From the NCBI GenBank assembly GCA_021730935.1, contig JAKFYJ010000018.1:1-64000 (forward strand): a stretch of 64,000 nucleotides of DNA, given 5' to 3'. Of the stretch, positions 1 to 64,000 are shown in pieces (the first letter of the stretch is position 1; each line of letters starts with the position of its first letter). Under the pieces are notes generated by a model. It did not search any database, had not been told where the DNA came from, and saw only the letters and a program-made list of their open reading frames with translations. The position numbers were made by a program, and so were the translations under genes. The stretch comes from Elusimicrobiota bacterium. GTDB lineage: Bacteria > Elusimicrobiota > Elusimicrobia > 2-02-FULL-39-32.

Positions 1-1486
1 CCCGCCGGCCGTCTCAGAATCCGTGCCCCTGAACGAGCGCCCCCCCGGAATGCTTTATGTTTATTCAAATTTATTTCTTTATCAAAACCGCGTTCCCGCC
101 GACGCGCTCCTGTTCGCCGCTCGGTGCGTGAGCGTTTGCCTCGGGCTCCTCCTCGGACTTTTCGTTTATTTGATATCCTCCAAACTTTACGGCGCCCGCT
201 CAGGCGTCTTCTCCCTTTGGCTTTTCGCGCTTTGCCCCAACCTCATCGCGCACGGATCACTCGTCACGACCGACATGGGAGGCCTCGCCTTCGCCCTCGC
301 TTTTATTTATAGCCTGCTCCTTTATCTCGAAAAGCCTTCTCTTTATAAAACCCTCGCCTGCGGAATTTCCCTCGGACTCGCCCTGGCCTCCAAGCACACC
401 AACATCATCCTGCCTTTCATTTTTATGGCCGCGGTTTTATGCCGGGAGCGGAACATGACCGGCATCAAAAAAATATTCACCGTCGGAGCCCTTGCCTGGT
501 TCACGCTTTGTTCGGTCTATGGTTTCGACCGCGTTTTCATGCTCCATGATTTCTATAAATTCCTCCCGCTCCCGGATTCTTTCCTCCGCGGCCTGGCCTT
601 CGGCCAATACCACAATTCCCGCGGGCACGCCTCTTTTTTCATGGGCGAACATTCCGCCGGCGGATGGATGAGCTATTTCCCGACGGCATTTTTGCTCAAA
701 ACCCCGACGATGACTCTCGCGCTCGCGCTTCTGGCCCTGGGCCTTGCGATAAAAAATTACAAGCTCTTGAAATTCGAAGAAGCTGTTCTCGCCGCGCCCC
801 TTGTGATCGTTTTGGCCATGTCCATCAGCGCGAAACTCAACATCGGCCTCCGGCACATCCTCCTGGTTTATCCGGTCCTCTTTATTTTCATGGGCCGCAT
901 CCTTAAAGAAAAGTTTTTTGAGACGAAAAAAGGCGTGATCACGGCCGCAGGAATCCTCCTCGTCATTGCGGCAGAAACCTTCGCGAACGCCCCGGATTAT
1001 CTCGCGTTCTTCAACCGCCCGTCGGGAGGAGCTTCCTCGGGCATCAAATATCTCTCAGATTCCAACATCGATTGGGGTCAGGATTTGAAAGGATTGGGCG
1101 AATATTTGAAACAGGAAGGAGACGCCGAAACGCTTTTGTCCTATTTCGGAACATCCGTCCCCATGGCCCACGGCATCCGCGCGCAAGGCCTCCCCACCGT
1201 CTGGGAATGGCCCAAATCGGAACACATCAACTCCGTCAATCCAAAAAAAGAATTGCTGGCCGTGAGCGTGACAAATCTGCAGGGAACCTATTTCAGAGAC
1301 CCCCAGCTTTACGCCTGGCTCTTAAATAAAACTCCCGTTAAAAAAATCGGGGGCTCGATTTATGTCTATGACGTGACGAACGACACAGAATCACAAAAAA
1401 AGATTCTGGAGATTTATGAGAGGACAGGAGAGAAGGAGAAGATTTTGCGGCAAGAAAACAGAGTTAAAACGCTTATGGCTCGATAA
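1..1486 (+). CDS. glycosyltransferase family 39 / PMT-like integral membrane protein (5' end probably outside window)
   Basis: Multi-TM 487-aa ORF; reading frame stays open upstream of the first start to the window edge; PMT/GT39-like pattern. Confidence 0.65.
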   Translation, partial: PPAVSESVPLNERPPGMLYVYSNLFLYQNRVPADALLFAARCVSVCLGLLLGLFVYLISSKLYGARSGVFSLWLFALCPNLIAHGSLVTTDMGGLAFALAFIYSLLLYLEKPSLYKTLACGISLGLALASKHTNIILPFIFMAAVLCRERNMTGIKKIFTVGALAWFTLCSVYGFDRVFMLHDFYKFLPLPDSFLRGLAFGQYHNSRGHASFFMGEHSAGGWMSYFPTAFLLKTPTMTLALALLALGLAIKNYKLLKFEEAVLAAPLVIVLAMSISAKLNIGLRHILLVYPVLFIFMGRILKEKFFETKKGVITAAGILLVIAAETFANAPDYLAFFNRPSGGASSGIKYLSDSNIDWGQDLKGLGEYLKQEGDAETLLSYFGTSVPMAHGIRAQGLPTVWEWPKSEHINSVNPKKELLAVSVTNLQGTYFRDPQLYAWLLNKTPVKKIGGSIYVYDVTNDTESQKKILEIYERTGEKEKILRQENRVKTLMAR

Positions 1487-1624
1487 TTGATTTTGCCAAT
1501 ACCAATTTAATATCGATGTCCTTGGTGAATCAAATTTTGAATATTCAAATTCCCCAAAGTGATGCCTTTGCGTAATTTGCGTACAGGAATTTCAACGGCG
1601 CACCCCTAAACAGTTTCGGCGACT

Positions 1625-1969
1625 TCAAATCCCTTTTGCTTCAGGGATATACTGCGCGTCAGTGTATTTGAAGGCGAGCAGAGGCAGGAAGACAGGAGAG
1701 AGGACGACCAGCCCCCAGCAGAACCCATCGCTCTGCCCGAATTTTTTCCCGAGACGATAGAGGATGAACAGATACGCAATGCCGTTGACGATGGGGACGA
1801 TCAAGAGCAGAAGACACCACAGCGGATATTCGACAATCTTCAGCAGCAAGACAAGATTATAGATCGGAACGACGGATCCCCACCCGGGTTTCCCTGCCCG
1901 ATTAAAGATCACCCACCAGGACGCCAATGTGACAATTAAAATAATCAGCGACAGGACAGGAATGATCAT
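1625..1969 (-). CDS. small multi-TM membrane protein (DUF5684-like)
   Basis: WWVIFNRAGKPGWGSVVPIYN motif and three TM segments. Confidence 0.6.
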   Translation of the reverse strand: MIIPVLSLIILIVTLASWWVIFNRAGKPGWGSVVPIYNLVLLLKIVEYPLWCLLLLIVPIVNGIAYLFILYRLGKKFGQSDGFCWGLVVLSPVFLPLLAFKYTDAQYIPEAKGI

Positions 1970-2000
1970 GAGATGCCTCCGTTTTATTGTGACCGAATAC

Positions 2001-2651
2001 TTAAAGCGGGTATTCGTTTTTAAGAATCGCCCAGCCGGAACTTTTTTTTCCGATCAAATAGGTATGAGTGTAATCGACCGACCGTGTGAAGACGAGAAGG
2101 TCTGCTTCGCCGTTCCCATCCAAGTCAAACCCGGCCAAAAAATCAATATGCTGATTTCCGATTTTCATGCTGGGGTCCGGAACATGCCCCTGGCTCTTAA
2201 AAAAACCAAAATTTTTGATCGCGGCTGGAAACGGAAGACTTTTTATCTTGGTTATTTTTTTAGCTTTGGGCGACAACGGGGAGAGTAAAAGAAGGTCTTT
2301 CGAATTAAGCGCCTGGTCCCTAAGCTGAAACTCTTGAGCGTCTTCTGAACAATGTCCGGAACCGGGCACCGTGTCTTTAAATCCCAATATTTGCGAAGTT
2401 TGAAAAGGAATGAGACTCCAATTCTCTTCGAGTTTTATGTTGTTCAAACAGTAGCCTTCCCAATCTCCGGAACTCGTGGGAGAGACATAGTGAACCGCAT
2501 AACCCAATACATTATTTTCAGCCCTGGGCAGGTTTTCAATAAAAAATCCTCCCGCTCCGTTTGCGAACAGAGGAGATGAAGGAAACAACACAAAAAGTAC
2601 GAAAGATTTAAATGATTTTAAACGCCGAAGTTTGAATTGACGGCAAGTCAC
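2001..2651 (-). CDS. secreted hypothetical protein with FG-GAP/VCBS-like '[13 protein letters not shown]' motif
   Basis: Signal-peptide-like [20 protein letters not shown]; track start at 2714 overlaps hpnH, a GTG at 2651 is a more plausible start. Confidence 0.5.
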
Positions 2652-3715
2652 GAGACTTTGACGGTTTCGGGTTCTTTCGTTTTGGGGGCGGAAGTTCCGT
2701 CCGCAGTTCCCCATCCGAGAGCCACTTTCATGGCCTGGAACGGGTGTTTGAAGGTGTCGTCCACCGACGAGGGTTCATAACCTGAATGGACCATGCAGTT
2801 GGCGCATTTGGGGTTGCCGCTCCGGTGTCCGTATTTGGACCAGTCGGTGGTCTCCAAAAGTTCTTTGTATGTTTTGGCGTATCCGGCCTCTGCCATTAAA
2901 TAGCACGGCTTCTGCCAGCCGAAAACATTTCTGAGAGGAATGCCCCAGGCGGTGCAGTCATATTCGCGGCGTCCGGCCAGAAATTCCAGATAGAGCGGGC
3001 TGTGGTTGAAATCCCAGCCTTTCTTCTGCCAGCCCGAGAGAGCCTTGCTGAACCAGGCCTTGGTTTTTTCGCGAGGCAAAAAGATGTTCTGCTGAGGCGC
3101 TTTTTCATAAGCATATCCCGGGGAAATCATCATGCCGTCCACGCCGATCTTCATCGCGAAATCAAAGAATTCCCGGAACTCGTCCACATCTTCGCCCTGG
3201 AAGATGGTGGTGTTGGTCATGACGTTGAACCCTTTGGACTTGGCAAGCTTGATGGCGTCCACAGCCACTTTGAAAACGCCGTCTCTGCAGACCATGCGGT
3301 CATGGGTTTTTTCGTTGCCGTCGAGGTGGATGGAGAAGATCAAATACGGCGAAGGTTTAAAGCGATGGATATTTTTTTCAAGGAGGATCGCGTTCGAGCA
3401 GAGATAGACGAATTTTTTGCGCTCGATCAGGCCGTTGACGATCGTGTCAATTTCCGCGTGGGCCAGGGGTTCTCCTCCGGCCACGGTGACGATGGGGGCT
3501 CCGCACTCTTCAACGGCGTCCCAGCATTCCTGGGGCGACAGCCGCTTCTTCAGGATGTCCGTGGGATATTGGATCTTGCCGCATCCCGCGCATTCCAGAT
3601 TGCACGCGAAAAGCGGTTCCAGCATCATGACGAGAGGATATTTTTCGCGTCCAAGCAGTCTCTGCTTGACGACATACGCGCCGACGACAACTTTCATTCT
3701 TAATGGAACGCCCAT
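2648..3715 (-). CDS. hpnH: hopanoid biosynthesis radical SAM protein HpnH
   Basis: [21 protein letters not shown] radical SAM CxxxCxxC; directly downstream of squalene-hopene cyclase. Confidence 0.9.
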
Positions 3716-5919
3716 AATTTCTCCTTAGACTGTCGTGATGCGTGCAATTTATTCCGATATGTTCCCAACGCCAGCAGAGGGAAATAATTACGGTAATAGG
3801 TGTATTCGAGATAAAAAACTTTGGGGAACCCGGTGCCGGTGAACTCTTCTTCGTCCCAGGATCCGTCGATGTTGTGCGTGCGGAGCAAATATTCGAGCGC
3901 TTTTTCAGTTGAAGCGTCTTCAAGGAGCCCGGCCGCGAGCAAGCCCATCAATCCCCAGGCTGTCTGAGACGGAGTGGACGGGCCTTTGCCTTTGCGGGAC
4001 GGATCGTCATAAGAATCGCACCGTTCTCCCCACCCGCCGTCGTCGTTCTGGACGGATTTGAGCCAGTGGACGGCGCGCTGAACATAATCCGAATTCATGT
4101 TCTCGCCGATGGCCGCCAATCCCCGCAAGACTTGCCAGGTGCCGTAAACATAATTCACGCCCCACCGGCCATACCACGAACCGTCATTTTCCTGTTCTTT
4201 CTTGAGATATTCCAGCGCCATGGCCACGCAGGGATAGGACTTGTCGTATCCGACATATCCCAGCATTTCCAGCACGCGCGCGGTGATGTCCGCGGAAGGC
4301 GGATCGATCATGGCGTTGTGATCGGCGAAAGGAATTTTTTCGAAGATGGATTTGGTGTTGTTGCGGTCAAAGGCCGCCCAGCCGCCGTTGGAGCACTGCA
4401 TGGAGAGAGTCCAGTTCAATCCGCGAAGATATGATTTTTCGCGCTCCTGGGAAAAATCATAATCCGAGAGGTGAACATGGCGCAAAGCGAGCAGGACCAT
4501 CGCCGTGTCGTCGATGTCGGGATAAAAATCGTTCCGGAACTCAAAAGCCCAGCCGCCGGGTTTCGTGGTCGGGTTTTTCACGCGCCAGTCGCCTTCGCGC
4601 TTGATCTCCATGTCCACCATCCAGCGCGTGGCCTGAACAAGAGCTTCGTGGTCGCGGGGCAAGCCGGACTCCGCCAAAGCGATCACGGAAATGGCCGTGT
4701 CCCAGATGGGAGACAAACAGGGCTGCATCTGGAGCCCGTCGATTTCAGGGCGCGGGATTTCATAATCTTCAAGCGCCTTCAGCTGAGACTGAAAATGAGG
4801 ATCATGCTCGGAATATCCCAGACATTCCATCGCCATCAGGGCGTTCACGATGGGCGGGAAAATGGCGGCGAGGCCTTCGGAATCCTGGAAATGCTCGATC
4901 ATCCACCGCTCCGCAAGCTTCATGGACCAGGTGCGGAAAAAGTGAGGGCCCCTTCCTTCCATCGTCTTGAAAAACCGGTCCCACATGAGGAAAAATTTGC
5001 GCCAGGAGAAAATGCCTTCGTCGGGAGGAGGCGTGGGGCCGACTCTGGACCAGCGCGGTTTTCCCGGCTCAAAAAGTTCGTCCAGCTGGGCGTGAGCGGG
5101 CAAAGTTTTCTTCGGCCTGTTCGACCAAACGATCGCAAGAGGAATCACGATGCCGCGCGTCCATGAGGACATCTCATAGATATTGAAATAGAAAAATTTC
5201 GGAAATAGCATCAGTTCCGTCGGGATCGCGGGCACGCCGCGCCAGCTATAGATCCCGAAAAGGGCCATATAAAATTTGGAATAGGAATTCACTTTATGGA
5301 TGCCGCCCAGCTCATTGATTTTCTTGCGCGCCAACTGCATATAAGGCGCCTCCGCCGAGTGGCCCGCGATCTTGAGAGCCCAATAAGCTTTCACCGTGGC
5401 GGAAATTTCAGCCGGACCGTTTTTATAGATGTTCCAGCCGCCGTCGGGGAGCTGTTTGGAGAGGATGAAGTTGGCCATTTTGCGGACCTTGTCGGCCTTG
5501 CGGTCCAGCCAGCCCATATAGGCATAAAGCGTGATGGTGTCGGATTCGAGAGTGGTGTCGGCCAGGAGCGGCGCGCACCAATATCCCTTCTCAGGGTCCT
5601 GGCGGGAGAGGAGCCAATCCTGGGAACGGTTGATGACCAGGTCCAAAAGTTCGTCGCGGGTTAAATCGTTGGCCGAGCGGTGATGACCGTTTCCGTTTTT
5701 GTGCCCATTTCCGTTCTTTTTCTCCTGCGTGTCGTGCTGAAAAACCGTGTCCCAGCCTTCGGGCTTGACGAAGAGGTTGTCGCGGGAAAATCCGGGCAAA
5801 AGCCGCTCGGCGTTCCTCTGAACGAGGTCGTCATTCACATAAGAAACGATCTCGTCCACGAGCCGTTTCACTTGCTGAGCGCGCTCCGCAGGCGTCTTCC
5901 TTTTCTTGATCATATTCAT
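3700..5919 (-). CDS. shc: squalene-hopene cyclase
   Basis: DIDDTA catalytic DXDD motif and multiple QW repeats ([18 protein letters not shown]). Confidence 0.95.
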
Positions 5920-5975
5920 AGGAAATTTTACTTAAAACCGGAGATTAAAGTCAAGTATTTGTCGACGGGAAACGG

Positions 5976-6395
5976 CTAATGGGAAGGAAGAGGAATCACC
6001 GAAATATCTTCTAACCTGGAAATTTGAATCATTTTACGGTCAAGGGTCAAAAGGGGCATGTCCAGGACGCGGGCGCAAGCGATATAAGAAGCGTCGTAAA
6101 AAGCGATCGAATGATGTTGAACAAGATTTTCAGCTTTTTTCCACCAGGACTTCATAGGAATGGTTTCAATCGGAAATTCCCAAACTTCATCAAGCATTTG
6201 GCCCAGAGACAGGCCTTTTAAAGCCGCGCGGCCCGCGCGTTTCGCCGTTAAAACGCTGTTTGCGGCCTCATATCGGATCAGGTCCGGCGCGCAAGGCAAG
6301 TGAGACTCCAGCAATCTTGCGACGACATTTCCCTCTTCCTCCTTCAAAAGAAACGCGAGCCACGCGCTGGCGTCCAACAGGATGGGATCAGCCAT
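5976..6395 (-). CDS. PIN-domain toxin (VapC-like)
   Basis: ILLDASAWLAFLLKEEEG N-terminus, YDASYIACA, LLTLDRKM; overlaps small upstream antitoxin ORF. Confidence 0.85.
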   Translation of the reverse strand: MADPILLDASAWLAFLLKEEEGNVVARLLESHLPCAPDLIRYEAANSVLTAKRAGRAALKGLSLGQMLDEVWEFPIETIPMKSWWKKAENLVQHHSIAFYDASYIACARVLDMPLLTLDRKMIQISRLEDISVIPLPSH

Positions 6396-6609
6396 GATCC
6401 CGCAGTTGTCGGATCATTCGGACTGCCGTGCCCGAAGGAGATGACGGGTTGTCCTGAGTCATGCGCTGAAACTTTCGGATCATGGCTCGCCTCTTCTCCG
6501 ATTCCAAAACCTCTTTAATGGAGCGCCTCAAATGCTCCGCCCAATTGATATTGACCCCTGTCATTTTCTTTCGCATATCGTCCGGAATCCGCAAAGCGAA
6601 CATTTTCAT
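6388..6609 (-). CDS. VapB-like antitoxin
   Basis: 73 aa, overlaps the PIN ORF start by 8 bp; RHH-like N-terminus. Confidence 0.7.
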   Translation of the reverse strand: MKMFALRIPDDMRKKMTGVNINWAEHLRRSIKEVLESEKRRAMIRKFQRMTQDNPSSPSGTAVRMIRQLRDHG

Positions 6610-6671
6610 AACCCACCTCCTAGATTTAAGTATAACAGGATGTATTACGCGTTGTCAATATAAAATTAAGG

Positions 6672-6705
6672 CGGGGCCAGAGCTCATTTTAAAGCCCTGA
6701 CCCCG
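6672..6705 (-). terminator. hairpin downstream of tmRNA, probable terminator
   Basis: Minus-strand CGGGGTCAGGGCT-ttaaaatg-AGCTCTGGCCCCG, 13-bp stem with two G:U pairs; weak T tract. Confidence 0.5.
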
Positions 6706-6712
6706 GGAACGG

Positions 6713-7059
6713 TGGAGGTGGCGGGAATTGAACCCGCGTCCGAAAACGCGACCGTCAAGCCACTACAAGCTTAGCCTGGTATTGATCTCGCCGCGGGGTT
6801 GTCACCAGACAGAACCACCCAACGACAAGCCCGACTGTTGTTTCACCAAAATGCCGCCAGGCGGAGCATTTACGGCTAACCTGCTGTCGACATTCGACCC
6901 CAAATAGCAGGTGTCAATGGGCGAATGTCACTGCGGTTTAGGCAGCGAGCGCCAGTTCTTCGTTGGCGTTTCTATTGGGTCGATTTTTACGGAGCCTTCG
7001 ACCAACTCCGGCTTGCGGCTGTGGCGTTCAAACGTCTCCGTCGAAGCCATTTCACCCCC
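6713..7059 (-). ncRNA. ssrA: tmRNA
   Basis: 5' GGGGGTGAAATGGCTTCGACGG and 3' GGACGCGGGTTCAATTCCCGCCACCTCCA on minus strand, G3:U in acceptor; tag ORF ends ...ANEELALAA* (stop at 6938-6940). Confidence 0.95.
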
Positions 7060-7062
7060 AAA

Positions 7063-7473
7063 TCATCGCCGTGATCTGAAGAATTTTTGAAGAACCTCTT
7101 TTGATTCGGATTCAAGAACCCCGCCCGTCACTTTCACTTTATGGTTCTGCGGTCTCACGTCCGCACAGCCATAAACCAGGCGGTCAATTCTGGCCCAAAC
7201 CAGAGCCCCCATGCACATGGCGCAGGGCTCTTTCGTCACATAAAGGATTATACCATTAAGACGGTAATTCCCCACCCTTTTGGATGCGCGGCGGAGACAA
7301 AGGATTTCAGCGTGGGCGGTGGGATCATCCTTGGATATCGGAGCATTGTGGGCGGAAGCGATTTTTTTTCCGTTGAAAACAGCAACAGCGCCGACGGGAA
7401 CCTCACCCGCCTTTTCAGCCTTGCGGGCTTCTTTGAGAGCGAGGGACATCCAGCGGATGTCGTCGGATATCAT
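7063..7473 (-). CDS. tadA: tRNA-specific adenosine deaminase
   Basis: HAEI and PCAMCMGAL zinc-deaminase motifs. Confidence 0.9.
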   Translation of the reverse strand: MISDDIRWMSLALKEARKAEKAGEVPVGAVAVFNGKKIASAHNAPISKDDPTAHAEILCLRRASKRVGNYRLNGIILYVTKEPCAMCMGALVWARIDRLVYGCADVRPQNHKVKVTGGVLESESKEVLQKFFRSRR

Positions 7474-7483
7474 TAAAACAGAC

Positions 7484-7762
7484 TCAGGAAGCCTTGCGAA
7501 GTTCCTGACGGACTTTATCGGACAAAAATATTTTCATGAGGGACTGATAAGCAATATCCTTTTTGTTTGCAAGAAATTTAAGCTGATCAATCAAGGAAAT
7601 GGGCATGTTTAGAGCCACCAATTTTGAAGTGCGGCGCAAGTTTGGGAACCGGACGCGCTTGGCTTTTGACAGATCCAAATAGTCCGTCGAGTCGTGTTTG
7701 GACCAAAAGGCGATTTCTTCGTCCTCGTTGTGAAACTTAGGAATTTTCTTTAATTTTTGCAT
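7484..7762 (-). CDS. CopG/BrnA-like antitoxin
   Basis: 92 aa, LVALNMPISLIDQLKFLANKKDIAYQSLMKIFL RHH-like C-terminus; overlaps BrnT-like ORF. Confidence 0.75.
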   Translation of the reverse strand: MQKLKKIPKFHNEDEEIAFWSKHDSTDYLDLSKAKRVRFPNLRRTSKLVALNMPISLIDQLKFLANKKDIAYQSLMKIFLSDKVRQELRKAS

Positions 7763-8051
7763 GATAGAATCTCCTTTCCTTGCGGTGCATATCGCGCGCA
7801 GAGATGACCCGAATGTGTTCCTTGCGAACCGTAAAAACTATAAAAAGTAGCCGCTCCTGATCTGTTTGGCCGTAGGCGACATAACGCATTTCCCTCTGAG
7901 AATGGCTGTGATCGAATTCCACCAACGGCTCATTAAAAAATACATCTTCGCATTCAGACGGCTTGACCCGATGCTTTTTCCAGTTTTTCTGAATATTGCC
8001 TTCGTCCCAGTCAAAAAAGACGATGTTGTTTATAAGGTTGGTCAAATCCAT
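7737..8051 (-). CDS. BrnT family toxin
   Basis: FDWDEGNIQKNWKKHRVKPSECEDVF and VISARDMHRKERRFY motifs. Confidence 0.9.
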   Translation of the reverse strand: MDLTNLINNIVFFDWDEGNIQKNWKKHRVKPSECEDVFFNEPLVEFDHSHSQREMRYVAYGQTDQERLLFIVFTVRKEHIRVISARDMHRKERRFYHAKIKENS

Positions 8052-8104
8052 ATATATATTATATATACCAATAGCCCTAAAATGTCAAGGGTTTGGATTT
8101 GGTT

Positions 8105-9283
8105 TTATGCGGGGATCTTTGAAAATCTCGCGGGAGAAAAGGGGTCGATGTTGAGGGTGGTTTTGCCTTTGAGGATCAAATCGGCCATGAGTTTGCCCGT
8201 GACGGCGGAAAGCAGGATGCCGTTGCGATAATGGCCGCTGGCGACATAGGCGTTTTCGGAGCCGGGCAGAAGGCCAAGAACAGGCAGGTTGTCGGGAGTT
8301 CCGGGACGGAGGCCGATCCATACGGTCTTTAATTTAAAAGAGGATAGATCAGGCATGACTTCGGCGGCATATTTGGCAAGGGCATTGGAAGCGGCTTCAT
8401 TTTCGCTTTTATCCAGGCCGCGTTTTTCGGAGGTTGCGCCCACCCAGATTTCGTTGTCGCCTTTGGGAACGAGATAACACGCGGCTGGGACTGGAGAATT
8501 GGGGACTTCCCCCGCATAGATCGGGGTTTGCCAGTTTCTGGATTTGGCCCACCCGGACGGCGTTTCATAAATCAAAATTTGTCCTTTGACAGGATCCACT
8601 GGAACCGCGCCGTTCAGAAGACGGCCCGTCCAGGAACCCGCGGCGAACACGAATTTGTCGGCGACATAACGAGACAAATAGGTTTCCAGGGCGTCATGTT
8701 TGGGATGTTTGAGCTGAAGATCGTCGAAACCATCGCTTTCGTGAATGTCGACGCCCAGTTTCTTGGCGGCTTCCGAAAGAGCTTGAACGAGAGCGGACGA
8801 CGAGACTTGCCCGTCCTGGGTTGCAACGAGGGCACCGAGAGACTTCTTTTTAATGAAGGGAAATTTTTGGGCCAGGGTGTCAGGAGAAAGCCATTCGCAG
8901 GCGTGCCCCGCTTTCGTCTGCCAGTCCATGCGGTCTTTGAGAATTTTTTCCTGGGCTGAATCGATGGCGAGAGCGGCGATGCCCTTGGGGAGATATTGAA
9001 TGTTGATGCCGGTCGTGTCTTCCAGCTCGCCGGAGAGCCATTTAAAGATTTCGCGGCTTTGAACCTGCAGATCGAAGAAGGGTCCCGCGGATTCGGACTC
9101 AATCTGAGCGGCCAGCATCCCGGCCGCGCCGCTGGAAGTTTCGTCGCCCACGACATTGCGGTCCACGATCGCGACTTTATATTTCCCCTGCGACTCTTTG
9201 GCGAGGAAAAAAGCGATCGAACAGCCGATGGCCCCGGCGCCCACGATCACGCAGTCATATTTCTTTTCGAATGAATAGCTCAT
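8105..9283 (-). CDS. thiO: FAD-dependent glycine oxidase-like protein (ThiO-like)
   Basis: CVIVGAGAIGCSIAFFLA dinucleotide-binding motif; WIGLRPGTPDNLPVLG and SGHYRNGILLSAVTGKLMADLI. Confidence 0.8.
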   Translation of the reverse strand: MSYSFEKKYDCVIVGAGAIGCSIAFFLAKESQGKYKVAIVDRNVVGDETSSGAAGMLAAQIESESAGPFFDLQVQSREIFKWLSGELEDTTGINIQYLPKGIAALAIDSAQEKILKDRMDWQTKAGHACEWLSPDTLAQKFPFIKKKSLGALVATQDGQVSSSALVQALSEAAKKLGVDIHESDGFDDLQLKHPKHDALETYLSRYVADKFVFAAGSWTGRLLNGAVPVDPVKGQILIYETPSGWAKSRNWQTPIYAGEVPNSPVPAACYLVPKGDNEIWVGATSEKRGLDKSENEAASNALAKYAAEVMPDLSSFKLKTVWIGLRPGTPDNLPVLGLLPGSENAYVASGHYRNGILLSAVTGKLMADLILKGKTTLNIDPFSPARFSKIPA

Positions 9284-9690
9284 GCTTTCTCCGGATTGAT
9301 GATCAAAATCGACGCCGCTTCAACGGACTCCGCGATCCAATAGGCCTCAATCTCAGCGCGCGGCGTTTCGTCAGGAAATTCGTTCAGGCGCCGCAGGATC
9401 GACAAATCTGTCAGCCCGCCATAAGAATATACAAAAAGTTGAGGCTCTGTGAAAAAATGTTCGCGGCCTTTTGCTTTGAGAAACGAACAGAGGCTGTCGT
9501 CGTTGCCGCAGAAAGCCGTTTTTTTATCGTCGAGCACGACTTTCGTCTTCATCACGCCGGAAAGCTTGCTCAGCTCATAAAGGACCGGATCCACTTTGTC
9601 TTCCCATTCAATGATCGAATGGGAGCGGACTTCGGAATACCGTTTGACCTGATTTTTTAGGGACGGAAAAGAGTCGAGGAGTTTAGGCAA
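9280..9690 (-). CDS. hypothetical protein, translationally coupled to thiO-like gene
   Basis: 136-aa ORF immediately next to the thiO-like gene on the same strand (4-bp overlap). Confidence 0.55.
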   Translation of the reverse strand: MPKLLDSFPSLKNQVKRYSEVRSHSIIEWEDKVDPVLYELSKLSGVMKTKVVLDDKKTAFCGNDDSLCSFLKAKGREHFFTEPQLFVYSYGGLTDLSILRRLNEFPDETPRAEIEAYWIAESVEAASILIINPEKA

Positions 9691-9696
9691 TCCGCG

Positions 9697-10269
9697 TCAT
9701 GCCCACTCAAGGGAATGGACATTTTTCTTGGTGACCTGGACCGTGGGATAAAGAGGCACCACGATCTCCTCAGGCTTGAACCAAAGCTTGATCTCGCGCT
9801 CGGACTCTTTTTCGTCGGAGGACGCGTGGATGACGTTTTCATAAACGCCCTTGGTGGTGATGCGTCCGTAAGCTCCGCGGATGCTGGTGGGATCCGCCTC
9901 TTCAGGGTTGGTGGAGCCGGCGATATATCTCACATGCTCGATCGCGTTCGGACCCTGATAAACGAGCGCCATCACGCGTTCGCAGTTGTGATATTTTCCC
10001 TGGATGTAAACGATCAGGTCTTCAAAAAAAGGTTTGTCCGCGAGCTGTTTATAATGCTCTTTGGCGAGCTCGGGCGAAACTTTCACGACTTTGGAGGCGA
10101 TGATCACGAGCCGCGCTTCCGAAAGTTTGGTGAGGATGTTGCCCGTGAGAGACTTCTTGAGGCCGTCCGGCTTGATCAAAACGAGCGTAGACTGCACCTT
10201 CTCTTTCACTTTTCCGCGTTCCTTGAGAATTTCTTTTACTTTATTTTCATTTGTCATAGGACGGACCAT
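9697..10269 (-). CDS. ndk: nucleoside-diphosphate kinase
   Basis: STLVLIKPDGLKK and AIEHVRYIAGSTNPEEADPTSIRGAYG; active-site region NVIHASSDEKESEREI. Confidence 0.93.
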   Translation of the reverse strand: MVRPMTNENKVKEILKERGKVKEKVQSTLVLIKPDGLKKSLTGNILTKLSEARLVIIASKVVKVSPELAKEHYKQLADKPFFEDLIVYIQGKYHNCERVMALVYQGPNAIEHVRYIAGSTNPEEADPTSIRGAYGRITTKGVYENVIHASSDEKESEREIKLWFKPEEIVVPLYPTVQVTKKNVHSLEWA

Positions 10270-10328
10270 TTTATTTTAAAAGAACTTTTTTGTCAAATTT
10301 TGTAAAATAAGCCGAAAGATTTTCAAAA

Positions 10329-10400
10329 CGGGGCATGGCGAAGTGGCATCGCGCTCGGTTCGGGACCGAGAGGCCGTGGGTTCAAATCCCACTGCCCCGA
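10329..10400 (+). tRNA. tRNA-Pro(CGG)
   Basis: Acceptor CGGGGCA/TGCCCCG, anticodon arm CTCGG-TTCGGGA-CCGAG, T arm GTGGGTTCAAATCCCAC. Confidence 0.92.
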
Positions 10401-10542
10401 AACAGTTTCATTATCAACACAAGGATTTGAAGCGAGTGAGCGCCGAGCAAGTGCGAGGAAAAGGCCGCTGGCCGGAAGCGAACGAGGGGAGGCTACGCAG
10501 CGAGCCCTGCGAGCGTAGTGGCCAAATCCCACTGCCCCGAAA
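10383..10542 (+). repeat. tRNA-Pro 3'-end direct repeat flanking a structured cassette
   Basis: CAAATCCCACTGCCCCGAAA at 10383-10402 repeated exactly at 10523-10542; internal inverted repeats between. Confidence 0.85.
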
Positions 10543-10561
10543 ATTTTATTCTCCCATATCC

Positions 10562-11443
10562 ATGAAAGCAACTCTCGTTACTCTCACCCTGCTCATAAGC
10601 GCATCGTGTTATGCCGCTCCCGCGGCAATTCAACCTTCAATTAAAACCTGGGAAGAAGGAGCGGCCCTCGTCATGGGGCAGGTCATAGAAAATAATCACG
10701 GCTGTGAGACCGATGGAGTCTGTTATTTAATCTTGCGGATTGATAATAAAGAAGTGCGGGTATATTACAATCTGGGCGAAGGGGAACGATGCTTCAATGA
10801 TCAATCCAAACTCGCTTGGCACATAAATAAAGGAGATTGGATAAAAGCCTTTGGCGATTACACGCTAAGAAAAGATATTTATTTTGTTTCCGCATGTTCG
10901 TCCCCCCGATACTTCATCCGCAGAGCAGACGATGGCACGCCTCTTGAACCCGTCACTGAACGGTTTTTACAAGAAGTCGCAAAACGGAAAACTGATATTG
11001 CAAAAAAGCAATTTGAAGAAACAAAACAAAGCGGAGCCTGGAAGACGCATGCGAACAAACAACTTGGATATGAGTTCAGATATCCCGCGACTTGGTCAGA
11101 ACCGGACAGGATGATGGGAGATGAAGTTTTCTCAATCTATTATCAGGACCATTCGCTTAAAAATGGTTATGCGGCAAGCTTAACCCTTGGTTTCATTTCC
11201 GAAGCTCAGATTGCGCTGATGGGAATAGATTTTTGCGATGCCAACCCCGACGACAAACGCTGCGAGAGAAAGAAAATCGGCAATGTTTCGGCGGCAATAG
11301 ATTGGGGAGACAATGATAAATTTGCGTTCGCAAAGATCCCGCGTCCGGCAGGAGGTTTTGTCACTTTCACTCTGAAACCGAACACATCGAAAGCAAAATC
11401 ACTTTTTATTCCTATCCTCGAAACATTTAAATTTCTAAATTAA
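10562..11443 (+). CDS. secreted hypothetical protein
   Basis: ATG at 10562 gives signal peptide MKATLVTLTLLISASCYAAPA; the upstream part of the track ORF reads through tRNA and repeat. Confidence 0.65.
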   Translation: MKATLVTLTLLISASCYAAPAAIQPSIKTWEEGAALVMGQVIENNHGCETDGVCYLILRIDNKEVRVYYNLGEGERCFNDQSKLAWHINKGDWIKAFGDYTLRKDIYFVSACSSPRYFIRRADDGTPLEPVTERFLQEVAKRKTDIAKKQFEETKQSGAWKTHANKQLGYEFRYPATWSEPDRMMGDEVFSIYYQDHSLKNGYAASLTLGFISEAQIALMGIDFCDANPDDKRCERKKIGNVSAAIDWGDNDKFAFAKIPRPAGGFVTFTLKPNTSKAKSLFIPILETFKFLN

Positions 11444-11446
11444 AAT

Positions 11447-12370
11447 ATGAAAAAGTTGGCCCTATTTTCATTCATTTTTATTTTTGCGGGCATAGCCGGA
11501 CTTGCGGCATTGGGGTTTGCATATCGTCCCTCCGACGGAATCCCCGATGGCCTCAAAGGCAGGATTGTCATGATCAACGGCAACCCCATGCGCATATATC
11601 AGAAAGGCGTCGGCAATGATATCCTCATGATCCACGGCGTTCCCGGAGCGCTCGAAGACTGGGACCCTGTGATCGAGGATCTCGCCAAAGATTTTCGCGT
11701 GACGGTTTATGATCGGCAGGGTTATGGCTATAGCGCGCGCGGAGGCACGAAATATAATTTGGAATCGAACGCGCAGACGGCTCTTGCGATCATCCGCGAG
11801 CTGGATTTAAAAAACACCGTCGTGGTCGGGCATTCGTATGGCTCAGCCACTTCTCTTGCCCTTGCGATCCAAAACCCTCCAGAGGTCAGGGCCTTTGTGC
11901 TTTGCGCCAGCCCCGGATATCCCGAAGTTCACCCGACTTTTTGGGATTATATTTTGTCCGTGCCCTATTTCGGAGAAGGCATGATGCGCCTGCTCTCGCG
12001 CTCCGTGGGCCCGCAACTCGTGGAGGCCGGAATCAAATCGGGTTTTGATCCGAACCAAAATCTCATCCCCGAAGGGTTCATCGCGCTTCGTGAAATGATG
12101 TGGCTGAGGCCTCAGGTGATGACGACGCGGGCCAGAGAATATACGCGGCTGGAAAAGGATTTGGCCAGAATTTCGCCGCATTATAAGGATATAAAGAAAA
12201 AAGTTTATCTGGTTCAGGGCAAATCGGACGAGATCACGAAGGCGGCCTGGAAACTTCACGAAGATATCCCCGGCTCAGAGCTGACCGAGTTTGAAGGCGC
12301 GGGACATTTCGTGCAGTTCGCTCATCCCAGGGAAACGGCGGCAGTGATCCGGCGGGCCGGAAAAATATAA
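11447..12370 (+). CDS. alpha/beta hydrolase
   Basis: HGVPGALEDWDPVI, VVVGHSYGSATSLALA nucleophile elbow, GAGHFVQFAHP. Confidence 0.9.
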   Translation: MKKLALFSFIFIFAGIAGLAALGFAYRPSDGIPDGLKGRIVMINGNPMRIYQKGVGNDILMIHGVPGALEDWDPVIEDLAKDFRVTVYDRQGYGYSARGGTKYNLESNAQTALAIIRELDLKNTVVVGHSYGSATSLALAIQNPPEVRAFVLCASPGYPEVHPTFWDYILSVPYFGEGMMRLLSRSVGPQLVEAGIKSGFDPNQNLIPEGFIALREMMWLRPQVMTTRAREYTRLEKDLARISPHYKDIKKKVYLVQGKSDEITKAAWKLHEDIPGSELTEFEGAGHFVQFAHPRETAAVIRRAGKI

Positions 12371-12378
12371 AATAAACC

Positions 12379-12407
12379 TTGAAATCCCGGGGAGCGTCTG
12401 GTATAAT
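12379..12407 (+). promoter_or_regulatory. sigma70-type promoter for cspA leader
   Basis: TTGAAA - 17 bp - TATAAT. Confidence 0.8.
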
Positions 12408-12458
12408 CATAACCAGTAAGATGAAGTGTCAGGGTAGAGCATAGTTTAAGAGTTAACT

Positions 12459-12495
12459 TCGCGTCCCCCTTTATCGGGTGGCCGCGATTTTTTTT
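12459..12495 (+). terminator. terminator-like hairpin inside cspA leader (possible attenuator)
   Basis: TCGCGtccCCCtttatcGGGtggcCGCGA followed by T8. Confidence 0.55.
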
Positions 12496-12560
12496 GTTTA
12501 GCGTGCGCGAACTCTCTTCACACAGAACTTACTAATTCATAAAAAAGAGGTAATAAACAC

Positions 12561-12764
12561 ATGAAGGGAAGAGTTAAGTGGTTCAACGATCAGAAAGGTT
12601 ACGGATTCATCACTCCTGAGGATGGTTCTCCAGACGTATTCGTCCATCACTCCGGGATCCAGATTCAGGGCTTCAAAACCCTGGCTGAAAACCAGATGGT
12701 CGAGTTTGACACGGTTTCTTCGGACAAAGGTCCCAAGGCCGCCAACGTCAAACCCTTGAGCTAA
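12561..12764 (+). CDS. cold-shock protein (CspA family)
   Basis: [21 protein letters not shown]...DVFVHHSGI. Confidence 0.97.
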
Positions 12765-12788
12765 TTCGCGCAAACGCGCAATTTAGAG

Positions 12789-12820
12789 AAACCCCGTTCG
12801 CCGAAAGGTGGACGGGGTTT
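12789..12820 (+). terminator. intrinsic terminator after cold-shock gene
   Basis: GAAACCCCGTTCGCC-gaaa-GGTGGACGGGGTTTCTTGTTTT. Confidence 0.85.
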
Positions 12821-12839
12821 CTTGTTTTATGGGAGATTC

Positions 12840-13373
12840 TTAAATATCCTTATCCTTGACCGCTTTATCGGGCTTGGAACGCCTTTGAGAAACGATAATT
12901 TTATGAAGCGCAAATCGTATGGGGTGAGGAAGTTTGAGATTCAACCCATCGGATTCGATCTCGATTGTGTCTTCGGTAATGAAATTGAGAAACCGCAAGC
13001 TCTGGGCATTGATCGAAAGCTGTGGGATTTTTATGGGTTCGTCGGTGCCTTTGCCCTTTTCGGGGACCAGGAATTCAACGATCAACAGCGGATGTTCCAG
13101 ACGAATGTATCCTTTTGAACCTTTGAAGCCGACGATAAATCCAAGGTCCTTGAGCAGTTCTGGGATATCAGTTTTTCCCCGTATTTTAGAGGGAGAAGCA
13201 ATAAGAAAATCTATGTCTCTTGTTTTTAAAGCGGGCAGGTGAGCGTCATCAGTAAAATATTCTTTATAAAACGGAAGGCACCAACTGCCGATTAAAATCA
13301 GCTGATTGAGAACGCCGGCCGCGTTTAACCTTTTTAAGACCTCGAGGCAAAGATCATATTGACTCTTTTCCAC
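12840..13373 (-). CDS. nucleotidyltransferase-like protein
   Basis: LILIGSWCLPFYKEYF...LKTRDIDFLIASPSK: GSxx and DxD-like pattern of polbeta-type NTases. Confidence 0.65.
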   Translation of the reverse strand: MEKSQYDLCLEVLKRLNAAGVLNQLILIGSWCLPFYKEYFTDDAHLPALKTRDIDFLIASPSKIRGKTDIPELLKDLGFIVGFKGSKGYIRLEHPLLIVEFLVPEKGKGTDEPIKIPQLSINAQSLRFLNFITEDTIEIESDGLNLKLPHPIRFALHKIIVSQRRSKPDKAVKDKDI

Positions 13374-13671
13374 GCAAACTGCTCCTTAAGAATTTGACCT
13401 GCCTTTTTACCTGGGACAAAAGCTTTCTGTATTTCGCTCTGAATATTTTGGCTTTGCCATACTTCTCAAGATCTTCTTTCGAAGCCTGCCCTTTGTATAT
13501 GAATTTGACCTTGCCGTTGTCTCTCATAACCACATAATAATATTCGTGGCCTTTTATTCGCTTTTTAACGAGGCTGCCTTTCGGCAATTTCGATAACTCC
13601 CGTTCGTAATCCTTTTGAAGATGAAGAGAGTTATCTAACTCCTCTTTCAGAACGCCTTTTATTGGCCCCAC
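13354..13671 (-). CDS. small basic protein partner of the nucleotidyltransferase
   Basis: GTG start at 13671 preceded by GAGGAG; overlaps NTase gene start; track's TTG start lies inside an operator-like repeat. Confidence 0.55.
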   Translation of the reverse strand: MGPIKGVLKEELDNSLHLQKDYERELSKLPKGSLVKKRIKGHEYYYVVMRDNGKVKFIYKGQASKEDLEKYGKAKIFRAKYRKLLSQVKRQVKFLRSSLRGKESI

Positions 13672-13686
13672 TGTTTGCTCCTCATA

Positions 13687-13791
13687 GTTACCATACAAAA
13701 TATACTATATTATAGTCCGTATGGTAACTATTTTCAAGGGTTGAAACAAGTTACCATACATACTATTTAACTTATATTATTGTATGGTAAC
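13687..13791. repeat. operator-like array: GTTACCATAC/GTATGGTAAC inverted repeats (4 copies)
   Basis: Copies at 13687-13696, 13719-13728, 13750-13759, 13782-13791, alternating orientation. Confidence 0.85.
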
Positions 13792-13803
13792 TCTACCCCT
13801 TGA

Positions 13804-14226
13804 TTAACCGATCTTAAGAAAGATGAGACCCGCCATCACGAGGGCGGCGCCCAAGGCTTTGCGGATTGTGAGGGATTCGTGCATGAAGAGGATTCCGACG
13901 ATGAAGGTGATGACGGGATAACTGCCGGCGACCAAAACCATTTTGGAGATTTCCCCCGATTTGAGTGCACGATAAAAGAAAGTTTGGCCCAGGATGCTGG
14001 CCAGGAATCCGCCGCAGATTAAAAATAGGGCAGAACGGAGTTCCACAGATTTGACTTGTTCGGGCTTGACGAAAAAAACGCCAAGAATCACCATGCCGAT
14101 CATGACGCCGATACAGCGATAAAAAAGACCCGCCATGGGTTCGGCTTTGGAAAGTCCCGCCTTCTCGAGCAATGGAGCAAATCCCCACATCGATGCGGCC
14201 AGAACTGCCCACCAGAATGCGGTCAT
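13804..14226 (-). CDS. EamA-family transporter (single EamA domain)
   Basis: 140-aa four-TM protein, FLICGGFLASILGQTFFYRALKSGEISKMVLVAGSYPV; GGAGG upstream of ATG. Confidence 0.85.
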   Translation of the reverse strand: MTAFWWAVLAASMWGFAPLLEKAGLSKAEPMAGLFYRCIGVMIGMVILGVFFVKPEQVKSVELRSALFLICGGFLASILGQTFFYRALKSGEISKMVLVAGSYPVITFIVGILFMHESLTIRKALGAALVMAGLIFLKIG

Positions 14227-14237
14227 GCCAGCCTCCA

Positions 14238-14374
14238 GCCAGACCCACAGATGTTTTTCATTTTATCGAAAACACGCTCGCCGAGTGCGGGCTCGCTTGG
14301 ATCTCGCGAAAGCGTATGCCAGTCTTTCGCTCGATACAGTTTTCAATAAAATAAAAAACACCTGTGGGTCTGGC
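14238..14374 (-). ncRNA. putative structured leader RNA or miniature inverted-repeat element
   Basis: 36-nt arms 14238-14273 and 14339-14374, 33/36 complementary with the 3 exceptions G:U on minus strand; inner GCGAAAG/CTTTCGC stem. Confidence 0.6.
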
Positions 14375-14409
14375 AGATTGAGAATTTTGAAACATAGGAG
14401 GAAACGGGA

Positions 14410-15675
14410 TTAACTGTGGCGGTTGCCGGGGCGGTGGTGAGAGCGGGAACCGGAATATCCGTGGCCGCCGTGACCGTGGCCCTGAGGATGAGAGGATTTG
14501 GGCGCGGGGCGGTCATACTGAAAATTGGGAAGCGTCACGCGGGGCAAGGGTTTCTTGATGGTGCGCTCGATGCTCCGGATCATGTCTTCTTCGCTTCTGT
14601 CGACGAGGCTGAATGCGTCGCCTGTGGCGTCGGCTCTGGCGGTGCGTCCGATGCGGTGAACATAATCTTCCGGAGTCATGGGGATGTCATAATTGATGAC
14701 ATGGCTGACATCCGACACATCGATGCCGCGGGCGGCGATGTCTGTTGCGACCAAAACCTGGCTGTGGCCGGCCTTGAAATGTTCAAGGGCCTGTTCCCGC
14801 TGGCTTTGGCTTCTGTCGCCATGGAGGACGGAAACTTTAAATCCTTTCATTTTGAGCGCGCTGGTGAGCTTATCAGCCAAACGCTTGGTCCGGGTGAAAA
14901 CAATGACGGAAGTGGCGTCTGCCGCACGGAGAAGCTCTTCGAGGAGCTCGGTTTTTAAGTGGCGAGGGCAAGGATAAACGGCGTGACGGATGCCTGCGGC
15001 CACTCCCGAGCGCTGTCCAATCTGAATGGTGACGGGATCGGTGAGCATTTCGTGAACGAGCTTTTGAATCTCGGGCGGAAGCGTCGCTGAGAAAACAAGG
15101 TTTTGCCTTTTGGGAGGCAATAGACTGATGATCCGTTTGATGTCCGGCAAGAATCCCATGTCCAGCATGCGGTCCACTTCATCCAACACTAAAATCTGCA
15201 GATCGCGGAAATCGATGCGTCCGCTCCACACATGGTCCAGAAGCCGGCCCGGAGTGGCGGAGATGATATCCAAACCTTTCATGAGAGCGGCAATCTGAGG
15301 GTGCATGGCCACGCCGCCATAAATCGCGGTGCCTTTTAAGGGAACATGTTTAGACAAAGAGTTTAAATGCTCGATGGACTGAGCGGCGATTTCACGGGTC
15401 GGAGACAAAATCAGGGCGCGGACATTGCGGGTTTTGCCGGATTCGAGCAGGCGGTGAAGGATCGGCAGAACGAAAGCGGCGGTTTTGCCTGTGCCTGTTT
15501 GAGCGCATCCAATCACATTGCGGCCCGCCATGATGGGAGGGATCGCTTTGGCCTGGATCGGAGTGGGGCGGATAAAACCTAAATCGTGAATCCCTTTCAG
15601 GATCTTGGGGTCGAGCCCCAACGTTTCAAATGTTATGCCTTCGTTTTCGCCTTCAACGGCAATGGGATGAGTCAT
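14410..15675 (-). CDS. DEAD-box RNA helicase (RhlE-like)
   Basis: AQTGTGKTAAF, LDEVDRML (DEVD variant), SATLP, HRIGRTARA. Confidence 0.95.
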   Translation of the reverse strand: MTHPIAVEGENEGITFETLGLDPKILKGIHDLGFIRPTPIQAKAIPPIMAGRNVIGCAQTGTGKTAAFVLPILHRLLESGKTRNVRALILSPTREIAAQSIEHLNSLSKHVPLKGTAIYGGVAMHPQIAALMKGLDIISATPGRLLDHVWSGRIDFRDLQILVLDEVDRMLDMGFLPDIKRIISLLPPKRQNLVFSATLPPEIQKLVHEMLTDPVTIQIGQRSGVAAGIRHAVYPCPRHLKTELLEELLRAADATSVIVFTRTKRLADKLTSALKMKGFKVSVLHGDRSQSQREQALEHFKAGHSQVLVATDIAARGIDVSDVSHVINYDIPMTPEDYVHRIGRTARADATGDAFSLVDRSEEDMIRSIERTIKKPLPRVTLPNFQYDRPAPKSSHPQGHGHGGHGYSGSRSHHRPGNRHS

Positions 15676-15693
15676 TGAGGGATTTATTGTATC

Positions 15694-16773
15694 ATGTTAT
15701 CGATGAAAACCGAAGTAATACTTTTATTTCCTTTTGACTTGGGCCTCGAGCTCGACTTTTCCAAACGCCAAATTAAAGAGATCGTGCACTCGGTTTCCGT
15801 CGAAGAATTGTCCGAGATGGCGTTTGAAGAACGCGCCTTTGACGATGTCAGAGCGGAGTTCAGGTTATACCGTTTCGGCGTGGGCATGATCCGCGTGGGG
15901 TTCACCATTGACGACACTCCTGACGGTTTGGCCGCCATCGCCTGCCAGGCGGAAAGTCTCAATATCGGCGGAGATCCCATTCTTTTGTGGTGCCAAAACA
16001 GAGTGCAGGAACTCATCGACAAAGCACAGGAATTTGCAACGCACCGCTATGACCAGAGGCTCCTTGAGACGGAAATTTTCCCCGTTTTTATTTTCGGGCA
16101 GAAAGACGTCAAGAAATCCGACCATTTCATCCGCGAGCATTATAAAGCGCTTTACGGCATCGCGGCAGGTGAAGCGCAGTTCGACCGCCTCTCGGATTTC
16201 GTGTTTCAGCGCGACCCTCTCGCCAATTTCGGATATTACGAAAACGAACTCATCCTGGTGAAACGCTTCGGCGCCGCCATTTCCTCGTCGGAGTCCGGGA
16301 CGGTTTTGGATTTAATTTCTTTGATTTATGCGCAATATTGGAGCCTGAAAGCCTATGACTTTGTGCTGAACGCGGAAGTGGACGGCGCCCAGAAACTGCT
16401 GCAAGACCTGCCTCCTTATTATAAATTTTGGCAAATTCCCTCAAAGTACCAGACCTTTTCGAAAGAGGCGATTGATTTCGGGAAAGACAAACTTTCCATC
16501 GTGGAATCGCTCTATAGCGTCTCGACCAACCTTCCTGCCGTCGAGAACGACTGGCATTTGCGGATGATTTATAACAGCCTCACGAAAGTTTTCAACACGG
16601 AAGAAATGTATAAGACCATCGAGATCAAGCTGGACCGCATCGAGGAATCCTATAATGAAGCGCGCGAATTTTTGTCCACAAACTTTTTCATCCTCCTCGA
16701 TTTCGTTTTCTTCGCCTGGCTCATCTGGGGCGTGATCGACACCTTCCTCCTGCTGGCCATCGCAAAAAAATAA
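15694..16773 (+). CDS. uncharacterised protein with C-terminal membrane anchor
   Basis: 359 aa, long soluble N-terminus, C-terminal hydrophobic [26 protein letters not shown]; loosely RMD1/DUF155-like architecture. Confidence 0.55.
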
Positions 16774-16774
16774 A

Positions 16775-18628
16775 ATGAACGCGTTCCCGTTTCTGCTTGC
16801 CGCTCTCTGCGTGGGTGCGATCGCTTATCGTTATTACAGCGCGTTCATCGCGGCCAGGATTATTTGTCTCGACGAAAACCGCCGGACTCCGGCCCACACC
16901 ATGAACGACGGGGCAAATTATCATCCGACGAATAAATGGGTGCTGTTCGGCCACCACTTCGCGGCCATTTCGGGAGCGGGCCCCTTGATCGGGCCTGTGC
17001 TTGCCGCGCAGTTCGGATTCTTGCCGGGATTTCTGTGGCTTTTGATCGGCGTCGTTTTGGGAGGAGCGGTTCATGATTTTTTGGTGCTCGGGCTCTCTGT
17101 CCGACGGAAAGGCAAGTCTTTGGCTGAACTGGCGTATAGAGAGATCGGCCCCGTGTCCTCCGTCATCTGCCACATCGCGATTCTCTTTATCGTTGTGATC
17201 GCGCTTGCCGGCCTGGGCCTCGCCGTCGTAAACGCCCTCCATGACAGTTCCTGGGGCACCTTCACCATCAGCATGACGATTCCTCTGGCTCTCTTCGTGG
17301 GGCTTTATATGTATAAAATCCGCAAAGGGAAAATCGCCGAAGCCAGCTTGATCGGCGTGGCGGGAGTTCTCATCTCAGTTTATCTCGGCTCGCGCATTCC
17401 CGGATCTTCTCTCGCGCCTTATTTCACATTCTCAAAAACCGGCATCACCAACGCCATGGCGGCTTATGGTTTTGTGGCGAGCATTCTCCCTGTGTGGTTG
17501 TTGCTCTGCCCGAGGGACTATTTAAGTTCATATATGAAGCTGGGAACCATCGCCGCGCTCGTCGTCGGAGTTTTTATAGTCATGCCGGAACTGAGGATGC
17601 CGCAGGTCACCGAATACATTCACGGAGGCGGCCCCATTGTCCCCGGGAAAATTTTTCCCTTCGTGTTCGTGACCATCGCCTGCGGCGCGATTTCGGGGTT
17701 TCACTCTCTCGTCGCTTCCGGCACCACCCCAAAGATGATGGACAACGAAAGAGACGCCAGAATGATCGGATATGGCGCGATGCTCCTGGAAGGACTTGTC
17801 GGCATCATCGCCTTGATCGCCGCCTGCTCGCTCTATAAGGAAGATTATTTCGCGATCAATGTGACGGCGGAAAAATTCGCGGCGCTTGGCCTTGCGCCCG
17901 TCAACATCGACGCTCTCTCCAAAGAAGTGGGAGAAAACATTGCCGGCCGTCCGGGAGGAGCGGTTTCTCTCGCCGTGGGGTTCGCGCAAATTTTCAGCGG
18001 CATCCCCGGAATGAAACACCTCATGTCTTATTGGTATCACTACGCCATTATGTTCGAAGCGCTTTTCATCATGACCACCATCGACACGGGAACCCGCGTG
18101 GCCCGGTTTATCCTGCAGGAATTCGTGGGCCGTTTTTATAAACCCTTCGAAAAAACCGACTGGCTCCCGGGCACCCTCATCTCCACTTCCGTCGTGGTTT
18201 TCTCCTGGGCTTATCTCATCCACACAGGAAACATAAGCACGATCTGGCCCATGTTCGGCGTGGCCAACCAGCTCCTCGCTTCCGTCGCCCTCTGTGTGGT
18301 GACCAGCGCCATCATCAATTCCGGCAGACAAAAATATGTCTGGGTGACGATTGTCCCCCTCGTTTTCGTCTCTGTCACCACGCTTTCCGCCGCGTATTTA
18401 AACATCACGGACAATTTCTGGCCCATGACCCACAACCCCGAGACCGCGTTCCGCGGATACATGAACTCCGCTCTCACCGTCATCATCATGGCCTGCGCCG
18501 TCACCATTTTGGCCGATTCGGGGAGACGGTGGTATAAAGTTCTGGTCAAGAAAGAACATCCTTCCTCCAAACCCGAACGCGAAATGTTCGACAAAAAACA
18601 CACCCTGCCGGATTATGGGTGTTGTTAA
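16775..18628 (+). CDS. cstA: carbon starvation protein A
   Basis: [23 protein letters not shown] and many TM segments. Confidence 0.95.
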
Positions 18629-18873
18629 ATTTGTCCTGCGCTGACCGATTTTCTGCACAGCCTTTTTAAGAATTCCCGCAGCGGTGTAGATTTCGTAGAG
18701 ACGCCGAAACCATTTCAACCACGGACTCTCCCCAACCGAGCAACCGCTCTTTCTCCACAATCCTAAACCCAACGTCCCAGTGGGATTATGTCAATATGCG
18801 CGGGAAAGTTTGGCGTGAATGAGTCTCTAAGGTGTCCTCAATTTATTTGGAATTTAGTATAGTGTCCCTGGAT

Positions 18874-19575
18874 ATGATTAAAGTTTTGGCAATTTCTTTT
18901 TTAAGCATTTCGTTTATTTCCGGCTGTGCCACACCGTCATCGGAAGTTAAACATGATACGGGAATGAAATCCTATACTTTCGAGGGGATCAACGTTGTCA
19001 TGAAATCTACGTGGGAACTTTCGCAATATCACAGAATTGCAGTTACTGATTTTCAAAGCCCCCATTCTGCCCCGGAAGCTGGATTGGAAATTGCCGATCG
19101 AATTGCCATTCAATTAATGAAAAAGGGATATAAAGTCATTGAGCGAGATCATCTCAAAACATTATTAAAGGAAAAATATTTGAATTATGTTGGTGTCGTG
19201 AGCCCTGAAAATCTTAAGGAATTTCAATCCATTTCCGGCGCGGATGCCATCATAACTGGGACGATCGGGTCTTATCAGTCGGCAATAGGCGGGTCCAGCT
19301 TTCAAATGGGAAATATAGGAGGCGGTTCCACTACTTCCCAATCAGAAGTATCGTTCACTATAAAGATGTTTGACATAGAAAATGGAGAGGTTCTGCTTTC
19401 AGCCGCTGGGTCAAAGGCTGGTCAAAATGCGCGTGGGTATCTTGCTGACAAAATCATCTCGGATACTTTTCTTCATTTTCCTGCCACTTCGGACAGAGCA
19501 TACGATTCAAATTCTGAACAAGAAAAGGAAGATCTGGATAGACTTATAAAAAGTTCTAATAACTTGGGGAGATAG
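18874..19575 (+). CDS. lipoprotein, CsgG-like
   Basis: Lipobox ISFISGC after MIKVLAISFL; RIAIQLMKKGYKVIERDHLKTLLKE CsgG-like pattern. Confidence 0.7.
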   Translation: MIKVLAISFLSISFISGCATPSSEVKHDTGMKSYTFEGINVVMKSTWELSQYHRIAVTDFQSPHSAPEAGLEIADRIAIQLMKKGYKVIERDHLKTLLKEKYLNYVGVVSPENLKEFQSISGADAIITGTIGSYQSAIGGSSFQMGNIGGGSTTSQSEVSFTIKMFDIENGEVLLSAAGSKAGQNARGYLADKIISDTFLHFPATSDRAYDSNSEQEKEDLDRLIKSSNNLGR

Positions 19576-19713
19576 AGGAATCTGGCTGGTAATATACTCA
19601 TTTTGCCGAAATCTAGGGACACTTTAAAAACCAATCACACAGAAACCTCATAAATATCTTCATCCCAATTCTATCATGTTCCCCATTTATCAATAAATGA
19701 GTATAGTGTCCCC

Positions 19714-20964
19714 ATGGAAATAGACCCGGGAAGCGTCATCCCGCCAGGCGAAAACACTCCTTGGGATTCTATCAAAATCCCGAATTTCCGGTTATTTCTG
19801 CTCTCCAACATTTTCTTCACTCTCGCAGGGCGCGCGCTTGCCGTCGTCATCGGGTTTCAGATTTATTCTCTGACTCACAAAGCCATTTCCCTCGGAGTTT
19901 TGGGGCTGGTGGAAGCAATTCCGGCATTGATGCTCGTGCTTTATGGCGGGCACCTGAGCGACCGCATCGAACGCAGAAGGATTTTGCTTGTTACAACAGC
20001 CGTTTCCGTTCTTTGCGGAGCGCTTTTTGTATATTTCTCGACGGACGCGCAGAAGTTCGGCGTCAATTCGCTTTATGCCCTGATCTTCGCGATCGGAATC
20101 GCGAGAGGCTTTGCGGACCCGGCAAGAACCGCTTTTGAAGCGCAAATCATCCCGAGACAATTCATGGTGAACGCGTCCGCCTGGTCCGGAAGCGTGTGGA
20201 TGGTCTGCGCGATCATCGGGCCCGCTCTCGGAGGGCTGTCTTATGGATATCTCGGCCCTGTCTGGACATATTCATTCATCGCGGCTGGATTTTTATTTTC
20301 CTGGCTCACGATCTTTTCGATCCCCTCGCACCCCCTGAAATTCGTCCCCAAGGAAGAGTCCGTCCTCAAAAGCATTTCGGAAGGCGTGAAATTCGTCTTC
20401 AACCACGAAATTCTGCTCAGCTCCATGTGTCTCGATCTATTCGCCGTGTTGTTCGGAGGAGCCACAGCCCTTTTCCCCATCTTTGCCGCAGACATTCTCA
20501 AAGTGGGTCCCCAGGGACTCGGCCTCATGGCGGCGGCGCCGGCGGCAGGATCACTCGCGGCTCTTGTCTGGGCCATGAAACGCCCTCCGAAACAGCACGC
20601 TGGCATGAGTTTGCTCTTGAGCGTGGCCGGATTCGGCGTCAGCATGATCGTCTTCGGACTCTCAAAATCTTTTGTCTTATCTTTGATCAGCCTGGTTTTT
20701 TCCGGCGCTTTCGACGGCGTGAGCGTGGTGGTGAGGCGATCCATCATCCGCCTCATGTCCCCGGACCACATGCGTGGCCGAGTCGCTTCCGTGGGCTGGA
20801 TTTTTATAGGTTCCTCCAACGAAATCGGCGCTTTCGAGAGCGGCTTGATCGCGAGCATGATCGGAGCCGTGCCAGCAGTTTGGGCGGGCGGCATCGTCAC
20901 CCTCCTGGTGGTCGCAATCGTTTATAAAAAGACGCCCAATTTAAGGACGCTCAGGCTGGAATAG
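19714..20964 (+). CDS. MFS transporter (EntS/MFS_3-like)
   Basis: 12-TM-like; GGHLSDRIERRRILL and GGATALFPIFAADIL. Confidence 0.85.
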   Translation: MEIDPGSVIPPGENTPWDSIKIPNFRLFLLSNIFFTLAGRALAVVIGFQIYSLTHKAISLGVLGLVEAIPALMLVLYGGHLSDRIERRRILLVTTAVSVLCGALFVYFSTDAQKFGVNSLYALIFAIGIARGFADPARTAFEAQIIPRQFMVNASAWSGSVWMVCAIIGPALGGLSYGYLGPVWTYSFIAAGFLFSWLTIFSIPSHPLKFVPKEESVLKSISEGVKFVFNHEILLSSMCLDLFAVLFGGATALFPIFAADILKVGPQGLGLMAAAPAAGSLAALVWAMKRPPKQHAGMSLLLSVAGFGVSMIVFGLSKSFVLSLISLVFSGAFDGVSVVVRRSIIRLMSPDHMRGRVASVGWIFIGSSNEIGAFESGLIASMIGAVPAVWAGGIVTLLVVAIVYKKTPNLRTLRLE

Positions 20965-20970
20965 GAAGTA

Positions 20971-21903
20971 TTACTTTTCGGACGATTTGGCGGAGAAGCG
21001 GTAAGTCAAACTCAAGGTGTGAACGCCGTTTAGGCTTCCGATATTGAGGTGGTCATAATCCAAACGGATCTGGCCCATGATGAAACCGAAACCGATCTTG
21101 AAATCGCCCGCGTCCTGATCGAACTGGTTGCCGGAACGGATGGCCACCATGTTGTTGAAGAGATATTCGACGCCCATGAATTTTTTCAGGCCCAGGTCCC
21201 GCTCCTTCACGAGATCAAAAGACCACAGGAGTTTGCTCGGAAATTCGGCTTTCTTGAAATCGAACCTGTGGGAAATGCCCCAGCGCATCGTCATGGGAAG
21301 CGGCTCCTGAGTCCCGCTATATTTTAGGCCCGATCCGATGTTCTGGACGGAGAAACCCATCGACATGCGGTTGAGTTTGATCTGGCCCCCGACATCGCAG
21401 GCATAGGCGGAGGCGGAAACAGACTCCACGAGCTTTGAACTTAAATATTTAACGTTCACCCCAAACCCCAAAACGCCGCCGACCGATTTTCCATAATTCA
21501 GGTTCGCGATATAATCTTCTTCGGCTCTGACGGAACGGGCCCGGCCCGCGGAGTCCACGAGATCGATGTTCCCCACGCTGTAATATGAAAATCCGCCGGT
21601 GAAGGTTCCCAATCTGCTCGGCCGGCCAAAGACAACGCCGCTGAAGGTGTCGTCGGAGATGCCGTTCCTGCCCATGAGGAGGAGTTCGGACCCTTTGAGA
21701 TAGGCCGTGGACGCGGGATTATAGTGAAGCGCTCCGATGCCGCCTTCTTCCGCCGAGATCGACGAAAACGCTTCGCCCATGGATTTGGCGACCGCGCTCG
21801 GGCTTTTCAGGAGGACAAGGCCGGAAGAGGTGGACGCGGAATGGCTGAGAGATGGGATCGATAAGAAAAAAATCGAGAATAAAGCGCGGGATATTTCCCT
21901 CAT
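20971..21903 (-). CDS. PorV/PorQ-like outer membrane protein
   Basis: LLKSPSAVAKSMGEAFSSISAEEGGIGALHYNPAS N-terminus, beta-barrel-like body. Confidence 0.75.
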   Translation of the reverse strand: MREISRALFSIFFLSIPSLSHSASTSSGLVLLKSPSAVAKSMGEAFSSISAEEGGIGALHYNPASTAYLKGSELLLMGRNGISDDTFSGVVFGRPSRLGTFTGGFSYYSVGNIDLVDSAGRARSVRAEEDYIANLNYGKSVGGVLGFGVNVKYLSSKLVESVSASAYACDVGGQIKLNRMSMGFSVQNIGSGLKYSGTQEPLPMTMRWGISHRFDFKKAEFPSKLLWSFDLVKERDLGLKKFMGVEYLFNNMVAIRSGNQFDQDAGDFKIGFGFIMGQIRLDYDHLNIGSLNGVHTLSLTYRFSAKSSEK

Positions 21904-23534
21904 TTAATGACCGCCACTTTTTTCACCATGTCGACGCCGCCGCCGGAAATTTTCACAAAATAAATTCCGGAGCCCACAGAGCGGCCTTCCGCGTCCCGTC
22001 CGTCCCAGTTGATGAAGGACTGCGCGTTCGCGATGCCCTGAGTGAATTTCTCCGCAACAAGTTCTCCGCCGGTGTTATAAATTTTGACTTCAATCGAGGA
22101 GGATTTCGAAGGCACAATCCCGATCTGCGCGCTTTCTCCGCGGTCAGGATTCACGAGTCCGCCCTCGCCGCCTGCGACCACGACGTTCCCGGTTCCGTTC
22201 GCGGCGAAAGCGGGATTGTTGAGCAGAGTGCGGAGCGTGAATGAAATGGACGGAGAGCCGGACGCGGAGATATCGTCCAGTTCCACGCCGGAATTTTTGC
22301 CGTTGAGCGCGATGGATCTCGGAGAAGCGAAACGGGGCGTGTTGTTGGATTTGCTCCAGGGATCACGCGCGCTGGAGGCCACGCTGAAAGAACCCGCGGG
22401 AATCAGGCTCACGCCGAGATGCGGTGTGCCGGAATTCACGTTATTGTTTTTCAATCGTGAGGAACCGGACGCGATGGAATCGTCAATGTGCCAGATGAGG
22501 AGCCCCTCGCCCGAGAGACCCTGATCAAAGTCCCCGCCGCTTTTCCGCCGATATTCGACAAGATAATATTCCTTGTCGGGACCGATGGAACTGTTTTTGA
22601 TGGGGACGCGCAGAAACGCGGAGCGGTCCGTTTCAGCCTGGATGAGAGAGCGGGCGGAATTCACCGATGAAGTGACGGTTTCCGGGGACGAGAACCCCAA
22701 AAATTGTTTGGACCAGGCGTCAAAATGAGACGGGTTTGATCCTTTGGGCGAGCCGGAATATCCGCCCATGTCCATGAGGCTCCAATTTCCGATCACGCTT
22801 TTGGAGCGCTGGGTGTCATAGAGGTCCGGAAGCCCGAGCTGATGGCCGTATTCATGACAGACGACGCCGAGCGGATCAACGCCGTTTCCTTCCGTTTCAG
22901 GAACCAAGGTGAGCCCATTAAATTTTTTTCCCTGAAGGGTGGGTCCCGAAAGCATGTCGTCCGGAAGATAGACCGACCAGATGTTGGTGTCGACAGTGGT
23001 CTCAGCGCCGTCTCCGGCATGATACAGGATGATGTGGTCATAGCCCGTGAAATTGAATCCTCCCGCGATGGCGGCTGAGATGGCGTCCTGCGCAAGGGCG
23101 TCATAATTGCTGTTGGCGCCGAAAGCATAATAGGAATGAGGGCGGCTCATGCGGAACGCGCCGTAGCTGCCGGAACCGCCTGAAGAGACGGTTGCCGTCA
23201 CGGTCAGAAGGCCATAAGAATTTTCGGCGTAGAATTTGCGGAACGAGGATAAAAGGGAATTTGTTTCTGCAAGCGTCTTCGAGAGAGGTTTGTCGGAGAA
23301 ATCGATGCGGATGACGGCGATTTTATTCGTCGACGCTGAAATCGGAGGCGCAAACCCCGGAGCAAATTTCCCGAGAGCGGCGACGCGGAGGTTCAGGGCT
23401 TGCTGGTTGATGAAGCAGGTCGGAGAATCGGGCCGAGAGCGGTTGTCTGAAGGGGGAGACGAAAAAGCCACACCTCTCAACGCGAGAAGCGTGGACGCGC
23501 CCAACATAAAGCTTTTGCAAACCCCCATTTGCAA
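21900..23534 (-). CDS. M6-family secreted metalloprotease with FlgD/T9SS-like C-terminal domain
   Basis: HEYGHQLGLPDLYD zinc motif; C-terminus IYNTGGELV...GSGIYFVKISGGGVDMVKKVAVIK. Confidence 0.88.
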   Translation of the reverse strand: MQMGVCKSFMLGASTLLALRGVAFSSPPSDNRSRPDSPTCFINQQALNLRVAALGKFAPGFAPPISASTNKIAVIRIDFSDKPLSKTLAETNSLLSSFRKFYAENSYGLLTVTATVSSGGSGSYGAFRMSRPHSYYAFGANSNYDALAQDAISAAIAGGFNFTGYDHIILYHAGDGAETTVDTNIWSVYLPDDMLSGPTLQGKKFNGLTLVPETEGNGVDPLGVVCHEYGHQLGLPDLYDTQRSKSVIGNWSLMDMGGYSGSPKGSNPSHFDAWSKQFLGFSSPETVTSSVNSARSLIQAETDRSAFLRVPIKNSSIGPDKEYYLVEYRRKSGGDFDQGLSGEGLLIWHIDDSIASGSSRLKNNNVNSGTPHLGVSLIPAGSFSVASSARDPWSKSNNTPRFASPRSIALNGKNSGVELDDISASGSPSISFTLRTLLNNPAFAANGTGNVVVAGGEGGLVNPDRGESAQIGIVPSKSSSIEVKIYNTGGELVAEKFTQGIANAQSFINWDGRDAEGRSVGSGIYFVKISGGGVDMVKKVAVIK

Positions 23535-23578
23535 CCCCCTGACTTTATCCCCGACTGCGGCTGACTTTTAAAGAACCA

Positions 23579-23617
23579 TAAAAAAAGAATGCGGCCCCGT
23601 GAAGGCAGGACGCATTC
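23579..23617 (-). terminator. riboswitch expression-platform terminator
   Basis: Minus strand GAATGCGTCC-tgccttcac-GGGGCCGCATTC followed by T7. Confidence 0.8.
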
Positions 23618-23645
23618 CTTAGAAAATAAGAAAAACCCTCTTAGA

Positions 23646-23728
23646 ATCTTCGGTAACCAGACGATCCCTCCCCCAAGGGACTCACGGCTTTGCGTGTCTG
23701 CGATTACTCGCTGACTTGCCTTTTTCGG
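23646..23728 (-). ncRNA. GEMM-I (cyclic di-GMP-I) riboswitch
   Basis: Minus strand GGCAA-GTC-A-GCGA-GTAA-TCGC-A-GAC-ACGCAAA-GCC (GNRA tetraloop) ... GTCCCT/AGGGAT ... GGTTACCG. Confidence 0.9.
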
Positions 23729-23735
23729 ATGCTTT

Positions 23736-23764
23736 TATTTAACAGACAAACAGAATTTTGTCAA
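23736..23764 (-). promoter_or_regulatory. sigma70-type promoter driving the GEMM leader
   Basis: Minus strand TTGACA - 17 bp - TAAATA just upstream of the riboswitch. Confidence 0.8.
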
Positions 23765-23807
23765 GAACCCCTTTCGCGTTTTGATACAATATTTGCGGCT
23801 GATTATC

Positions 23808-25094
23808 ATGACGATTCCCTATCCCCTGATCAGTTTCTTCGGCATTTTTTTCCTCATGGGGACCGCGTGGGTTTTCTCGGCGAACCGGCGCGAGGTCAAC
23901 TGGCGGACGGTGGCCGGAAGCGCCCTGATCCAGATCCTCATCGCGCTCTTTCTGTTCAAAGTCCCCGTCGGAACGGAAGTTTTTTTATGGATGAACGGCG
24001 CGGTGAACCGCATGATGGAATGCGCTTCAGCCGGAACGCGGTTCATGTTCGGAATCCTGGCTCTTTCCCCCGGCGAATCGAACGAGATGGGCGAAAAATC
24101 CCTCGGGTTCATCCTCGCGTTCCAGGCGTTCCCCACGATCGTGTTCTTTTCAAGTTTGATGTCGGTGCTTTATTATTTCAACATCATGCCGAGGCTCATC
24201 AATTTTTTTTCTTATGTCTTCGCGAAAATCATGAAGATCTCGGGCGCCGAAGCGCTGGTGACGGCCAGCAACATATTTTCAGGCGTGGAGTCCGCTCTCA
24301 CCGTCAAACCTCACCTCCCTGAAATGACAAAATCCGAACTGGCCGTCGTGCTGACCGCCGGGATGGCCACCGTGGCCGCGAACGTTATTGTGCTTTATGT
24401 GTTTGTTTTGAAACCTTATCTCCCCACCATCGCCGGACACCTGCTCACCGCCTCTCTCCTCTCAGCGCCTGCGGCCGTCCTCATGTCCAAAATTCTTGTG
24501 CCTGAAACCGGAAACCCGATCACCCTTGGAGTGAACCCTTCCGTTCATTATGAGAAAGACGCGAGCTTGTTTGAGGCGGTCATCAACGGCGCGAATGAAG
24601 GGATGAAGATGGTGGCGGGCGTGGCCGCTCTCCTGCTCGCGGTCCTGGGACTGGTGGCGCTTTTCAACATGGCGGTTTCATATGCCGGGGCGAAAGCGGG
24701 AATGCTCTTCGGCGTCTCCTGGGACTGGTCCCTCAAAAACATATTCGGGATTATTTTTTATCCATTCACCCGGGCCATGGGCGTGGTGCCCGAAGACGCG
24801 CATTTGATCGCGAAAATCATCGGTGAACGGCTGATCGTGACGGAAGTCGCGTCTTATCAGGACTTGGCAAAAGCCCTCTCGCAAAATCAGCTGACAGACC
24901 CCAGGAGCGCCGTCATCGCGACTTATGCCCTCTGCGGGTTCGCCCATGTCGCCTCCATGGCAATCTTCGTCGGAGGAACCGCCGCTCTCGCCCCGAACAA
25001 AACCCGGGAACTCACCCAAGTGGCCCTTCGCTCTCTCTTCGCGGCGACCCTGGCCTGCATGATGAGCGCCTGCATCGCCGGCGCCTTGATCTAA
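23808..25094 (+). CDS. concentrative nucleoside transporter (NupC/CNT family)
   Basis: SALIQILIALFLFKVPVG, FIFGILALSPGE-like region, GMATVAANVIVLYV, GFAHVASMAIFVGGTAALAP. Confidence 0.92.
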   Translation: MTIPYPLISFFGIFFLMGTAWVFSANRREVNWRTVAGSALIQILIALFLFKVPVGTEVFLWMNGAVNRMMECASAGTRFMFGILALSPGESNEMGEKSLGFILAFQAFPTIVFFSSLMSVLYYFNIMPRLINFFSYVFAKIMKISGAEALVTASNIFSGVESALTVKPHLPEMTKSELAVVLTAGMATVAANVIVLYVFVLKPYLPTIAGHLLTASLLSAPAAVLMSKILVPETGNPITLGVNPSVHYEKDASLFEAVINGANEGMKMVAGVAALLLAVLGLVALFNMAVSYAGAKAGMLFGVSWDWSLKNIFGIIFYPFTRAMGVVPEDAHLIAKIIGERLIVTEVASYQDLAKALSQNQLTDPRSAVIATYALCGFAHVASMAIFVGGTAALAPNKTRELTQVALRSLFAATLACMMSACIAGALI

Positions 25095-25112
25095 AAAAAT
25101 TTCAGCTTTATA

Positions 25113-26030
25113 TTATTTCCGGGACGCGGTTTGATTGTCAAACCATTTCTGGAATGCCGCTTTGATTTGAGGAAGGCTTTTTTCTGCAGAATCGATTCCG
25201 GCGGATATCAGTTCTTTTTTTCTGGAAAAATCCCAAATTCCGACCGCGCCAACTTCCGGCTTGATCACGATATCCGCGAAATGAAGTTTGGATTGGCTGT
25301 TGATGGCCATCATGATGGCGGAAGACTGCATGGCATAATCCTTGATGTTTGAGAGACTGCGGTTCACCACCGTTTTGGAGATGTCGACCACGATCACGAT
25401 GTCCGCTCCCATTTCTCTGGCGGTATCGGCAGGAATATTGTTCGCAACGCCGCCGTCCACGAGAACCCGTCCGTCGAGGGTGATGGGCGGGAACAAAGCG
25501 GGGATTCCGGCAGAGGCGCGGACGGCGTTTACGACTGAGCCTGTGAAAAAAATGACCAGCTCTCCCGTTTCCAGATCCGTCGCGGTGACATAAAGCGGGA
25601 TCCTCAAATCTTCAAGCTTCTTTTCCCCCACCTTGTCCTGCAAAAATGTCATGAGTCTGTCCCCCTTCACGAAACCCTGCGTCGGGGTCATGAAAGTGAA
25701 ATCAAAAATGTCTTCCTTGTTCAAATCGTGGGCCAGCCATTCCAGCTCAAAACTGTTTTTGCTCGCGCCATAAAGAGCGCCGATGAGGCTCCCCACGCTG
25801 GTGCCGATCACAAAATCAATGGGGATTTTTTCCTGTTCAAGGACTCGGAGGACGCCGATGTGAGCAAACCCTCTTGACGCTCCGCCGCTCAGGACCAAAG
25901 CGACTTTGGGTTTTTTCCCTTGAGTCAGCCAGGGCTGGGTTTCATTGATCAAAATCGGGCGCGGAGGAAGGGTGCGGCAAGCGGAAACGGCCGACAACAG
26001 CATAAAGACTAAAAGTTTTGACTTCTTCAT
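25113..26030 (-). CDS. patatin-like phospholipase family protein
   Basis: LVLSGGASRGFAHIGVLRVLE, GTSVGSLIGALYG, DGGVANNIP. Confidence 0.95.
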   Translation of the reverse strand: MKKSKLLVFMLLSAVSACRTLPPRPILINETQPWLTQGKKPKVALVLSGGASRGFAHIGVLRVLEQEKIPIDFVIGTSVGSLIGALYGASKNSFELEWLAHDLNKEDIFDFTFMTPTQGFVKGDRLMTFLQDKVGEKKLEDLRIPLYVTATDLETGELVIFFTGSVVNAVRASAGIPALFPPITLDGRVLVDGGVANNIPADTAREMGADIVIVVDISKTVVNRSLSNIKDYAMQSSAIMMAINSQSKLHFADIVIKPEVGAVGIWDFSRKKELISAGIDSAEKSLPQIKAAFQKWFDNQTASRK

Positions 26031-26926
26031 GCGCCCTTCCAGCGGTTGTGGATCCAGAGCCAGGCTTCCGGCCTCTCGCGGACCCAGGACTCCACGACGG
26101 CGTTCATCCTTTTCGTGGCCTGAATAATGTCAAGCTCGTTTACGGATAAATCGGACAAATCCAGAGGCGGGGCGACATGGACTTTGACGCGGTCTTCTTC
26201 GCGCCAGCAGTGGACAGGATGGACCGGAACGCCATAACGCAAGGCGAGGATGGCCGGAAGCGTGGTGGTGAACGCGTTTCTTCCGAAGAAGGGAATTTTG
26301 AGTCCGCCTTCTGTCACGCGGTGATCGATCAGGACCGCAAGCAGGTTTCCGTTCTTGAGCCACTTGATGGATTCCCGGACAGCATCTCTTGCGGGAATGA
26401 CCCTCACGCCTTCACAGCTCCTGATTTTTGTGACGAATTCATTGACGAAAGGGTTCTTCACCCTGCGGGCAACCACCGCGGTCCGGAACCCGGAGAAGGG
26501 CCAAATCTTGGCGCCCATTTCCCACGCGCCATAATGAGCCGTCACGATCAAGGCACCTTTCCCCTCTGCATAAGATTTCTTGAGGTGTTCCAAACCCTCA
26601 ATTTCGGAAAATGAAAACACTTCGTCGCGCGTCATCCCGGGAAGCTTCACGAATTCGGCCACGCCCGCGCCCAGATTTTCCCAGCATTTTCGGATGATGT
26701 CATCCGTCTGCCTGACGGAAATTTCTGAGATGCTCGCAAGAATGTTGCTCCGCGCGATTTCTTTTCTGGACCCCATCATGCGGTTGATCAGCCGCCCGAT
26801 TTTTCTGCCCGCCCACAAATTCCTGGTCCTGGAAAATGACCGGAGGAGCAAAGCCAAAAAGCGCACGCCGGCATATTCCAGACTATACTTGACGCGTTTT
26901 TTGAGACTCAGGGGCTGAACGCTCAT
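26027..26926 (-). CDS. LpxL/HtrB-like lysophospholipid acyltransferase
   Basis: ALIVTAHYGAWEMGAKI, DHRVTEGGLKIPFFGR, RPEAWLWIHNRWK; start at MSVQPL avoids overlap with the upstream gene. Confidence 0.88.
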   Translation of the reverse strand: MSVQPLSLKKRVKYSLEYAGVRFLALLLRSFSRTRNLWAGRKIGRLINRMMGSRKEIARSNILASISEISVRQTDDIIRKCWENLGAGVAEFVKLPGMTRDEVFSFSEIEGLEHLKKSYAEGKGALIVTAHYGAWEMGAKIWPFSGFRTAVVARRVKNPFVNEFVTKIRSCEGVRVIPARDAVRESIKWLKNGNLLAVLIDHRVTEGGLKIPFFGRNAFTTTLPAILALRYGVPVHPVHCWREEDRVKVHVAPPLDLSDLSVNELDIIQATKRMNAVVESWVRERPEAWLWIHNRWKGA

Positions 26927-26927
26927 C

Positions 26928-27668
26928 CTAAAACCGTCTCGCATAATTGTCGCAGAGAATCGCAGCGGCGGCGGAAACATTCAAAGATTCCGCTTTGCCA
27001 TAAGCCGGAATCCCGACGCAATCACGAGCCAGAGAGAGGATGGCTTTTGAGACGCCGTGAGATTCGCTTCCCAGCACCAGGATGCAGTTTTTCTCGAATG
27101 GGAATGCGTGAACATCTTTGCCTTTCGCTCCGGCGGCATAAACCGGAACGCCCGAATCTTTCAAAACAGAGTTCAGATCAACATAGTGTGCCTTCACCCT
27201 GCAGAAACTTCCCATGGAGGCCTGAATCACTTTGGGGTTATAAAAATCCGCCGAATCTTTTGAAGCCAAAATTTGTGTGTGGCCAAACCAATCCGCGGTG
27301 CGAAGGATCGTCCCGAGGTTCCCCGGATCAGAAACAGAGTCCAGAGCCAAAGTGAGGCCTTCAAACTTTTTGGGTTTTTCCTGAACGGGAATCTTCGCCA
27401 CAGCCATAACCGAATTGATCGTTTTGAACGCGCTCACAGACTCCAACTCGCTCTGAGAACACACGATTTTCTCCACGCTCCTGCCGTTCAATCGGGCCGC
27501 GCTCTCACGCAAAAAATCTTCGGCGCACAGGACCGTCTCCACCTGAAACTGCGAGCCCAAAAGTTCCAGAACGCTTTTCGTCCCCTCAACGGCAAAAAGT
27601 CCCTCTTCTTCGCGCCGTTTTTTCAGCTGAAGAGACTTGATGAGTTTTGCTTTGTTTTTTGAAAGCAA
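26928..27668 (-). CDS. TrmH/SpoU-family RNA methyltransferase
   Basis: LALDSVSDPGNLGTILRTADWFG, LVLGSESHGVS, PAYGKAESLNVSAAAAILCD. Confidence 0.92.
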   Translation of the reverse strand: MLSKNKAKLIKSLQLKKRREEEGLFAVEGTKSVLELLGSQFQVETVLCAEDFLRESAARLNGRSVEKIVCSQSELESVSAFKTINSVMAVAKIPVQEKPKKFEGLTLALDSVSDPGNLGTILRTADWFGHTQILASKDSADFYNPKVIQASMGSFCRVKAHYVDLNSVLKDSGVPVYAAGAKGKDVHAFPFEKNCILVLGSESHGVSKAILSLARDCVGIPAYGKAESLNVSAAAAILCDNYARRF

Positions 27669-27688
27669 GGACGGCTCTCCGTGATTAT

Positions 27689-28276
27689 TTATTTCTTGTT
27701 CTCAGCCAGGGCTTGTTCGAGGATTTTCACGAGGCGGCCGCTGTCGGGAGACGTCACGGAACGGAACCGCTCGATCAATTTGCCGTTTCTGTCGATGATG
27801 AACTTTTCAAAATTCCAGCGGATCTTGCCGTCAAACTTCGGGTTGGCAGTTTCTGTGAGAAATTTAAAAAGCGGCTGAATTTCTTTCCCTGAGACGGGCC
27901 CTTTTTCAAACATGGGAAATTTTACGCTGAATTTCGTTGAGCAAAACGTTTGGATCTCGGCGTTTGTCCCGGGCTCCTGGCCGCCGTAATCATTGCTCGG
28001 AAACCCCAAAACCGCGAGTCCCTTGTCTTTGTATTTTTCGTAAATTTCCTCGAGGGCTTTATACTGTGAAGTGAACCCGCAGTGAGAGGCCGTGTTTACG
28101 ATCAAAAGAACTTTGCCTTTATATTCGCCCAAAGAAACTTCTTTTCCGTCGATGCTTTTGACCTTGAAATCATAGATGGACTGATTGGAAACTGCCATTT
28201 TATCCTCCGTCCGCCCGTGAGCCCCGCAAAAGAGACCCGTAATGAATATCGCCAACCCTTTGAACATTCTTTTCAT
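27689..28276 (-). CDS. glutathione peroxidase family protein
   Basis: YKGKVLLIVNTASHCGFTSQY, LGFPSNDYGGQEPGTNAEIQTFC. Confidence 0.93.
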   Translation of the reverse strand: MKRMFKGLAIFITGLFCGAHGRTEDKMAVSNQSIYDFKVKSIDGKEVSLGEYKGKVLLIVNTASHCGFTSQYKALEEIYEKYKDKGLAVLGFPSNDYGGQEPGTNAEIQTFCSTKFSVKFPMFEKGPVSGKEIQPLFKFLTETANPKFDGKIRWNFEKFIIDRNGKLIERFRSVTSPDSGRLVKILEQALAENKK

Positions 28277-28710
28277 GAAACCCTTTTTTCGTAATTATAA
28301 TAATTCGTGCGCGGCACGCAGTTCACGCGCCTCGGGACCAGAATTTGGTCGATAATGTGAATGTATCCGTTGGAACACTCGATGTCCTTTTTGAGGATGA
28401 TCGCCGCGTTCACCTGCACAGTCACGGCTTCAAGACAGACTTCTTTCCCGTGCAAAGTTTTCCGGAGCTTATAAGGCACAAGATCAATCGCTTTTATTTT
28501 CCCGGGAAGAATGTGATAAGTCACGATCTCCTTGCTGTGTTTCTGGAGCATTTTTTTGTCGTCCACGCAGTCACAGGCCTTGTTGTTGGGGACAAAAACG
28601 GTGAACTTTTTTGCGCCGGTCAATTTTTTCTGAACTTCGGCTTTGTGGATCAGGGCATAAAACTTGGAGCAGTCGCGGTTCGCTTTCAGGGTCTCGAGTA
28701 TGTCTTTCAT
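28273..28710 (-). CDS. fasciclin-domain protein
   Basis: KFTVFVPNNKA...YHILPGKI...NGYIHIIDQIL. Confidence 0.88.
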   Translation of the reverse strand: MKDILETLKANRDCSKFYALIHKAEVQKKLTGAKKFTVFVPNNKACDCVDDKKMLQKHSKEIVTYHILPGKIKAIDLVPYKLRKTLHGKEVCLEAVTVQVNAAIILKKDIECSNGYIHIIDQILVPRRVNCVPRTNYYNYEKRVS

Positions 28711-28768
28711 TATGGTGTCACCTCTGTTCTCATTCTATCATGAAATGTGCTTTAATTTAAACGATTAG

Positions 28769-29284
28769 ATGACGAAGGCGAGCCGAAAGATTCGAGTCAG
28801 CGACAAAATGCAGAAGGGATATGAATATGTCCTTTCGGAACCGGCCGGGAAAAATTTTGATCCTGAGTTTAAACCTCAGCTCACCCCGAAACAAATGCTC
28901 GCTCTCGGGATTTTCGGCGGCAAATACATGACGGACTGCGCCAATGAATTCCCCGCCGACTGGTTCAAAGACGCCAAACTCTGCCCTCAAAAACATGATC
29001 CTGCCCTCAATTATTTCGGAGTGAACGCCAGCCAGCCGCTTTCTGTCTGGCGGAACAACGGATGGATTCACCCCGCAGATCCCAGGGGATGGTTTCAGTG
29101 GTATTGCCGATATTTCATGGGGCGGCGGATTCCGGAATACGACAAGTCTCAGATTAAACGGTGGAAAGCCATCTCAAGGCACATCGCGCAGGTCAAAAAG
29201 AACTGCGCTCCAGGCGACACTTCTTGCCGGCCCCGCCAAAGACAGGCCCTCCTGCATTGGGCTTATGACAGCCGAAAAATATAG
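28769..29284 (+). CDS. conserved hypothetical protein, Trp/Cys-rich
   Basis: 171 aa, distinctive PRGWFQWYCRYFMGRRIPEYDKSQIKRWKA segment. Confidence 0.65.
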   Translation: MTKASRKIRVSDKMQKGYEYVLSEPAGKNFDPEFKPQLTPKQMLALGIFGGKYMTDCANEFPADWFKDAKLCPQKHDPALNYFGVNASQPLSVWRNNGWIHPADPRGWFQWYCRYFMGRRIPEYDKSQIKRWKAISRHIAQVKKNCAPGDTSCRPRQRQALLHWAYDSRKI

Positions 29285-29297
29285 GTTCAATCATTTA

Positions 29298-32200
29298 TTA
29301 ATCTGAAAGTTCGCCCAGTTCCCGCAAAGCTTCCTTGAGACGGTCATTGTGTTTGCGGAGTTCCAGCCGAGACATCAGGCTGTAAGCGCAGGGAACGACG
29401 AAAAGAGTGAGCAAGGTTGAAACGGCCACTCCCCCAATGATCACGAGGGCCATCGGAACCCGAGTTTCAGCTCCGGGGCCCAAAGCGAGAGCGGGAGGCA
29501 CGGCCGCGGCAATGGTGGAGACGGAAGTCATGACGATGGGGCGAAGACGCACAGGACAGGCATCCATCAGAGCATCTTGAACGGGCAACCCCTGTTTGCG
29601 GCGCTCATTCGTGAAATCCACGAGCAGGATTGAATTTTTCTTGACGATGCCCATCAGGAGCACGATTCCGATCATGCTGAACATGTTGAGTGATTGGTGC
29701 GCGATCACCAGGGCAAGGACCGCGCCCGTGACGCTGAAAGGGAGAGCGATCAGCACCAGCACGGGATGAACGAAACTGTTGAATTGGGCTCCCAGGATCA
29801 TGTACGCGATGACGATGCCGAGGATGATGGCCACAAAAAGTCCCATGAAAGCTTCTTTGAAAGTTTCCGCCGTCCCTGAAAACACAAGTTTGACGCCTTC
29901 AGGCAAGATTTCCTTCCCGATTTTCTCCACTTGTTTGAGCGCGTCCGACTGAGATTTTCCGGGCGCGACATTGGCGAGCAAAGTGATGGCGCGAGAACGG
30001 TTTTGGCGGGTGATGCTCAAAAGGCTCTGTTTTTCCGTCACCTTGACCACGCGGGCCAGAGGCAAAACCTCTCCGCGGTTGTTGCGGACCCAGATTTTGT
30101 CGATGTCGGCTTTGCCTGTGCGGTCCTGGGGCCTGAATCGGACGCGGATGTCATAGCGGTGGCCGCCGCGCGAAAATTTGCCTGCCCGAAGGCCGCCCAG
30201 CGTCGCGTTCACGGCGTTTCCGATGGACGCGGCATTCACGCCCCGGAGAGCCGCCTCAGAACGGTCGGGCCAGATCTGAAATTCCGGCATCCCGAGTTTA
30301 TAATTGGAATTGACGTCCACCATAAACCCGCTCTGTTTCATCTTCTGCTGAAATTTTTCGCTCAGCTCCGCGAGCTGGTTCCAGTCCCGCCCCTGCAGAG
30401 TGAAATCCACAGGAAACCCGCTCTCCGCGCCTCCGCCTCCGACGGAAAGGTCCATCAGAATGGCCTTGGAGATTCCAGGAATTTTTCCCAAATCTTCCCG
30501 GAAAACGCCCATCAGTTCCTGCTGAGTAAACGGCTTTGCGCGTCCCGAGGGAACGGTGCGCTTTTTGGGTTCTTTCAAGGTGATAAAAGTGATGCCTGAA
30601 TTGATTTCGCCGCCTTCAAAACCGCCCACGGCAGTATAATACCGTTCCACTTCGCCTCTCGAAAGGATATAATCTTCCGCTTTTTTGAACACGCTGTCCG
30701 TGTATTCCAGCGAGGAGCCGACGGGAGTTTCCAGCTGGACCAAAAGCATGTTCTGGTCCTGCGGCGGCATGAGCTCTTTTTTTACAATCCCGAAAAGAAA
30801 TAGCGAACCGATGAAAATCGCAACTGAAATCAAAACAATTTTCCAGCGGTGAGAAAGGCACCGGGCAAGCAAAATTCTATATTTTTCCGTCGACCAGTCC
30901 ATGGCGTTGTCCACCGCTTTGGCCAAACCTTTGTGCTCGCCCACTTTGAGGAACTGCGAACACCTCATGGGGGCAAGCGTGAGGGCTTCAATCAATGAGA
31001 GCAGGACGGCCACGGAAATGGTGACGCCGAACTGAAGAAAATATTTCCCGATCACCCCTTTGACGAAGAGGACCGGCAGAAAAATAGCGAGGATGGCGAC
31101 GGAAGCGGCCATGGCTGGAAAATAAATTTCCCGGGCACCCACGAGAGCCGCTTTCACTTGCGGTTCGCCCTGTTCCCTGTGGCGGACGATGTTTTCCAGC
31201 ACCATGATGGCGTCATCCACGACGATCCCCACCACCAAAGTGAGACCCAGGAGCGTGAAGGTGTTTTGGGTGTATCCCAAAAAGTATAGCGCGACGAAAG
31301 TGCCCAAAATCGACGTGGGAATGGCCAAAATGATGTTGACGGCTGAACTCCAGGAACCCAAAAACAGCCAGCAGATGAGGGAGGTCAAAACAGAAGCGAG
31401 GATCAGGTTGAAGTTGAGTTCTTCGGTGGCTTGTTTGATGAATTGAGTGGCGTCGAAATTGACGGCGAGCACCATGCCTTGAGGCAAAGTTTTCTGAAGT
31501 TCTTCCACTCTCTGAACCACTCGTTTGCCCACTTCAACGGCGTTCGCGTTCCTCTGCTTCAAAATTCCAAGTCCCACCGCAATTTTCCCGTTCACCCTCG
31601 ATATGCCGCGAGGGTCGGAAAGACCATATTCAACATCAGCGATGTCTTTGAGGCGGAAAGGAGAATAAATCGGCCGGCCGTTCCGGTCCGAAATGATCAG
31701 GTTTTTGAGCTCGTCAATCGATTGGGCTTCCCCCATCACGCGCAAGTTCCATTCCTTCTGGTTCGTGGACAGATATCCTGCCGGGACCTCCGTATGCTCG
31801 GTGCGGATGGCGGAGAGAACATCGTCCACCGTGATCTCGCGGGACTGCATTTTTACGGGGTCCAGCCAGATGCGCACGGAAGGTTCAATAAACCCGCCCA
31901 GAAAAATGTCGCCCACGCCAGGCAGGGTCGTGAATTTATCTTTCACCTCGTCTTTGACATATTCCATCATGTCGCGGGTGGAACGGTCCCCGGAAAGGGA
32001 AATCCACATGAACGGCTGGTCGTCGGGGTTGAACTTGCTGATGACGGGCGGGTCCATGTCTTTCGGGAGCTCATATTGCGCCTGAGAAATTTTGCTCTGG
32101 ACTTCCTGCAAGGCAACATCCACATCGGTCTTGAGGTCAAACTCAATCGTGATCATGGCCTGACCTTGCCGGGTCACGGAACTGATTTTTTTGACGCCTT

Positions 32201-32423
32201 TGACGGAAGTCATGGAATCTTCGATGGTGTCGACCACTTCGGTTTCCATCACTTCGGGCGAGGCGCCCTCCCACTTTGAGGAAATGGTGAGCACGGGAAA
32301 ATCAACGTCCGGCAGCTGGCTCTTGCCGATCTGCATGAAAGCGATCGCGCCAAAGAGAATCATGGCGATCATGATCATCCACGCGAAAACGGGTTTTTTG
32401 ATGGATATGTCGGAAAGGATCAT
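29298..32423 (-). CDS. efflux RND transporter permease (AcrB/MexB superfamily)
   Basis: 1041 aa; IGKSQLPDVDFPVLTISSKWEGASPEVMETEV, GIVVDDAIMVLEN. Confidence 0.95.
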   Translation of the reverse strand: MILSDISIKKPVFAWMIMIAMILFGAIAFMQIGKSQLPDVDFPVLTISSKWEGASPEVMETEVVDTIEDSMTSVKGVKKISSVTRQGQAMITIEFDLKTDVDVALQEVQSKISQAQYELPKDMDPPVISKFNPDDQPFMWISLSGDRSTRDMMEYVKDEVKDKFTTLPGVGDIFLGGFIEPSVRIWLDPVKMQSREITVDDVLSAIRTEHTEVPAGYLSTNQKEWNLRVMGEAQSIDELKNLIISDRNGRPIYSPFRLKDIADVEYGLSDPRGISRVNGKIAVGLGILKQRNANAVEVGKRVVQRVEELQKTLPQGMVLAVNFDATQFIKQATEELNFNLILASVLTSLICWLFLGSWSSAVNIILAIPTSILGTFVALYFLGYTQNTFTLLGLTLVVGIVVDDAIMVLENIVRHREQGEPQVKAALVGAREIYFPAMAASVAILAIFLPVLFVKGVIGKYFLQFGVTISVAVLLSLIEALTLAPMRCSQFLKVGEHKGLAKAVDNAMDWSTEKYRILLARCLSHRWKIVLISVAIFIGSLFLFGIVKKELMPPQDQNMLLVQLETPVGSSLEYTDSVFKKAEDYILSRGEVERYYTAVGGFEGGEINSGITFITLKEPKKRTVPSGRAKPFTQQELMGVFREDLGKIPGISKAILMDLSVGGGGAESGFPVDFTLQGRDWNQLAELSEKFQQKMKQSGFMVDVNSNYKLGMPEFQIWPDRSEAALRGVNAASIGNAVNATLGGLRAGKFSRGGHRYDIRVRFRPQDRTGKADIDKIWVRNNRGEVLPLARVVKVTEKQSLLSITRQNRSRAITLLANVAPGKSQSDALKQVEKIGKEILPEGVKLVFSGTAETFKEAFMGLFVAIILGIVIAYMILGAQFNSFVHPVLVLIALPFSVTGAVLALVIAHQSLNMFSMIGIVLLMGIVKKNSILLVDFTNERRKQGLPVQDALMDACPVRLRPIVMTSVSTIAAAVPPALALGPGAETRVPMALVIIGGVAVSTLLTLFVVPCAYSLMSRLELRKHNDRLKEALRELGELSD

Positions 32424-32441
32424 AAGAAGTTAAATTATAAA

Positions 32442-33704
32442 TTAAATGGAGGAGCGATGATAGGCGGCTTCGATGGCGTCACAGGCGTTTTTGACCCCGT
32501 CTTCGGAACGGACCGTTTGTCCGATTTTCTCCGCGTTACCGAGGATGTCTTTGTCCCCCAAAATTTCTTCAAGGGCGCGGGAAAGAGTCGAAATGGAAAG
32601 ATGCTTTTTACGCAAAACTGTCCCGGCCCCGATCCGTTTTATCCTGTCCGCGTTGTCATATTGATCATGCGCAAAAGGCATCACAATTTCCGGCCGGCCA
32701 GAACGCAGGGCCTGGGCGGTGGTGCCGATGCCGCCCTGGTGCACGATGCCAGAGCATTTCGGGAAAAGCCAGTGATACGGCGCGGTTTTGACAGCCACAG
32801 CCTGCCTGGGATCAAGATCCATTTTGTCCGCCATGTCCCCCGCCACAAGAACGGCCCGCCGCCCCAAATTTCGGCAGGCGTCCTGGGCAATGTGATAAAA
32901 ATCGTCCGCGATATGAACCGCTGACGAGCCCAGAGTAAAACACACCGGAGACGGCCCTTCAGACAAGAATTCCTGCAGTCTTGGATCAACGCCCTGCCCC
33001 CCGATATCTTCATCATGAAACATAAACCCGCAGATTTGGGTTTTCTCGGGCCAATCCGGCTGAGGGTCCGCAAAGACTTTAGAGAAATGGCAGAGCACGC
33101 CATAAGGGGAATGTTGGCCTTCAAACAAAGGGTCCTTGCCTTCCGGCATCCCAAGGTCCCGCCTCAAGGCCCTCACAGGTTCGCTCCAGGAATGTGAAAT
33201 CTTCCTCAGGAATTTAAACAAAGGCCCGTTCACTTTGGGGCCGAACCGCCTCAACCCCGAAAGCCACGGGGCCGGGGCCAAAACCGGGGGATCATAAGCC
33301 GAGAAAAAAATCATGGGGGCGAGAGCTGTGGACATCCAAGGGATCCCCGTCTTCTCGGCAAAGACAGGCACGGCATAAGTGATGACATGAGAGAGCAGGA
33401 GGTCCGCGCCCGCCGCCGCGGCAGAAAGATCGTCGTATGCGTCCCGCAGGTGCGGCATGACATAATTGCGGATGACATGTTCTGATCCGTTCCTGTCGTC
33501 CATAATCTTGCGGAAATCTTCCGGTGAAAGATCTTTGTCCGGCCTCATGGGCGCAAACTCAATCCCTTGTCTTATGATGTCGCCGCGATATTTGGGAGAA
33601 GTCAGGATCACAGCCTTGTGCCCGCGCGCAATGAGGCCCTTGGCGAGAGGGAGATAAGGGTGAATGTCGCCGTAGGAGCCAAGCGTGGAAATGACGATTT
33701 TCAT
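32442..33704 (-). CDS. UGT-type glycosyltransferase (GT1)
   Basis: GSYGDIHPYLPLAKGLIARGH; SGIVHQGGIGTTAQALRSGRPEIVMPFAHDQYDNA. Confidence 0.92.
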   Translation of the reverse strand: MKIVISTLGSYGDIHPYLPLAKGLIARGHKAVILTSPKYRGDIIRQGIEFAPMRPDKDLSPEDFRKIMDDRNGSEHVIRNYVMPHLRDAYDDLSAAAAGADLLLSHVITYAVPVFAEKTGIPWMSTALAPMIFFSAYDPPVLAPAPWLSGLRRFGPKVNGPLFKFLRKISHSWSEPVRALRRDLGMPEGKDPLFEGQHSPYGVLCHFSKVFADPQPDWPEKTQICGFMFHDEDIGGQGVDPRLQEFLSEGPSPVCFTLGSSAVHIADDFYHIAQDACRNLGRRAVLVAGDMADKMDLDPRQAVAVKTAPYHWLFPKCSGIVHQGGIGTTAQALRSGRPEIVMPFAHDQYDNADRIKRIGAGTVLRKKHLSISTLSRALEEILGDKDILGNAEKIGQTVRSEDGVKNACDAIEAAYHRSSI

Positions 33705-33786
33705 GTGACCAAACGCACCCTCCTTGTTACAAAAAGTTTACATCTTTGTGAGGATTATTCAAGGTGTCCGGGGGTATGCTTGGGGT

Positions 33787-36700
33787 ATGAAGAACTGGAT
33801 ATGCAAGCCCGCAACTTTGATATTCGGACTGATGTTGGCCTCCAGCAACGCTATAAACGCGGCGGATTCCCCAGCCGTAAGGGCCTCCCGCCATCAGTTC
33901 CCACGGATCGCCAACCAGATCCAAAACTATAGCCCGAGTGACCAGACCCTTGCGGCGGCGGCATATTGGGACCTTTTGGTTATGGACGCGGAAGCGATTG
34001 CCAAAAAACCTTCGGCATTTGGGGAACTCGGCTCTTTAAGGACAAAGAATCCAAATATTATTACCTTGGGATATTTTTCATCCGCGGACATTGTCCCCGG
34101 TTCGATCAACACTCAGATTATCGGAAACTTCATCAAGCAACTTCAGAACGGCTGGTATTTCAAGGACACCGCCGGAAATAAAATAAATCTATACGAACTC
34201 ACCCCCAACAACTGGACGAACATGCTCAACCTGACCACAGGGGTGAATCAGTTCATGCCGGATTATCTTCAGCAGTCGGTGATTTCCACTGGAAAGCTGG
34301 ATGGGATATTCTACGATTGGATGAGCGCAAACGTTGCCTGGATCAACCACCGCACCCCCAATCCCAACGCCCCCCTGGACATCAACAATGACGGGCAGGC
34401 GGATTCTGACGCGGTCATTGACGCCCAATGGATCTCGGGGATGAACACCCTGCTGAACAACTCCCATAACGTTTATCCTGCGGATACAATTGTGATGGGC
34501 AACGGCGGCTGGCGGGAAGGAACGACGTTCGATCCAAAACTCAACGGAATGTTGATCGAACAGTTCCTGGCCGGAGAGTTAGGAAATCCCTCCTTTTATG
34601 GTTGGAGCGGGGTCATGAAGAGTTATCGCGATCATCTGGCGAACGGACTTCAACCCAACCTGACGATTCTCATGGGCAATCGTGATAGCGCGACAGATAC
34701 ATCCTTCATGCGTTTCACCTTGGCATCAACGCTGATGGGCGACGGATACTTCAGTTTCACAAACGGGGATAGCGTCCCCACCGGATCTCAAAGCGCGCCT
34801 TATGACAGCGTGCGTTGGTATGACGAATTTGCCGTCGACCTGTTGACCGGGCTTGCCTCCGAACCTTCTCTTCAACATAAGGGGTATCTCGGCATGCCTT
34901 TGTCTGAAGCATACAACCCCCTTTCGGTTTCAGAAAAACTTAACGCAACCCTTGACCTGGGAGGGACTCTTGCTCAAAACAAACCCTGGAGGCGGGATTT
35001 TGAGAACGGAATCGCACTCGTCAACCCCGCTCCGAATTCCGTTGTGATCAACCTCGGCAAGAGCTACAGAAAAATCAGCGGCGGAGTGGATCCTGTCTTT
35101 AACAACGGAGCCAGAATCACATCAATCACTCTGCCCTCGCGAAGCGGAGCGGTCCTCTTAAACGACACGCTACCCAACAATCAGGACACCCAGGCTCCGA
35201 ACGCCCCAAACAATCTCACTGCGACAGCCGTTTCTCAGACTCAGATTAACCTTGCATGGACCGCATCGAGCGACAACACAGGCGTCGCCGGGTATTTCAT
35301 CCTCCGAGATGGAACATTAATCGCCCGGACGGCAAATTTAACTTATCAGGATTTAAATCTGGACACAAGTAAGATTTACAGATATATCCTCGTGGCCTAC
35401 GATGCAAACGGCAATGTGTCGCTTCAATCAGCATCCGCCAGCAACGCAAATTTCAAAGACACCACTCCCCCTTCGCCTCCGGCGCGCCTGATCGCGACCC
35501 CTGTTTCTTCCACCGAGATCGACCTCACCTGGGACCCCTCAACGGACAATGTGGGCGTCAAAGGGTATTCAATCATCCGTGATGGCGTATTTACAGGAAA
35601 AACAGTCGTGGGGACTTCGTTCCAGGATACAGGATTAAATCCAGATCAAACCTATGTTTATACGGTCGTTGCTTTTGATGCCGTTTTTAATGCTTCAGCG
35701 CAATCAAATTCCGCCACAGCAAAAACACTTCCCATTGCCATGCCGAACCAAGCCCCCACAGCCAACGCCGGAGCGGATCAAACCATCACTCTCCCCAGCC
35801 AAGCTTCCATCTCAGGAACCGCTTCCGACGACGGTCTCCCCACACCTGCTTCTCTGTCGTATACCTGGACCAAGGTCAGTGGATCCGGAATCGTCACATT
35901 CGTCAATGACAAATCTCTCAACACTTCAGTCTCATTCTCCGCCGCAGGAACTTATGTCCTCAGACTCACCGCAAGCGACTCCGTTTTATCCACTTCAGAT
36001 GACATCACCATTATCGTGAACCCTGCTCCTCCCGTCAACCAAGCTCCCACAGTCAACGCAGGAGCGGACCAAACCATCACTCTCCCCAGCCAGGCTTCCA
36101 TATCGGGAACAGCTTCCGATGATGGTCTTCCCACTCCTGCTTCTCTCTCATACTCCTGGACCAAGGTCAGCGGATCTGGAATCGTCACATTCGCCAACGA
36201 CAAATCTCTCAACACTTCCGTCACATTCTCTGCCGCTGGAACTTATGTCCTCAGACTCACTGTCACAGATTCTCTGCTCTCAACCTCAGACGACATCACC
36301 ATCACCGTGAACCCTGCTCCTCCCGTCAACCAAGCCCCCACAGCCAATGCCGGAGCAGACCAAACCATCACTCTCCCCAGCCAAGCTTCCATCTCAGGAA
36401 CCGCTTCGGACGACAGTCTCCCCACACCTGCTTCTCTGTCTTATACCTGGACCAAGGTCAGCGGACCGGGAATCGTAACATTCGCGAACGACAAATCTCT
36501 CAACACTTCCGTCACATTCTCTGCCGCGGGAATTTATGTTCTCAGACTCACCGTCACAGACTCTCTGCTTTCAACCTCAGACGATATCACCATCACCGTG
36601 AACCCTGCTCCTCCCGTCAACCAAGCTCCCACAGTCAACGCAGGAGCGGACCAAACCATCACTCTCCCCAGCCAAGCTTCCATCTCAGGAACCGCTTCGG

Positions 36701-37191
36701 ACGATGACCCCACTGCCTCCCTCACATATCTCTGGACCAAAGTCAGCGGGCCCGGGACGGTGGCGTTCTCAAACGAAAAGGCGCTCAACACGTCCGTCAC
36801 ATTCTCCGCCGCTGGAACCTATGTCTTAAACCTGACAGCAAATGACGGAAACAGCTCTGGGTCCGATGACATCACCATCAAGGTGGCCGCCGCGCCCGCT
36901 CCCGCCGAAGGATTTGTGTTTCCCAACCCCGCAGTCGGAGGCGCCGCTCCGGTGATCAAAGCGATGATCGGCAAAGCGGACCGCGTGACGATCGATATTT
37001 ATAACACGAGCGGAGCCAATGTCCACAGCGCCGAAATCAGAGGAGAAGATGCGCGCGTTGCCAACGGAGAATATTATTATGAATATGCCTGGACTGAGGG
37101 CCAGGCCAGCGGGATATATTTCGCGCACATCAAAGGCGAGACAGGCTCCCAGACCGTGAAAACCAAAATCAAGTTCGCCGTCGTGCATTAA
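33787..37191 (+). CDS. secreted multi-domain protein: GHL15-like glycoside hydrolase, 2 FN3, 4 PKD/REJ-like repeats, FlgD/T9SS-like C-terminus
   Basis: KLDGIFYDWMSANVAW; two FN3-like units (NLTATAVSQTQINLAWTASSDNTGVAGYFI); repeated NQAPTANAGADQTITLPSQASISGTASDDG; C-term IYNTSGANV...SGIYFAHIKG. Confidence 0.8.
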   Translation: MKNWICKPATLIFGLMLASSNAINAADSPAVRASRHQFPRIANQIQNYSPSDQTLAAAAYWDLLVMDAEAIAKKPSAFGELGSLRTKNPNIITLGYFSSADIVPGSINTQIIGNFIKQLQNGWYFKDTAGNKINLYELTPNNWTNMLNLTTGVNQFMPDYLQQSVISTGKLDGIFYDWMSANVAWINHRTPNPNAPLDINNDGQADSDAVIDAQWISGMNTLLNNSHNVYPADTIVMGNGGWREGTTFDPKLNGMLIEQFLAGELGNPSFYGWSGVMKSYRDHLANGLQPNLTILMGNRDSATDTSFMRFTLASTLMGDGYFSFTNGDSVPTGSQSAPYDSVRWYDEFAVDLLTGLASEPSLQHKGYLGMPLSEAYNPLSVSEKLNATLDLGGTLAQNKPWRRDFENGIALVNPAPNSVVINLGKSYRKISGGVDPVFNNGARITSITLPSRSGAVLLNDTLPNNQDTQAPNAPNNLTATAVSQTQINLAWTASSDNTGVAGYFILRDGTLIARTANLTYQDLNLDTSKIYRYILVAYDANGNVSLQSASASNANFKDTTPPSPPARLIATPVSSTEIDLTWDPSTDNVGVKGYSIIRDGVFTGKTVVGTSFQDTGLNPDQTYVYTVVAFDAVFNASAQSNSATAKTLPIAMPNQAPTANAGADQTITLPSQASISGTASDDGLPTPASLSYTWTKVSGSGIVTFVNDKSLNTSVSFSAAGTYVLRLTASDSVLSTSDDITIIVNPAPPVNQAPTVNAGADQTITLPSQASISGTASDDGLPTPASLSYSWTKVSGSGIVTFANDKSLNTSVTFSAAGTYVLRLTVTDSLLSTSDDITITVNPAPPVNQAPTANAGADQTITLPSQASISGTASDDSLPTPASLSYTWTKVSGPGIVTFANDKSLNTSVTFSAAGIYVLRLTVTDSLLSTSDDITITVNPAPPVNQAPTVNAGADQTITLPSQASISGTASDDDPTASLTYLWTKVSGPGTVAFSNEKALNTSVTFSAAGTYVLNLTANDGNSSGSDDITIKVAAAPAPAEGFVFPNPAVGGAAPVIKAMIGKADRVTIDIYNTSGANVHSAEIRGEDARVANGEYYYEYAWTEGQASGIYFAHIKGETGSQTVKTKIKFAVVH
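35746..36900 (+). repeat. tandem coding repeats (period 291 bp, 97 aa)
   Basis: AACCAAGC(C/T)CCCACAG starts at 35746, 36037, 36328, 36619; fourth copy slightly shorter and diverged. Confidence 0.9.
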
Positions 37192-37211
37192 AATTTTGAT
37201 AGACTGTCGGC

Positions 37212-37895
37212 ATGACAAAAGCCCCGGCGGTTTCCGCGGAAGAAATGCGAAGGATCGACGAACGAGCGGTCAAAGAATTTCACATTCCTGTCTTAAAGCT
37301 GATGGAGAATGCCGGAAAATCTGTGGCAAACGCGTGCCTCAAGACAATCCGCGCCAATAAAATAAAAAATCCCAAAGTCCTTTTATTATGCGGCGGCGGA
37401 AACAACGGAGGAGACGGATTCGTCGCGGCGAGACGGCTTTATTTAAAAAAAATCCCCGTGAGCATTCTGCTCTTCAAACCCAAAGAATCTTTAAAGGGTC
37501 CTGTTCTCATCAATTTCCGCAAACTGATCCGTCTTAAAATTCCCCATCATGTGGAACCCACTCTGCGTTTAATAATGGCTGAAATCAAGGGAAGTCATCT
37601 TATTGTTGATGCGATATTCGGGACGGGACTCAAGCGGAACATTTCGGGTGTGATAAAAAAATCTATTCGGGCGGTCAACGCATCAGAAAAACCGGTGATT
37701 GCCGTCGACATTCCCTCAGGGATGGACGCGGACACCGCGGAAGTTCACGGAGTGAGCGTCAAGGCGGACCTCACAATAACGATGGGGGCTCTCAAGCTCG
37801 GCTTCCTCAAGAAAAAATCGAGGCGCTATACTGGAAAAATTGAAGTCGCCGACATCGGGTTTCCGAAAAGCTTATTTTCCAAACCAATATTTTAA
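37212..37895 (+). CDS. nnrE: NAD(P)H-hydrate epimerase (YjeF N-terminal domain)
   Basis: LLCGGGNNGGDGFVAARRL, DAIFGTGL, VAVDIPSGMDADT. Confidence 0.93.
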   Translation: MTKAPAVSAEEMRRIDERAVKEFHIPVLKLMENAGKSVANACLKTIRANKIKNPKVLLLCGGGNNGGDGFVAARRLYLKKIPVSILLFKPKESLKGPVLINFRKLIRLKIPHHVEPTLRLIMAEIKGSHLIVDAIFGTGLKRNISGVIKKSIRAVNASEKPVIAVDIPSGMDADTAEVHGVSVKADLTITMGALKLGFLKKKSRRYTGKIEVADIGFPKSLFSKPIF

Positions 37896-38156
37896 AGCCA
37901 TCTCAACAAATCCTTCCCGCGCGGCCCAGCTCAGAACCAGTGCCGCAATTCCGAGGACCAGCAGAGCCAAAACCAACGACATCAATGAAAGCCAACGGCG
38001 GCAGGAAGCGCAATAATCCTGTGAAAACTCGCTGAACAGGAATGCGCCTCCGTGCATCATCGCAGAGGCGGCAGAAGCCAGAATTTTAAATCCGAAGGGA
38101 ATGGGTTTTCCCTCTCCGTCGGAAAGTGAGCGGGAACAGCGGTAACATTGAGGCAT
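37872..38156 (-). CDS. small membrane protein with N-terminal CxxC
   Basis: MPQCYRCSRSLSDGEGKPIPFG, CxxC pair plus TM segments. Confidence 0.5.
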   Translation of the reverse strand: MPQCYRCSRSLSDGEGKPIPFGFKILASAASAMMHGGAFLFSEFSQDYCASCRRWLSLMSLVLALLVLGIAALVLSWAAREGFVEMALKYWFGK

Positions 38157-38222
38157 GTTCAAAGTATTATAGTCAAATCCGCGACGTAACAAAAATGCCT
38201 GTTTGCACGTCTAAAATAAGAC

Positions 38223-38773
38223 ATGAACCGGAAGAACATTTTGCTTTTTGTGATCCTGATGAATCCCCCTCTCCTTTTTGCAGGGGCATCTGTGAACGTT
38301 TCGCGGAATGCCAAGCCCAGGATCGAGCATGCCGTTATCGTCGAAACATCCGACGGGTGGACGGACTGCCAGTGGAGGCAACCCTGAAAGCTCCTCCCGG
38401 ATATGTCAGTCACATGAAGCTTTATTACAGGACAGGCGCGGAAAAATTCGGCGGGTTTTATACTGAAACGGACATGCAGACCCTCAGCGGATCGGACAGC
38501 GGACAATATTGGGGTCTCATTCCCGGCTCAGCGATCAACAGCGGCGAGGATCTCGAATATTTCATTGTCGCCGAAGAATCCGCGGAAAGTCTTCAAGCTT
38601 TCCGGAAAATATCCCCGAACCCTTCCTTTATCAGGGCCCCGGATTTTGGATTGACGTCCTCCCAAAACCGGACGATTCTGAAAAATGTAAATCCGCCGAA
38701 AAAGAGGTCGTCAGAAGACGGGGTTAAGGATTTTTCGCCGGGAGTTGTTTTGACTATTCCTTCGCTTTACTAA
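38223..38773 (+). pseudogene. secreted protein disrupted by an apparent -1 frameshift near 38355-38357
   Basis: Frame 1 encodes signal peptide MNRKNILLFVILMNPPLLFAGASVNV and stops after ...CQWRQP*; frame 2 continues VDGLPVEATLKAPPGYVSHMKLYYRTG... joined if GGG were GGGG. Confidence 0.6.
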
Positions 38774-39512
38774 AACCGTATCCCCGAGTCATAATAAAAT
38801 TCTCAACCACAAAACGTAAGGCTCGGTTAACTTTATCCTGGACTTTATTTACTTTTTCTATGAATACGGTTAACTCCATTTTCGTAATTATAGAACTACT
38901 CATATACCCTATTACAGCCACATCTCCAAAGTAAAAACGTGAAGTGCCTAAAGTATGTCCACGAGAGATATAGGCATCACTAGCGGCAGTCCCATCTACT
39001 TTATAAAAGCCCTTTTTGTATCCTATACCCATCTCATTTGGACTAATGTGTGAACCTGTTTTATGACGAATCAAAAGCAAGATGTTCCTAAAATCTGGAT
39101 CGGATGACGAATATTTTTCCTGAGAAAGGTTCACTAGTTCCAGCCAAGCAGCTCGATTTTCGGAACTTAGTTTTCGTGTTACTTCCTGAAGGATAGGATG
39201 TTTCAATGTCTCTACATTCTTTTCTATTCCCCTAAAAATTTCATGAAATATTGAACAAGTTAATTTGAAGAGATGATTTTGCATTCCAGAATACTGGCCC
39301 TGATATCGTGAAATCACAGGATCATCAGTTCTTCCAAGACTAAGACGCGAATGCGCCCATGCTATATCTTTAAAATCATTGTAAAAAACCGCAAGTGAAA
39401 GAACAAAATTACAAACATCCCTTTCATCAGGATTCTTTGGAATAAATGCATCAGGATTAAAAGTTTCCAAAGGTGCAAGATCATCAAATGGCAGGCGAAA
39501 TTTTTCTTCCAT
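38754..39512 (-). CDS. hypothetical protein
   Basis: MEEKFRLPFDDLAPLETFNPDAF start; intact ORF, no recognised domain. Confidence 0.55.
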   Translation of the reverse strand: MEEKFRLPFDDLAPLETFNPDAFIPKNPDERDVCNFVLSLAVFYNDFKDIAWAHSRLSLGRTDDPVISRYQGQYSGMQNHLFKLTCSIFHEIFRGIEKNVETLKHPILQEVTRKLSSENRAAWLELVNLSQEKYSSSDPDFRNILLLIRHKTGSHISPNEMGIGYKKGFYKVDGTAASDAYISRGHTLGTSRFYFGDVAVIGYMSSSIITKMELTVFIEKVNKVQDKVNRALRFVVENFIMTRGYGFSKAKE

Positions 39513-39680
39513 TTTAATCCCTCTAAAGCTACTACATAAAAACAATATTATACCTCTTCCCATAAATAAATTGATCTGAAAAGTGGCCAACTTTCCCACA
39601 CAAGTTGATATAATTCAGGCTCCTCCTCCCCCCTTAAATCTCTTAAGATATTTTCAGAAAATATTAAGGAGGATTAAGCG

Positions 39681-40199
39681 ATGACGAAGCAAATGATATT
39701 GGAAGAAACGATCGGAAAGAAAATCTATTTCATTCGAGGGCACAAAGTGATGCTCGACAATGACCTGGCACAACTATACGGAGTTTCCACAAAGACGCTG
39801 AATCAGGCGGTGAAACGGAATCTCAAGCGATTTCCGACGGACTTTATGTTTCGACTCACGAAGAATGAATCCTTGGGATCAAGGTCACAATTTGTGACCT
39901 TGAAACGAGGCCAGAACATCAAGTATCTTCCCCATGCTTTCACCGAACAAGGCGTGGCCATGCTCTCCAGCGTTCTCAACAGCGATCGGGCAATCATGGT
40001 CAACATTCAGATTATGCGCGCATTCACCAAGCTTCGAGAAATGATCTCGACTCACAAAGACTTGCAGAGGAAGATTGAAGCAATGGAAAAGAAATATGAC
40101 CGTCAGTTTAAATCGGTTTTTGACGCTTTGAGAGGTTTGCTGGAACTTCCCCGAGAGACAGGAACTAAAGTGAAGGGATTCGTGTCTCATTCATCATAA
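39681..40199 (+). CDS. ORF6N-domain protein
   Basis: IYFIRGHKVMLDNDLAQLYGVSTKTLNQAVKRNLKRFPTDFMFRLT. Confidence 0.95.
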   Translation: MTKQMILEETIGKKIYFIRGHKVMLDNDLAQLYGVSTKTLNQAVKRNLKRFPTDFMFRLTKNESLGSRSQFVTLKRGQNIKYLPHAFTEQGVAMLSSVLNSDRAIMVNIQIMRAFTKLREMISTHKDLQRKIEAMEKKYDRQFKSVFDALRGLLELPRETGTKVKGFVSHSS

Positions 40200-41006
40200 A
40201 AATTTTATCTTCTCCGGGTCCAGGCGGACCTTGGGAATCTTGAGGTCAAGGTTTTCGAGGGCTTTAACGATGATGGAGGCGGCGGCAAGATTGCGGAACC
40301 ATTTGTGGTCGCTGGGGATGATGAACCACGGGGCGAAGTCTGTGCTTGTTTTTTCGATCGACTCTTCGTATGCCTTTTGATATTTAGGCCACAGAGCCCG
40401 CTCGACGAGGTCGTTCTCGTTAAACTTCCACCGTTTAACAGGATCTTTGATCCGCTCTTCAAGTCGCTCTTTTTGCTCGGACTTGCTGATATGCAGGAAT
40501 AATTTAAGGATCGTGATGCCTTCGCTCGCGAGCATCTTTTCGAAATGGACGATGTGTTTGAACCGCTTTTCTATCCTTTTGTCGGAAATCAGCTTGTGCA
40601 CATGCACGGCAACGACATCCTCGTAATGACTGCGGTTGAAGATGACCAACTCGCCTTTTTTGGGGGCCTGGGAATGGATCCGCCACAAGAAATCGTGGTC
40701 CAACTCCTCGGGGGTTGGCTTCTTAAAATTTGCGACGCGAATGTTCTGCGGTGAAACGTTCCCGAAGACATGGCGGATCACTCCGTCTTTCCCCGAAGTG
40801 TCCATGCCCTGAAGCACCACTAAAAAACCGCGTTCACGCTCGGCGTATAAAAGCTCCTGCATGCGGTCCAATTTTTCGCCCAACTTCTTGAGATCCTCGA
40901 TAGAAGATACCTTTCCGTCTTTATATCCCGGGGTCCCCCGAGGGTCCCAATCTTTTAAATCAACTTTTTGTCCAGGCCGAACCCGGCAATCTTCCATGAT
41001 TTTCAT
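40194..41006 (-). CDS. ppk2: polyphosphate kinase 2 family protein
   Basis: VVLQGMDTSGKDGVIRHV, FNRSHYEDV, HISKSEQKERLEERIKDPVKRWKF. Confidence 0.95.
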   Translation of the reverse strand: MKIMEDCRVRPGQKVDLKDWDPRGTPGYKDGKVSSIEDLKKLGEKLDRMQELLYAERERGFLVVLQGMDTSGKDGVIRHVFGNVSPQNIRVANFKKPTPEELDHDFLWRIHSQAPKKGELVIFNRSHYEDVVAVHVHKLISDKRIEKRFKHIVHFEKMLASEGITILKLFLHISKSEQKERLEERIKDPVKRWKFNENDLVERALWPKYQKAYEESIEKTSTDFAPWFIIPSDHKWFRNLAAASIIVKALENLDLKIPKVRLDPEKIKFL

Positions 41007-41014
41007 TTTTTCCT

Positions 41015-41710
41015 TTAGCTCACGCTCGTGCCGAACAACGCTCCGATGCCGGCTGTCACGCCCATCGCGAGCGCTCCCCAAAATGTGACCCGCGCAACTC
41101 CTTTCCAGACATTGGATCCGCCTGTGCTCGCGGCAAGAGCGCCCAACAAAGCGAGAAACAGCAGAGACGCTCCGGAAACTGATGGGATCAGCATATCGAG
41201 CGGCGCAACGAACACCAGGAGGAGCGGCAAAACGGCTCCGACAGAAAAGCTTCCGGCAGAAGCGAGCGCGGCTTGCACGGGGCGGGCTGTGACCGTTTCG
41301 GAAATGCCGAGCTCGTCCCTCGCGTGGGCGCCGAGAGCGTCGTGCGCCATGAGTTGTTCAGCCACCTGACGCGCCAGAGCCAGATCCAGCCCGCGGCCGG
41401 CATAAATCTTTGCGAGCTCTTCGCGTTCAAGTTCGATGTTGGCCTTGAGTTCCAGGCTCTCGCGCGCGAGGTCGGCGGTTTCAGTGTCCGCCTGCGAACT
41501 GACGGAAACATATTCTCCCGCGGCCATCGACATGGCGCCCGCAACCAGGCCCGCCACACCGGCAACCAAAATGTTGTTGCGTCCGGCATGCGCCGCGGCC
41601 ACGCCTAAAATAAGGCTCGATGTGGAGACGATCCCGTCGTTGGCTCCCAGCACCGCGGCCCGGAGCCAGGCAATGCGGTTGATGCGATGCTGTTCGTCAT
41701 TTAATTTCAT
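41015..41710 (-). CDS. VIT1/CCC1 family transporter
   Basis: LRAAVLGANDGIVSTSSLILGVAAA, AGAMSMAAGEYVSVSSQADTE. Confidence 0.95.
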   Translation of the reverse strand: MKLNDEQHRINRIAWLRAAVLGANDGIVSTSSLILGVAAAHAGRNNILVAGVAGLVAGAMSMAAGEYVSVSSQADTETADLARESLELKANIELEREELAKIYAGRGLDLALARQVAEQLMAHDALGAHARDELGISETVTARPVQAALASAGSFSVGAVLPLLLVFVAPLDMLIPSVSGASLLFLALLGALAASTGGSNVWKGVARVTFWGALAMGVTAGIGALFGTSVS

Positions 41711-41730
41711 GCAATCTTGTTTATGATTAG

Positions 41731-41988
41731 TTACTTCGCCGATTCGGCGAAATTCTGCCCGGTCAGCTCAATGGACTGGATGGAACTGATCGCAAGTTTT
41801 TTGCTCGCGTCACTGCCTTTTGGAAAGACCTCGATGAAAGGCTCCTCCTTAAGCAGGGGATTCTTGAATTGGCGATTATAGACGAAACCTTCGAGGGTTT
41901 CGCCGTTGCTCAATTTGATCGTGACATGGCCGCGAAAATCATACGCGGCTTCCACTTGTTTCTCGATATCGCTCTTTTGATTCGGCAT
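41731..41988 (-). CDS. conserved hypothetical protein
   Basis: 85 aa, AYDFRGHVTIKLSNGETLEGFVYNRQ, Sm-like-barrel-type pattern. Confidence 0.6.
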   Translation of the reverse strand: MPNQKSDIEKQVEAAYDFRGHVTIKLSNGETLEGFVYNRQFKNPLLKEEPFIEVFPKGSDASKKLAISSIQSIELTGQNFAESAK

Positions 41989-42025
41989 GATTAATTTTCC
42001 TTTCTTTTAATTTGAACTAAAATTT

Positions 42026-42688
42026 TTATCTGCACCCGCCGCTCGGGCAGGGATTGCAGAGGAGCGGAAATTGGGCCATTCCGGAATAAATTGTGCCTGT
42101 GAACATCGCGGTGAGCTCCGCTTTTCCATCGTCAGTCAAATAATCATAGGGGCACACAGCCGCGGGTGAAGACGTCATGAAGGTGCTCAATCCCCAGTGC
42201 AGAAAACCATATTGCCCGGAACTCCCCGCGAACGCTTCAAGCTCCGCCAGCTTCTGTCCCTGAACCACAAAATCTCCCACGGAAACCGCAATGTTTTTGA
42301 AGCTCCCCACATAGGCGCCCTGGTTCTGCGCGTGATCAATGATGATGACTTTCTCGGCCTCGGCCGAACTTCCGGAGCGATCCGAAACTTCCCGCACTCT
42401 GCCGTTGGCGCTGGCATAAACCGAAGCTCCAATATTGGCCGCGAAATCAATTCCGGGGTGCCCCTGGGGATGGCCTCCCCCCTGAACTCCGAAAGGCCAA
42501 AGGAGGCGGCTCCCTTCAGAGCGGAGCAAAGGCATTTTTAAAATCACAGGAGAGGGCAAAGCCTGATCCGCGATCTTGGATCCGCGTTTGGCCGCGCTAT
42601 TGGCCAACCCGAAACGGAACGCCGCATGAACGGGCGGCTCGAAAGCCAAAATTCCTCCAAAAAATAACAGCACGATTTTTTTAGTCAT
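42026..42688 (-). CDS. M23/LytM-like peptidase domain protein
   Basis: HPGIDFAANIGASVYASANGRVREV ... YGFLHWGLST. Confidence 0.65.
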   Translation of the reverse strand: MTKKIVLLFFGGILAFEPPVHAAFRFGLANSAAKRGSKIADQALPSPVILKMPLLRSEGSRLLWPFGVQGGGHPQGHPGIDFAANIGASVYASANGRVREVSDRSGSSAEAEKVIIIDHAQNQGAYVGSFKNIAVSVGDFVVQGQKLAELEAFAGSSGQYGFLHWGLSTFMTSSPAAVCPYDYLTDDGKAELTAMFTGTIYSGMAQFPLLCNPCPSGGCR

Positions 42689-43200
42689 TAAAATATATAA
42701 AAATTCAGAAATGTGTTGACGGTGAAATCAACGCCCGATTCAGAAACGCTTGTTTTCTTTTCTTTCAGATAAGTGTAATAAGGCCCGGCGTCGAAACCGA
42801 CAGAGATTCTTCGAGTTAAATAATATTCCGCTCCAGCGAACCCGCCCGCAACATAGCCCGCGCTTTTCAGGTTCATGCTGTCCGCCATCACATAAGCCAG
42901 TTCCGGCCCCGCGAAAAACTGCAGGCGCTGGTCCGTCCTGAAATGGCGGTATCCCCTCATCCCGATCACGCTTGCGGAAACCGTTCCGTCGGTGGAATCC
43001 GCTTCTCCGAAAAGATAATGCGCCTCAAGAGACAAATATTTTTTGAATCCCCAGCGGACGAGTGGGCCGGTATATGCGAAACCGATCCCGAGCGTTCTTC
43101 GATATCCGCCCGCAACATCGGAGGGCGACGCCGCGCGCAGAGGAAGAGAAAACGCAAGCGCAAACAAAAACGCGCAGAAATATATTTTATGGCGCCTCAT
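42688..43200 (-). CDS. outer membrane beta-barrel-like protein
   Basis: Signal peptide MRRHKIYFCAFLFALAFSLPLRAAS then alternating amphipathic strands. Confidence 0.6.
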   Translation of the reverse strand: MRRHKIYFCAFLFALAFSLPLRAASPSDVAGGYRRTLGIGFAYTGPLVRWGFKKYLSLEAHYLFGEADSTDGTVSASVIGMRGYRHFRTDQRLQFFAGPELAYVMADSMNLKSAGYVAGGFAGAEYYLTRRISVGFDAGPYYTYLKEKKTSVSESGVDFTVNTFLNFYIF

Positions 43201-43261
43201 GATATAATTAAACCATAAATCTCGCCGCGCGCCGCAATGATTATCGAATAAAAGGAATGTC

Positions 43262-43636
43262 ATGGACAAATGGCTGAGTCTCGCCGCAGGCAGTCTGGCC
43301 GGAGGATTTTCGCGGTATTTCCTGGCGGGCTGGACCTATAAACTCACGGGAAGCGATTTTCCTTATGGGACTCTCGCCGTGAACCTTGCCGGCTGTCTCC
43401 TGATCGGTTTTTTGGATGTGCTCGCGGAACAGAAATTTTCTCTCAGCGCGAACGGCCGGCTGCTTTTGATGACGGGCTTCTGCGGGGCATTCACCACATT
43501 CTCCACACTGATTCTCGAAACAGCCCACCTCTCACAAAACGGAGAACTGGGCCGCGCTGTCCTCAATGTTCTGGTCAGCGTCGTGTTCGGTTTATTGCTG
43601 TTCCGGGTCGGGGCTTATTTCGGGAAACTAATTTAA
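43262..43636 (+). CDS. crcB: fluoride efflux transporter CrcB/Fluc
   Basis: AGSLAGGFSRYFLAGW, TLAVNLAGCLLIGFL, TGFCGAFTTFSTL. Confidence 0.95.
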   Translation: MDKWLSLAAGSLAGGFSRYFLAGWTYKLTGSDFPYGTLAVNLAGCLLIGFLDVLAEQKFSLSANGRLLLMTGFCGAFTTFSTLILETAHLSQNGELGRAVLNVLVSVVFGLLLFRVGAYFGKLI

Positions 43637-43638
43637 GC

Positions 43639-44700
43639 TTAATAATCCGTATATCCCGCCGCGCCTGCCGTATAAAAAGTGGCCTGATCGGGCTGTTTCA
43701 ACGGCAGTTTGTTCTTCAGTTTTTCGACGAGGTCCGGGTTTGAAATGAAGGGCCTGCCGAACGCGATCAAATCCGCTTTTCCGTCCTGAAGGTCTTTCTC
43801 CGCCCGCTCCGCGTCGTATCCGCCCGAGAGAATGCAGGCGCCCTTGAAATTCTGCTTGATGAGGCGCTTCACTTCCGCGCTCACGGCTGGGGCTCCCATG
43901 GAGCTGTGATCCACGATGTGGATATAAACAAGACCGAGGTCGGAAAGCTTTTTGCTGAGTTCCGCGTAAAAAGAGTCCACGCCTTCAAACGCGCCCGTGT
44001 CGTTGAACGCGCCATAAGGCGAAACCCGGATTCCCGTCCGTTCACCGCCGATTTTCCTGACAACGGCTTCGGCCACTTCCAGGACAAAACGCATCCGTCC
44101 CTCAGGAGTGCGGCCATATCCGTCGGTGCGCTTGTTGACGTTGGAGTTCAAAAACTGTTCGAGGAGATATCCGTTTGCGGCATGAAGTTCAACGCCGTCA
44201 AAACCGGACTGAACCGCGAGTTCGGCGCATTTGGCATATTCCCCAACCGCTTCCGCAATGTCCGAAACCGTCATCTCAAAAGGGGCAGGATAATCCTGAA
44301 GGCCCTTGGCGTCCGTCCACATTTGGCCTGAAAGTTTGACGGGCGAGGACGACAAAACTTTGGTTCCAGGAGCCATGTTCAGGGGATGCGACGCCCGCCC
44401 CGTGTGCATGATCTGTAAAAATATCTTGCCGCCTTTGGAATGCACGGCCTGAGTCACTTTTTTCCAGCCCTCAGCCTGGGCCTCGTTGAAAAGCCCCGGA
44501 ATCCGGGCATATCCCAACCCGTTCGCCGACGGTGAAGTCCCTTCCGTGATCAAAAGCCCCGTCCCGGCTCTCTGGCCATAAAACTGCGCCAGGAGATCGT
44601 TCGGCACATTGCCCGTCGCGCGCGACCGCGTCATCGGCGCCATCACCACATGATTCTTCAATTCCAGGTTTCCAAGTTTGGTCGGTTCAAATAGTTTCAT
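43639..44700 (-). CDS. alkene reductase (old yellow enzyme family)
   Basis: NHVVMAPMTRSRA, GVELHAANGYLLEQFLNSNVNKRTDGYG. Confidence 0.95.
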   Translation of the reverse strand: MKLFEPTKLGNLELKNHVVMAPMTRSRATGNVPNDLLAQFYGQRAGTGLLITEGTSPSANGLGYARIPGLFNEAQAEGWKKVTQAVHSKGGKIFLQIMHTGRASHPLNMAPGTKVLSSSPVKLSGQMWTDAKGLQDYPAPFEMTVSDIAEAVGEYAKCAELAVQSGFDGVELHAANGYLLEQFLNSNVNKRTDGYGRTPEGRMRFVLEVAEAVVRKIGGERTGIRVSPYGAFNDTGAFEGVDSFYAELSKKLSDLGLVYIHIVDHSSMGAPAVSAEVKRLIKQNFKGACILSGGYDAERAEKDLQDGKADLIAFGRPFISNPDLVEKLKNKLPLKQPDQATFYTAGAAGYTDY

Positions 44701-44732
44701 AAGATGATTTTACTATATCCTGACCCGTTTTA

Positions 44733-44761
44733 TTGACATATCGGCGGTGATATTCCATAAT
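44733..44761 (+). promoter_or_regulatory. sigma70-type promoter
   Basis: TTGACA - 17 bp - CATAAT, about 20 bp upstream of the 44784 ATG. Confidence 0.65.
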
Positions 44762-44783
44762 ATCTATACGCCAGATCTTTATT

Positions 44784-46583
44784 ATGAAAACCACCTCTCA
44801 CACATTCCACATTCCCGTCATGGGAACCGGCTTCACCATCGATACGCCTCTCAAAGTCGCCCGATACGGGATCTCTTCGGTCATTTCGCTCGTCGACGAT
44901 GTCCTGATCGAGCAGATCCGCAAATATCATGCCGAAACCTCAGGCGAGCCTTATGAGCCGATCCCTCACAATTCCCCCGATTATCGCGCCCGAAGAATCA
45001 CGGCCTATCTAAACCTGGTCCACCGGCTCCTCGAAAAACAAGTTCAGAAACTTCAGTCCGAACCCTTCTCTCCGGGATCCGACATCACCCGATATTACGA
45101 ATTATTGCCGGAATGCGCTCAGAAAGAAAAATATCACAGAATGCTCCAGTCCCAGCCGGAAGAAAAAGCCAAGCTTGAGAACGAGCTGAGGCAAGAAGCC
45201 GTCCCCGGAACCATCGACGTCAATATCATGACCAAACTGGACAAGGCTCTCTATCAAAACGGCGTTCCGGCCGGCCCGGAATATTCGGACGCCATGTCCG
45301 CGCTCCGGGGATTTGCTCTGAGCGATCTGGAATCGTCTCTGGTGCTTTCCGCAGGGATGAACCCCCATCTTTATGGCTATATCTCTCAGTTCGAAGATTT
45401 TTTGCCGATCAACGGCAAGCTTCCCAAAAAATCCATTATCCTCAAAGTCAGCGATTATCGTTCCGCCGAAATTCAGGGCAAGTTTTTGGCCAAGAAAGGG
45501 GTCTGGATCAGCGAGTTCAGGATTGAGTCCAGCTTGAACTGCGGCGGACACGCTTTCGCCAACAAAGGCCATTTCGTGGGGCCCATCCTCGAAGAGTTCC
45601 GCACCCACAAAGAAGATCTGAGACAATCCCTTTTTTCTTTATATTCCAAAGCGCTCCACCACAAAAACATCGTTTTGGAGTCCCCCCTCCCCACCCGCGT
45701 GACCGTGCAGGGCGGAATCGGGACCGCGGAAGAAGATCAGATGCTGAGGGATTTTTATAAAGTGGACGGAACAGGCTGGGGCACACCGTTCCTCCTCGTG
45801 CCGGAAGCGACAAATGTGGACGACACTCACCTCCGCAGGCTTTGCCAGGCGGAAGAAAAAGATGTTGCCTTGAGCGACAGTTCTCCTCTCGGGGTTCCCT
45901 TTTGGACTCTCAAAACCTCTGAGAGCGAAGCCGTCCGCATGGAACGGATCGAGCAAGACAAACCGGGAAGCCCCTGCGTCAAAAGGTTTTTAATTTCCGA
46001 CACGGAGTTCACGGAACATCCTCTCTGCAAAGCGTCCAGCGCCTATCAAAAAATGAAAATTAATCAGCTGGAAACGGCGCCGATGGATCAGGCATTGCGC
46101 GAGGTCATCAAAAATCAAGTGCTCGCCAAATCCTGCATCTGCCACGATCTCGCGGGCGGAGCCACCATCAAATACGGCATCGACACCAAAGCCACAACCG
46201 CCGTCTGCTGCGGACCCAACATCGTCAATTTTTCAAAAGTCGCCACTCTCGAAGAAATGGTGGGGCACATTTATGGCCGGGGATCCATCATGAGCAATCC
46301 TGACCGCAAACATGTGTTCATTGAAGAGCTTAAAATTTATGTGAATTATTTCCGGAAAGAAGTGTGGAAGTCCTCGTTCGAATACTTCAAGATCGATCCG
46401 AAATATCTCGCGGAGTTCAAAGAAAATCTTCTTGCGGGAATCGAATATTATCAGGCCGCCGCGGAAAAAATATGCAAAACGGACAAGGACAAGTTTCTCT
46501 CTGACCTGGTCCGCCTCAAAAGCGAAATCGAAAACATTTCCTTCTCAGAAGCCCGCCCCGAACCCGTTTCAGCTCTTATTTAA
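44784..46583 (+). CDS. uncharacterised 599-aa protein with conserved-looking Cys/His motifs
   Basis: SLNCGGHAFANKG, KSCICHDLAGGATIKYGID, TAVCCGPNIVNFSK; own promoter. Confidence 0.7.
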   Translation: MKTTSHTFHIPVMGTGFTIDTPLKVARYGISSVISLVDDVLIEQIRKYHAETSGEPYEPIPHNSPDYRARRITAYLNLVHRLLEKQVQKLQSEPFSPGSDITRYYELLPECAQKEKYHRMLQSQPEEKAKLENELRQEAVPGTIDVNIMTKLDKALYQNGVPAGPEYSDAMSALRGFALSDLESSLVLSAGMNPHLYGYISQFEDFLPINGKLPKKSIILKVSDYRSAEIQGKFLAKKGVWISEFRIESSLNCGGHAFANKGHFVGPILEEFRTHKEDLRQSLFSLYSKALHHKNIVLESPLPTRVTVQGGIGTAEEDQMLRDFYKVDGTGWGTPFLLVPEATNVDDTHLRRLCQAEEKDVALSDSSPLGVPFWTLKTSESEAVRMERIEQDKPGSPCVKRFLISDTEFTEHPLCKASSAYQKMKINQLETAPMDQALREVIKNQVLAKSCICHDLAGGATIKYGIDTKATTAVCCGPNIVNFSKVATLEEMVGHIYGRGSIMSNPDRKHVFIEELKIYVNYFRKEVWKSSFEYFKIDPKYLAEFKENLLAGIEYYQAAAEKICKTDKDKFLSDLVRLKSEIENISFSEARPEPVSALI

Positions 46584-46618
46584 TCTGATTTTGTCCAGGA
46601 CAGGATAAAGGAGAGATT

Positions 46619-48043
46619 TTATCTTGGAATCCGGAGGGCAATGCCTCGGAGCATGCCGTTAAAAATAAGATGGTGCAAGGGAGACACCGCATACCAATAA
46701 ACAAGGCCTGAAAATCCCACAGGATCAAAAATGGCCGTTTGCCGTATCACGGTTACATTTCCTGATTTCTCCACCTCGAACTCCAGCCATGCTCGGCCCG
46801 GAAGCTTCATTTCAGCGGACAGCCTCAATTTTCTGTCCTGTTCATAGGATTCCACCCTCCAAAAATCAACGACATCTCCCGCTCTCAAATGTTCAGGGTC
46901 CCGCCTTCCGCGCCGGAGCCCCGGCCCGCCCGCAATCAAATCCAGATATCCCCGCAACTTCCACAGAAAATTCCCATAATACCACCCCGCGTCACCGCCG
47001 ATTCTCCGGATGGGGACGAACGCCTCTGCCGGAGAAACAGTCACTTTAATGCTCGTGGAATCCACAATTCTGTTCCCGATCCTCCGGCCTTCCCACGAAG
47101 GACCTTCTCCGAACGCGGAAACAGAATCGTTCCAGCGGGTTTCAGCAAACTCCAAATCCTCATTTTTGAGAGCGGAAGCGATGGCGTTTTTCACGGTTTG
47201 GGGTCGGACTGTAAAAGTTTTTTCCGCTTTAGGGTCCCGGACAATGGTGGGATGGCGTATGCTTTCGATCAATTTTTTCCCCACGCTGGCATAGAGCGGC
47301 GTCACCAGGCCCAGCCACAGGCTTGAAAGCCGCGGAGTCAGAAACGGGACAGAAATCATCCAGCGGCGCAATCCTCTCTGAGCGGCATATTCCTTCATCA
47401 GTTGGCCATAGGTCACTTGTTCCGGCCCGCCAATCTCATAAACGGCGGAACCCGTCTGAGGAAGTTCGATGCCCTGCATCAAATATTCAAGAAGGTCCGA
47501 AATGCCGAGAGGCTGCGCGGGAACGGAAACCCAGCGCGGAGTGATCATGACCGGCAGCCGTTCCACCAAAGCGCGGACCATTTCAAACGAAAGACTTCCT
47601 GAACCAATCACGATCGAGGCGCGAAATTCCAGGACTTCCACGCCGCTTTTCTGCAAAATTTTTCCGACTTCCTGCCTGCTTTTCAGATGAGGAGAAAGAT
47701 CTTCATCCTCGTTGCCCAAGCCGCCGAGGTATATGATGCGCCTCACTCCAGCTTCTTTCGCGGCGTTCCCGAAATTTTCCGCGCTTCTGCGGTCGTCTTC
47801 TTGAAAGGAATCTCCTGCCGCCATGGAATGGATGAGATAATAGGCCGTCTCAATTCCTTTCATGGCGGTTTTCAATGATGCAATGTCTAAAGAGTCCCCC
47901 CGAACAACTTCGGTGGACGCAGAAATGATATCTTTTAGAAATTCCGGATGTCTGGCGAGACAGCGGACAGCATATCCCTTTTGCTCAAGCCGCTTGAGGA
48001 GCCGGCCGCCGACATAGCCCGTGGCGCCGGTCAAAAGGATCAT
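46619..48043 (-). CDS. SDR/NAD(P)-binding protein with DUF2867 C-terminal domain
   Basis: LTGATGYVGGRLLKRLEQKGYAVRCLAR; C-terminal DVVDFWRVESYEQDRKLRLSAEMKLPGRAWLEFEV. Confidence 0.92.
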   Translation of the reverse strand: MILLTGATGYVGGRLLKRLEQKGYAVRCLARHPEFLKDIISASTEVVRGDSLDIASLKTAMKGIETAYYLIHSMAAGDSFQEDDRRSAENFGNAAKEAGVRRIIYLGGLGNEDEDLSPHLKSRQEVGKILQKSGVEVLEFRASIVIGSGSLSFEMVRALVERLPVMITPRWVSVPAQPLGISDLLEYLMQGIELPQTGSAVYEIGGPEQVTYGQLMKEYAAQRGLRRWMISVPFLTPRLSSLWLGLVTPLYASVGKKLIESIRHPTIVRDPKAEKTFTVRPQTVKNAIASALKNEDLEFAETRWNDSVSAFGEGPSWEGRRIGNRIVDSTSIKVTVSPAEAFVPIRRIGGDAGWYYGNFLWKLRGYLDLIAGGPGLRRGRRDPEHLRAGDVVDFWRVESYEQDRKLRLSAEMKLPGRAWLEFEVEKSGNVTVIRQTAIFDPVGFSGLVYWYAVSPLHHLIFNGMLRGIALRIPR

Positions 48044-48069
48044 CGGTTTATGGCTGTTTATCCTGCGGT

Positions 48070-48417
48070 TTATTTGACCGCTTTCTGTCTTGCTTTTACT
48101 TTTTTGGAAGGAACTTTTGCTTTTTGAGCCGCATAATAACGGTCAATGTCCGTGAGGGACGCCATCTCGTGGCCGGGCCCGCCGTGCATGGCAAATTTTC
48201 TGCAGGGTTCGGAGAGTTCGCCCATATGCTGATGCAGGCAATGGCCCACTCTTCCGTCTCCAGGAACAACATCCTTGCACCATTTTTGAATGTCGTCCCC
48301 GCAGGCCTTGATGAAGGTTGGAACTGCCTCAGGCTCCGCCGCGAACAGCGATCCGAAAACCCCGCTCAACAAACCCGCCGAAACCGCCAGAAACAGAACT
48401 TTTTTTATTTGATGCAT
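48070..48417 (-). CDS. cysteine-rich GLG1-repeat-like secreted protein
   Basis: FIKACGDDIQKWCKDVVPGDGRVGHCLHQHMGELSEPCRK after signal peptide. Confidence 0.8.
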   Translation of the reverse strand: MHQIKKVLFLAVSAGLLSGVFGSLFAAEPEAVPTFIKACGDDIQKWCKDVVPGDGRVGHCLHQHMGELSEPCRKFAMHGGPGHEMASLTDIDRYYAAQKAKVPSKKVKARQKAVK

Positions 48418-48438
48418 GCCGCCCTCCGCGTTTTTATT

Positions 48439-49050
48439 TTATTGAACTCTAAATCTGTTTTCTTTGGTGAGTTCCAGCAAGTCGGCGATTTCGTTGCTCA
48501 GGTCGCTCATGCCGCTTCCTTTGTCCGCGCTCACCCAGCGGATGTCTTCGGGGAGCCGGCCCAGACGGGCGGAAAGCTCTTTGTAAACTTTCTGAAGTTT
48601 GTTGGAGCCCACGCGGTCGCACTTGTTGGCAACGATGATGAACGGCAGATTGTTTTTGTCCAGCCACATCACCATCTCTTCGTCAAGGCGGGTGGCCCCG
48701 GCATAGGCGTCCACGATGAGGATCACTTTTTTAAGAGTCGGGCGGCTCAGCAGATACCCCTTGAACATGGCGTCCAGTTTTCCCATCTCGCTCTTGGGCA
48801 CCGCCGCAAAACCATAGCCCGGCAGATCCACGAGCCATTTGTTTTTGCCGACGAGAAAAACGTTGATGGTGCGCGTCCTGCCCGGAGTCTTTGAGGCGTG
48901 GGCCAGACCGTTCTTTCCGCAGACTTTGTTGATGGTGGTGCTTTTCCCGACATTGGATCGGCCGATGAAGGCAACCTCCGCGACGGTCTCTTCCAGTTCT
49001 TCCGCCCGATAGACGGACTTGATAAAGCGCGCTTCGCTGAATCGGTTCAT
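48439..49050 (-). CDS. engB: ribosome biogenesis GTP-binding protein EngB/YsxC
   Basis: EVAFIGRSNVGKSTTIN, TPGRTRTINVF, VDLPGYGFA, NKCDR. Confidence 0.97.
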   Translation of the reverse strand: MNRFSEARFIKSVYRAEELEETVAEVAFIGRSNVGKSTTINKVCGKNGLAHASKTPGRTRTINVFLVGKNKWLVDLPGYGFAAVPKSEMGKLDAMFKGYLLSRPTLKKVILIVDAYAGATRLDEEMVMWLDKNNLPFIIVANKCDRVGSNKLQKVYKELSARLGRLPEDIRWVSADKGSGMSDLSNEIADLLELTKENRFRVQ

Positions 49051-49218
49051 GGCTCCTAGTATACTAATATTAATTCTTATTCCGTATATCTTCGCTTTTA
49101 TATGTCATACTGTTAGATAGTGATACACCTCTAGCTGACCTCACATCCCCCGTAAACAACCGTCGCAATCGACGTCATGCCTGATCCGCAAACAGCCGTA
49201 TCCCGGGAGGGCATAAAC

Positions 49219-49404
49219 ATGAAAGAACCAAAGAAGCTGGAAACGCCGGAAATCATCTCTGTGAAGTCCGAAAGGTCTCCATATATGACCAAAGCCGTCT
49301 ACGGGAATTATGAAAAGAGCATGAAAGAGAAAAACATAAAGCGGAAGGGGCAGGGCCTCGCTTCGATCAAGGTCCGGACCTACGAAGAGTGGTCCAATGT
49401 CTGA
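49219..49404 (+). CDS. small hypothetical protein
   Basis: MKEPKKLETPEIISVKSERSPYMTK; SD GGGAGG upstream; overlaps GT4 start by 8 bp. Confidence 0.5.
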   Translation: MKEPKKLETPEIISVKSERSPYMTKAVYGNYEKSMKEKNIKRKGQGLASIKVRTYEEWSNV

Positions 49405-51733
49405 CCCGGGGCCGGAAGGCGCTCAAATCCGAAAGATCGCCTTCATCGGAAATTATCTGCCCCGCAAGTGCGGGATCGCCACCTTCACCACCGATGTCCG
49501 GACCTCCGTGGCTGACGCGTTCCCCAAAGTGGAATGTTTCGCCGTGCCCGTCAACGACATCGACGCGGGATATGATTATCCCAAAGAAGTCCGCTTTGAG
49601 ATCGAGGAACAGGACTTAAGTTCCTATCACAGGGCGGCGGATTTCCTGAGCATCAGCGACGTCGATGTTCTCTCCGTTCAGCACGAGTTCGGAATCTTCG
49701 GCGGGCCTGCAGGCGGGCACATCCTGGCCTTGCTCCGGGAACTGCACCTGCCCGTTGTCACCACCCTGCATACCATCCTCAAAAACCCCAACCCGGACCA
49801 AAAGCGCGTCATGAAGGAATTGATCCAGCTCTCCACGCGGCTCGTCGTCATGTCCGAGAAGGGCCGGGAATTCCTGAAAGACATTTATCACGCACCCGAA
49901 TCCAAAATCGACCTCATCCCCCACGGGATCCCCGACATCCCTTTCGTCGAGTCGGACCTGCACAAAGACCTCTTCGGCGTTGAAGGCCGGCGCGTCCTCC
50001 TGACCTTCGGATTGCTGTCCCCGAACAAGGGGATTGAAACGATGCTGAACGCTCTCCCCGAAATCGCCGCGGAGTTCCCCGACGTGGTCTATATCGTTCT
50101 GGGCGCCACGCATCCCAACCTCGTCCGCGAGCAGGGAGATGTTTATCGTCTGAGCCTTGAACTTCTGGCCAAGAAAAACAATATCGAAAAAAACGTCATT
50201 TTTTATAACCGTTTCGTGGAGCTTGAAGAGCTCAAGGATTTCATCAAAGCCGCGGACATTTATATCACCCCCTATTTGAACGAAGCCCAGATCGTTTCAG
50301 GAACTCTGGCTTATTGTTTCGGCGCAGGCAAAGCCATCGTGTCCACGCCTTATTGGTATGCCGAAGAACTGCTCGCTTCCAACCGCGGAGTCCTGGTGCC
50401 TTTCGGCGATTCAGCCGCCTTCGCGCGCGAAATCATCAGCCTCCTGAAAGACGAGCCGCGGCGGACCGAGATGCGCAAAAAAGCCTATGCCCTGGGACGG
50501 GAAATGATTTGGAGCCGCGCGGCCTCGATGTATATGCAGTCCTTCGAAAAAGCGCGCCTGGAACGCGCCAGCCAGACAAGGAAACAATTCATCGTGAAAA
50601 CGCTCGACCAGCAGCTGATCCAGCTTCCCGACATCAAGACGGACCATCTGCTCCGCATGACCGACTCGACAGGCCTGTTCCAGCACGCCGTTCAGGCCGT
50701 GCCCAACTTTTCCACGGGTTATTGCACCGACGACAACGCCCGCGCTTTGATTTTGACGGTGCTCCTCGAAGAATTGGGAGAAGATTCTCCCTTGATCAAA
50801 AACGCCGCCTCAACCTATGCCGCTTTCATCTTCCACGCGTTCGACGCGAAGCAGAAACTGTTCCGCAACTGCATGGAGTTCAACCGCTCCTGGACAGACG
50901 AAGGCATTTCCGAAGATTCGTGCGGCCGCGCGCTTTGGGCTCTCGGGACCTGCGTGGGAAGATCCCAAAACGCCAGTTTTCAGACTCTCGCGGGCCAGGT
51001 TTTCGGATCCGCCATATCCAAAGCCCCCGAATTCAGTTCCCCCAGAGCCTGGGCCATGGCCTTGATCGGGTGCCATGAATATCTGACGCGTTTCTCCGGC
51101 GACAGGCAGGTGAGCCAAATCCGGGAAACGCTCGTCAACCGCCTGATGGAGCTTCATCACAGCTCCGCATCTGAAGATTGGCCCTGGTTCGAAGATTCCG
51201 TCACCTATATGAACGCGAAACTTTCCCACGCCCTCATCCTGAGCGGCCGCTGGACAGAACAGAAAGACGTTTTCAACGTGGGGCTCAAAACGCTCCGCTG
51301 GCTCATGGAAACCCAGACGGCGGAAGGAGGATATTTCCGGCCCATCGGCTCAAACGGCTTTTACAAACGGAACGGTCCCAAAGCCAATTTCGACCAGCAG
51401 CCCATTGAAGCTCACGCGACGGTGTCCGCCTGCCTTGAGGCCTATCGGGCCACTTCCGACACTTTCTGGTTTTCCGAGGCGCGCCGGGCCTTTGACTGGT
51501 TCCTCGGGCGGAACGACCTCGGCATTTTTCTTTATGACCCCAACAGCGGAGGATGCAGAGACGGGCTTCATGTGGACCGCATCAACCAGAACCAGGGCGC
51601 CGAGTCCACCCTCGCGTTCCTCCTTTCCCTCGCGGAAATGCGGCAGGTCCAAAACGAAATGGCCGCTTTCAATCCAGCTCCGCCGCTGTCTCAGAACGGA
51701 GCAAAGACTGAAAAAATTCTCGTCCACCCTTAA
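49397..51733 (+). CDS. glycosyltransferase family 4 fused to C-terminal alpha-helical (toroid-like) domain
   Basis: GNYLPRKCGIATFTTDVR, LLTFGLLSPNKGIETML; C-terminal QAVPNFSTGYCTDDNARALI...GCRDGLHVDRINQNQGAESTLAFL. Confidence 0.9.
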   Translation: MSDPGPEGAQIRKIAFIGNYLPRKCGIATFTTDVRTSVADAFPKVECFAVPVNDIDAGYDYPKEVRFEIEEQDLSSYHRAADFLSISDVDVLSVQHEFGIFGGPAGGHILALLRELHLPVVTTLHTILKNPNPDQKRVMKELIQLSTRLVVMSEKGREFLKDIYHAPESKIDLIPHGIPDIPFVESDLHKDLFGVEGRRVLLTFGLLSPNKGIETMLNALPEIAAEFPDVVYIVLGATHPNLVREQGDVYRLSLELLAKKNNIEKNVIFYNRFVELEELKDFIKAADIYITPYLNEAQIVSGTLAYCFGAGKAIVSTPYWYAEELLASNRGVLVPFGDSAAFAREIISLLKDEPRRTEMRKKAYALGREMIWSRAASMYMQSFEKARLERASQTRKQFIVKTLDQQLIQLPDIKTDHLLRMTDSTGLFQHAVQAVPNFSTGYCTDDNARALILTVLLEELGEDSPLIKNAASTYAAFIFHAFDAKQKLFRNCMEFNRSWTDEGISEDSCGRALWALGTCVGRSQNASFQTLAGQVFGSAISKAPEFSSPRAWAMALIGCHEYLTRFSGDRQVSQIRETLVNRLMELHHSSASEDWPWFEDSVTYMNAKLSHALILSGRWTEQKDVFNVGLKTLRWLMETQTAEGGYFRPIGSNGFYKRNGPKANFDQQPIEAHATVSACLEAYRATSDTFWFSEARRAFDWFLGRNDLGIFLYDPNSGGCRDGLHVDRINQNQGAESTLAFLLSLAEMRQVQNEMAAFNPAPPLSQNGAKTEKILVHP

Positions 51734-51739
51734 ATCCCC

Positions 51740-53179
51740 ATGCGCACCGGCATTTTCATCCGCCCCGACCCCAACCGCGTCGTCCTGCGCGCCCTGAGGT
51801 TCGCGACCAAGCAGGAACATTCCGACCTGATCGGCAGAGCTCTCGCGCTCACGGAGAAAAATGCAAAACAAAACGCGGAATTTGTCCTCAAAGATTTTTC
51901 TTCGCGCCACAAAAACCTTAAACAGCGCATCCTCGAAAGATTTTCGTGGCTCAAAGATTATGTTCCCGAAGACATCAAAATTTCGGAATCAAGAAAAATC
52001 CTGATCGGATCCTGTTTCATGTATGAATATTCCGCAGAGTCCGCCGCCCTCTTCAATCCTTCCATCATCGCTCATCCCGATCAATCCAAACTCCCTCCAG
52101 GGTCGCTTCGGTTTCTCATGACTCTCCGATCCACCGGAGAAGGGCACATTTCATCAATTTCTTTCCGGAGCGGAGTTTTAGACGCGAAAAACAAAATTCA
52201 AATGGACGCGCCGTCGCGTTTTTTGTGCGAACCGGAACTGATTGAGAATCCGACCTATAACAAGGAATTGTTCTGGAAAAAACTTTCCGACATGGGGCTT
52301 GTCAACGACTGGTCAAGGAACGCCATGCAGGGGTTGGGAGGACAGTTTTCATTGACGGAATTGCGGCTCAGCCTCCAGTCCACCCTGAACCGGACCTCTC
52401 CCGGAAAAAAATTCGACGACGACCCCGTGGCAGGCGGCATGTGGCATCTGGCCAAATCCAATTTTGAAATCAGTTTCGCAGACGGCGTTGAACTTTCGGA
52501 GCGCATCATTTTCCCCGTCATCTCCACCCACAGCAACGGGATCGAAGATGTCCGGCTGACCGCCTTTCGGGACGAAAACGGCAAAACGGTTTATTACGGC
52601 ACGTATACCGCCTATGACGGACGCAATGTCCTGCCCCAGCTTTTTGTGACGGAGGATTTCCGGAGTTTCAAGTTCGTCACTTTGAACGGGCCGGGGATAA
52701 AAAACAAAGGCATGGCCCTTTTCCCGAGGAAGATCAACGGCAAGTTCGTCATGCTCTCCCGGCAAGACGGAGAAAACATCTTTTTAATGGTTTCAGACAA
52801 TATTCATTTTTGGAATGATCCCAAAATTTTGGCGCGCCCGGAGCAGGCCTGGGAACTTTTAAAGATTGGAAACTGCGGGTCCCCCATCGAAACGGAGGCG
52901 GGGTGGCTGGTTCTCACTCACGGAGTCGGACCCCTGCGGAAATATTGTCTCGGAGCGATGCTCCTGGACCTTCAAGATCCGTCAAAAGTCATCGGGCGGA
53001 CGAAGGAACCTCTCTTGTGCCCGATCGAGAGTGAACGCGAAGGTTATGTGCCCAATGTCCTTTACACCTGCGGCGCGCTCCTCAGGAACGGTCAGCTCAT
53101 CCTTCCCTACGGCATGAGCGACCGCGCCATCAGCTTCGCCATTTTCCCCCTGAAAGATGTTCTTTCAGCGCTGAAATAA
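51740..53179 (+). CDS. glycoside hydrolase family 130-like protein
   Basis: SCFMYEYSAESAALFNPSIIAHPDQ, NGIEDVRLTAF, KNKGMALFPRKINGKFVMLSRQDGENI. Confidence 0.9.
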   Translation: MRTGIFIRPDPNRVVLRALRFATKQEHSDLIGRALALTEKNAKQNAEFVLKDFSSRHKNLKQRILERFSWLKDYVPEDIKISESRKILIGSCFMYEYSAESAALFNPSIIAHPDQSKLPPGSLRFLMTLRSTGEGHISSISFRSGVLDAKNKIQMDAPSRFLCEPELIENPTYNKELFWKKLSDMGLVNDWSRNAMQGLGGQFSLTELRLSLQSTLNRTSPGKKFDDDPVAGGMWHLAKSNFEISFADGVELSERIIFPVISTHSNGIEDVRLTAFRDENGKTVYYGTYTAYDGRNVLPQLFVTEDFRSFKFVTLNGPGIKNKGMALFPRKINGKFVMLSRQDGENIFLMVSDNIHFWNDPKILARPEQAWELLKIGNCGSPIETEAGWLVLTHGVGPLRKYCLGAMLLDLQDPSKVIGRTKEPLLCPIESEREGYVPNVLYTCGALLRNGQLILPYGMSDRAISFAIFPLKDVLSALK

Positions 53180-53189
53180 TTTTCTCAGA

Positions 53190-55088
53190 CTATTTAAGAC
53201 TCTCCAAAGACTCCCATCTCTGAAAGGTTTTGGAGAGATTTTCAGAAACTTTCTCAAGCTCTGATTTGATCCTGACGATTTCCGCGGGATCTTTTTTATA
53301 GAAATCAGGATCTTCCATCATTTTTATAATCTCGGCCTGCTGTGCGTCCAAAGACTCGATTTGAGCGGGCAAAGATTCCAATTCCTTCATTTCTTTAAAC
53401 GATAATTTTCGGCCGCTCTTGGGTTTGGGCTCTGCCTTCCTCGAAACTTCCGTCTTTTTTTCCGGCATATTTTCCGCAGGCATTTCTGGTTTTGCGGAAC
53501 GCTGCATCAGCCAGTCGTCATAGCCGCCGGGATATTCATGGACTTCTCCCCCGCCTTCCATCACGATCGTCGAAGTGACCACATTGTTGAGGAACGTCCG
53601 GTCGTGGCTCACGAGGATGACGGTCCCGGAATATTGGACCAGCAATTCTTCAAGCAGTTCCAGCGTTTCAATGTCGAGATCATTGGTGGGTTCGTCCAGC
53701 ACGAGGAGGTTGGAGGGTTTGGTGAAAAGGCGCGCCAGGAAAAGCCGGTTGCGCTCTCCGCCGGATAAATATTTCACGGGCGTGCGCGCGCGTTCGGGAG
53801 CGAACAGAAAATCCTGCAGATACCCCATCACGTGCCGGGACTTGCCGTTGATCGTGACGGTTTCCCCTTCGCCGCAGATATTTTCCTTCACATTTTTATT
53901 TTCGTCCAGCTGTTCGCGGAGCTGATCGAAATAAGCGATCTGGAGATTGGACCCGAGAGTGACGGCGCCTTTTTCAGGAGCCAGTTTGCCGAGCAAAATA
54001 CGCAAAAGCGTGGTTTTCCCGCTCCCGTTCGGGCCGATCAGTCCGATTTTATCGCCGCTCAAAATCCAGGTTGAAAAATCCCTGATCAGCACTTTGTCTC
54101 CAAAATGGTGTCCCACATGCTCCACTTTTGTGACGATCTGCCCGGAGCGTTCGGCTTCCTGCGCCTGGATGCGGACTTTCCCGATCATCTGCCGTTGAGC
54201 TTTCTTTTTCGCGCGCAGTTCCTCAAGCGCCCGAACCCGCCCGATCGCCCGCGTGCGCCGAGCTTTCACGCCTTGCCGCACCCACGCCTCTTCCTGAGCC
54301 AGTTTCTTCTCAAAGAGGGCCTGTTCCACCGCCTCAATCTCGAGCGCGTTCTTTTTGCGTTCCAAAAAAGTTTTATAGTCGCACGCCCAGCTGTAAAGTT
54401 TGCCCCGGTCCAGCTCAATGATCCGCGTCGCCAGGTTCGACATGAACATGCGGTCGTGCGTCACAAAAAATAAGGTCCCGGAATATGTTTTGAGGAAATT
54501 TTCCAGCCAGCCGATGGAGTCCAGGTCCAGGTGGTTGGTGGGCTCGTCCAGGAGGAGAATTTCGGGTTTCAGCGCCAGGGCCTTGGCGAGCAGGACCCGC
54601 CTCTTTTGGCCGCCGGACAAGGTGCTGAATTCGCTTTCCGGATCCAGATGCATGGCTTCGATGACTTCTTCAATCTCGCGATGCGTTTCCCAGGCGTTGG
54701 TGTGGTCCATCTCGGATTGCAGGCGGCCGAGCTGGTTCATGAGCGATTCGCTGTATTCGCTCTGAAGGCGGTGGTTCACTTCATGATAATCGTGGAGGAG
54801 TTTGGCTCTCGACTCAAAGCCCGAAAGGATGGTGTCGAAAACCGTTCCGGTGATGTCGGTTGGAACTTCCTGCTGGAGATAGCTGACCTTGATGCCTTTG
54901 GAATAATCCACTTTCCCGGAATCGGGAGAGAGCGCCCCAGCCATGATTTTCATGAGCGTGGTTTTGCCCGTGCCGTTCCGTCCGCAAAGAGCGACTCTCT
55001 CGTTGGGTTCGAGCTGAAGGCTCAGGGAGTCAAAGAGGCGGTTGCCCCCATAAGCCAAAGAAATTTCGTGTAAACTGATGCAGGCCAA
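53190..55088 (-). CDS. ABC-F family ATPase (Uup-like)
   Basis: Two Walker A (GRNGTGKTT, GPNGSGKTT), two signatures (LSGGQKRR, LSGGERNR). Confidence 0.96.
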   Translation of the reverse strand: MACISLHEISLAYGGNRLFDSLSLQLEPNERVALCGRNGTGKTTLMKIMAGALSPDSGKVDYSKGIKVSYLQQEVPTDITGTVFDTILSGFESRAKLLHDYHEVNHRLQSEYSESLMNQLGRLQSEMDHTNAWETHREIEEVIEAMHLDPESEFSTLSGGQKRRVLLAKALALKPEILLLDEPTNHLDLDSIGWLENFLKTYSGTLFFVTHDRMFMSNLATRIIELDRGKLYSWACDYKTFLERKKNALEIEAVEQALFEKKLAQEEAWVRQGVKARRTRAIGRVRALEELRAKKKAQRQMIGKVRIQAQEAERSGQIVTKVEHVGHHFGDKVLIRDFSTWILSGDKIGLIGPNGSGKTTLLRILLGKLAPEKGAVTLGSNLQIAYFDQLREQLDENKNVKENICGEGETVTINGKSRHVMGYLQDFLFAPERARTPVKYLSGGERNRLFLARLFTKPSNLLVLDEPTNDLDIETLELLEELLVQYSGTVILVSHDRTFLNNVVTSTIVMEGGGEVHEYPGGYDDWLMQRSAKPEMPAENMPEKKTEVSRKAEPKPKSGRKLSFKEMKELESLPAQIESLDAQQAEIIKMMEDPDFYKKDPAEIVRIKSELEKVSENLSKTFQRWESLESLK

Positions 55089-55100
55089 CTGCGGGGTGCC

Positions 55101-55385
55101 TTAGCGGTCTTTCTCCTTGGGGATATAAGGCTTCCGCTTGGGAGGATATTGCGACCGGTCTGAAAAGTTGTTCCGGGGCGCGAAGTTTCCCTTCGGAGCG
55201 AAATTCCCTCTGGGAGCGAAACTTCTCTGCTGGCCGAAACCCTGGGAAGGCTGGTCAGTCTTGTTGAAGGAGCGGAAAGGGGGTCTCTGAGGAGCCTGGT
55301 GCAGGAGCTTGTCGAGCTTTCTCTCCAAAAACACCAGCTGCTGCTGGATGTTCTTGAGCGCGGCCATCATTTCTTCTTCGCTCAT
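55101..55385 (-). CDS. small low-complexity basic protein
   Basis: FAPRGNFAPKGNFAPRNNF repeats; coupled to next ORF (TAATG). Confidence 0.55.
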   Translation of the reverse strand: MSEEEMMAALKNIQQQLVFLERKLDKLLHQAPQRPPFRSFNKTDQPSQGFGQQRSFAPRGNFAPKGNFAPRNNFSDRSQYPPKRKPYIPKEKDR

Positions 55386-55573
55386 TATTTGGACTCGATC
55401 GGAGCCAGGAACTCTTCGTGGGAAAGCCAGGGGGCGATGCGGCCCACTTTGTCCAGGATAACGTTCTTTTCGTCATCGTTCTTGGCGGCGGTGAACCTCA
55501 CGCGAAGCTTCGCGAGTTTGGCGTGCCTTTGGCTGCGCCGGTTCATTTCACTGTTCTTGATCAGATATGCCAT
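55385..55573 (-). CDS. small hypothetical protein
   Basis: 62 aa, MNRRSQRHAKLAKLRVRFTAAKNDDEKNVILDKVGRIAPWLS. Confidence 0.55.
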   Translation of the reverse strand: MAYLIKNSEMNRRSQRHAKLAKLRVRFTAAKNDDEKNVILDKVGRIAPWLSHEEFLAPIESK

Positions 55574-55661
55574 TTGTGACTCCTTTGGTGATTTTAAATC
55601 TGGCGCGGGATTTATCTATCATATGAAACCTGCCCGTTTAAAGCAAATGACGATGAAAAGG

Positions 55662-55874
55662 CTACCTCTTGCTCATCGCCGAGCCGCATTTCGGGCATTT
55701 CAAGCTCGAAACTCTGAACCCCGGCTTGGGCGGGACTTCCGCTTTGCAGGACGGGCACAAAATGACGGAGCTTTTGTTGCGGTCATGGATGTTTGAGGGC
55801 TCGTTCATCGACACGCCGCCCTGGCCGAAATTCTTCTCAGACTTGATCGGGTTGTTGGCGTTTCTCTGCGGCAT
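55662..55874 (-). CDS. small zinc-ribbon protein
   Basis: CPSCKAEVPPKPGFRVSSLKCPKCGSAM. Confidence 0.7.
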   Translation of the reverse strand: MPQRNANNPIKSEKNFGQGGVSMNEPSNIHDRNKSSVILCPSCKAEVPPKPGFRVSSLKCPKCGSAMSKR

Positions 55875-55886
55875 GGCGGCTCCCCC

Positions 55887-56036
55887 TTATTGCTGCGGGG
55901 TTTCCGCGCCCGCCGGTGCGGATTCCTGTTCGGCCTGAAGTTTGCGGGCCAGTTTTTCTTTCAGCTTCTGTTCGTGCTTCTTCTTGGTCGCGAGCTCTCT
56001 CTGCTTCTTTTGGAACGAATAATTGACTTTCGCCAT
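55887..56036 (-). CDS. small basic protein (49 aa), absent from ORF track
   Basis: Manual translation MAKVNYSFQKKQRELATKKKHEQKLKEKLARKLQAEQESAPAGAETPQQ*; GGAGAG-like SD. Confidence 0.6.
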   Translation of the reverse strand: MAKVNYSFQKKQRELATKKKHEQKLKEKLARKLQAEQESAPAGAETPQQ

Positions 56037-56109
56037 GTCTCTCCTTATGGGGCGTTAATTCTTTCTCTATGCATTATATGTTTATTCGCTTTGCTATGAT
56101 ATAGCCGGG

Positions 56110-56496
56110 ATGGTCATCGACGAAAAAGATCGGCGCTTTTATATTAAAAAATCCGGATTGAAGAACGCCGGCATGGGGCTGTTCGCCAAAATCCCCCTCG
56201 AGAAAGGTGCCAGGCTCAGAGTCCTGGGCGCGCTGATCAGAGCCGAATCCGCCTCAGACGCCTGCACGGTTTATGCCGACAAGCACAAATTCAGAGTGGG
56301 CCGGCATCTTTTGATCCCGCTCGGATATGCCGGACTCGTGAACCATTCCTCCAAACCCAACATGGAAAAGATCGTCGAAAAAAACCGCCGGGTCAGCCTG
56401 AGAACTCTCAGGGCCATCAAAAAAGGCGAAGAACTCTTTTTTGCCTATCACCCCTATGCCCAGACCCGCTTTGGGTTCGGGATCGGGAAAAAATAA
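56110..56496 (+). CDS. SET-domain protein
   Basis: GMGLFAKIPLEKGARL, LVNHSSKPNMEK, RAIKKGEELFFAYHPYA. Confidence 0.88.
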   Translation: MVIDEKDRRFYIKKSGLKNAGMGLFAKIPLEKGARLRVLGALIRAESASDACTVYADKHKFRVGRHLLIPLGYAGLVNHSSKPNMEKIVEKNRRVSLRTLRAIKKGEELFFAYHPYAQTRFGFGIGKK

Positions 56497-56507
56497 TTAA
56501 ATATTTT

Positions 56508-56954
56508 TTATTCTTTTGGCGCGGAGCCCGCGGCTTCGCAGGCCTGTTTGAGAAATTCGTCCTGATCGACAGGCTTGGACCAGACGCTGTGAACATTGGA
56601 TTCAAGTTTCAGCAAACCCGCAGCCTGTTTGTCCATCTCCCGGGCCGTGACGATGAAGATCGGAACGGACTGATATCCTCCCGACTGCAATTGCTTGAGC
56701 ACCTCATATCCGCCCGGGGTGGGCATCATCATGTCCAGCACGAGGAGATCGATTTTGCGGCGCGTGCCCAGCTTGAGTTTTTCGAGAGCGTCTTTCCCCG
56801 TGTGAACGACAATGGAGGAAAAACCCGCGGAGTTCAGGAGGGCCTCAAAAAAGGAGGCGACCGTTTCGTCATCGTCGGCAATCAAAGCGGTCTTGCCGTT
56901 AAGCGCGGGGCCGGAGCCCATTTTGGGTTTAGGTTCCATCATGTCCGGATGCAT
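56508..56954 (-). CDS. response-regulator receiver protein
   Basis: TALIADDDETVASFF, DLLVLDMMMPTPGGYEVLKQL, PIFIVTAREMD. Confidence 0.93.
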   Translation of the reverse strand: MHPDMMEPKPKMGSGPALNGKTALIADDDETVASFFEALLNSAGFSSIVVHTGKDALEKLKLGTRRKIDLLVLDMMMPTPGGYEVLKQLQSGGYQSVPIFIVTAREMDKQAAGLLKLESNVHSVWSKPVDQDEFLKQACEAAGSAPKE

Positions 56955-56988
56955 TATAGCATCATTTTTCAGCTCCGCCGATTTTCTC

Positions 56989-57774
56989 TCATCTCTTCCT
57001 AAGCAAATGCCGGACAAGCCCGTGAAGCCAGCGGACGTCGTTTGACCGCAGGTTCCACTGAATCAGAGATTGCCGGATTCTTTTGGTTTTTTGCGCCGCG
57101 GATTCCCCGCTCAAATATCCCGCCGCATCAAAAAGTTCGAGAGCGTGCTTGACCAGCCGTTCACGATTCTCGGCCGTGGCCATCGGCATGCCGCCCGAAG
57201 GAAACCCAAAATCCAGTTTGGAAAGCTCATAACAGCAAACAGCGACGGAATGGGACAAATTCATGGAGGGAGTGGCGCGGGTGGTGGGAATCGTGACGAA
57301 CGCGCTGCAAAGGTCCAGATATTTTTCGCTCAGCCCCGTTTTTTCCGGCCCGAAAACGATCGCGATGCGGCTCATGTCCTGGATGCCCGACGCTTCAAGA
57401 TATTCCTGCAGGTCCGGAAGGCGGATCACGGACCGGTTCAATTTCCTTGACCGGACCGAGGTTGTTCCCAGGACCAGCTGGCAGTCCCCCACCGCTTCTT
57501 CGAGCGTTTTCACGGCCTTCGCCTTCCGGACCAGCGCTTCCGCGCCGACGGCGGAAACAGTTTCGAGCCACACGGGCTCATAAGGATCCACCGCAACCAG
57601 ATCGTCAAACCCGAAATTGGCCATGGCCCTGGCCGCTGAGCCGATGTTCAGAGGATTCCTGGGCCGAACCAAAACGATCCGAATGTTCACGCCCAGATTG
57701 TAACATTTTAATACTTTCCCCAAATCATGCTTTTGTATGCTATACTTGAGGAGTAAGATTGAAGTTAATAGCAC
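56989..57774 (-). CDS. TrmJ/SpoU-family RNA methyltransferase
   Basis: IVLVRPRNPLNIGSAARAMANFG, IVFGPEKTGLSEKYL, TTRATPSMNLSHSVAVCCYEL. Confidence 0.93.
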   Translation of the reverse strand: MLLTSILLLKYSIQKHDLGKVLKCYNLGVNIRIVLVRPRNPLNIGSAARAMANFGFDDLVAVDPYEPVWLETVSAVGAEALVRKAKAVKTLEEAVGDCQLVLGTTSVRSRKLNRSVIRLPDLQEYLEASGIQDMSRIAIVFGPEKTGLSEKYLDLCSAFVTIPTTRATPSMNLSHSVAVCCYELSKLDFGFPSGGMPMATAENRERLVKHALELFDAAGYLSGESAAQKTKRIRQSLIQWNLRSNDVRWLHGLVRHLLRKR

Positions 57775-57841
57775 TCGATTTTAACAAATGACGGTCTATC
57801 TTCAAAAATTAAAAACTTACAAATCAGCACTAGGAAAAGTC

Positions 57842-58042
57842 ATGAAAGGAAAAGTTAAGTGGTTTAATGATCAGAAAGGTTACGGATTCATCACGCCTGA
57901 CGACGGATCGAAAGATCTCTTCGTCCATCACTCTGGAATCATCGCGGAAGGCTTCAAGAGCCTCGCGGAGAACCAGGCCGTGGAGTTCGACACCACCGAG
58001 TCCGACAAGGGCCCGAAAGCCGCAAACGTTAAACCCATATAA
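57842..58042 (+). CDS. cold-shock protein (CspA family), paralogue of 12561
   Basis: [33 protein letters not shown]. Confidence 0.97.
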
Positions 58043-58063
58043 TCTAGTTTAACTTAGCTATAG

Positions 58064-58101
58064 AAAAACCCGTGCCTTCAAACAAGGCACGGGTTTTTTG
58101 T
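58064..58101 (+). terminator. intrinsic terminator
   Basis: AAAAACCCGTGCCTT-caaac-AAGGCACGGGTTTTTTG. Confidence 0.9.
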
Positions 58102-58113
58102 TTTGTTGATCCT

Positions 58114-58209
58114 TTACTTATGGCTGGCGCAGCGCTTGCCTTTTCCGGAGGCGAGGTTTTTGCAGGCTTTTCCTTCTTTGGTCTTCGCGGAACATTTCAT
58201 TTTTGCCAT
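58114..58209 (-). CDS. 31-aa Cys/His miniprotein, absent from ORF track
   Basis: Manual translation MAKMKCSAKTKEGKACKNLASGKGKRCASHK*, Cx(n)CK...RCxxH zinc-binding-like pattern. Confidence 0.6.
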   Translation of the reverse strand: MAKMKCSAKTKEGKACKNLASGKGKRCASHK

Positions 58210-58275
58210 AAGTTTCACTTCCTTTTCAGTTTGGCTCAGTGAGCCTGCTGTCCACTATAGCATATATGGTTTTTT

Positions 58276-58698
58276 TTATTTCCCCGTGCTTCCAAAGCCC
58301 CCTGTCCCTCTGGCGGAATCGGCCAGTTCGTTGGATTCCTCAAACTCAATCTCCGGCAACGGCAAAATCATGAGCTGTCCCACGCGTTCCCCCACTTTAT
58401 AAGGGGCGCGCTCGGATTTGTAGCGCACGCGGACTTCTCCGCGATATCCCGCATCGATCACCCCCACGCTGTTGCACATCAAGGCCCCCGTGTTGCTCAC
58501 GCTGGAACGAGGAAACACCAACCCCACATATCCGTGAGGAATTTCGAGCGCCAACCCCGTTCCATATTCATGAAACGACGCGTCCTTTTCGGACACCTGG
58601 CGGTGGCTGACGGACCCCAAATCAAAACACGCGTCTCCCGAATGAGCCTGTTTCAGAGACTGCGCCGCATCAACAAGTTTTTTATATTTTATTTTCAT
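58276..58698 (-). CDS. dut: dUTP diphosphatase
   Basis: GDACFDL, PRSSVSNTG, GVIDAGYRGEV, GERVGQLMILP, RGTGGFGSTGK. Confidence 0.97.
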   Translation of the reverse strand: MKIKYKKLVDAAQSLKQAHSGDACFDLGSVSHRQVSEKDASFHEYGTGLALEIPHGYVGLVFPRSSVSNTGALMCNSVGVIDAGYRGEVRVRYKSERAPYKVGERVGQLMILPLPEIEFEESNELADSARGTGGFGSTGK

Positions 58699-58824
58699 GA
58701 GCGTTATCCTTTTTTTTAAAAGCCGGAATCATGATACTAATTATATGTTTATTTTTTGACGCCTTGTAAAATTACTATTGAGTTTATATGGGAGCGCAGG
58801 TTCTTAAACCGCTATAATAAACGG

Positions 58825-60063
58825 GTGACCCTGCTCCGAGCGCTTCGACACCGCAACTATCGGCTGTTTTTTGGCGGACAGATCATCTCGTTGATTGGGA
58901 CGTGGATGACCACCACGGCCACCGCCTGGCTGGTCTATCGTCTCACAGGATCCGCCATGATGCTCGGCATCGTCGGGTTCGCGAGTCAGGCGCCGGCTTT
59001 TCTCCTTTCCCCCCTCGCGGGACTTCTTGTGGACCGCTGGAACCGCCGCAGAATCCTGATCGTCACCCAGACTCTGGCGATGGTTCAGTCTCTCGCGCTC
59101 GCGGCGCTCACGCTGAGCGGAAGAATCACCATCCCCAGCCTCCTCGGCCTGAGCATTTTTCAGGGCATGATCAGCGCGTTTGATCTCCCGGCCCGGCAAT
59201 CGCTCGTCATCGAACTCATCGAGAACAAGGAGGACCTTGGAAACGCCATCGCGCTCAATTCCTCGATGTTCAATGCGGCGCGTCTCCTCGGACCCTCGCT
59301 CGGCGGCATGGTGATCGCGGCGTTCGGAGAAGGCTGGTGCTTTCTCATCGATGGAGCGAGTTATCTGGCCGTGATCGCGGCACTCCTGGCCATGAATATC
59401 CAGCCTCGGGCAGAAATTTCAGAAAAGACCGACATCATAAAAGAACTGAGAGAAGGGTGGGCTTATGCCTATCACTCCAAACCGATCCGTTCCATCATTT
59501 TATTGCTCTCTCTCGCGAGCCTGGTGGGAACGCCTTATGCGGTGCTGATGCCGATCATCGCGGGCAAAGTCTTGCAAGGCGGCGCTCACACCCTGGGATT
59601 TCTCATGACCTCGGCCGGGGCGGGAGCGCTTCTCGGAGCTCTATGGCTCGCTTCCAGAAAATCGGTGGTGGGCCTCGCGACCATCATATCCAAAGCCACG
59701 GTCGTTTTTGGCCTGGGGCTGATTGCTTTCGCCTTCTCTCGCGCGCTTTGGATCTCGATCGCTTTTCTGGCAGTCACGGGCTGGGGATACATGGTTCTGG
59801 TGGCGTCTTCAAACACCATCCTTCAAACCATCGTCGACGACGACAAGCGCGGCAGAGTGATGAGCCTCTTCATCATGACGTTTTTGGGAGCTTCGCCTCT
59901 GGGGAGCCTGCTGGCCGGAATTTTGTCGGAAAAAATCGGGGTATCCAACACCATCTTCATCTGCGGGCTTTTCTGCCTGGGCGGAGCCGTATGGTTTTAT
60001 CGCGAGCTCCCCGAAATCCGCCTCGCCATCCGCCCGATATACACGCGGATGGGAATCCTTTGA
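58825..60063 (+). CDS. MFS transporter (EntS/MFS_3-like)
   Basis: LRALRHRNYRLFFGGQIISLIGTWMT, GLLVDRWNRRRILI; GTG start at 58825 likely. Confidence 0.93.
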   Translation: MTLLRALRHRNYRLFFGGQIISLIGTWMTTTATAWLVYRLTGSAMMLGIVGFASQAPAFLLSPLAGLLVDRWNRRRILIVTQTLAMVQSLALAALTLSGRITIPSLLGLSIFQGMISAFDLPARQSLVIELIENKEDLGNAIALNSSMFNAARLLGPSLGGMVIAAFGEGWCFLIDGASYLAVIAALLAMNIQPRAEISEKTDIIKELREGWAYAYHSKPIRSIILLLSLASLVGTPYAVLMPIIAGKVLQGGAHTLGFLMTSAGAGALLGALWLASRKSVVGLATIISKATVVFGLGLIAFAFSRALWISIAFLAVTGWGYMVLVASSNTILQTIVDDDKRGRVMSLFIMTFLGASPLGSLLAGILSEKIGVSNTIFICGLFCLGGAVWFYRELPEIRLAIRPIYTRMGIL

Positions 60064-60089
60064 GGAATGATATAAAATAGATCTCATAA

Positions 60090-60686
60090 ATGATTAAAGA
60101 ATTCTGGCTCTGTTTTGTTCCGCTTTTTATAGCCGTGGACTCCATCGGAATCCTTCCCATTTATATGAGTTTGACGGAAGGCGTGGACAAATCGCGCATC
60201 AACAAGGTCATCCTTCAGTCGATGGTCACAGCCCTGGCGGTGGGGCTGGCGTTCCTGATTTTTGGGAGGATCGTGCTTCGGTTCTTAAATGTGGGCGTGG
60301 CGGACTTCATGGTTGCCGGAGGCGCGCTCCTCTTCATCATCACTCTCAAAGACTTGCTTTCCGCCGAGAAAATTCAGAAGGCCATCACGGATCATGAAAG
60401 CCTGGGCGCTGTTCCCCTGGGCGTGCCTTTGATTGTGGGGCCTGGAGTCCTCACCACCATTCTCCTTCTCACCGACCAGCACGGAGCTGTCCCCACCATC
60501 GCCGCGACTGTCGCGAATGTCCTGGCCGCCGGTCTCATTTTCTTTCTTTCCCAGAAGATCTATCACATTCTTGGAAAAGTCGGAGCCAAAATCGTCTCCA
60601 AAGTTTCCGGCCTTCTGCTCGCCGCCATCGCGGTCATGATGATCCGCAAAGGGATCGCGATGTTCCTCCAACCCGGCCCGTTCTGA
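60090..60686 (+). CDS. MarC family membrane protein
   Basis: FVPLFIAVDSIGILPIYMSLTEG, VPLGVPLIVGPGVLTTILLL. Confidence 0.93.
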   Translation: MIKEFWLCFVPLFIAVDSIGILPIYMSLTEGVDKSRINKVILQSMVTALAVGLAFLIFGRIVLRFLNVGVADFMVAGGALLFIITLKDLLSAEKIQKAITDHESLGAVPLGVPLIVGPGVLTTILLLTDQHGAVPTIAATVANVLAAGLIFFLSQKIYHILGKVGAKIVSKVSGLLLAAIAVMMIRKGIAMFLQPGPF

Positions 60687-60696
60687 CGATCCTGAT

Positions 60697-63600
60697 CTAT
60701 TTTTTATGCAGGTAGTATAAAATCGGGACAGCCATGCGTGAGAGAAGCGTGGACGCGACTTCCCCCGCCATCAAAGAAACTGCCAACCCCTGAAAGATCG
60801 GATCGAAAAGAATCACGGAAGCTCCCACGATCACAGCCGCCGCGGTCAAAAGCATCGGACGAAATCTCACGGCTCCAGCGTCGATCACAGCCTCTTCCAA
60901 AGCCATCCCCTGGTTCAATCTCAATTCAATGAAGTCCACGAGGATGATTGAGTTTCGCACAATGATGCCGGCTCCCGCAATGAACCCGATCATGGAAGTG
61001 GCTGTAAAAAAAGCGCCCATCAGGGCATGCGCGGGCAAAATGCCCACGAGCGTGAGAGGGATCGGAGCCATGATCACGAGAGGCACCGTGAAAGACTGGA
61101 ACCACGCCACGACGAGAATATAAATCAGGATGAGCACGGCCGCAAACGCAAGTCCCAGGTCACGGAACACTTCATAGGTGATCTGCCATTCTCCGTCCCA
61201 GACCACGCAATAGCGCTGGTGATCGAGTTCGGTCTTTTTGAAGAACTGTTCCAGATCCGAGCCGTCCGGCCCTTTCAGTTTTGCAATTTCTTTTCGCAGA
61301 GAGAGCAAGGCATAAACCGGACTTTCCTGCCTGCCTCCGACGTCCGCGATCACATAGGTGACGGGGTTCAGGTTCTTGTGATAGATGGGCTGATCCGCAG
61401 AAACTTTTTCCACCGTGGTCAGAGCTGAAACAGGAATCTGGTTTCCGTTGGGAGACATCAATCGGATGCCGCGGACGGAATCGAGCGAGGTTCTTTGGTC
61501 CTTCGGCAAACGCAGGGATATGTTGACCGGTTCCGGCTCATCCTGCATGTGAGCCAACCCCAAAACCTGGCCGTCCATCGCCATGCGGACGGTCTGCGCG
61601 ACGGGAGCTGCGGGAATATTGTTCAAACTCGCCTTCAAGCGGTCCACTTTCAGGTTTTCATTCTCGCGGTCTTCTTCATAATAATAATCCACGTCAGTCA
61701 CGCCCTGTGTTTTTTCCAGAAGATCTTTCAGCTGTTTGGCCACGGTCATTCGTCCCTGAAGAGTCGGGCCATAGACTTCAAGCACCAGAGTCGAGAGCAC
61801 CGGCGGGCCGGGAGGAACCTCGGCCACCTGAACGCGTCCGTGATATTTCGCGATGATCTGGCGCACGGGCTCGTGCAGGGTTTTGGCGATTTCGTGGCTG
61901 GACCGTTTGCGCTCATGTTTGTCCACCAGGTTCACCTGGAGATCGGCCTGAAATGGTTTTTCCCGCAGGAAATAATGCCTCACCAAACCGTTAAAATTGT
62001 ATGGCGAAGAAGCGCCGACATAAGTTTCGATGTCTTTGACTTCAGGGACTGTTTGGAGAAGGTCCGCCACTTCGCGCGCCGCCTTGCGGGTGACATCGAG
62101 AGAAGAGTCTTCAGGCAAGTTAATCACCACCTGGAATTCGCTTTTATTATCAAAGGGCAACATTTTTACGATCACGGCTTTGAACGGAAACAAACTGACC
62201 GCGGCAAGCAGAAGTCCAATGACTCCGAGGAAGAATGCGGCCCTGGCCTTGGGATTTCGGATCAGAGGCGTCATGGACTTGCGGTAAAGCCGGGTTACGA
62301 ATCCTTCCTGTGTTTTGCCGCTGTGCGCTTGCGCTTTCCCCGGATGAAACGACAGGAGTTTGACGGCCGCCCAAGGGGTCACGATGAATGCGACGAGGAG
62401 AGAAAAGATCATCGCCGCTGAAGCGCCCACGGGGATCGGGCGCATATAAGGCCCCATGAGCCCGCTCACGAAGGCCATGGGTAAAATTGCCGCGATGACC
62501 GTGAGTGTGGCCAGCACCGTTGGATTTCCAACTTCCGCCACCGCTTCCACGGAAACGGTCAATACATTGCGGTCAGCATTTTCCGGGATGTGAATGTGAC
62601 GCACAATGTTTTCCACGACGACAATGGCATCGTCGACCAAAATCCCGATGGAAAAAATCAAGGCAAAAAGCGTGATGCGGTTCAGCGTGTATCCATAAAG
62701 ATAAAAGACCAGAAGTGTGAGGGCCAGAGTCACGGGCACGGCCAGAGCCACAATGCCGCCTTCCCTCCAGCCGAGAGCAAGTCCCACGAGAAGAATGACC
62801 GACAATGTCGCAAGAGCCATGTGGAACAAAAGTTCGTTGGATTTTTCCCGAGCCGTTTTGCCATAATCCCGAGTGACGGCAAGATCAATGTTTTCCGGAA
62901 TGGCGTTGCCGCGCAAGGACTCGATTTTCGCCGTGACATCGGAAACCACCTTCGCGGCGTTCGCGCCGGGCCTCTTTGAAACGGAGAGGGTCACAGCGTC
63001 GGTTTCCACAGAATTGAGACGGATCGAAACGGCTCTGTCCAACTCTTCAGGTTCATCCTTCACATCGGCCACATCCTTGAGAAGGACCGCTCGTCCCTGA
63101 TCGATTCCCACAACAAGCGTGCGGAGATCGTCCGCGCTCCGGACGAGAGATTCCGTTTCCACCTGAATGAAATTCCGTTCCCCCTCAAGGTGACCCGCCG
63201 GGAGTTTTGCGTTGAACAGAGATATCTTTTGCGCCAGTTCCAGAGGAGAAATGTGGACTGCGGCAAGCTTTTCAGGATGAAAACGGATGTTGAAGCTCCG
63301 CCTGTTCCCGCCGATGAGCGTCGTTTCGGACACATTTTCTATGCCGCTGATCTCCCGCTGAACTTTCGCCGCCGTGCGCCTTAAAAGGACGGGGTCAGAG
63401 CCGGACTTGGAATGGAAAGTGAGGGCGAGGATGGGAACATCGTCGATGGAACGCGGCTTGATCATCGGGGGCATCGCGCCGGCCGGAACAATGTCCTGGT
63501 TGGACGCGACTTTTGTATAAACTTTTATCAGGCTGTCTTCGGGGTTTGACCCGACTTTGAAGCGCACAACGAACATGCCCATGTTGGGAAACGCGGTGGA

Positions 63601-63888
63601 ATAAACATATTCAACGCCTGGAATCTCCCACAGTTTGCGCTCGCCCAGTTCATTGATCCTTTTTTCCACCTCTTTCGCGCTCGCGCCCGGGAACGGAACA
63701 AAGATGTCGAAGAACGGCACATGGATTTGAGGTTCTTCCTCGCGCGGCAGATTGCGGACCGCAAAAACTCCCAAAAGAATGGAAGCGATGATAATGAGAG
63801 GCGTGAGTTTTGAGGCGATGAACGCTTTCGCCAGCGCGCCCGCCAGGCCCAGGTGAACCTCATTTTTTCCCTTATGGATATCGTTCAT
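60697..63888 (-). CDS. efflux RND transporter permease
   Basis: About 1063 aa; REEEPQIHVPFFDIFVPFPGASAKEVEKRI, GILVDDAIVVVENIVRH. Confidence 0.95.
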   Translation of the reverse strand: MNDIHKGKNEVHLGLAGALAKAFIASKLTPLIIIASILLGVFAVRNLPREEEPQIHVPFFDIFVPFPGASAKEVEKRINELGERKLWEIPGVEYVYSTAFPNMGMFVVRFKVGSNPEDSLIKVYTKVASNQDIVPAGAMPPMIKPRSIDDVPILALTFHSKSGSDPVLLRRTAAKVQREISGIENVSETTLIGGNRRSFNIRFHPEKLAAVHISPLELAQKISLFNAKLPAGHLEGERNFIQVETESLVRSADDLRTLVVGIDQGRAVLLKDVADVKDEPEELDRAVSIRLNSVETDAVTLSVSKRPGANAAKVVSDVTAKIESLRGNAIPENIDLAVTRDYGKTAREKSNELLFHMALATLSVILLVGLALGWREGGIVALAVPVTLALTLLVFYLYGYTLNRITLFALIFSIGILVDDAIVVVENIVRHIHIPENADRNVLTVSVEAVAEVGNPTVLATLTVIAAILPMAFVSGLMGPYMRPIPVGASAAMIFSLLVAFIVTPWAAVKLLSFHPGKAQAHSGKTQEGFVTRLYRKSMTPLIRNPKARAAFFLGVIGLLLAAVSLFPFKAVIVKMLPFDNKSEFQVVINLPEDSSLDVTRKAAREVADLLQTVPEVKDIETYVGASSPYNFNGLVRHYFLREKPFQADLQVNLVDKHERKRSSHEIAKTLHEPVRQIIAKYHGRVQVAEVPPGPPVLSTLVLEVYGPTLQGRMTVAKQLKDLLEKTQGVTDVDYYYEEDRENENLKVDRLKASLNNIPAAPVAQTVRMAMDGQVLGLAHMQDEPEPVNISLRLPKDQRTSLDSVRGIRLMSPNGNQIPVSALTTVEKVSADQPIYHKNLNPVTYVIADVGGRQESPVYALLSLRKEIAKLKGPDGSDLEQFFKKTELDHQRYCVVWDGEWQITYEVFRDLGLAFAAVLILIYILVVAWFQSFTVPLVIMAPIPLTLVGILPAHALMGAFFTATSMIGFIAGAGIIVRNSIILVDFIELRLNQGMALEEAVIDAGAVRFRPMLLTAAAVIVGASVILFDPIFQGLAVSLMAGEVASTLLSRMAVPILYYLHKK

Positions 63889-63890
63889 GA

Positions 63891-64000
63891 TCAAGGCCTC
63901 GCGAAGGGTTCAGGAACATCTTCCAGCCTGCCCGCCGCTTCGAGTGTCCGGGCATATCCGACTCTCAAATCGAAATAAACCTGCTGAAGGGCGGACTGAC
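63891..64000 (-). CDS. C-terminal fragment of TolC-like outer membrane efflux protein (truncated by window)
   Basis: Minus-strand translation ...QSALQQVYFDLRVGYARTLEAAGRLEDVPEPFARP*, upstream of RND permease. Confidence 0.6.
   Translation of the reverse strand, partial: QSALQQVYFDLRVGYARTLEAAGRLEDVPEPFARP

Follow-up and report, generated by a model that had tools for sequence, protein, structure and literature searches.

Tiny folded repeats behind bacterial tRNA and tmRNA genes, with ends that follow the adjoining gene

The tDNA islands, elements with a tyrosine integrase as collected in Islander (PMC4383910), have tRNA and tmRNA genes as their targets, leave the gene intact and are accompanied by a displaced copy of its 3' part. 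The short repeat described in this study, located behind a tRNA-Pro gene in a window of 64,000 nucleotides (the whole stretch of DNA that was analysed), resembles these islands in the intact tRNA gene and in the displaced 3' copy, the repeat running from the T-loop to the 3' end. However, its body measures only about 110 nt and contains neither an integrase nor any other gene, a single family of bodies occurs on many tRNA types with ends that match the target, and an extra inverted copy of the T-arm is present. Integron attC sites end in the heptamers RYYYAAC and GTTRRRY and are recombined by IntI. With these sites and the cassette arrays the element shares 7-nt inverted boxes around a folded region, a head-to-tail arrangement and a fixed insertion point, but its heptamer tracks the T-arm (CRANYCC) rather than GTTRRRY, no attI or integron integrase was seen (in a generic PF00589 search), and its units are normally geneless. 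The folded attP of CTX phage and IMEX is recombined by the host XerCD. These likewise lack a recombinase of their own and use a folded single strand as recombination site, as the present element may do, but their target is dif and not a tRNA, and CTX is a phage genome.

REP/BIME sequences with their RAYT (Y1_Tnp) are also short, folded, intergenic repeats that are possibly moved in trans, whereas the present element is longer, bound to tRNA genes and provided with direct repeats, and many of its carriers lack Y1_Tnp. It is short and non-autonomous as MITEs are, with inverted ends and a target duplication, but MITEs have ends of transposon type and a duplication of fixed length, whereas here the ends copy the target, the duplication is variable (18 nt and more), and a parent transposon was not found. 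The CsrA sponge RNAs of the CsrB/RsmY type contain repeated GGA-loop hairpins, which are also seen in copies from Spirochaetota and Nitrospinota; however, the element is tied to tRNA genes, and GGA loops are absent from the copies labelled Omnitrophota, including that of the window (the label stands for the phylum of the window genome, a probable assignment from the names of its nearest relatives). Retroelements differ in that a reverse transcriptase is missing from most carriers tested. No known family fits by its defining features, and a conserved fold with a closing helix that tracks the adjacent tRNA, across 14 or more amino-acid types and three distant phyla, is seemingly undescribed. No Rfam 15 family matched the element in the window and 10 relatives, in which gathering score was reached by tRNA, tmRNA and a riboswitch far from the element alone, and no published description was found in the openly licensed PMC literature, of which the coverage was not exhaustive. 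This family of tiny folded repeats, present in at least three bacterial phyla, is apparently undescribed.

I propose, with a probability of roughly 0.6, that the repeat in the window is one copy of a short non-autonomous mobile family that integrates at the 3' ends of tRNA and tmRNA genes. It has the appearance of a mobile element without an enzyme of its own because both ends copy whichever tRNA adjoins. A first-pass annotation of the window had noted that the end of tRNA-Pro recurs exactly, and indeed the 20 nt CAAATCCCACTGCCCCGAAA occur exactly twice in the window, on the + strand at 10383-10402 and 10523-10542, with zero matches in 100 shuffles. The pairings that it had listed, GGATTTG (10423-10429) with CAAATCC (10523-10529), CTACGC with GCGTAG, and GGCC-GCT-GGCC, are located where it had placed them. 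Missing from these were the main long helix P2 (10433-10442 with 10477-10486) and the hairpin H1, and it is the strands of P2 and H1 that account for the remarked richness in GCGAG and GAGCG (Table 1).

Table 1. Parts of the tRNA-Pro locus, in positions of the window
Feature	Position	Strand	Basis
tRNA-Pro(CGG), intact target gene	10329..10400	+	ARAGORN; Rfam RF00005, 68 bits
A, left direct-repeat copy: T-loop C56 to A73, plus AA	10383..10402	+	sequence
t, spacer between tRNA and element	10403..10422	+	alignment; part common to the tRNA-Ser copy
A' GGATTTG, inverted tRNA T-arm 3' strand = P1 5' strand	10423..10429	+	covaries with the local tRNA
Folded element in full, from A' through the body into the A copy	10423..10529	+	R1 89.4 bits, R2 72.2 bits
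P2 5' strand CGAGTGAGCG, two tandem G.A pairs	10433..10442	+	
H1 hairpin, CCGAGC 10443-10448 / GCGAGG 10453-10458	10443..10458	+	
H2 hairpin, GGCC-GCT-GGCC	10463..10473	+	
P2 3' strand AGCGAACGAG	10477..10486	+	
H3 hairpin, CTACGC 10493-10498 / GCGTAG 10513-10518	10493..10518	+	outer H3 pairs covary
A copy, right direct-repeat copy (tRNA 3' part); first 7 nt = P1 3' strand	10523..10542	+	

A search of the window's own genome (2.7 Mb in 96 contigs), as the annotation had suggested, revealed one more locus, on contig 9. This copy is located behind tRNA-Ser(GCT), and its body is 88% identical over 92 nt to that of the tRNA-Pro copy; however, it is flanked by the 3' end of the serine tRNA, CAAATCCCTCCTCCTCCGA, and not by the proline end. 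The body is common to both loci while the ends are those of the local tRNA, which is the central clue to the nature of the repeat. A unique local duplication without wider meaning can practically be dismissed, since it is refuted by this second copy and by the family in three phyla. Two sister species share the ndk/tRNA-Pro neighbourhood but are without the element there, and model R2 (see below) found no copy in these two species or in six family members. An exact empty site for the window copy is lacking because the downstream flanks of the sister species differ.

A pattern scan of public genomes yielded copies in records of Spirochaetes, Omnitrophica and Nitrospinota, mostly directly 3' of tRNA-Pro, tRNA-Ser or tRNA-Val and with the tRNA end repeated. 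A covariance model (R1) was built from 12 sequences and retrained as R2; the seed of R1 contained GGATTTG, and the other heptamers that were later recovered lay outside this seed pattern. With R1, 25/342 genomes from the phylum of the window and 54/298 Spirochaetota genomes were found to contain the family, the genomes of the pattern hits having up to 17 copies each, and R2 detects it in 11 of 24 Nitrospinota genomes (up to 18 copies per genome). Five genomes with chance matches to the pattern (Sphingomonas, Chloroflexi, Nocardia, Bdellovibrionales and Hyphomicrobiales) showed zero element matches under the model, as did a Bdellovibrionaceae genome. A similarity search of phage and plasmid collections returned no element, the sole matches being the tRNA itself in Caulobacter phages, and viral contigs gave many chance matches to the motif, none of which was strongly confirmed by the covariance model. 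The occurrence in three phyla agrees with the tentative mention, in the first-pass annotation, of GCGAG-rich tails behind tRNAs of other genomes.

For the analysis of placement and covariation, 130 copies were aligned. Of these, 88 copies in 30 genomes follow a same-strand tRNA at a distance of at most 160 nt, and the tRNAs concerned represent 25 anticodon types. The spacer between tRNA and element is most commonly 48-60 nt long, and 10-30 nt in several copies labelled Omnitrophota. Most of the other aligned copies occupy a contig end or the second or third place in an array, and many copies initially scored as lacking a tRNA adjoin tmRNA genes, which share the tRNA-type T-arm and acceptor ending. 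Copies next to tmRNA include L452, L073/L256, L254, L253, L251 and L252, and in both that were inspected (L452 and L073) the 3' end of the tmRNA is repeated. Among the held-out Nitrospinota copies, a tRNA is located within 160 nt in 18 of 24 cases, and a further two copies form a tandem behind one tmRNA. Three suggestions had been made for the repeat, and the non-autonomous tRNA-targeting element is the best supported, with its body behind tRNA-Ser and 25 anticodons and with local 3' ends; an integration remnant alone is at odds with the conserved fold and the tandem arrays, and a tRNA-tail RNA is the less probable third.

The order of a unit is intact tRNA (with A as its 3' half), spacer, A', folded body and A copy, with a folded body of ~100 nt in an element of about 107-120 nt. 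The A copy starts at C56 of the T-loop and runs to the 3' end of the tRNA, and A' is an inverted copy of the local T-arm strand. At the variable positions 57, 59 and 63-72 the A copy equals its own tRNA in 75-92% of cases, versus 28-45% for tRNAs of other types; A' complements its own tRNA in 93-99% at positions 57 and 59 and in 80-85% at 63-64 (25-46% for other tRNAs), and the match weakens towards the acceptor end. Terminal heptamers including CAAATCC, CGAATCC, CAAGTCC, CGAGTCC, CAATTCC, CGAACCC, CGACTCC, CGATTCC, CAATCCC and CGATCCC were all found paired with their matching inverse. Outside arrays, the last base of a direct repeat usually coincides with the 3' end of the tRNA. The spacer often forms a hairpin that resembles an intrinsic terminator, as in most Spirochaetota copies, and A, spacer and A' together often constitute one long palindrome.

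The common fold has P1, formed by A' and the A copy, around P2, which in turn encloses H1 and H2, and H3 separates P2 from the P1 3' strand. Tandem G.A pairs of the CGAG/CGAG type occur in P2 and H1 and are elsewhere replaced by Watson-Crick pairs (C-G/G-C for H1 in relatives). Covariation, the absence of which the annotation had named as an argument against such an element, is strong: in the 130 sequences 801 cells are doubly changed versus 277 after shuffling, and the covariation score is 0.423 versus 0.125, helices that were slid reaching at most 0.054. For 61 distinct held-out copies, the corresponding values are 505 versus 158 and 0.625 versus 0.152; alignments fitted to a model are biased towards that model, but the values from sliding and shuffling are nonetheless far off. 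Support for the fold comes from comparison of the copies, as thermodynamics alone singles out nothing at the window locus, neither as RNA (10403-10542, z = -0.25) nor as DNA (10423-10529, z = +0.78). By its G.A pairs, which would become C.T on the other strand, the tRNA-sense strand is indicated as the one that folds. G-U pairs make up 0.9-1.9% of the paired cells in the body helices versus 7.6% in the tRNA stems of the same loci, and this scarcity leans towards folding at the DNA level, although it does not decide between DNA and RNA since G-U exceeds A-C in the held-out copies (22 versus 7).

Alternatively, the body could be a resident regulatory RNA that is transcribed behind the tRNA and, in Spirochaetota and Nitrospinota, binds CsrA by the GGA loops of H2 and H3 and acts as a sponge; arrays would then add CsrA sites, and A' could pair with either the tRNA 3' strand or the A copy and so form a switch. 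I consider this unlikely, even though the strong covariation would be expected of such an RNA and the loops are suggestive. The H2 and H3 loops in these two phyla often read CAGGATG or CAGGAAG and resemble CsrA sites, being near the CsrA-binding consensus. Loops of the type CA(N)GGA(N)G are found in most of these copies, two GGA loops are present in 53/94 copies versus 18/94 shuffles, and CsrA is encoded in all 25 of the Spirochaetota and Nitrospinota carriers tested. Accordant with this, the Omnitrophota-labelled copies have no GGA loops, and 7 of 8 tested carriers have no CsrA. However, this contrast follows whole phyla and may be a coincidence, and one genome (G013) is CsrA-positive yet without GGA loop. 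The window spacer contains no terminator hairpin between tRNA-Pro and the body, but such a hairpin does separate the two in most Spirochaetota copies. The rarity of G-U pairs in the body also speaks against an RNA, and neither the spread of the body among tRNA types nor the repeated tRNA 3' end is explained by it. A predicted CsrA-binding role in the host is a lead, confounded with phylum.

Several observations bear on movement. In one genome (G355), the copies behind tRNA-Pro and tRNA-Met are 98% identical over 65 nt from inside A', while spacers and A' differ, and the switch in the flanks falls at the A' border. In the pair G346/G348, each genome has one filled and one empty site, tRNA-Ser(tga) and tRNA-Ser(cga) being occupied in opposite genomes, with direct repeats of 27 nt and 18 nt at the filled sites. 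In single-contig genomes, as many as five nearly identical units follow each other head to tail. The filled and empty pairs may also represent loss by recombination between the repeats, and this belongs to another explanation, in which an old insertion is now immobile, its bodies homogenised by gene conversion, its ends kept by quasipalindrome correction and its copies lost through the direct repeats. Tandem duplication would account for the arrays, and some copies are orthologous, several being 98% alike in sister genomes behind the same tRNA. I regard such a passive repeat as improbable, however, as its patchiness in three distant phyla and the lack of copies in the genomes closest to that of the window would need many losses or transfers, and the tandem G.A mismatches have been retained uncorrected. 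The patchiness across the three phyla, together with the exchange of bodies between tRNA types, speaks for gains as well.

The recombinase search was made with the generic PF00589 only. Tyrosine recombinases are encoded in 18/18 carriers, one of which has only two with 8 copies of the element, but this is weak evidence as they are near-universal (14/14 control genomes). The data are compatible with a tyrosine recombinase supplied in trans; no copy with its own recombinase, as an autonomous relative, was seen. A copy labelled Omnitrophota near a Y1_Tnp gene prompted consideration of RAYT as partner, which was ruled out: many carriers are without Y1_Tnp (RAYT, IS200-type), among them 12 of 17 Spirochaetota carriers tested, including single-contig genomes with multiple copies. 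The copy L265 (G326:C6) has no tRNA upstream and a RAYT-like Y1_Tnp gene about 250 nt away; its tRNA may have been lost, as its 3' copy ends in GTCAGCCACCA. A reverse transcriptase was rejected as partner as well, RVT_1 being present in only 3 of 18 carriers and absent from the other 15, including single-contig genomes with 7-12 copies. This also makes it very improbable that the duplicate and the inverted copy arose through a tRNA-precursor RNA, for instance by reverse transcription self-primed from the terminator hairpin, although the long palindrome of A, spacer and A' and the direct repeats ending at tRNA or transcript-like 3' ends would suit such an origin.

Gene cargo was seen at one locus (G349:C91, copies L177 / L259), where a gene for an MNT-type nucleotidyltransferase and a HEPN-like partner, the latter assigned by eye, are enclosed by two copies with 94% identity, the second of which contains the start of a PD-(D/E)XK (Rpn-like) gene. 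A general gene-cassette system is unsupported, as most other copies without upstream tRNA adjoin tmRNA instead.

Returning to the non-autonomous mobile family, a recombinase supplied in trans would act on the T-arm and recognise a site to which the folded strand contributes, and the inverted A' would be a second recognition half-site. Insertion would rebuild the 3' end of the tRNA and push the old end downstream, as in the larger tDNA islands, and A' could be kept matched to the target if it is copied when insertion takes place or converted afterwards with the hairpin as template. The working mode would resemble that of an integron attC or of the folded attachment site in phages of the CTX type, with insertion at the T-arm, although membership of these systems is not claimed. 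A simple carry-over of attP, however, leaves unexplained how the body acquires a new A' and a new A when it is on a different type of tRNA. This counts against the mobile reading, as do the failure to find an autonomous relative or an enzyme and the lack of element matches in phage and plasmid collections, and copying at insertion followed by decay is unsupported because the length of the A' match is not correlated with the identity of the A copy. I tentatively extend the proposal to a new kind of minimal mobile element, with a folded body that, moved in trans, enters the T-arm of any gene for a tRNA or tmRNA, the element gaining inverted and direct copies of each target; the T-arm would be a near-universal dock across phyla, and in phyla with CsrA the elements may also be CsrA-binding RNAs. 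Should the family be mobile, it would constitute an integrating unit of very small size for which any T-arm is a near-universal target, and the enzyme behind it would be a new tool; should it instead be an RNA, it would couple tRNA transcription to CsrA control.

For annotation, arrays of the element yield false tRNA-antisense open reading frames and are located at contig ends in draft genomes. No open reading frame belongs to the 107-nt element of the window, and the long ones that run across tRNA and element, at 10323-10571 (-) and 10343-11443 (+), are antisense or read-through artefacts. Peptides from such reading frames probably contaminate protein databases. The window further contains a tmRNA gene at 6711-7059 (-) with the tag ANEELALAA, behind which the window genome has no element, and a c-di-GMP-I riboswitch at 23649-23730 (-), with 48.6 bits.

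Follow-up and report, generated by a model that had tools for sequence, protein, structure and literature searches.

A dispersed hairpin insertion in an Elusimicrobiota genome whose locus-specific arms are apparently copied from the neighbouring DNA

The long hairpin upstream of a predicted EamA gene in an Elusimicrobiota genome is one of ten scattered insertions of a small DNA element. The folded tip of this element is nearly constant, whereas its stem differs at every site, apparently because each insertion copies the adjacent DNA backwards to build its own stem. The copy was found in the first 64,000 nucleotides of contig JAKFYJ010000018.1 (assembly GCA_021730935.1), hereafter the window. 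The first-pass annotation had described an inverted repeat with arms at 14238-14273 and 14339-14374, paired at 33 of 36 positions, with three exceptions that become G:U pairs only in a minus-strand transcript and a 65-nt loop with its own stem, and had read it as either a new cis-regulatory RNA of the EamA gene or a miniature inverted-repeat element captured as a leader. The observation is confirmed. An inverted-repeat search returned the same 36-nt arms, 92% complementary and 65 nt apart, and the three non-Watson-Crick positions are all G.T on the minus strand. The minus-strand RNA folds at -78.7 kcal/mol, compared with -42.3 +/- 4.0 for shuffled sequences (z = -9.1; 0 of 200 as good). The inner stem, GCGAAAG...CTTTCGC, is present as part of a two-hairpin tip. 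One correction is that the arms are specific to the locus, while the tip is the repeated part. The features of this copy, read on the minus strand, are as follows:

14238..14374 (-), the whole element copy: 5' arm, two-hairpin core and 3' arm
14340..14374 (-), 5' arm, 35 nt, unique to this locus and containing a T-run; predicted to be the original sequence downstream of the DEAD-box helicase gene
14273..14339 (-), conserved core, 67 nt (67-69 nt in the ten copies)
14298..14338 (-), core hairpin 1, GCGAAAG...CTTTCGC with a GA/GA internal loop
14276..14296 (-), core hairpin 2, GCGAGCC...GGCGAGC, the best conserved part across the class
14238..14272 (-), 3' arm, 35 nt, predicted inverted copy of the 5' arm, with 32 Watson-Crick and 3 G.T pairs
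14232..14236 (-), Shine-Dalgarno-like GGAGG of the downstream ORF, just outside the element; the helix ends one base before it
13804..14226 (-), downstream ORF, EamA-like according to the first-pass annotation
14410..15675 (-), upstream ORF that reads as a DEAD-box helicase from sequence motifs, ending 36 nt before the 5' arm

To test if the hairpin is repeated, the 71-nt tip was used to search the genome. Ten strong copies were found on eight contigs, 92-100% identical to the query. A loose core pattern returned nothing in viral and genome collections, and the core is absent from 60 relatives at BLAST level. Every copy is flanked by complementary arms of 29-53 nt, but the arms differ from copy to copy. 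The mean pairwise identity of the left arms is high up to about 12 nt from the core, where a T-run lies, and about 0.3-0.5 beyond that. Apart from their own partners, the arms match nothing else in the genome beyond shuffled controls, a result that also gives no support to the arms being guides or captured foreign sequence. The copies lie mostly between genes, often by a stop codon, and next to unrelated genes in both orientations. At three copies (L003, L004 and L007; L numbers denote loci and G numbers genomes) the core is antisense to both neighbours, and at L005 and L008 an ORF reads through the element.

These data do not support a riboswitch or attenuator of the EamA ORF, which we consider very unlikely. 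The position just before the Shine-Dalgarno sequence and the stable fold in the sense strand favour such an RNA, but the same tip lies beside unrelated genes, and no Rfam family matches the element in the window or in the other copies. Elsewhere in the window, Rfam hits include a c-di-GMP-I riboswitch aptamer above the gathering score (23649-23730, minus), a tmRNA (6710-7059, minus) and a tRNA (10329-10400, plus). Repeated inverted copies of GTTACCATAC at 13684-13766, upstream of a small ORF pair (13354-13698 and 12840-13373, minus), look operator-like. The interpretation in the first-pass annotation is thus partly supported: the alternative of a captured miniature inverted-repeat element is closer, as the hairpin is a dispersed insertion, although it is not a MITE in the defining sense.

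Long hairpins are otherwise rare in this genome. A survey of 2.49 of the 2.71 Mb found 35 inverted repeats, and most of the long ones enclose structured tips. Besides the family described above (F1), there are at least two more core families with the same anatomy, F2 with nine copies and F3 with two, as well as pairs or singles that may represent further families (F4-F6). Possible members of F4 and F5 have long complementary arms around tips of about 135-211 nt (L099 4188-4464, L148 11207-11478, L119 19799-19996 and L184 13687-13885). The arms of F2 and F3 also differ between copies, except that the F2 copies L126 and L131 share arms with matched changes, so arms can also be inherited or evolve in concert. 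We asked if the core might insert into loops of pre-existing long hairpins such as terminators, given that copies cluster near gene ends. Very few other hairpins in the 2.49 Mb are as long, and empty F3 sites have no long hairpin, making this explanation very unlikely.

Covariance models place F2 in 49 of 235 genomes of the class (E <= 0.01) and in none of the other sampled genomes of the phylum (E <= 1e-4). Relatives of F1 occur in six further class members; in some of these the arms look conserved between copies (G165, G014), while the single copy in G007 has a long arm of its own. Congeners carrying F2 include the Elusimicrobia MAGs RIFCSPLOWO2_01_FULL_60_11 and 54_10, and in a sister MAG an F2 element lies in frame inside a polysaccharide-deacetylase-like ORF (L255 1826-1912). 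The core structure is supported by strong covariation: both sides have changed in 23 of 25 pairs for F1 and 15 of 29 pairs for F2, above all slid controls and all shuffles (0 of 500 as high), although the alignments were fitted to the models, which leans towards the structure. A sister-species family, TCGATTCGCAAGCAG, looked like the same element but has conserved arms. Copies of a hairpin family with conserved arms (ATCCCACCACCTGC...GCAGGTGGTGGGAT), separate from the element described here, were seen in G001 and G002 (L084-L095), several at stop/start junctions.

Comparison with two congeners, about 71% identical in DNA, shows that F1 is inserted. Four F1 sites (L002, L004, L006 and L007) align across with only 2-36 nt between the flanks, except for one 64-nt case holding another hairpin. 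The intergenic sequence is too diverged in these genomes to say which arm is original. The short spacers at first favoured a full insertion with target-site duplication, a reading we dropped for F3 after comparing paralogous genes.

The F3 copies L208 and L194 lie at the same position in paralogous genes, and other paralogs lack the element. The left arm of L208 aligns with the empty paralog L119 (score 12, 0 of 500 shuffles as high), whereas its right arm does not (400 of 500). For L194 the corresponding counts are 2 and 135 of 500. In F3, therefore, the 5' arm is the original sequence and the insert is the core plus an inverted copy of that arm. This direct evidence rests mainly on L119, as L149 is a truncated copy of the same insertion and the empty paralog L126 is too different to be informative, showing no similarity to either arm. 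Another paralog of the F3 host genes, L121, carries a different short hairpin at the same position (16188-16264), as if the site were a hot spot.

The ends of neighbouring genes point in the same direction for F1 and F2. Stop codons of long left-hand ORFs lie 6-21 nt inside the left arms (L002, 21; L127, 18; L170, 16; L173, 9; L006, 7; L010, 7; L009, 6), whereas right-hand ORFs reach only 1-8 nt in convincing cases. The exception is L131, where a putative ORF ends 17 nt inside the right arm, which would contradict the direction if it is a real gene. In several right-hand cases the few bases also match the left side, as microhomology at a rejoining point would. For the window copy neither neighbour reaches the arms, and its direction is inferred by analogy.

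The strand-specific G:U pattern is real and general. Over F1-F3, arm mismatches on the core strand are 28 G.T and 2 A.C (naive binomial p = 9e-7, pooled), with 14:0 in F1 and 12:2 in F2; the orientation of F2 is arbitrary but fixed by its core, so its test is two-sided (p = 0.013). The bias follows the core strand whatever the direction of the neighbouring genes, and is thus not evidence for regulation of EamA. It could be left by wobble-prone copying of one arm from the other, or by selection or repair acting on the folded core strand.

Based on these observations, we suggest, with moderate confidence, that the hairpin is a copy of a short non-autonomous dispersed element that builds its stem by fold-back copying of target flank. 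In this view, the 67-69-nt core would go in next to a T-run on the same strand, its folded 3' end would act as a primer and copy 30-50 nt of upstream flank (X) into an inverted copy (X'), and the new strand would rejoin the downstream flank at a few bases of matching sequence, giving X-core-X' with a stem unique to each site. The analysis itself establishes the dispersed conserved core, the unique complementary arms, the covarying core structure, the species-specific insertion and, for F3, that X is native and X' the extra piece. That F1, including the window copy, works like F3, that copying is part of the insertion reaction, that rejoining occurs by microhomology, and that the intermediate is single-stranded RNA or DNA are our inferences. 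No partner enzyme was identified: this genome contains one RT-like ORF, a 316-residue protein that is its only PF00078 match (L133 10246-11196, minus), and no Y1 transposase at E <= 1e-6, with no convincing link to the element, and no RT hit was obtained in the incomplete congeners G001 and G002, which carry F2.

An alternative is that the core inserts plainly and the stem is added later by ordinary replication template switching at the strong hairpin, which makes and later corrects the palindrome. Template switching is known to create and maintain hairpins (PMC8794818), and the matched changes in the arms of the F2 copies L126 and L131, together with the F3 arms of L208, which stay paired although the site has diverged from L149, are consistent with it. 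However, all ten F1 copies, identified by core similarity alone, already have long arms although their cores are 92-100% identical, and no bare core was found. We therefore regard later template switching as possible but less likely. A more far-reaching reading, which we hold only tentatively, is a previously undescribed insertion reaction in Elusimicrobiota, in which a folded core is joined to a target 3' end, primes its own extension on the target strand and leaves the core plus an inverted copy of target DNA, with several unrelated cores using the same reaction.

Dispersed hairpin repeats are usually recognised by conserved ends. Here the ends appear to be made from the target, so repeat finders keyed to terminal repeats would miss them, and a compensated, wobble-rich stem that looks like a selected RNA helix can arise by copying. 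These results caution against reading G:U strand bias as proof of RNA function, and point to an unidentified fold-back insertion activity.

No known family fits the element, and a literature search, which left out most subscription papers and all preprints, found no paper on flank-derived arms of this sort. Like prokaryotic MITEs (PMC10969869), it is short, non-coding, dispersed, mostly intergenic, hairpin-forming and without its own enzyme. However, its terminal repeats are not shared between copies, conservation is in the centre, and there is no consistent target-site duplication: TTAA- or TTAT-like repeats are shared at both ends of seven of the ten copies, with none evident at the window copy, and may be microhomology. 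No ends like those of the element, as a parent transposon would carry, were found elsewhere in the genome. A conventional MITE whose arms diverged after insertion is very unlikely, despite its dispersal, the TTAA or TTAT repeats and the conserved-arm hairpin family in sister species, because the nearly identical cores have unalignable outer arms, genes reach deep into left arms, and the F3 left arm matches an empty paralog. REP/RAYT-associated palindromes (PMC3733652, PMC2817692) are also dispersed and structured, but REPs are described as 20-40-bp palindromes, whereas here a two-hairpin core sits on a 29-53-bp locus-specific stem, and the Y1 transposase, present in 131 of 235 class members, had no hit in this genome. 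Repetitive hairpin-forming elements of mitochondria (PMC2800124) are likewise dispersed in intergenic regions, but they are mitochondrial, and we saw no report of flank-derived arms for them. Rickettsia palindromic elements (described in PMC10969869) are palindromic, about 150 bp long and can sit in frame within genes, as F3 and the F2 copy in L255 do; here the stem is locus-specific, there is no evidence of a conserved encoded peptide, the two F3 copies are read in different frames, and the window copy is intergenic. Template-switch mutations that create hairpins (PMC8794818) similarly yield a reverse-complement copy of local sequence and a perfect stem, whereas in the element described here the copy is, in our interpretation, coupled to insertion of a conserved dispersed core.
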